Assembly: GCA_037447655.1 (NCBI GenBank)
Contig: JBBHKE010003251.1
Span: forward strand, 80,001-110,513
DNA length: 30,513 bases
DNA from: Zygnema cylindricum
Lineage: Eukaryota > Streptophyta > Zygnematophyceae > Zygnematales > Zygnemataceae
Direction of reading: 5' to 3'
In this document: positions 1 through 30,513 of the stretch, piece by piece
Layout of the letters: each line of letters starts with the position of its first letter
Numbering within the stretch: the stretch's first letter is position 1
The notes under the pieces: model-generated
Told to the model about the DNA's origin: nothing
What the model saw: the letters and a program-made list of their open reading frames with translations, nothing else
Databases searched by the model: none
Translations under genes and position numbers: made by a program

Positions 1-94
<94 letters not shown>

Positions 95-151
95 TCTCGC
101 TCTCTTTCTCTCTCTCTCGCTCTCTTGCTCTCTCTCTCGCTCTCTCTTTTT
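1..151. repeat. CT-rich microsatellite
   Basis: The window opens with about 150 bases of almost pure (CT)n with scattered CCC, TTT and CGC interruptions. It is simple-sequence DNA with no coding signal. The T-rich tract that follows (up to about 330) looks like a continuation of low-complexity DNA. Confidence 0.95.
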
Positions 152-363
152 TTCAAAGTTTTTTCTTTTGACATCTATCTCCACATCCCTTCGAATCTGA
201 ACCTAGTCCTTTTTTTTTTGGTGCTCTAATTTCCTGTTCTCTTTTCACCCTGACTTTCTTTTTTTTTATTTGTTTTTGTTTGTTTCTTATTCTAACTTTC
301 TCTCTTTTCAAGTTTTTTTTTTTGACAGGTATCTCCACATCCCTTCAAATCTGAACCTGGTCC
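152..363. repeat. Direct repeat of a ~58-bp T-rich block
   Basis: Two closely similar blocks lie at 152-209 and 305-363. Each has a T-run with TTTGACA followed by TATCTCCACATCCCTTC and a CTGAACCT stretch. Between them is T-rich sequence. The second copy has TTTGACAG followed by GT, so it resembles an acceptor site, but I cannot tie either copy to a gene. It looks like a local segmental duplication. Confidence 0.6.
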
Positions 364-884
364 AGATTCTGTCCAAATACAGGGAGGCCCCCTGGCTGAC
401 TTTCGGCGCTCTCTCTTTCGATCCAAAATTTTGCGAAAAAAGGACAAATGTCAATCAGTTTGTGATCGATTTGGTTCGATTTGCCGAAAAAAATATCTCT
501 TGTACCGGTAAAGGACAAAAAGAGGAGTTTTGTCTTGGTTTTTTCGGGCATAGGAAGTACTTTCTCGACCCACGGAAGGTAAAAGTTTCAGAAACTTTTT
601 TTTTTTTTTTTTGGTCTCTTCCTCGAAAAGATTCATTTTTATTTCTGGATGGTGAAAGAGTTCCAAAAAGTTTTGAAAAGTTTTGGATTTTTGGATTTTT
701 TTTTTTTTTTTTGGAAAGTAGTGAAACACCATTTGGAAAACAAAAATGGTGTGAAATAGAGGTCGTAAAAAACCACTGCGTCGATGTTTCCTTGTTTGAC
801 TTTTTGGAATTACTTTCCGTGGTGATTTTTTTTTTTTTTTTAAACTTGCGTCCCGCTTACATTGACTCTCAACTTTTATTGTGA
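364..884. other. T-rich stretch, no supported gene
   Basis: An open frame runs on the + strand from 270 to 884 (204 residues), but much of it is created by T-runs of 12-18 bases that read as poly-Phe. A second + strand frame is also open over 331-520. Neither resembles a known family. I treat the stretch as noncoding, with a small chance that 331-579 (acceptor-like TTTGACAG, donor-like GGAAG|GTAAAA) is an exon. Confidence 0.4.
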
Positions 885-1130
885 CAGTCCTATACGTTTC
901 TCAACATTTGTATACCATCTTTTTAATATTTGTGTTCGTTTTTTTTAACGTTTGTAGACGATTTTTTTTTTAACACTTTCATCGGGCTCCTTAACATTTG
1001 TATACGTGTTTTGTCACATTTATGTACATGCTTTGTGACATTTGATGACGTCTTTTTTTTGTTTTGTATATGACAATTGTGACATTTGAATATATTTTGT
1101 GACGTTCGGATACGTTCTCATGATCATTTT
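885..1130. repeat. Degenerate ~30-bp tandem repeat (ACATTTGTATACG-like)
   Basis: The words TTGTGACATTTG and ATTTGTATACGT recur about every 25-35 bases, separated by T-runs. Copies are heavily diverged. It is tandem satellite-type DNA with no gene signal. Confidence 0.6.
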
Positions 1131-1149
1131 TGTGACAGCGTATTTTCAG

Positions 1150-1374
1150 GTGGATATCGCGAGTACTCATAAAATTTTCGAGCATTTTGATCAAGGAGTG
1201 GATTTAAACGCAAAAACAGAATTGCGAAATTATCATTATCGGGGTTTAGGCTCCATTTGGAAATCCGAAAATATTTGTAGTCAATCATTAGAAGAGAGGG
1301 AAAATGACGGTCGTTTTGTTCAAAATAGAGATATGGAAAATATGAGTTTGAAAATAAGGGATTCTCCGTTGTAG
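1150..1374 (+). other. Candidate orphan exon, unknown protein
   Basis: Starting right after a reasonable acceptor (TATTTTCAG at 1141-1149), an open frame of 74 codons runs to a TAG at 1372-1374. Unlike its neighbours it has a mixed, protein-like composition (Asp, Glu, Asn, Arg, Lys, Trp, Cys) with no homopolymer runs, which is why I list it. The reading begins VDIASTHKIFEHFDQG. I recognise no family. No matching partner exon was found nearby, and a frame of this length can arise by chance in AT-rich DNA. Confidence 0.25.
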
Positions 1375-1424
1375 TTTATTTCTGAAGGTGTAAATGTTTT
1401 TTGTTTAGGCAATGTCGACGAGAA

Positions 1425-1680
1425 CAACCTCTGTTTCTCCCTCTCGCTCTCCCTCTCTCTATACCTCTCTAGCTCTCTCTCTCCCTCTCTCTCACCCTCT
1501 CCCTCACTCTGGCTCTCCCTCTTTCTCCCCTCTCTCCCTCACTCTGGCTCTCCCTCTTTCTCCCCTCTCTCCCTCACTCTGGCTCTCCCTCTTTCTCCCC
1601 TATCTCCCTCACTCTGGCTCTCCCTCCCCTCCCCTTCTCTCCCCTCCCTCCTCCCTCCTCCCTCCTCACCAATCATGAGC
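1425..1680. repeat. CT-rich minisatellite with a 35-bp unit
   Basis: C/T-only sequence. From about 1499 a 35-bp unit (starting CCCTCACTCTGGCTCTCCCT) is repeated four times with very little divergence, then decays into CCCTCC runs. The open frame through it (Ser/Pro/Leu) is a by-product of the composition. Confidence 0.9.
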
Positions 1681-1734
1681 TTCGACATTTGTGCAACGGC
1701 ACGAACGGCAATCAACAAACAGAAAAAACAAAAT

Positions 1735-2310
1735 TGATAAATTCACACACGTTTTTAAAAAACTCACCATTTTTTTTGATACATTCACACCGTTTTTTGA
1801 AAAACTTACCGTTTTTTGATATACTCTCACCAGTTTTTGAAAACGTCACCTTTTTCGGATGAATTCACACCATTTTTCAAAAATCTCACCATCTTTTGAT
1901 ACATTCACACCATTTTCCGAAAAACTCACCTTTTTTTAATTAATTCACACTACTGTAAGTTTCAACAAACTCACTTTTTTTGATAAATTTACAACAATTT
2001 TCGAAAATCTCACCTGTTTCTGATAAAGTCACACCACATTCCGAGTAGCTCACCTTTTTTTGACAAATTCACACCATTTTCCGAAAAACATACCTTTTTT
2101 GATAAATCCACAAAAAAATCACCTGTTTCTGATAAATTCACACCGTTCTCGAAAATCTCGACTTTTTTTCTTAATTCACCCTGGTTTTTGGAAAACTCAC
2201 CATTTTATGATAAATTATTAACATTTTCCGAAAAAAGCACCTTTTTTTATGAATTCGCACCAGTTTTTGAAAAACTCACCTTTTTCTGTTAAATTCACAC
2301 CAATTTTCAC
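1735..2310. repeat. ~40-bp tandem array (AAATTCACACC...AAAACTCACC)
   Basis: About fourteen degenerate copies of a unit close to 40 bp. Each combines a TTTTTTGATAAATTCACACC half and an ATTTTCCGAAAAACTCACC half. Divergence between units is high, so the array is old. No coding potential. Confidence 0.85.
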
Positions 2311-3150
2311 ACTCATTTTGTCTTTCACTGTTTTATCTTTTCTCCATTTTGTCTTTTTGTGGTCTTTTCTCTTTTCTCTCCTTTTTGTGTTTTGTCCCCT
2401 CTGTTGTATTTTTTTTTCTGATTTGTCTTTTCTATGCTGTCTCTTTCCTGTGATTTATCTTTTCCCTGTTTTGTTTATTCCATGTTTTGTTAGTTTTTGT
2501 TTTGTCTTTTCTGTGTTGTCTTTACTCTGTTTTATCTTTTGTCTTTTGACTTCTCTGACTTTTGTTCTTTCTATGCCTTGCCTTTTCTTTGATTTGTTTT
2601 TTCTATGTTTTGTCTTTTATGTGATTTCTCTTTTTTTGTGTTTTGTTGTTCTTGTATTTTGTTTTTTTCCCCTCTTTTGTCTTTTCTCTATTTTGTCGTT
2701 TCTTATTGTCCTTTTGTGTTTTATATTTTGTGTTTTTCCTTTTCTGTTGTCTTTTTCCAATTATATTTTTTACTAATTTGTCTTTACTATGTTTTATCTT
2801 TTCTTTATTGTCTTATTTCTGCTTTGTCTTTCCTGTGTTTTGTCTCTTCCCTGTTCGGTTTTATTTTTTTTGTTTTGTCTTTTTGTGGTTTGTCTTTTCA
2901 ATGTTTTTTCTTCTTCGTTTTGTCCTCTGTGTGGTCTTTTTTTGTTTTGTCTTATCTGCTTTTTTTTTGTCTTTTTTGTTTTATCTTTCCTGTTGTATCT
3001 TTTTGTGTTTTGTCTTCTCTAAATTTTGTCTTTCTTATGTTGTTGTACTTTGTTTTGTCCTATTACAATTGTCTTTTCTAAGGTTTTGTCTTTCTTTGTT
3101 TTGTCATTTATGCGTTTTTGGTGTGTTTTTTCATTTTCTTCCTTCAAAGC
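2311..3150. repeat. T-rich low-complexity tract (TGTTTTGTCTTTTC-like)
   Basis: About 840 bases of T-rich DNA built from the recurring word TGTTTTGTCTTTT. All three + frames stay open for long stretches and read as Phe/Leu/Cys/Val strings, because T-rich DNA contains few stop triplets. There is no consistent periodicity and no gene signal. Confidence 0.8.
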
Positions 3151-3194
3151 TTGCGAATGTCAAACTACACCCGCCTTTTTGGCCACCTCCCAAA

Positions 3195-3815
3195 AATTTA
3201 ACCCTCCCCCTCTTTTCTCTTCTTCCTTCTCCTCTCTTTTTCCTCTTTATCCTCCAAGTTGTTCTCCTCCCCCTTCATCTCCTCCCTTTTCCTATTTTCT
3301 AAATATGTAGTTCTTATGATCGAATCCTTCCCGTTTTTCGCTTCTCTTAATTAGACATTTGAAAATCATACTATCGAGGTTTTCCTCCCTTTGAGAATGA
3401 TTAACCTCTACATCCATCCTAAATGCCAATTTAGACAAACGGATTTTCCTGATGTCATTATCTCTGAGACACATTCTCTAAATCCCTTGCAAAGCACTTA
3501 TTACTTGTTTTTACGGATGAAAACCGATAAAACGGTTGAGTGTAGTAAAAACATGGTTTTCAATAGATGCGCTTTAAAATGTTTGATTCTAATGGATCTT
3601 GTAAAGAGGCTTAACCCGAACACTGTCGAGATAGACTTTTTGGAAAAAGCAGAGCAAGTTTCCACCAGCTTCAAAACACGATCCATCTTGCTCAAGGAGT
3701 CGTCCTTTATTTTTTTTTCGCACAAAGCCAACCAACCACAAAAAACCGACTATTCCGCAATATCGCATGCTCAAGATCAGCAACTACTTTGTCAATGACA
3801 TTCTATGGGAATTAT
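3195..3815 (+). pseudogene. Decayed copy of the Pro-rich/LysM/Cys-rich exon
   Basis: This + strand stretch aligns along its whole length with the minus-strand exon at 9684-10590. Shared blocks include the C-rich linker end (CTTTATCCTCCAAGTTG), ATCGAATCC-TCCCGTTT, GAGGTTTTCCTCCC, a 20-base identical run CATCCATCCTAAATGCCAAT, AAACACGATCCAT and CGCATGCTCAAGATCAGCAA. By eye, identity is around two thirds or more, with many small indels. The copy has in-frame stops and has lost most of the Cys codons, so it is not a working gene. It is probably a segmental or retro-duplicated fragment of a LysM-protease family member. Linker homology fades into T-rich DNA upstream, and similarity ends shortly after 3815. 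Confidence 0.8.
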
Positions 3816-3819
3816 CATA

Positions 3820-4790
3820 AGAAATATAAACCCACTTAATACGCCATTTGCCTCTATTAACTTCCATGTTGTCCAAAAAAATGAGTTAATTTATTAACAT
3901 TTCACTTAAAAAGTTGTAAGAGTTCAATTACTGTCGCTTATTCGTGGTATCTTTGCGTGATGTTTATCGTACTCTGGACAATTTCATGCTTTTACTTTCA
4001 CTCTCTGCCGCATTTGCCTTTGGCTCTTTTATGAATTGTATGTAATTGTTCAAAGCATTTTCGACAATTTTCAATGGATTGATCTTGTAAAAACTTGTAA
4101 AAGTGATTAATTCTGGTTTTTATTATTATTTTTTGTTGTCACACACTCCTTACCTTGCAATTCGTTTAGAAAATTTTCTTTTCAAACCTCGAGAAAAATA
4201 AAATCACGTCATGTGAAAAGTGGATACCCACACTCAAGACGGGATAATAACTACATGGGGGCGAAAACTTGGCCATTTTAAATGAAAAATAGGGCGAACG
4301 CAAAACTCTTCGCACAACGTGGTGATCGAGGTGGTCGTTGGCAACCCCATAAGATGCAAGTAACTTTACTGATAAGATCTTGTTCTGAGTACACCATCGA
4401 TTGACTATGATTTTTTGTAAAAGGTTTGAGTTCGAGCATACATGTTGCGGCCCGAAAGACGGTGAAACATGCTTGAGCACGGTAAAGCCAAACGAAACCC
4501 CGGTGAAGGTTGAAATGAAATGGACGTGCAAATAGTGTAAATTGTTCGTTGAACTTGGGTATACGACCGAAAGACTAATCGAACCATCTAGTCGTTGGTT
4601 TCTTTCGAAGTTTCCCTTGGGATATTTCTTGCTCGTTTAGTTTTATCAGATAAAGAGAATAATTGGAGGCCTCAAGATGAAGCACCCTTCACCTGCTCTC
4701 AAACTTTTAATAGGTAAGCTACAGCAATTGTTTAATTGAACCTCCACGTCGAATGAGAGTTCTAACTGGGCCATTTTTGGTAAGCAAAAC
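3820..4790. other. Intergenic, nothing recognised
   Basis: About 970 bases of AT-rich, non-repetitive DNA. The longest frames (for example minus strand 4166-4531) have no recognisable motif. I see no RNA gene or transposon end here. Confidence 0.5.
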
Positions 4791-4794
4791 TTGT

Positions 4795-6010
4795 TGGATT
4801 GGCGCGTAGATGCCGGTTCAATACGGGGTAGAATATGGTATTACCATACTTGAAGCTGCCTGAAATAAATGGATATGGATAAAATACGGACCCGCTAGGC
4901 TCTACATCGAGTTGGTGGCACAGTGGTTGGTTAGTGCATTGACAACTCAAGTCAAAGGTCTAAAGTTCGATCCGTGGGCAGCTCAATTTTCCGCAGTATG
5001 GGACACGCAGAATCCCAGATTTCACGAAAATCTAACATGGTACCAAAGCCAACGGGATTGCGAATGCATTGACCAGCCTCCCCGTGAGGGGGGATTGTTG
5101 GGGATTGTTGGATTAGCATGTACATGCTGGATCAATACGGCTTACAATATGATATTACCATACTTGAAGCCACCCGAAATAAATGAGTAGGGACCGCCAG
5201 GCTCTACATCGAACATCGAGCTGGTGGCACAGTGGTTAGTACGTTGACAGCTCAAGTCAAAGGTCCGACTCTACATCGAACATCGAGCTGGTGGCACAGT
5301 GGTTAGTACGTTGACAGCTCAAGTCAAAGGTCCGAAGTTCGAGCCCTGGCCGACTCAATTTTCCCTAGTATGGGACACGCCGAATCCTAGACTTAACAAA
5401 AACCTAAGATGGTGTCAAAGCCAGCGGGATTGCGTGACCTCCCCATGAGGGGGAGTTGTTGGATTAGCACGTGGATGCCTGCTCAATACGGGGGGTAGAA
5501 TATGGTATTGCCATACTCGAAGCCGCCCAAAATAAATTGGTACGGACTCGCCAGGATCTACATCGAGCTAGTGGCACAGATCTACATCGAACTAGTGGCA
5601 CAGTGGTTAGTGAACTACACCGCCAATCGTTATTAGCGTGTAAGTTTTTTTAGCGTATACGAATAATTAGCGTGGTTTACGCTAATTGGGAATTTGGAAA
5701 TTTTCGAAGAAATCGTCTATTCTAATTAGGAATTAGGGTTTTTTTTAAATAGTGTGGATAATTATATTTGAGAATAAAAAAAAAAAAAAAGCGGGACGGA
5801 ATTAGCGTACACAACGCTAATAACGATTGGCGGTGTAGTGGCACAGTGGTTAGTGCGTTGACTGCTCCTGTCAAAGGTCCCACGTTTGAGCCCTGGCTTG
5901 CTCACTTTTCCCAAGTATGGGACATGCCGAATCCTGGATTTTATGGAATCTTAACAGAACTGGCTACGGATGAACGGAAAGCCGGGTTACGTTGCCAAGC
6001 TACGAGCTAA
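4795..6010 (+). repeat. tRNA-derived SINE-like units, head to tail
   Basis: The unit begins GCTCTACATCGAGCTGGTGG and contains a tRNA-like A box (TGGCACAGTGGTTAGTGCG) and, about 30 bases on, a B box (AAGTTCGAGCCC), the internal RNA polymerase III promoter arrangement. A conserved tail follows (CAATACGG...TAGAATATGGTATT...CCATACT.GAAGCC.CCC.AAATAAAT...ACGG.C.CGC.AGG). I can trace a 3' part at 4795-4893, a near-complete unit at 4894-5199, a short 5' part at 5200-5267, a fuller unit at 5268-5552, a 5' part from 5553 that is cut by a MITE, and another 5' part at 5837-6010. The 5200-5267 and 5268-5335 segments are an almost perfect tandem duplication. It is not a functional tRNA gene because no cloverleaf can be folded. 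Confidence 0.75.
5618..5835. mobile_element. MITE 1 (TA-flanked, ~24-bp inverted repeats)
   Basis: A 218-bp element with near-perfect terminal inverted repeats: the left end CACCGCCAATCGTTATTAGC mirrors the right end GCTAATAACGATTGGCGGTG. A TA dinucleotide flanks both sides (5616-5617 and 5836-5837), as expected for Tc1/mariner-type insertion. The interior is AT-rich and holds no transposase. It is inserted into a SINE unit: SINE 5' sequence is found on both sides. Related copies lie at 26721-26919, 29615-30136 and from 30144. Confidence 0.85.
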
Positions 6011-6109
6011 CCTAGATCGCACGAAGTGTGTTGATTGATTCGAGCGAGAATGAAACGACTTTCAAATGAAAACTTTGAAGATTGTAGTGGAAAAAGGTTC
6101 CATGAGGTT

Positions 6110-6790
6110 TTTGTATTATTTTAGTATGTGTAATTAGAAAAAGTACATTTATTAGCATCGGTTCATTTTTTAGTTTGTACCATTAGTAAAAATACAATTA
6201 TGTATTTGTAAAATTAGTTTTAGTATAGTTTATAGACATCATAATTTAGTATTAGTACAACTCTTAGTCTGTATATTTAGAATTGGTACAATGCTTAATA
6301 TTCATAATTAGTCTTGAGATAGTTATCAGTACGTATAATCCGTATCGATGCATTTAGTAGTTTGTTTAATCATTAATAGTACAATTATTAGTTTATATAC
6401 ATTGTATTTGTACAGTTATTAGTTTTTGTAATTAGTATTTGTACAATTATTACTATGTATATTTAGTATTAGTACAGTTTTTAAATTGTGTGACTTGTAT
6501 AATGCATAATTAGTATTAGGATAGTTATTTGTGTGTATAATCAGTATGAGTACAACAATTAGTGTGTATAATCAATTATAGTATAGTTATTAGTTTGCAT
6601 AATTATTAGTTCTACACTGATTAGTTAGTAGTGGTACAAAGTTTAGGTTGTATAATTAATACTAGTACGGTTTTTATTCTGTATAATTAATATTAAGCTA
6701 GTTATTAGTCTGTATAATCAGTATTAGTACAGTTATTAGTCTGTATAATTATATCTGTATAGTTAGGAGTCTATATAATTGGCATATGTT
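6110..6790. repeat. AT-rich degenerate tandem array (~30 bp unit)
   Basis: Recurring words GTATAATTAGTATTAGTACA and GTTATTAGTCTGTATAATTA give a loose 28-33 bp period over about 680 bases. Copies are diverged. No coding or RNA signal. Confidence 0.75.
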
Positions 6791-7227
6791 ACTCATCGTT
6801 GGGGAGGCTGTAGTTGGGGCGGTTTTCGCCGTCTATTTGTAGACCAACGAACAACATGTCGTACTGTACTACAATACGAGTGGAAGGAGGAAGCAAAAAT
6901 ACTGAGGCCAGTTCCTATAACAATAAGGTTTCCAGGATTAAAATTTTATTTGCGCGGAAGAGCTCATACAAAAAATTCTTGAGAAAGAGTATATAATATA
7001 TCTCAAAGATCAATTATGGTGGATGTGGATTATTCAAATCATAATATATTGGAAAACCGTCGTCCGTAAATTTACAAAAGATAAACAAAGTTCATCGAAT
7101 TGAAATAAAATTGGGGATTTTCAAGGTTTTTGGGGTTCTTTCGAAAAAAGGTTTTTGGAAGGGTTTTGCTGGTTTTCGAAAATAATATTTTAGTAAACTT
7201 AAAAGAATAGTTTTTAGGACTTTAGTT
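6791..7227. other. Intergenic, nothing recognised
   Basis: Non-repetitive stretch. Two overlapping + frames of 60-67 codons begin near 6779 and 6814, but neither shows a known motif or a plausible exon structure. Confidence 0.4.
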
Positions 7228-8270
7228 CGGCCTCTAGTTTGGAATGTTATTGAGTCTACTTTTGACTCTAGTTTGGAATCTAGTTTAGACTCTAATTTGG
7301 ACTCTAATTTTGACTCTACTTAGAACTCTTGTTTCATATCTAGTTTGGAATCTAGTTCAAATTCTAGTTTGGACTTTAGTGTGTACTCTAATTTGGACTC
7401 TACTTAGGACTCTAGTTCGTACTCTAGTTTGGACTCTAGCTCGGACTCTAGTTTAGACTTTCGTTTGGACTCTAGTTTTCATTCTACTTTGAACACTACT
7501 TAGGAATATAATTTGGAATCAAGTTCGGACAGTAGTTTGGACTCCTGGTCGGACCCTAGTTCGGACTCTAGTTTGGAATCTATTTTGTACCCTAGTTTGG
7601 CCGCTGATTTGGACTCTAGTGTGGACTCTAGTTTGTACTCTAGTTTGGACTCTGGCCAGGTCTTTAGTTTACTCTCTAGTAGGAACGCTGTTTGGAATCT
7701 AGTTTGGACTCTAGTTTGGACTCTAGCTTACATTTTAGCTTGGAATCTAGTTTGGACTCTAATTTGAACTCTATTTGGGGCTCTAGATTGGACTCTAATT
7801 AGATCTCTTCTTAAGACTTTAATTAAGAATCTAATTTGGACTCTAATTTGGACTCTAGTTTGGACTCTTTTTGGACGATAGTCTGGAGTATAGTTTGGAG
7901 TCTAGTTTGGACTCTAGTTTGAAATCTAGTTCGGAATCTAGTTTGGAATCTAGTTTGACCTCTAGTTTGGACTCTAGTTTGGAATCTAGTTCAAATTCTA
8001 GTTTGGACTCTACTTTAGTCACTAGTAGGGTCTCTGTTGGGAATCTAGTTTGAACTCTAGTTTGGACTCTAGTTTGGAGTATATTTTGGCCTCTAGTTAA
8101 GACTCTATTTTGAAACCTAATTTAGACTCTAGTTTGGACTCTAGTTTAGTCTCTAGTTGAAACTCTAGTTCAGACTCTAGTTTGAAACCTATTTGGAACT
8201 ATCATTTACACTCTAGTCTAAGCTTATGTTTGAACTCTAGTGTGGACTCTAGTGTAGTTTGGATTCACGA
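7228..8270. repeat. 12-bp satellite array A (TTTGGACTCTAG)n
   Basis: Roughly 85 units of a 12-bp repeat with consensus TTTGGACTCTAG and many point variants (TTTGGAATCTAG, TTCGGACTCTAG, TTTAGACTCTAG). Because 12 is a multiple of three, one frame reads (Leu-Asp-Ser-Ser)n, another (Trp-Thr-Leu-Val)n, and the third carries TAG in each unit. The open frames seen here are side effects. The same satellite reappears at 25691-28525. Confidence 0.95.
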
Positions 8271-9683
8271 TTCTTTTTTACGCCGAAACACAACACAAAC
8301 TTTATCAGAAAATCCCAATCAAAACTACGAAAAATTCATTTTGTTGACGTTTGAACATAGCCCTAAATACAAATTCTTTTGTTTATTTTCGCATAGATAA
8401 AAAATGGTGGGCGCGTATTTTTTTTTTAAATTCATTATGTTTCTTCACATAGATCCAGACTATAAACATATACAAAATATATGCTTTAGCCTACAGGAGT
8501 TGACTTAGCATCTGTTCAAATCTGTACCACTTTCAGACGGGACTTTCCAAGTGCTATCTTGAGGTGCCATTTCCTCTTTCCTTTAACACAAAAAAAATCA
8601 AAACCTTGTCTTCTCCAACTGCAAAAGGTTGTGCACTTCATTGAGAGGATTCGTGTAAGCTATACACATTTGTATATGAAAAGCCAGTTTTGGGGAAATG
8701 GCACCTATCCTTGAGTAAAATAATGTAATTTTTACAAACCATGGATCAAGATAATGATTTGCAAAACATCAGGTAGCGATTACAGCCTGCAGCTACAGAT
8801 TTATCAGCTCACAAAACCAATATTTTTTTTTCCAGAAGGGAAAATCTCTGGAATATTTCTCGAAAAAATAAAACGTTATCCAAACACATGAACAACTTTC
8901 AAAAATCTGCCTATCTTACTGACAAATGGTAAATAAAAAAAAAATGGAAAGTCAACCTTTCTCTCCATTGTATTCTAAAACCTAAAAAAAAAAACATATA
9001 GGTATCTCAAAAAAATCTCAAAGTAGCTCATTGCCATCTGTTGTTTTGACTTTGTGCAATATGTCAAAGATCAAGATGGAATCTTTTGAAAAAGCGAATA
9101 AATCTGGCAAAATGACAGAAAAATATCCTACCTTATCTACAAACGTATGGCAAACGACACCAGAACCACTGGAAGATTTTTTAACCATTTACAACAATGA
9201 ACTCATAAAAAATTATAAAAATTAACTTGTGTCTCTATGTCGACTAACGTATGCGGAACCCCAAAAAAAAAAATGAACAAAACAAAAAACGAGAACCCCC
9301 AAGGAATTAAAAGAATCTTGGACCAATTTAGCCTTTATAACTTGATCTTCAGTCCACTCTTCACATGTCATAATTTGATTTTTTTTCCTCGACGAGCCAA
9401 AAGGAAAATTTCCATACGAGGGGCAAGTTAAGGCCTGCGTGACAAAAAAAAACAAAAGAAAATAAAAATTAAACACGATTCCAAGTTGTCGAGAGACTAA
9501 GCCATTGGAAACTGTCGAAATCCCTTTAACCATTATAGGGCGAGAGAGGCAAAAAAGGTAGAGACTCGAACTAGCACAGTAAAATTATCCAAATAATGAC
9601 GGTACACATCAATAAACCAAAACACATAAAAAAAATGGAGACATAATGGACAAGCGATAGATGAAGCAACTGAGGAAAATAAC
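8271..9683. other. AT-rich region, no supported gene
   Basis: About 1.4 kb of AT-rich DNA with A-runs. A + strand frame at 9031-9225 (64 codons) has a mixed composition but matches no family I know. Minus-strand frames near 9222-9533 and 9533-9680 are next to the 3' end of the LysM/Cys-rich exon and could hold its 3' untranslated region or a further exon (a donor-like AAAA|GTGAGT overlaps the stop at 9684-9686). I see no poly(A) signal that I would defend. Confidence 0.4.
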
Positions 9684-10590
9684 TCACTTTTCGGGACACC
9701 ATGGATACTTTCGGACAAATCGATCAATATAGCACCAATGCACGCAGTTAGTGTATTGCGTTTGCCAAAATTGCCCGCGATTTTTTCCATAATATGTGTC
9801 TGCCAAAGTAGTTGCTGATTTCGAGCATGCGGTTTCGCAACGTTGTCGATTTTCTTTACAAGTCGGCCTTTTCCGAGGCCAAGGACAGATTCCCGGGCAA
9901 AATGGATCGTGTTTCGGCGCCGGTGGGAGCCCGACTCTTTTTTCACACCCGTAAGCACAACGCGGACATCGTCCGGGCATGGCCTCTGCGCATTGTCCAG
10001 AACAACCCAAACACCACAAACCGCATCTACTAATAACCGTTTGTCTTTTATAACACCAACGCGTTCCATCGTCTTCACATGCGCATGATCGGTAAGGCGT
10101 ATGTGCCCCTTTACAAGGAATTTGGAGAATTTGTCCTGGAGTTAATGGCATCAGGAATAACGACCCATCGAAATTGGCATTTAGGATGGATGCGGATGTT
10201 AAATTGTCGCATCGGGAGGAAAACCTTGCCACAATGGTTTAAAATGTCTCGCCAGGAGAAGCGATAAACGGGAGGGATTCGATCACGGGAACAACTACAG
10301 ATTCAGAAGAGAGAGAAAGGGAAGGAGAAGAGGGGGGAGGAGAGGTAGGAGGATAAGGAGGAGGAGAAGAGGGAGGAGGAGAAGAAGGAGGAGAACGGAC
10401 GGGAAGGGTTGGAATTCTGGGAGGAGGCCGGAAAGGCGGTGAAGAAGGAGAACGAGATGAAACGAGGGGGTGAGGAGGACGGGAAAAGTTGGTGAGGGAA
10501 GGGGGGGAACGAAAAGGAATGGTCGGGGGAGGAGAAGGAGCCTGAAAGGACATGGCCGGAGGGGGAGGTGTCAAGCTCGAGTGCTTTTTA
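9684..10590 (-). pseudogene. Pro-rich linker, LysM and Cys-rich tail (3' part of the split protease gene)
   Basis: Read on the minus strand. 10590-10300 encodes a Ser-Pro-rich linker with many SPPP and SSPPP groups, like hydroxyproline-rich algal cell-wall linkers. About 10270-10110 encodes a LysM domain, from SPGETF through ILNANF to PGQILQIPC. A Cys-rich tail (about 20 Cys, no known family) then runs to a TGA at 9684-9686. One in-frame TAA (10239-10241) falls inside the LysM just after GETF. The related copy at 3195-3815 has GAA at the matching place, so this is probably a nonsense mutation rather than a recoded codon. A GT donor overlapping the TGA leaves open a further exon. Context: same strand and same domain theme as the papain/LysM gene at 22067-25231, from which it is separated by the antisense retrotransposon. 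I infer it is that gene's 3' end. The alternative is an independent broken paralogue. Confidence 0.65.
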
Positions 10591-10599
10591 AGCACACTT

Positions 10600-11868
10600 C
10601 TATATTACCGAGGATTTCCATACCCTTCCGACCCGTACTATTCTCAGATTTCGGAGAAGCCCGCACAACCTGCCGGAAGGGTTGAAGTGTTTCCTCTACT
10701 GAAAAAGACACGCTTTGTTTCGTGCCTAACGGAGGCTGGACGACAAAGTTCTACCGTCTGAAAGATCGCAGTTCCGTCACATATTACTAGCTTTCACCGG
10801 CCCTAGTGGAGGGTACATTGTGGATTGCCACGTAGACTTCCGGACTGTCATCTAGATTTTGATGTTAGCTGTCTGTAGAATTCAGTTCAGATTCAGCTGA
10901 CCAGTGGTTAATTAATTACATTAAGTCAAAGCTTGGCACTTCCGTGTCTTTTTAGTACTTTGTCTTAAAAATTGTGGAAGCAATAACTTCTTCCGGCCGC
11001 GGATCTAGCCGTGGTCAGAGGTCCAACTTTTTGCCCCAAGAGTAGTACACATTATTTTGTCTTATGTCAGTTTGATTGCCGTTGCTGGTCGCTCATTGGC
11101 TAATAGCGTAGGTTTAACTTTTGAACCTGATTTTGGACAGACTTTGATGTATAAGGCGCTTGGGGTCGAAGGAGACAGGTTGCTTTTCAGTACTGTCTCC
11201 TGTGAAAACCCTCAGAAATTCCAACAAACCTTCTTTTGGAGAATCTTTGTGTTGTTTGACTCTATTGCCATCTCTGTTTTGGATTTGTCCATTTTGGGAA
11301 TCATAGTACGGGAAGGTGGTTGGCACTACTGTCCCTTTGGGTGATTTTTGGATTTTTCGCTTCTTGAAACTGAGAAGCGTCTAGTCGGTTCTGAGCTGCG
11401 GACACCGAGGGTTGAAGGAGTACCATACCTATTTACACTGCCATCCGGAGAGATTTCGCCTTTCTTCCATGGTCATCGTAAATTGCCGGGGTATGTTAAG
11501 CTTGCTTCGCCATCTTTTATATCTTCCATCTTCTATTTTATTTCTTTGGTCAAGGTGATATTGTTAAATCTGAATCAGCCATTCCTATTTATTTTTATAT
11601 GTCCACGTGGTAGTGCATTTGCGTCTTCATTTTTAGTCTCTTTTGCTTTGGCGGAAACTTCCCGGGCTAAAACTGCAATTTCCCGTCATCGAAACAGTGG
11701 GTTTTTAGGGAACGAATGCTATAGACTTCCTGTGGAATAAGCACAGTACTGAAAAGCAACCCTATCTTCTCGGATTAGAGGGGATAGGAGCTTTCACTTT
11801 GGGAGTCCTCTTTTTGGAAGCCAGATTTACTTCTAGCCCCCACTCTTTCCTCCTACACCTCTGTCCAC
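10600..11868 (+). other. Retrotransposon 5' leader / possible 5' LTR
   Basis: About 1.27 kb between the host exon and the first Gag codon. It has no long protein-like frame matching known domains (frames at 11057-11344 and 11348-11740 match nothing I know). The 5' LTR and leader should lie here. Short matches to the 3' flank exist (CTGCCGGAA at about 10671 and 21441, AACTTTTTGCC at about 11026 and 21860), but they are too short and too scattered to define an LTR pair. Confidence 0.4.
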
Positions 11869-13950
11869 ATGGGGGGAGGAGAGTCCCCGGATAACGGACC
11901 GGAGAGGCCCATGCCGGAAGGGAAATCTTTGAGGTCCGAGGAGTCGGAGCTCAAGGGGACTGTTTTTGGATCGCCGCCCAAGGAACCGTCTGGTGGTTCT
12001 CCTACTCCTCCACCTCCCAGTCTTTCTCCCGAACATTACCCTTCTTTGGCGGAAGCCGCCAAGGTCCAGACTGAGGAGAGGAATAGGGAGTTTCCCAGGG
12101 CTCGGCCAAAGAGGCAAGCGCAGAGAGAGCCCCACGTGGGACCTCTTCCCGAGGTCTGGTTAAACACCCGATCCAAGATTTCCCGGGCCGAAATCCAGAT
12201 TGACCCCGCTGTTTTGACGGACACACGTCGACGAGGGCGTAAAGAACTCCTTGCCCTTCATGATCTCCATGAGCTCAAGGTGAAGAAGGAGTTGGTGCAG
12301 AGAGTGGCACGGACAGATCGAGTCCGAGTGGTTAGACGCGTCGGAGGGGTGGTGGAGATTTTGAGTAGTTCTTCGGAGAGCAGCTCTTCACAGTCAGGGC
12401 CGGAACGTTCCCAAGGAGCCCCCTATTCTCGCCCTCCCCCATATTCCTCTCAGGACACCGCAGCAAGCCGACCCACCCGAGAAGGTACCTCTTCTCGACC
12501 TCGTCGAGGAGAAGGGGGTATTGAGAGGGGCGCACGAAATCCAGTTAGGGGAAAGAAGTTTGACCACCGTGATAGCAAGGGGAGATTTGCCCCTTTCCCC
12601 AAGGATGAGACGTCCTCGACTCCTATTCCACCCTCCACCGAGAAACGTGCTCCCCACACGACTCGTTCCTGCCCTGCCGAAGGGTTCTGGAGATCCAGAC
12701 CTACCGATCCCGAGGTTCCGGGTACGGGACCCGAAGATTTGTCCGAAGGATGGTGGCGCACCAGACCTAATGATCCTGAAATTCCGGGAATCGAGATAGC
12801 GGATCTCACCCAAGTAGTGGAAAAGGCCAAGGAACTAGTGGAGGTTCTGAAATCCCAAGGACAGGCTACGGCGGGGGCCGGACCCGTCACGGTAGATTGG
12901 GAAGCATTGGAGGAAAAACGGAGAAAGTTGTGGGAGCAAGAATTGAATCTAATCCGGGAAGCTAGGCGGAGGTCCAGTGGGATCCTCAGCGGGCGGATCC
13001 CTCCAACCCCAGTAGCGGAAACCCCGCCCGGAGCTCCACCCTTGGCTCCTCCTTCGGAGATTGGTCAGGAACCTCCACTTCCGCGGAAAAATGGGCAGAC
13101 ACAAGACCTAATATTGGGGGTTTGGGTGCAGATTTATTGTGTGAACTCAAAGCGGCTCTGCGGGAACAGCCTACTTTTGTTTCGGTGGAGGTTTCTGAAG
13201 CTGTTGAGGCCTTAGTGGAGTTATGACCGGACGAAAGAATTCACATCCCCTTGAGACCGTCTACACCTCCTTCTCCTCCACCCAGACTGTCCCCTGATCC
13301 TCCTCCTTTCCCTCATTCTCCTACTTCCCACTCCCAGGCTCCGGCAGCAGAAAAACCCAGGAAGATCCCAACACCTCTCCATCTCCTTCCGTTTCTCTTA
13401 CTGGAGCCGACCGTGGGTCACCAGGTCCGCTGAAGTTGCCCTATAAGTACGACGTATACTCTCCTCCTCACCGGCGTTCCCCATCCTCTAGTTCTGGAAC
13501 TCCTCCCCCTGAAACCTCCAGAAGAAGGTCCGGAAACAGACCCCGTTCAGGAGACAGACACCTTCTCCCCAGAACCGGCCTTCATCTCCATCTTCTTCTC
13601 CATCCCTACCCCAATATCCACCTGCAAACCGACCTCGGCTTCACATCCTGTCCACGAAAACAGTTCTCCGGGACCAGCGATACTCCCGTGGATATAGAGG
13701 GGTTGATATAGGGGAGTGGGCCCCTTCTACTTCAGTAGAACCGACAGGCCCACAGGTATCCTCTGCACCAAGAGAATCATCAAGGAATACCCTTCCTCCT
13801 ACCACATTTCTGGGCTCGGGTACTTCCTCTGCTGGAGGAGATTCCACTCCTCACCGGGCAACACCTCCTACCGGAGGAGGAGTCGGATCCCTTCCCGAGG
13901 AAGAGGACCTAGGAGCCACTTCGCCAGCCCAGTTTGTCAGTCCCACCGGA
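11869..13950 (+). pseudogene. gag: gag, N-terminal Pro/Ser-rich part (frameshifted)
   Basis: A long frame opens at ATG 11869 (just after a C/T-rich leader) and stays open to 13215. It is rich in Pro, Ser, Arg and Glu, with a serine block (SSSSESSSSQS) near codon 170, and a charged helix-like segment (EEKRRKLWEQELNLIREARR) near codon 350. Protein-like sequence leaves this frame near 13050 and continues in another (reading GGLGADLLCELKAAL), which meets an in-frame TGA at 13223 and then a Pro-rich stretch. It moves to a third frame near 13436 and back to the first near 13510. Such Pro-rich N-termini are common in Gag of algal gypsy elements but have no catalytic role. The start codon is the best available, not proven. 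The frame changes fall in C/G homopolymers, so some could be sequence errors. Confidence 0.6.
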
Positions 13951-13956
13951 CCTTCC

Positions 13957-15330
13957 TTGTCTCAGTTCACACATTCGGCCAAGGAGGAAAAGGAGATGGG
14001 GGACATCCAAATATTTACAGAAGATAGCTCTGGGATAGCCTTCTCTGATTTCGAATTGTTGTGGAAATCCTTCACCCAATCTGAAATTAACAAGTACAGG
14101 GGAGGATCTATTCCTGACAACTTCGAAACAACTCTCTTTCCCATGATGGTAAACTACCTCGCTGGAGGGGCGTTGGCAGATTATAAGGAGCGTCAACCTC
14201 TTTTGATGGCTCCAAGCATCAAAATCTCCGATCCGGCCCTGGATGCCGAAGTTTTACAAGCGGAGGCAGATTTGGCGGCCGCAGCGGTTACCCCTGTTAC
14301 AGCTACCTTGATCAATGATATGAAGTTGCAGGCCCAAGGGAGGGCTTATGTTAACCAGGTGCAAGCAATGCAGGCAGCTCGGGCTGCAATTCGTATGGTG
14401 GCGAATCCTACCCCTTGCACCACTCTTCTAAACATCTGGAAACTCCTCTACACCGAGAGGAACGAATCACCCATCAAGGAATTCACGGAATTCCGGTGTT
14501 TGAAGAATGAGACGCCTCAGACCCTCTTTAACCGCCTCTCTAGTCTTTGTCAGTAGACTAAACTGTCTACCATTGACCTTCCCGCAATGGCCACCAAGTA
14601 TTTCATAGCTGTCCGTAATTCCTTCGGACCGACAGGGCAGACTGCCTTGGATAACTGGATCGCAGGACAGGCCATCCAGGACATAAATCCCTCTGCAAAG
14701 GACATATCCCTAGTGGCCATGAAGTTATACGACCACTTTCTCCACAGTGAGGCGAGAGAAAAAGCCGTGATCGGAAAGGCAAGAGCGAATTTTACAGGAT
14801 TCACCGGGGAAACTTCCCTAAGTGGGGAAGAACAAGCGGAACTCCAAGCTTTGCGGAAGCTTAAAGGGAAGCAAGTTGTGGACAGCGGGCCAGAACAGGC
14901 AATGGGGGCTGACGATCGGGTGATTCTGTACAACTGCCTAAATTGTCAACAACCTGGACATGGATGGAAACGCTGCAGCAGGAAACTCAAACCAGAGCTA
15001 GCCCTCAAGTTGAAAGAATGGGAGGTAGAGCATTCAGAAAGGAACCAGAAGCAGCATGAAGAAAAGCTTAAAGCAGGGGGGGGGGAGAGAACACCGGTCA
15101 CAAAGAACAATTACCGACCCACTCCCCGGAGCGAAACTTCGAAAATGTCCCAGTCCCAACTGCGACAAATCAAACTGCCAAAGTTTGACGATGCTCAGAT
15201 CTCCAACGAGATTCGAAGCAAGTATACCACTGAGGGTCACAAATGCGAAGCCTGTGGTTTTATGGGGCAGAAGGAGGGACAATGTTTCCGGAAGAACGGG
15301 ATACCTAAGGAAATGATGCAATTCGCTTTT
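13957..15330 (+). pseudogene. gag: gag, capsid-like and zinc-knuckle region
   Basis: A capsid-like helical region begins near 13957 and contains the Gag-type segment EFRCLKNETPQTLFNRLSSL. A single TAG (14554-14556) follows LSSLCQ, and the same frame continues with TKLSTIDLP, so this is one protein with a nonsense codon. The nucleocapsid part holds a perfect CCHC knuckle, CLNCQQPGHGWKRC (14935-14976, spacing C-x2-C-x4-H-x4-C). A second copy, CEACGFMGQKEGQC (15244-15285), has the same spacing but Gln in place of His. Gag proteins package the element RNA, and the knuckles bind nucleic acid. Basic and Gln-rich linkers follow (QQQSQQMAAMAAELAALRMV near 15470) before the protease. Confidence 0.75.
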
Positions 15331-16784
15331 ATCACGGGAGAAGGAGAGACTGCCGTTAACCCTCTTCCCCTACAACTCCTTTATCCTTGGGAGCGCCCAG
15401 TGTTGCATACACCATTGACGCCACAACCATTAACGACTGCTCACGCAAGACTTACACCAGAGATAATAATCCAACAGCAGAGTCAGCAGATGGCTGCCAT
15501 GGCTGCAGAATTGGCTGCACTTCGTATGGTGTCGACTTACCGGCCTGCTCCTCTTACTGCAGCGCAACGACTCCAAAGACAGAAGCAAGAGTTACTACAA
15601 AAGCTAGCGGAACTTGAGCTTCAAAGCACATCGGGTGCTAATGACGATGATTTGATGGGCTGGGATTTGGAAACCCCAAATGCTCACCATGCAAACAGCT
15701 TCCTGCACGGAGCATGGAATGTTGGAGTGGGAGATGGTCGTAGACAACTCCGCTCCTCAACCTCGGATCAAAGGAGAGACAGGCAGAAAATGGGCCAAAA
15801 AGACCACAACAGGAAGGCCACCGGGCCTTTGTCTTTCACGCCCAGGGCAGTCATTCTGAACAGTGACATAGGACTTGGGATCAAGCCTACTCAACCCCAT
15901 CCTCTTCCTCCTCAACCTAAATTGCCTCCCGGGTTCGAAAACTACCGAAAGAAGAGCCAACCGCGGGAGGAGAAATCACTGGAAGAGAACAAACAGAGCG
16001 ATCAAGATTGGTTTGAACGATTCATGGCGGAACGCCCGGACGAGAAAGCACCCCAAACTCCACCAGTGCCCGATTCCGGTTCTGACAGTGAAGACAAGGA
16101 GGGTAACGAACAGGAACAGGTAGCGGATCCGACAACGTCTTCCTCGAAAGCTCCGCTCCATTCATCCAAGCCTGCTGCTATGCTGGTCCAGCATTTGATG
16201 CCTTATGCCTTGACCCATGTCAAGACACTTGCTTCCTCCCATAATCTGCCCGAAGAGATCCTCATTCAGGCCCTGGGAGAAGAGATCCATGCTGGAAAAG
16301 ACAAAGTCGACAGGGTGACACCACCCACGGCGGTATATTTGTCTTCAGATCCTAAAACCCCTATGGCGGATAGGGATTACAAAGCTTTGTCCGTGGCACT
16401 CATTCTAAACCGGACCGGGAATTTCAAACTGAACGAGTACGGCGGTTATCAGGACGCTGTGGTGGATACAGGAGCACTTCCCAACCTCATCACTACGTCT
16501 GCATTGCAGAAAATGCCGAAGACCTCAGACCCCAGATCTGCCCGAGTAAGATTTTCTTGAGCACAGTCACCAACGGCAATCAGCCAGTCCATTGGATCAT
16601 CAAAGCCATGGACATTGAATTCTCAGATGATGTGGGACAGAATGTGAAAATTGAACTTCCTTTCTTAGTGGTAGAAGGGAATCAGTTTGAAATTCTGTTG
16701 GGAAATGGCAACTTGGACCCGCATGAATATGAGTTTGAGTGTTTGGAAGGAGCAATGTACAGTTCGGGACCCAGGAAATCCTGA
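15331..16784 (+). pseudogene. Linker and retroviral-type aspartic protease
   Basis: After a disordered acidic/Pro-rich linker (15330-16150) comes an aspartic protease. The active-site loop reads DAVVDTGALPNLITTSAL, with the catalytic Asp codon at 16465-16467. After a frame change near 16540 the frame continues with STVTNGNQPVHWI and reaches the family's second signature, FEILLGNGNLDP (about 16687-16722; the family pattern is I-L-L-G). Retropepsins act as dimers and cut the Gag-Pol polyprotein. Another frame change follows near 16770, into frame with the next part (GTKVVVPLDLWNRGKTNVPV). Confidence 0.7.
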
Positions 16785-18090
16785 AGGGACCAAAGTTGTG
16801 GTTCCTTTGGATTTATGGAACCGGGGAAAGACAAATGTTCCGGTGTCTGGCTGTTACCCTGTGTATTCTACCACCTCTCCGGCGGAGCTGTTCGACAGTT
16901 CCACAGATATTGCCGAAGACATCTAGCAATTCCCGATTTCCAAGCGGTGGGAAAGGGAATACAAATACCGATTATTGCAGGTGGCGAAACTCCGCCGGGG
17001 AGTGGATCAAACCTTCTCGGCCTTACTATTACCAAAAATAGATTCGACGATCCAGTCAGATGTTTTCAAACCCCACACTGGGAGCGAGGACTTGAATCGA
17101 CAAGTGGTGTCATTGACAGTCCCAGACTCCGGACTTCGGATTTTATCTTTAGTTTCAGGAATCAGTTCTGATTTCGAGGCAGTTTTAAAGGCAGGGTATC
17201 GAATGGAGTCATACACTGGAGTGGAAATTTCACCGGAAGCGCGAGCTGTCAGCGAACACCGCCTACATCAACTCCACCGCTTATATCCTCAACAGCTTCC
17301 AGTGTCTTCCATTTCCAAAGCTCACCGGAGTCTTCCCCACAATGTGGATAATATAATGGCACCTCATTTAGCTAATCTGGGGAGAGTAGATCTGGTTGTG
17401 GCGGGATGGCCTTGTTAGGATACTCCCTAGCAGGACAAGGAAGAGGGCATCAAGACAACCGAAGTGGAACCTTCTATCAGATGATTACATTGATATCGTG
17501 GATTCAGCAGCTCCAAAACACCCCAGTGGGGTACATTCTAGAGAATGTCCACCCGGGAGATGATAAACGAAAGCAGGTTGCAGAAAGTTGGAATCAGGTA
17601 ACCCGTATTTTGGGAGCTCCCTTGGTTTTTGACGCTGCTCAAGTGGGATCTCGAGCGCACAGACTCCGGGCATATTGGACCAATATGATCCCTCTTCTAG
17701 TCCTCCGGCAACTGTTAAAGACACAAACCCCCGACCCCCAGATTTCAGTGCAGCAAATACTTCGAAAAGGGAGAATGGCGACACCTGTAACGAAACCGGA
17801 TCGCACACCTTTCTTCCAATGCAATATCCCAGGATTCCCGCGTCGAGCACTCCCCACGTTGTTATCTTTTCCTCACAGTCACGCCTACCGGAACGGAGCA
17901 GCTGGAATGAGTTTTGACAGCAAGGAAAGACTTTGGATAGCACCAACAATAACAGAACGAGAACAGGCGATGGGATTTCATCCGGAAACCACGGCAGCAC
18001 CAGGTATTTCAGACCTACAGCGGTGCAGCCTCATAGGGCAAAGCATGGATTTAAATGCCATTACATGGGTTGTAAAACATGCTTTTGCCT
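16785..18090 (+). pseudogene. C5-cytosine DNA methyltransferase domain within pol
   Basis: A linker (16785-17110, with an in-frame TAG at 16924-16926) leads into a methyltransferase fold with all main motifs in order. Motif I (SAM binding) is ILSLVSGISSDFEAVLKAGY, from 17140. The motif II-like acidic step is YTGVEISPEA. Motif IV is VVAGWPC followed by GYSLAG, catalytic Cys codon 17413-17415. Motif VI is ILENVHP, Glu codon 17541-17543. Motif VIII is SRAHRLRAYWTN (about 17649-17684). Motif IX is PTITEREQAMGFHP, and motif X is IGQSMDLNAITWV (to about 18075). The R-x-x-R-x-x-x-W-x-N form of motif VIII recalls DNMT3/DRM enzymes more than Dnmt1. This family transfers a methyl group from SAM to carbon 5 of cytosine. 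At motif IV the expected Gln codon is TAG (17416-17418) and one base is missing, which shifts the frame and breaks this copy. I see no chromatin-reader domain attached to it. Confidence 0.85.
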
Positions 18091-19878
18091 ATTCCAGTCT
18101 CCACGCTCCAGATTTACGCAGAAATTACCTTCAAGCTCCACAGTTTTTGTCCACGCAAGCAACTTTGCAGCTTGAGGGGGGGAGAGAAAAGAGAAAAATT
18201 CTACACCCGAGAGTTCCTTCAGCGGGGGGGAACGGGAGCTCAGAAAGAGACAGCTTAGCGGAAGTTGTCAGAAGTAAAGTATTATCCGGAGGAATAGAGG
18301 CAGATCCACAGGTTGGGCTAGAATTCGACATCAACCTCTGGGGAAGACCACCAGAAGCTTCGGTTGCGGTTGAGCCGGGAAAAATGGACTGGACTCTGGG
18401 GGAGCAGTTGGACCCTCAGCAGAAAGAACAACTAACAGAACTCTTGGCTAGAAACACTCAGGTTTTCTCATGGTCCGAAACCGATGTCGGAATCTACAAA
18501 GGAACCCCCTTTCGGATAGATTTGATCGACGAAACCGCAACGGTTTGGCAGAAACAATATCTTCTCAGCTTCAAAGAGAAAGAGTTTATTACTGCAAAGG
18601 TTCAAACTTTGGTGGAAGCAGGGTTGGTTCAGGAAAGTACCGGACTCCATGGGTTTGCTTCACCCACAGTTCTCCCTCCTAAGAAGGATTCATCCGGGAA
18701 AACTGTGGACTTCCGAATGTGTGGGGACTACCGCATGTTGAACACGGCCACCATTCCTGACCGGTACCCAATGCCAACTCCGGAAGAGATATTCGACTCT
18801 CTTGCTGGGTACACTATTTTCTCCACACTGGACATGAAGAATGGTTTCCACCAGATTACCATGGAACCAAAACAGCGAGAGAGAACGACATTCTGGGCCG
18901 GATCTAGACTTTATGAGTGGATTTACATGCCATTCGGACTGAAGAATGCACCAGCAAAGTTCCAACGAGCCATGGACGAAGCGCTCCGAGGAATCGATTG
19001 TGCCAGGTGCTACATCAACGATGTGATAATATTTTCCAAGACCTTTGAAGAACACTTGGAGCATATCCAGATCGTTCTGGGCTCTTCAAGCAGTGGGCTT
19101 GAAATGTCACCCGGGCAAGGGTATTTTTGGGGTGCAGAAAATCATTTACCTCAGACATGAGGTAACTCTTGGGACAGTGGGTCCCCATATGGTGAAGGTT
19201 GCGGCCCTCGACACTCTTTCTCCCCCGCAGGACATTTCTGCCTTGCGCACCTTTCTCGGCTTGGCTAACTACTATCGCAGGTTTATTCCCGAGTTGAGTA
19301 GTCACGCCCAGCCCTTAAATAAGCTATTACGGAAAGATCAAGAATGGCAGTGGGCCGAGGAACATCAGATCGCTTTCCAGTTCTTGAAGGATGCCCTGAA
19401 GCAGCACCCAGTGCTCCGGATGCTTGATCACCAGAGGCCTTTCCTCCTTTACACTGATTGGAGCAGGTTTGGATTGGGAGCTGTTTTGGCCCAAGTTGAC
19501 GATGTAGGTGCCGAGTATTTGGTGGCTTACGCTAGCCGGAGCAATAACCGAGCTGAGGGAAATTATAGTAGTTATCATGGGGAGCTTCTTGCCGCGGTTT
19601 GGGCCATCCAGCATTTCAGACCTTATTTGTACGGGGTCCCTTTCACACTAATCACTGATCACCAACCCTTGAATTGGATCATGGAAAATAGTAAGTTGAC
19701 CGGCAAACTCGCCAGATGGGTTCATATCCTGGAGGAATATGATTTCAGCATTGTCCACCGGGCAGGGGAAATTCATGGGAATGCCGACGGACTGAGCCAA
19801 AACCCCGATCCTTCTACCCTTGATTACACCGGAGCTCGGCACGACGAGGATCCGGAAATCAGTTTGAGACTCATTTGA
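18091..19878 (+). pseudogene. pol: Reverse transcriptase and RNase H
   Basis: RT motifs in order: a primer-grip-side segment VLPPKKDSSGKTVDFRMCGD and DYRMLN; motif A STLDMKNGFHQI (catalytic Asp 18831-18833); MPFGLKNAPAKFQRAMDEAL; then motif C CYINDVIIFS (19008-19037), where the first Asp of Y-x-D-D is Asn (codon AAC, 19017-19019), which should abolish polymerase activity. A frameshift near 19080 moves the reading to another frame (GLKCHPGKGIFGVQKI), which continues through the connection (LRTFLGLANYYRRFIPEL) into RNase H: TDWSRFGLGAVLAQ (Asp 19456-19458), GELLAAVWAI, ITDHQPLNWI and GNADGLSQNP. The frame meets a TGA at 19876-19878 and resumes without shift into integrase. Motif spacing is that of Ty3/gypsy Pol. 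Confidence 0.9.
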
Positions 19879-21215
19879 GCATCCTCCGCCTTCATTTGGC
19901 TTCTTCCATTTGGGGGGGAATTGTCAACTTTTGCAGCAGATGTTGAGGAGCAGGCACCCATGGGAGCTGGACGGAAAGACATTTGGAATGACTCCGAAGC
20001 TCTCCAATCTATTCAGCAAGGATCCCCTCTTCCCCAGTTGGATGGAATTCAATTATCCCGAGTTCAGACCAGGATGGCGGCGTATGAGCGGGACCGAGGA
20101 GTGCTCCTCCGCAAATGGACCGACGGTACTATGAGAGTGGTTCCTCCTCCCTCAGATCGAGAAACTCTGATTACCAATCTCCATAAACAATGTGGACACT
20201 TCGGCCAGAAGCGAACAAATTCCTTGGTGGCCGGCTCTTACTGGTGGCACGGTTTGCGGGCCCAAGTCAACCGAATTGTACAGACTTGCTCTTCCTGCGA
20301 TAGAGTTAAGGCAGCTTTTGACAAAAAGGGTGGGACTGAGCTCCATTCTCTTCCCATCAGGGGAATGTTTTATAGGTGGTCTTTCGATCTTTTGGGACCT
20401 TTTCCGACCAGCAGACGTGGGAATCGATTCGTTTTGGTCATGATTGAACATTTCTCAAAATGGATAGAGCTTGTGGTCCTGCCCCGAAAAGAGTCCAAGT
20501 CCATTGCCGACGCCTTTCTGCAGAGAGTCCTGTCACAGTTTGGGGCGCCAACAGAGGTTCTGACAGACCAGGGATCGGAATTCGCCGGAGAATTTACCAA
20601 TCTTTTGGAGAAATTCCTCATCGACCATCGACTTACCAGTCGCGACCACCCTGAAGCCGACGGTTTGGCCGAAAGGTGCGTACAGACAGTGAAGCAGTCA
20701 CTACGGAAATATGCAGTTGAAGAGGACTTGGGAGAGTGGGACAGAAGGGTGCCTTGGATTGCCATGGGATACAGATTCAGCAGATAGGCTTCTCTTCACT
20801 CCTACAGCCCTTACTTCATTTTATTCGGACGACATCCCATTCTTCCCGGGGCGGCCTCTGCCCAAGCAGTGGTCCTCCCGGCAATGGATGACAAGGGAAC
20901 TGTCGAAAAACTGATCGCAGACTGTGCCAAAATTTTCCACCGGGAGATGCCTCTCTCCATGGGGAATTTACAGGCGCCCAACACCGGGATCAATTGTGGT
21001 ATTCCCAGCGCCGGAGTGGAAATTATGTGCCCCGACAGCGACGATTTATGCCAGGAGACTTTGTTTATCGCATGCAACAGAAGAAGGACACGCTTGACAT
21101 TTCTGCCGGGCGGGTGATTTTGAAAGTGGTGGAAGTTTCAAATAAGGGAGTTCTAACTTTGGAAGGGAAAGATGGGCGAAGAATTAAAGAGAATCAAATC
21201 AATGTGGCCCCTTGA
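19879..21215 (+). pseudogene. pol: Integrase with C-terminal domain
   Basis: The zinc-binding N-terminal domain shows HKQCGHFG and, 40 residues on, CSSC (HHCC pattern). The DDE core has WSFDLLGPF (Asp 20386-20388), LTDQGSEF (Asp 20566-20568) and GLAERCVQTVKQ (Glu 20671-20673), a D-x34-E spacing, one or two residues shorter than typical chromovirus integrases. A TAG (20785-20787) falls after MGYRFSR, where related integrases usually have a Gln, and the frame then continues with ASLHSYSPYFILFGRHPILP. A frame change near 20980 leads to the C-terminal DNA-binding domain (QRRSGNYVPRQRRFMPGDFV...), ending with LEGKDGRRIKENQINVAP and a TGA at 21213-21215. Integrase inserts the DNA copy into the host genome. 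All three catalytic acidic residues are kept although the frame is broken. Confidence 0.85.
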
Positions 21216-21289
21216 CACCTCCGAGGATTAGAAGACGACCCCACTTTCCACTTGACTTACTTTGCCGATCCTCCTTTCGTTCATCATCC

Positions 21290-21470
21290 TGCAACTTGTC
21301 CTCCCAGCAGCAAGAAATCTTGGTCTGCCACCAGTGCCTCAGCAAGACATCTTGGTCTGCCACCAGTGCTGGCAGTGCTGGCATCCAGCTTGTCTCCCCT
21401 CCTCGTGGGAGCCACGCCCTCCATCCCCTAGTCCATGGTTCTGCCGGAACTGTGAATTGGGCGGGTAACT
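21290..21470 (+). pseudogene. PHD-like zinc finger at the 3' end of pol
   Basis: A short frame at 21262-21468 reads CHQCWQCWHPACL and, after a Pro/Ser spacer, WFCRNCELGG before a stop. The C-x2-C...H-x2-C-L...W-x-C-x2-C layout resembles the second half of a PHD finger, a histone-tail reader found in several retroelement polyproteins. The first Cys pair is uncertain: a 32-bp tandem duplication (about 21309-21372, each with CTTGGTCTGCCACCAGTGC) has disturbed the start of the module and shifted the frame. It may have guided integration to particular chromatin, which is inference. Confidence 0.45.
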
Positions 21471-21880
21471 ATTTTTTTTTCTTAGTCACGGTTGACTTAG
21501 ATGGGGGGAAATTGGGGCACCAACCCGATTACAGAGAACCCAACCCCTTTCCCCGGCTTAATGGGGATAAGGGGGAGGGGAGATATTTTCGCCTTCCCAT
21601 GCACTCATCCCTATCCCCTATCCTTGTTCCTCTCCTATCTGTGCATGCATTCCTTTTGGGGAGGGATGGGGTCAGCAGTGGGCATTATCATTATAAGGGG
21701 AAGCATTCGCATTGGTGGGTTATTTGCACGATGCCGAGACCCACCATTCCGGGCAGCGGGTCCTTCCCTTGTGTTTCTTTGGCACGCTCGACAGAGGAGG
21801 GAAGGTATTTGTCGCGTTTTTAAGTGAATCAATAATATCGGAGTCGTCCATGAGCCGTTAACTTTTTGCCACACAAACTT
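21471..21880 (+). other. Retrotransposon 3' region / possible 3' LTR
   Basis: Noncoding tail after the last pol module. Purine-rich candidates for a polypurine tract are GATGGGGGGAAATTGGGG (about 21499-21516) and GGGATAAGGGGGAGGGGAGA (about 21563-21582). No TG...CA-bounded repeat matching the 5' side could be recognised, so a 3' LTR is expected here but not shown. Confidence 0.35.
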
Positions 21881-22066
21881 TCATCCTCGCTTGAAGGTAT
21901 GGGGACTTGCACCGCAGGCGACGGGAGAGAACGAGGGATTGTTAGGAGAGGAAGAGGGCAAAGAAGGAAGAGGGGGTTGGATGAAGATGGAAAAAGAGAG
22001 AAGGAAGGGGATCGGGAGAGGAAGGAGACGAAGAAGAGTGACGGAGAGTGGGAGTTGAAACCTTAC
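21881..22066 (-). other. Start of the intron after LysM 2 exon
   Basis: Directly after NPSLQ the minus strand reads GTAAGGTTTCAACTCCCACT, a good splice donor, followed by about 150 bases of C/T-rich sequence. The second half of LysM 2 is not found here in any frame. The C/T-rich sequence resembles the Ser-Pro linker DNA at 10300-10590, so it could also be a decayed linker. The retrotransposon's 3' end lies just beyond. Confidence 0.45.
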
Positions 22067-25000
22067 CTGCAAAGAAGGATTGAGGTCGTAAAAGAAAGAA
22101 GAAGTGATTTTGTACATCCTCCATATGCCAGGACAAGTGTCCGTCGCGTTCACAGTGTACCAAAGATCGCAACTAGGATTTCTTGCCGCAAGCATTGTTT
22201 CGTTGCTATCGAGTCCCGTCATATTAAAAAGGATCACACCTGATTCACATACGGTTGATGTTAAAAAATGCCATTGGTCAAACGTAAAAACCAAGAGTCG
22301 TGCATTAATAAATGACGCTTTTCTTGGGGATGATATCGAGTCCCCATTTAAACCATTTGCAAAAATTATGCATAAGCATGATTTTCCCTTTACCTGGTAG
22401 AAGGGTCAACAAACAATTTAGACCCTTGTTTTTGTTTGCCAATGTTGATTCATCGATGGAAAATTTTGAAGCGATTGTCAGCAAGAAAAACGTAGAATAG
22501 AGAGTAAAAAATATGGACAGGTTGTATTAAATCTACGACGCGTAGAGTGTCCCTACTATTAATACTTTCAGCAATGTTGTAATAAGTACCTGCAATGGAA
22601 AAGGTTTTCACTTAAATACCCTACTAGAGTAGGATTCTCACTTTGCAAGTGTCTACCGGCGCAATAATGTAGCTTGAGCTGTTGCTGCAAGCCGCATATC
22701 CGTCCAACGTGACTCCCAAGTACTGGCCCTGCCATATTTTTCCATCACACGGGGAAAATCAGAAAAATATCAAACATTGATCCATTATACAACACAACGA
22801 TGAGGACTTCTAGCCTTCGAAAGATCCTTTGCCGACCTGTCACACAAGGAAGCAAACACAATACAAGGGGGAGGAGTGGAAAGTTGTCAAAATGGCATGC
22901 TCACATTCGGGCATGCACACGTGTATCGGATCCCGGTGGCTTCGTAGCTGTCAAAACAAGCTCCACCGCAAAGAGCGTTCCCGTCCGACTGACAGGTGGC
23001 ATTTCGGGCGCATCCCGGAAGGCCAGATTTGAAGCTCACATATCCGTCAGGACAAGTGCATTCAATCTGCTGCTGGCTGTACACGCCCTGCGATTGGACG
23101 CACTTTCCCATGCCGCACACAGGAGGGTAGAAATCCTCACACATGCTCCCTGCTATTGGGGCATAAAAGGGATACAGGCCGGACAACCTACAGACGCAAA
23201 ATGAAACAAACAGTGGAAGAGTCAAAAAAAGTGAAGGAATAATCGGTTAATCGGTTAGGAAAATGCAGATGACTGCTTTTATATGGACTGTATAACATCC
23301 ATTGATTTGTGTGCTCCTTAAAATAAAATGAAAGAAAACCATACAAACGTTGGTCCCATACATAAAAAAGAAAGGATAGAAAAACCCACTTGTTGATTCC
23401 GCATTTTCCTCCTGGCTTCCCGTTCATCGCAATCCTCATGTACACAGAAGCCCCCCATTGAAGCCCTCGTGAATTCTTGATGATCGAATGGCGCGGCTCT
23501 GTAAGATTGTAGCCCACAATGACCACCAGATGGTTGATTTGCTGACTGCAGTTTCCGTCGTACACAGCGGACATACGCATTGTGCGGAGGCACTCCCCGT
23601 CGGAGTTTGCGCTGTCGCTCAAGTTTCCAGGGAAATGGTCGAAACTCTGTAGAAAATTATGAAGCCCATTGCTGAAGTTAGTGTTGATTTTAAGAACTAT
23701 GTTTATTTGTTGCGGTTTACATCCGCCAGGCTGTTTATTATCGTGTTGAAACCTGTTCAAATCACAATACTTCAATCGTCTTTTTGTTCAATTTTCATAA
23801 TTCGGTTTTAAATCAGGCTTCAAAACAAAAAACCAAGACGTACATCGAAATCTCCGGTGGCGGAAATGAAGGAGAGAACAGGTTGCACAGAGACAGCTTT
23901 CATAAGGGCGAATTCGTCATCAGCAGGAACTTGTCCCCAGTCAAACACCTGAAAAAAAGGAAAAACCAAAAAAAAAACTAATCAGGTTCACTGTCCCTGG
24001 AAACAAGGACTTTTCGGACAGACTTGGTACGTGAAATGTCATTAAAGGATTAAGTACAGAAAAGAAACGGCTTCGGCCAAGATCATCAGAAAAAAAAATA
24101 ACTGGCGTTCAGAGCCCAAAAGTCAAATCATCGGGTTGACTGTCGTCAGAAACATGGGTTCAACGGCCAGACTTGGTATGAGAAGTGTCATTCTAGATAA
24201 ACGTAGAAGAGAAAAAGGCAGCTGCGCAGGTCATCACCTTGAACATAATGTTTGAAGCGTCTTCTTTCTGACAATCCTGGACGGTCCCGTTGAGCGACGG
24301 ACCCAAATACCGATAGTTGTTTTTGGTGGTGAGCCCCTTGTTGAGAACAGCGTAGAAGAGAGCCCATTCTGGATGGCCGCCATCGCAGATATCGACTCCG
24401 AGGCAGTCGGCAATTTGCTGCGCCGAGGCAGCTGGACTGTAAACGTTGGGATACTCCGGACATTTGTATTTATAATTTCCCCTTCCGTTGTATACTGCCC
24501 ACGACATGGCTATGACGTCAGCCGTCGCAAGCGCCCAACAGCTGTCGCAATGGACAGTCGAAGGGCAAAGAAATAAAAGAAAGGAGAAAGGAAGCGTTTA
24601 GGGGAGAATGCATTTTGAGAACTAATATTCGGAAAATTTGCACAATGGAGACAGAGGAAGGAAAGGTTTCTTGGCTTCCGAACAAGCAAGTTTCTATTGG
24701 ACCCACTCATATTAAAAGTTCCGCAAATATACAATGGCACCGCAATCCATCGACGTATTTCTAGATTCACTCAAACATGGGATCCGTACTTGACCCTTAC
24801 CATAGCTGGAAATTAGAAAACAATAAGCTTGTTGACTTGCTCCGCTGCCTACTATTGTAGCAACTTGATAGAACAAAGGTTCCATGATTGGCTCTCACCT
24901 CCAGTGAGTCCTCCACTCTGGTAGTGACAGGTGTCAGCCGCCAGTCGACCTCGTTGGGCGGAATGACCGTGTTGTAGAGATTGAAAATGGGACTTTGAAA

Positions 25001-25231
25001 TTGGGTGAGGCGACGCTTGGCGCCCTCCCATTCGCCGAGAGAAGAGAGCTTCCCGAAGGGCTCCTTCCCGAGAAGACGGCGATTCAAAGTGAACTCTTTC
25101 AAAGCTGCGGAATGCTCCCCCGCCTCCGCCATATCTGTGACGTCACCGCCATGGAAGGCACTCGTTTCCCCAACGAAAGAAAACAAGGAGATGGCGGCCA
25201 GCAGGGAGGCTCTTATCAAAGGAGAAACCAT
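22067..25231 (-). CDS. Secreted papain-like cysteine protease with Cys-rich and LysM domains (5' part of split gene)
   Basis: Seven exons (minus strand): 25231-24899; about 24552-24238; 23948-23844; 23646-23390; 23187-22905; 22728-22642; 22239-22067. Exon 1 starts at an ATG followed by a signal peptide (LIRASLLAAISLFSFVG) and a short pro-region without an obvious ERFNIN motif; the mature enzyme begins near VDWRLTPV. Exon 2 holds the catalytic Cys (CDSCWALATADV, 24538-24540). Exon 4 has the catalytic His (INHLVVIVGYN, 23530-23532) and Asn (IIKNSRGLQWG, 23473-23475). Exon 5 finishes the C1A domain (KLSGLYPF) and adds an EGF-like Cys-rich module. Exons 6-7 carry LysM 1 (YIIAPVDTC to AARNPSCD) and the first part of LysM 2 (WYTVNATDTCPGIWRMY to NPSLQ), stopping at a GTAAGG donor. 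LysM binds chitin/peptidoglycan-type glycans, so the enzyme probably acts in the extracellular matrix. Oddities: Ser where the oxyanion Gln is expected (VEDS), KNSRG for KNSWG, and unresolved exon 1-2 and 6-7 joins. Confidence 0.8.
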
Positions 25232-25690
25232 TTTCGGGACCTTAATGGCGGAATTTATAAATTTATTACTTTGAAGAACAGAGAAGGCTGTACGAGGTCG
25301 TGTGCACAATTGGCGAGGTGCTCGGACTCATAATGTTTTTCTTTTTTGAGAGGCTTTATATGCCCCCGAGTCAACGGCGTCGCCCTTTTCTGTTTTTTTA
25401 CCGGCCGCGTTTCAGCGTTGTCGTTTGTGCGTTTGGCGGCTGCTGGAGATTGTCGCCTTGCGACAGAATGTCGAAAGCCGCAGTGCGCCCTATTTGGTTG
25501 TCTGTTCCGTACCAGATCCGCATCATCCGAATCCGTGCATTCCCGAGGGCCGACCGCTAACGAAGCGCGATATCCCGGCGTCCTTCGCGCCAGGCAATTC
25601 GCCCGACATTTCCGCCGACTCCCGGTTGGTTGGTTTGTCTGGTGTACGACTGTCGGGTTCGTCCTAACCAGACACGCTCACGTGGCGCTG
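25232..25690. other. GC-richer region upstream of the protease gene
   Basis: The region 5' of the protease ATG contains an AT-rich TTTATAAATT about 20 bases upstream of the start codon (minus strand, about 25248-25260), then a CpG-rich stretch (25400-25690) that contrasts with the AT-rich surroundings. That is suggestive of a promoter/5' leader, but no element can be pinned down. The + strand frames here (25300-25560, 25346-25756) match no family I know. Confidence 0.35.
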
Positions 25691-25753
25691 GATCACTCTA
25701 CTTTGAACTCTAGTTTGAACTGTTGTCCGGACTCTAGTTTGGAATCTAATTTG
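25691..25753. repeat. 12-bp satellite array B, left piece
   Basis: Five or so units of the TTTGGACTCTAG satellite, ending in the CTAATTTG copy (25746-25753) used as target site by the hAT-like element. Confidence 0.9.
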
Positions 25754-26645
25754 TAGTGTTGTGTATCGGTAAGGATTTGCCGATAACCGACATGGGCCTT
25801 TTTTCGGGTATCCGATAATCGATATATTGGTACGATATATAGAAATCGGTTTTATCGCCGATAAGTATCCGATAATATCGGGTACTTATCGGCGATAATC
25901 CCGATAACGATAATTATCGGCGATATCTGTACGGACCGTACAGATAAATGTACGGCCTGTACACTCAACTGTACGTCTTATTCTCCGGACGTGTACAAGC
26001 ACAGAAATTACAGTAGCCGCCATGAGATCTGTACGGTTTTGATACGGATCCAGTAAAAACGATGTACCTTTCACATCCGACGCCATGGCTTTGTCCCATT
26101 ATTCCTTGAGATCCACTGGGGACCTGCCACGTGTCAACCTGTCAGCTTTTTTGGCATAAGCTGCCAAAAGAGCCATTCCGGATGCTGGCGCTCACGCTGG
26201 CCGTCCGCTCTTGTTTTCTCATTCCAAGTCGTCCGTTCGATTTCGGCGGCGCGCAGAATGTTATTTTGCGTCCGTTGTACTTTTGTATGCGCCGTCCTTT
26301 TACAGTTCAATGTTCACCAGTTTTTGGTAAAATTACGTACGTCGCCGTAAAATTTTTGTTCAGTTAACCGGCCAACGTTTATATGCTGCGCTGTCCGTAA
26401 TAAATTGCAGCTAAACGGTAACGGAACAGATTTTTATATGTGGCATGCCACGCTATATAAAATTAATAAAATAATACAGTATGTTATAAAGTGCTATTGA
26501 ATGCATACTATATATTTTTTAAGTTATCGCCGATATGGAATTTGTTGGTCCTAGACCGATATATCGGAATCTCTGACCGTTCGATAACCGATAACTATCG
26601 GTATCGGTGTTATCGCGATAAGTTTTTTACCGATACACAACACTA
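25754..26645. mobile_element. hAT-like non-autonomous DNA transposon (892 bp)
   Basis: The left end TAGTGTTGTGTATCGGTAA and right end TTACCGATACACAACACTA are perfect inverted repeats of 19 bp. An identical 8-bp duplication, CTAATTTG, flanks the element (25746-25753 and 26646-26653). Eight-bp duplications with TAGTGTTG-type ends are the hallmark of the hAT superfamily. Inside each end are many ATCGGCGATA/TATCGGCGATA palindromic words that could be transposase binding sites. No transposase frame is present (the frames at 25886-26086 and 26131-26367 match nothing), so movement would need a transposase from elsewhere. It is inserted in the 12-bp satellite. Confidence 0.9.
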
Positions 26646-26653
26646 CTAATTTG

Positions 26654-28525
26654 TACTCCACTTAAAATATTTTTTTTGACTCTAGTTTGGAGTCTTGTGT
26701 GGATTATAGTCTAGACACTACACCGTGAATCGTTATTAGCCTTATGTACGCTATATCGGCACCCCAAAATTTTGACATTGATACCCTAAATATAATACAG
26801 TACACTATTAAAGGAAGTGGACCATAATCTGCCACGTCTCCTGGCACTAAATTAGAATGAATGATGCTATTTTTTTCTTTACACTAATAATTTCTATACG
26901 CTAATAACGATTCAAGGTGTAGTTTGTATTTTAGTTTGAACAATTTTTTGGACATTACTTTGAAATCTAGTTTAGGCCCTAATTAGGTTTTTGGTTTATA
27001 TTCCCTAGTTTAGACGGTTTTGTAATATTGTTTGGACTATGGTTTGGAATTTTGTTTTGAACTATAATTAGGACTCTAGTTTGGATTCTAGTTTCTAATC
27101 TAATTTGGACTCTAGTTAGAACCCTACTCGTTTGAAATCTAGTTTAAACTCGAGTTTGGATTCTTGTTTGGACTCTCTTTTAGACTCTAGTTTGGAATCT
27201 TGTTTTGAAACTACTTTTGACTCTAATTTAGGCCCTAGTTTGCAATCTACTTCAAACTATAATTTGGACTCTAGTTTTGACTTCAGTGCGGACTCTTTTT
27301 TGGACTCTAATTTGGACTCAATTTTGAAATTTAGTTCGAACCTTAGTTTTGACTCTAGTTCGGACTCTAATTTGGACGCTAGTTTGGAATGTATTTTAGA
27401 CTCTAGTGTCGACTCTACTTTGGAATCTGGTTTAGACTCTAGTTTGGACTCTAGTTAGACGCTAGTTTGGACTCTAGTTTACACTCTGATTTGTAGTCTA
27501 GTTTCGACTTTAGTTCGGACTCTAATTTGGATTATATATAAGGCTCTCGTTAGTACACTCGGTTTGGACGCTAGTTCGGACCCTAATTTGGACTCTACTT
27601 CGGACTCTAGTTTAGACTCTAGTTTGGACTTTAATTTGGGCACTTGTTTGGGCTCTATTGTGAATTCTAGCCTGAAATATAGCTGTTATCTGGTTTGGGC
27701 TCTAGTTTGGACTCTAGTTTGGACTCTATTTTGGACTCTAGTTTGGAATCTAGTTGGGACTCTAGATTAGACTCTTGTTTAGACTCTAGTTTCGACTCTA
27801 ATTTGGACTCTATTTAGGACTCTATTTTGGAATCTAGTTTGGACGCCAGTTTGGACTCTATTTTAGTTTGGAATCTAGTTTAGACTCTAATTTACACTCT
27901 AGTTTGGCATTTAGTTTGGACTCTAGTTCAGACTCTAGTTTGGTATCTAGTTTGGAGTCTAGTTTGGACTCTAATTTAGAGTCTAGTTTGGAATCTAGTT
28001 CAGACTCCAGTTTAGATTATAGTTTGGACTCTAATAAGGAAAACCCCAAACCAGACGTTAGTTTTGGACTTTGGTTAGGACTCTAGTTTTAGACTATTGT
28101 TTGGACTCTAGTATAAACTCTAGTATGGACTCTACCTTGGAATCCAGTTAAAAATGTAATTTGTAATCTAGTTTGGACTCTAGGTTGGACTCTGATTTGG
28201 AAACTAGTTTCGGCTCTGGTTTTGAGTATGGTTTGGAATCCATTATAGACTCTAGTGTGAAGTTTAGTTTGGACTGTAGGTTGGACTCTAATTTGGACAC
28301 TTATTTGGGCTCTGAACTGGAGTATGGTTTGGAATCTACTATAGACTCTAGTTTGAGTTCTAGTTTGGTCGCTAATTTGTACTTTACTTTGGACTCTAAT
28401 TTGGACTCTAATTTCAATACTCGTTTTCACTCTTGTTTGGACTCTTGTTTGGACTCTAGTTTGGGCTTTAGTTTAAACTGTAGTTTGGATTATATTTTGA
28501 ACTCTACTTTCGGTCCCTAGTTTGA
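26654..28525. repeat. 12-bp satellite array B, main part
   Basis: About 1.8 kb of the same TTTGGACTCTAG satellite as array A, interrupted by a MITE at 26721-26919. Units between 26935 and 27130 are more degenerate; 27700-28020 is the most regular part. The long frames of Ser-Leu-Asp-Ser or Trp-Thr-Leu-Val repeats are by-products of a repeat length divisible by three. Confidence 0.95.
26721..26919. mobile_element. MITE 2 (TA-flanked), same family as MITE 1
   Basis: A 199-bp element. The left end CACCGTGAATCGTTATTAGC mirrors the right end GCTAATAACGATTCAAGGTG with one mismatch, and TA flanks both sides (26719-26720 and 26920-26921). Internal words GGCACCCCAAAATTTTGAC and CCCTAAATATAAT are shared with MITEs 3 and 4. 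It is inserted in satellite array B. Confidence 0.85.
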
Positions 28526-29612
28526 GTTTACGTTGGGAGTTGAGGATTCTTAACCATACGCATATAACGGAAGGGGTTGGACGTATGTAAAAATTTGAGC
28601 ATTTAATCGGTCCCCTGGTATAGCATGACTGTAGGTGTAAGAGAAAAGGTGAGTATAAAAATTTGTGGATCCAACATTGCCCGCCGAAAAAAAACAGTTT
28701 GGTTGAAAAGGCTTGGTCGGGGAACATATTGCGCCCAATGTAGTCACCACACCCACTAGTAGGCCTAGGCCACCTTTATATTTATGATTTTTTGTAGAGC
28801 AAGGCAAGTATGAATCACGTGATCAACCTCTTGATACTAACAATATGTTGTTTAGGAGGATTTTGGTATGTGTGAAATGGATGAATATGTTACCAAGACA
28901 ACACGAGGAACGATGTTAAGATTATTTTCAACTCCTTGTGAACCAAGCCAGCAATGAGAGATGGAGGGTCACATGTGTCTAATGACTATCAAACAGTAAA
29001 ATACAAGATAAAACGTACTTTGCCAAGAATGGTTTTAGGAACAATTTCTTTACAATGAGGAGCATCATTATTCTTCGTTCGACCAACCAATGACGTGAGG
29101 TGTCAAATGCAATTTAGTACACAATTCGTAGAAAGCTTTTTATGGGAATTATGTTGATGACGAAGTAAAAATTTATATGACACGATTCTCTCTTGTACAT
29201 ATTGGACAAAAGGATCCATTTATCGAAAATTGATTTGGCATCGCATATGATATTAATTTACGAAGCCTCAAGAGCGAGGACAAAAAGAGAATGATCCTCC
29301 TAATTGCGGTTGAGCCAAATTTTGACAGTAGCATTGAAATAAAAGCCATTACAATTTGCGATGGAGTTCGGATTGAAGCTACTAGGCCCCTAATCTATTA
29401 AGTGGGAATATATGACGACAAAATAAAGAAGTCATAAAAATTGGAGGCATGAGAGATTGGGGACAATGAACTCTATATTTTTGTATTTTATTAGATAAAA
29501 TTCTTGAAATAATGACTCAAAGAACATGTCCAGATGGTGGCCTTCCAAGAATCACTCTGAGGAGTCACTAGCCACTTCACTAAAAAGTAAGGTAAAAAAA
29601 AAATGTCAAAGC
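28526..29612. other. AT-rich region, nothing recognised
   Basis: About 1.1 kb without repeats or a convincing gene. A minus-strand frame at 28550-28807 (85 codons) has a mixed composition but matches no family I know. Confidence 0.4.
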
Positions 29613-29614
29613 TA

Positions 29615-30136
29615 CACCGTCAATCGCTATTAGCGTCAATAACGATGGCGCCCCCAATTTTTGACCCTCAAGCCTAAAATAGAATGATTAACTCTAATTG
29701 TTTTTTACATTAATACACGTGTTGTTTAACTAGTGAGAGTAACTCTAATATGGACAATTTTTAAATTGTGTCTTGTACAATATGCGTTATTCCCTACAAA
29801 AGATGCTCGTTATTTGTACAATCGTACAAAAAAAAAGTGTCAGATAAAGGCGTGGATATACGAAAGTGAGTGTATCGACACAAAAAAAAGTAACAAGATT
29901 TGATTCCCGAGGACAAAGACGTGGGAAATTCACGCAAACATGTTCTCACGTGCTCAAACAACCACAATGTGAACACAGACTATATCGGGTACACTATGGG
30001 AAATGTGTACACAAATTAGAGTTATGAAATTAGAGTTAATTTCTCTTGGCGAAAGGCCTTGAACCCTAATTAGAGTTACTAACACCAATTGTTTTTGTAC
30101 ACTAATTTTTCTTAACGCTTATATCAATCGACGGTG
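29615..30136. mobile_element. MITE 3 (TA-flanked, 522 bp)
   Basis: Left end CACCGTCAATCGCTATTAGC and right end ATATCAATCGACGGTG (complement CACCGTCGATTGATAT) form inverted repeats of the same family as MITEs 1 and 2, with TA on both sides (29613-29614 and 30137-30138). It shares the internal word GCGCCCCCAATTTTTGACCC with its relatives. At 522 bp it is more than twice as long, with AT-rich extra sequence in the middle, so it may contain a nested insertion or be a less reduced derivative. No transposase frame. Confidence 0.7.
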
Positions 30137-30143
30137 TACATTA

Positions 30144-30513
30144 CATCGTGAATTGGTTATACTGTTGATCACACTTCATCCTCGCCCCTAAATATTGACC
30201 GTGGAACCTTAAATAGAATTAATAATATTATTTATTTCTTGAATTAAATATAGGTATGGTTTAATTAGCATCATTGACTCCATTTTGGTGGTCTTCTAAA
30301 AAATTTAGAGTACGAAATGTGCAAAATCGTACTAAAAGTGCTCGTTTTTTGGTAACGCACTTTCAAAATTGATGCCAAGTAATAAATGTTGTTCTACAAC
30401 CACCGTTGCAGGCGGAGAACCAGCAGTAGTAGTGGAAGTAGACATGAAAAACAGCAGAAACTATCAAAGTACCTACTCAACAGCCAACTTTGAACTGACA
30501 CAAAATATGACTC
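30144..30513. mobile_element. MITE 4, left part only
   Basis: Only six bases after MITE 3 ends, a diverged left end of the same family starts (CATCGTGAATTGGTTATACT), followed by the shared internal word CGCCCCTAAATATTGACC and CTTAAATAGAATTAA. No right end is found before the window stops, so it is truncated or runs past the edge. The rest (30300-30513) holds nothing else I recognise. Confidence 0.55.

Follow-up and report, generated by a model that had tools for sequence, protein, structure and literature searches.

The window, by which we mean the whole 30,513-nucleotide stretch of the Zygnema cylindricum genome analysed here (bases 80001-110513 of contig 2439, in a genome of 352.8 Mb and 2689 contigs), contains a Ty3/gypsy element at positions 10569-21793 that has ends TGTC...GACA and a GAGG target duplication on either side (10565-10568 and 21794-21797). 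Its domain series, read on the plus strand, comprises gag, a DTGA protease (PR), a C5 DNA methyltransferase (DNMT, about 17080-18182), reverse transcriptase (RT), RNase H (RH), integrase (INT) and a PHD-like finger. The left terminal repeat A (10569-11745), which starts with TGTC and matches repeats A1 and A2 of another copy, C746, is followed by an open frame 5′ of gag (11788-13215, with an ATG at 11869) and by a gag-like frame assigned by position and closed by a TAG (13513-14556), neither of which has a Pfam match. The continuation of gag (14557-16560) also lacks a Pfam match and was recognized by motifs only, a CCHC knuckle at 14935-14976 and the protease DTGA at 16459-16476. Downstream of the DNMT lie the RT (18363-19160; Pfam RVT_1, PF00078, 4.8e-21), the RT tail with RNase H (19030-19878; PF17917, 2.1e-34), a TAG-interrupted integrase with H2C2 and rve domains (19879-20787; PF17921, 1.9e-15, and PF00665, 6.2e-14), the PHD-like finger (21300-21465; Cys/His pattern CHQCWQCWHPACLP ... 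PWFCRNC), and the right terminal repeat B (21509-21793), which ends with GACA.

Arrays of 12-bp units lie on one side of the element at 7255-8253 (consensus TCTAGTTTGGAC, 71% matches) and on the other at 27026-28524 (consensus TATAGTTTGGAC, 67% matches). Two stretches at 4314-4833 match the eukaryotic LSU rRNA (Rfam RF02543, 92.7 and 77 bits) and form a degenerate rRNA piece, and an exact 67-bp tandem pair at 5202-5335 overlaps a predicted tRNA-Glu (5285-5357), so that 5202-5357 looks like a tRNA-derived SINE. A partial papain-family cysteine protease gene occupies 23188-23787 on the minus strand (PF00112, 2.1e-9).

The initial annotation had proposed C5-methyltransferase motifs in their proper order between the DTGA protease and a gypsy RT, and all of them were located, over two frames; its start at 16785 proved too early, as protease tail and linker precede a domain that begins at about 17080. 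The N-terminal part (17080-17418) carries motif I (17140-17199, ILSLVSGISSDFEAVLKAGY) and motif IV (17392-17415, LVVAGWPC) to the catalytic Cys, and then a TAG. Past this in-frame TAG and a frameshift, the next frame (17421-18182) resumes with YSLAGQGRG (17421-17447) and continues through motif VI (17532-17549, YILENV), motif VIII (17643-17684, VGSRAHRLRAYWTN), motif IX (17844-17978) and motif X (18021-18059), so that the C-terminal piece reads ENV, SRAHRLRAYWTN, IX, X. These motif numbers, I to X, are those that we take to apply to the corresponding stretches. In DRM, the rearranged DNMT of plants, motifs VI-X precede motifs I-V; a DRM-type identity, which requires this rearranged order, was rejected for the window DNMT, which runs unrearranged through I, IV, VI, VIII, IX and X over its two frames.

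When searched against 5.8 billion protein sequences, the C-terminal piece returned three matches, the best of which, P0001, shares 46% identity at E 7.9e-48, a value at which the similarity is not due to chance. Pfam and NCBIfam models respond weakly to the window copy: the N-terminal piece has no Pfam match, dcm reaches E 0.002, far under its cut-off, and the suggested check against Pfam DNA_methylase gave a divided answer, the window C-terminal piece staying under the cut-off of 22 (13.2 bits, E 0.062) and a related family of the same genome, represented by locus L040, passing it (44.6 bits, 1.7e-11). All 12 PDB sequences that phmmer matched to the C-terminal piece are DNMT3A (best E 0.011). 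With E values up to 1 admitted, a profile built from 14 relatives found 56 sequences, with DNMT3A at the top (6e-20) and DNMT3B/C next, further matches being the DNA methyltransferase 4onj (2e-11), which we take to be tobacco DRM, DRM2 (7e-9), M.HhaI (2e-6) and DNMT2 (0.13); none of the 56 carries a DNMT1 or CMT label. A structure predicted for P0001 (mean pLDDT 79, with 310 of 560 residues at or above 90) has DNMT3A/B as its first fold matches, in a VIA-align list that names no DNMT1, CMT or DRM and is not evidence against those families. Profile and fold comparisons agree with the DNMT3/DRM-like motif VIII originally pointed out in that DNMT3 is the closest solved family to the element's methyltransferase. 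A scan of viral contigs yielded 17 loci, all of them with distant enzymes that matched at 27-53% in short segments.

Pro-Cys is the usual pair in motif IV of C5 methyltransferases. In an alignment of 72 domains, Glu-Cys occupies this place in 56 of 71 sequences; Pro-Cys is retained in the window family. All 71 domains with a residue at the catalytic position have the Cys, and the ENV Glu and both motif VIII Arg are present in 72 of 72. The Glu-Cys variant in 56 of the relatives could be taken to mean that the domain no longer works on DNA but methylates RNA, or serves Pol as a structural component that binds nucleic acid, a reading also favored by the Klebsormidium gypsy DNMT, which gave no methylation in yeast, a result that the authors judged inconclusive according to the text of their report (PMC5890265). 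We consider this improbable given the retention of Cys, ENV and RxR across the alignment, the Pro-Cys of the window family, and a profile match that is to DNMT3, DNMT2 reaching E 0.13.

The window copy itself is dead. Its DNMT is broken in motif IV by the TAG at 17416-17418, directly after the catalytic Cys, and by the frameshift, and its motif I has Val for a Phe that is found in all 16 copies with motif I compared. Further frameshifts lie near 16560 and 19100, the integrase is interrupted by a TAG (20785-20787), the RT motif reads YIND (YIDD in 19 of 20 fetched copies, the motif not being found in L030), and a 32-bp tandem duplication (21308-21369) lies inside the PHD region. Writing of methylation by this copy, as the initial annotation had imagined, is not possible because DNMT, RT and integrase are all broken. 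By eye, the TAGs at 17416-17418 and 20785-20787 align with Gln in relatives. An alternative genetic code with TAG as Gln was rejected because translation with table 6 still leaves pol in several separate frames and because L040 is open across 2073 codons with the standard code.

Related copies are numerous. At least 149 genomic places, window included, match the C-terminal part of the window DNMT (1620 candidates) and at least 123 are scored by PF00145 (782 candidates), both counts being lower bounds. In all 20 copies fetched by their DNMT, the order PR, DNMT, RT recurs with near-constant spacing, and gag precedes and RNase H and integrase follow where retained. Both DNMT parts lie in a single frame across motif IV in 18 of the 20; this DNMT is stop-free in 13 of the 18 and has stops in five (L021, L022, L023, L036 and L037), the count across motif IV covering L025 and L037 in part only. 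L040, on contig 1344, has one stop-free frame of 2073 residues that runs gag with CCHC, PR, DNMT, RT, RNase H, integrase and PHD, with Pfam matches to PF00145 (1.7e-11) and PF00628 (1.3e-9) and GWEC in motif IV; a long branch sets its DNMT off from the window family, so that it represents a second family within this genome. No recombinase family was detected in L040 with Pfam, and the rve integrase and the 4-bp target duplications of the family are unlike DIRS retrotransposons, which have a tyrosine recombinase.

A second sample was drawn with the protein P0004 as query, mainly via its integrase, and comprised 28 scored loci of 8313 candidates. It is not fully blind because P0004 contains a DNMT, which sits elsewhere in Pol and through which no row of the sample matched. 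DNMT is present in 23 of the 28 loci: 15 have a same-strand PF00145 match some kilobases upstream (lists compared by eye), and of the other 13, all of which were fetched, eight have DNMT and five have none in the stretch fetched. One of the 23, the rearranged locus L042, has DNMT on the strand opposite RT. The five are no intact DNMT-less form because family similarity stops inside RT or shortly before it: it is lost inside RT or RNase H in L041, L047 and L048 and upstream of RT in L052, whose 95% relative L049 has DNMT, and an unrelated 1.2-kb repeat stands directly 5′ of RT in L053. Intact relatives devoid of the domain, which had been named as grounds for abandoning the retrotransposon-encoded methyltransferase, were thus sought among these 28 loci and none was found. 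The unrelated repeat of about 1.2 kb (L053:698-1888) is also inserted in L018, L025, L026 and L048.

The frameshifts and stops of the window copy are what one might expect had a methyltransferase gene dropped by chance into one gypsy copy, or had the assembly been misjoined. This explanation, to which we attach practically no weight, is refuted by the other copies, that is, by the order and near-constant spacing shared by the 20 fetched ones, by the open frame of L040, and by DNMT-before-RT relatives in Marchantia and among other database proteins. The DNMT-gypsy family is not a chance join, and we regard it as nearly certain that a DNMT3-type methyltransferase lies between PR and RT in a gypsy Pol that has a PHD finger after its integrase.

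Selection was estimated as dN/dS by the NG86 method between subfamily A (12 sequences, including the window) and subfamily B (six sequences), and gave 0.070 for DNMT_N (19 pairs used, 53 saturated), 0.084 for DNMT_C (68 used, 4 saturated), 0.075 for PR (11 used, 55 saturated), 0.043 for INT (41 used, 1 saturated) and 0.020 for RH (31 used, 24 saturated), values that are rough because the median dS is 1.6-2.5. The DNMT is under purifying selection, at a rough dN/dS of about 0.07-0.08 between subfamilies. Inside A and B, the DNMT medians of 0.22-0.27 are as expected for decaying copies, the other domains ranging from 0.11 to 0.64.

The PHD-like finger that had been noticed downstream of the DNMT holds up, with the pattern at 21300-21465 in the window and a Pfam PHD match above cut-off in L040. 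The pattern C-x2-C-x4-H-x2-C...C-x2-C occurs at the end of Pol in seven of the 20 fetched copies in addition to the window, and L032 approaches the Pfam cut-off of 24 (23.1 bits, 7.5e-5). Among relatives, P0071 passes it (28.2 bits) and P0073 and P0074 fall just short (22.7 and 22.6). No Chromo family was detected in L040 with Pfam at E up to 0.5, the PHD being there instead. Residues 923-962 of P0002, C-terminal to its PHD, show a weak Tudor-like match (PF21743, E 0.0091, below cut-off), a stretch that is a possible second reader.

The terminal direct repeats are split. One complete copy, C746, is organized as A1, coding region, B1, A2, B2, with TCCT on either side; over 1183 compared bases there are 24 differences between A1 and A2, 21 of which fall in the initial 651 bases, and over 280 bases there are five between B1 and B2. 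L024 and L027 likewise have repeat A after B, a solo A-B with a TTCC duplication lies inside L031, and a G-rich run is found directly 5′ of B. The window copy is A-coding-B, the form that would result if B1 and B2 recombined. A-coding-B-A-B is the DIRS arrangement as described in the text of PMC5890265.

Relatives elsewhere were gathered as 70 proteins matching the DNMT of P0002 and eight matching that of P0071, queries included. Among 72 mapped proteins, RT or RNase H precedes DNMT in 39, 27 have DNMT followed by integrase and lack both RT and RNase H, DNMT stands alone in five (P0001, P0003, P0019, P0042 and P0062), and P0071 is the sole DNMT-RT-RH-INT protein. The order of P0071 recurs in P0073 and P0074; P0076 reads RT-RH-DNMT-INT-PHD, P0075 reads DNMT-INT-PHD, and P0077 (Marchantia polymorpha MARPO_0084s0073) has DNMT before RT. 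Sources are named for P0019 and P0041 (Chrzof1, which we read as Chromochloris zofingiensis), P0062 (Haematococcus lacustris) and P0077; Chromochloris zofingiensis and Haematococcus lacustris are chlorophytes. In P0062, which lacks an RT, protease matches precede DNMT, and its DNMT groups in the trees apart from the DNMT-before-RT rows. A DIRS-like region seen by eye upstream of the DNMT in P0003 is unproven, Pfam giving DNA_methylase only, below cut-off.

All ten DNMT-before-RT rows fall on one side of a single branch in both the DNMT tree (72 rows; support 100/99) and the RNase H tree (46 rows; 97/96). The integrase tree (61 rows, nine of them DNMT-before-RT) has two order changes, with a single change in 0% of bootstrap trees, and in it P0052 and the P0071 group lie on branches flagged as long by the tool; it either speaks against a single move or is an artefact. 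In a DNMT tree with outgroups, stretches of one DNMT3 (2qrv_A) and five phage-type enzymes, 27 element DNMTs lie on one side of a branch supported at 97/91, with DNMT3A adjacent on a branch whose length makes its placement unsure according to the tool, and 21 rows without known DNMT-before-RT order form a group (98/99). These groupings fit one capture and one move of the domain; given a single DNMT3 as outgroup, two captures from related hosts may be the alternative. In a broader scenario, which we consider a fair possibility though somewhat less likely than not, a single ancient capture of a DNMT3-type enzyme would have founded a large green-lineage gypsy clade with a writer and a PHD reader in one Pol; the writer would have moved once, out of the gap between PR and RT into that between RH and INT, motif IV would have changed from Pro-Cys to Glu-Cys in some algal lines, possibly altering chemistry or target, and the elements would mark their own copies as a general life strategy.

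What might such an enzyme do for its element? In working copies, the methyltransferase would share a polyprotein with RT and integrase and could methylate de novo the new cDNA or the DNA of the insertion site. The PHD finger, placed after the integrase as chromodomains are in other gypsy elements, might help to direct the integrase to nucleosomes that bear a mark, and new copies would then enter host chromatin already bearing the host's mark. We tentatively hold this self-methylation of new copies to be the likeliest role of the DNMT, a putative one, whether its purpose is to avoid host sensing and attack or to silence the element itself; the anatomy and the self-marking role taken together we consider rather probable. 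Self-silencing and mimicry of host heterochromatin, the two uses suggested in the initial annotation, are likewise hypothetical. Mismatches in 11 chosen pairs of copies lean to C/T at CG and CHG, not cleanly, and are too weak to rely on. The placement of DNMT beside RT in Pol and the retention of its catalytic residues would also suit a shield that protects element cDNA from host nuclease, restriction-like sensing or deamination, with any chromatin effect a by-product; the text of de Mendoza et al. (PMC5890265) discusses such a shield. We find it unlikely, since no such sensing system is known for the host and since, according to the same text, other retrotransposons of the hosts studied there manage without DNMT. 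Somewhat more doubtful still is that the element persists because, by methylating its new copies, it keeps damage to the host low: the large copy number and a dN/dS between subfamilies that is similar for DNMT and protease speak for such self-silencing, but a group-level benefit is, as a general argument, difficult to maintain. Self-marking of new copies remains our preferred reading, and a genome with many copies, some open, with a reader in the same Pol, makes insertion pre-marking testable. Methylation is commonly seen as a defence of the host, a view that a DNA methyltransferase borne by a retrotransposon reverses.

An earlier study (PMC6338049) reportedly dealt with accessory domains in retrotransposon polyproteins. 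The closest known system is KnitGypsy-Dnmt3 of the charophyte Klebsormidium nitens (de Mendoza et al., 2018; PMC5890265), the precedent for a captured DNMT invoked by the initial annotation, which indeed has a like layout so far as its text describes; the comparison is with that description. It shares gypsy domains and a Dnmt3-type DNMT in the Pol ORF, and our elements have an rve integrase and DNMT in the Pol ORF (a single frame in L040, frameshifted in the window). Its DNMT is described as also under purifying selection (Ka/Ks < 0.2), and the main text of the paper contains no word starting with PHD. It is further reported to combine a DIRS-like repeat arrangement with gypsy domains, like the A-coding-B-A-B of C746, and because of these shared repeats the kind of element is already known. 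SymbioDIRS-Dnmt3 of dinoflagellates, in the account of the same paper, likewise has a Dnmt3-type DNMT in Pol and split repeats and its DNMTs methylate CG in yeast, but it carries a tyrosine recombinase rather than an rve integrase and belongs to another retrotransposon class. A passage of PMC12344493, citing the 2018 paper, places some DNMT3 members in retrotransposons and names LTR Copia and DIRS; no further literature on DNMT-bearing gypsy elements was found in the searches of open-licence PMC.

Chromoviruses and the brown-algal gypsy elements of chromodomain and of Tudor type likewise have a chromatin reader after integrase, as PMC12477816 describes; by comparison, the reader here is a PHD, with no chromodomain in L040, and a DNMT is added. 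Marchantia polymorpha MARPO_0084s0073 likewise has DNMT directly 5′ of RT, with gag-like and protease-like regions upstream by eye, and differs in being a partial, hypothetical protein without any Pfam family whose motif IV region is, by eye, partly missing. The RT-RH-DNMT-INT-PHD gypsy proteins (P0004, P0041 and others) share the same DNMT family and, in many cases, a PHD after integrase, but have their DNMT between RNase H and integrase and mostly WEC in motif IV. The DNMT-gypsy kind, described from one charophyte, is abundant in this genome and has a sister group with another order among algal and other database proteins; as far as the open-licence literature shows, what is new relative to the charophyte case is its presence in Marchantia and chlorophytes, the second domain order, and a writer and a reader in one Pol.
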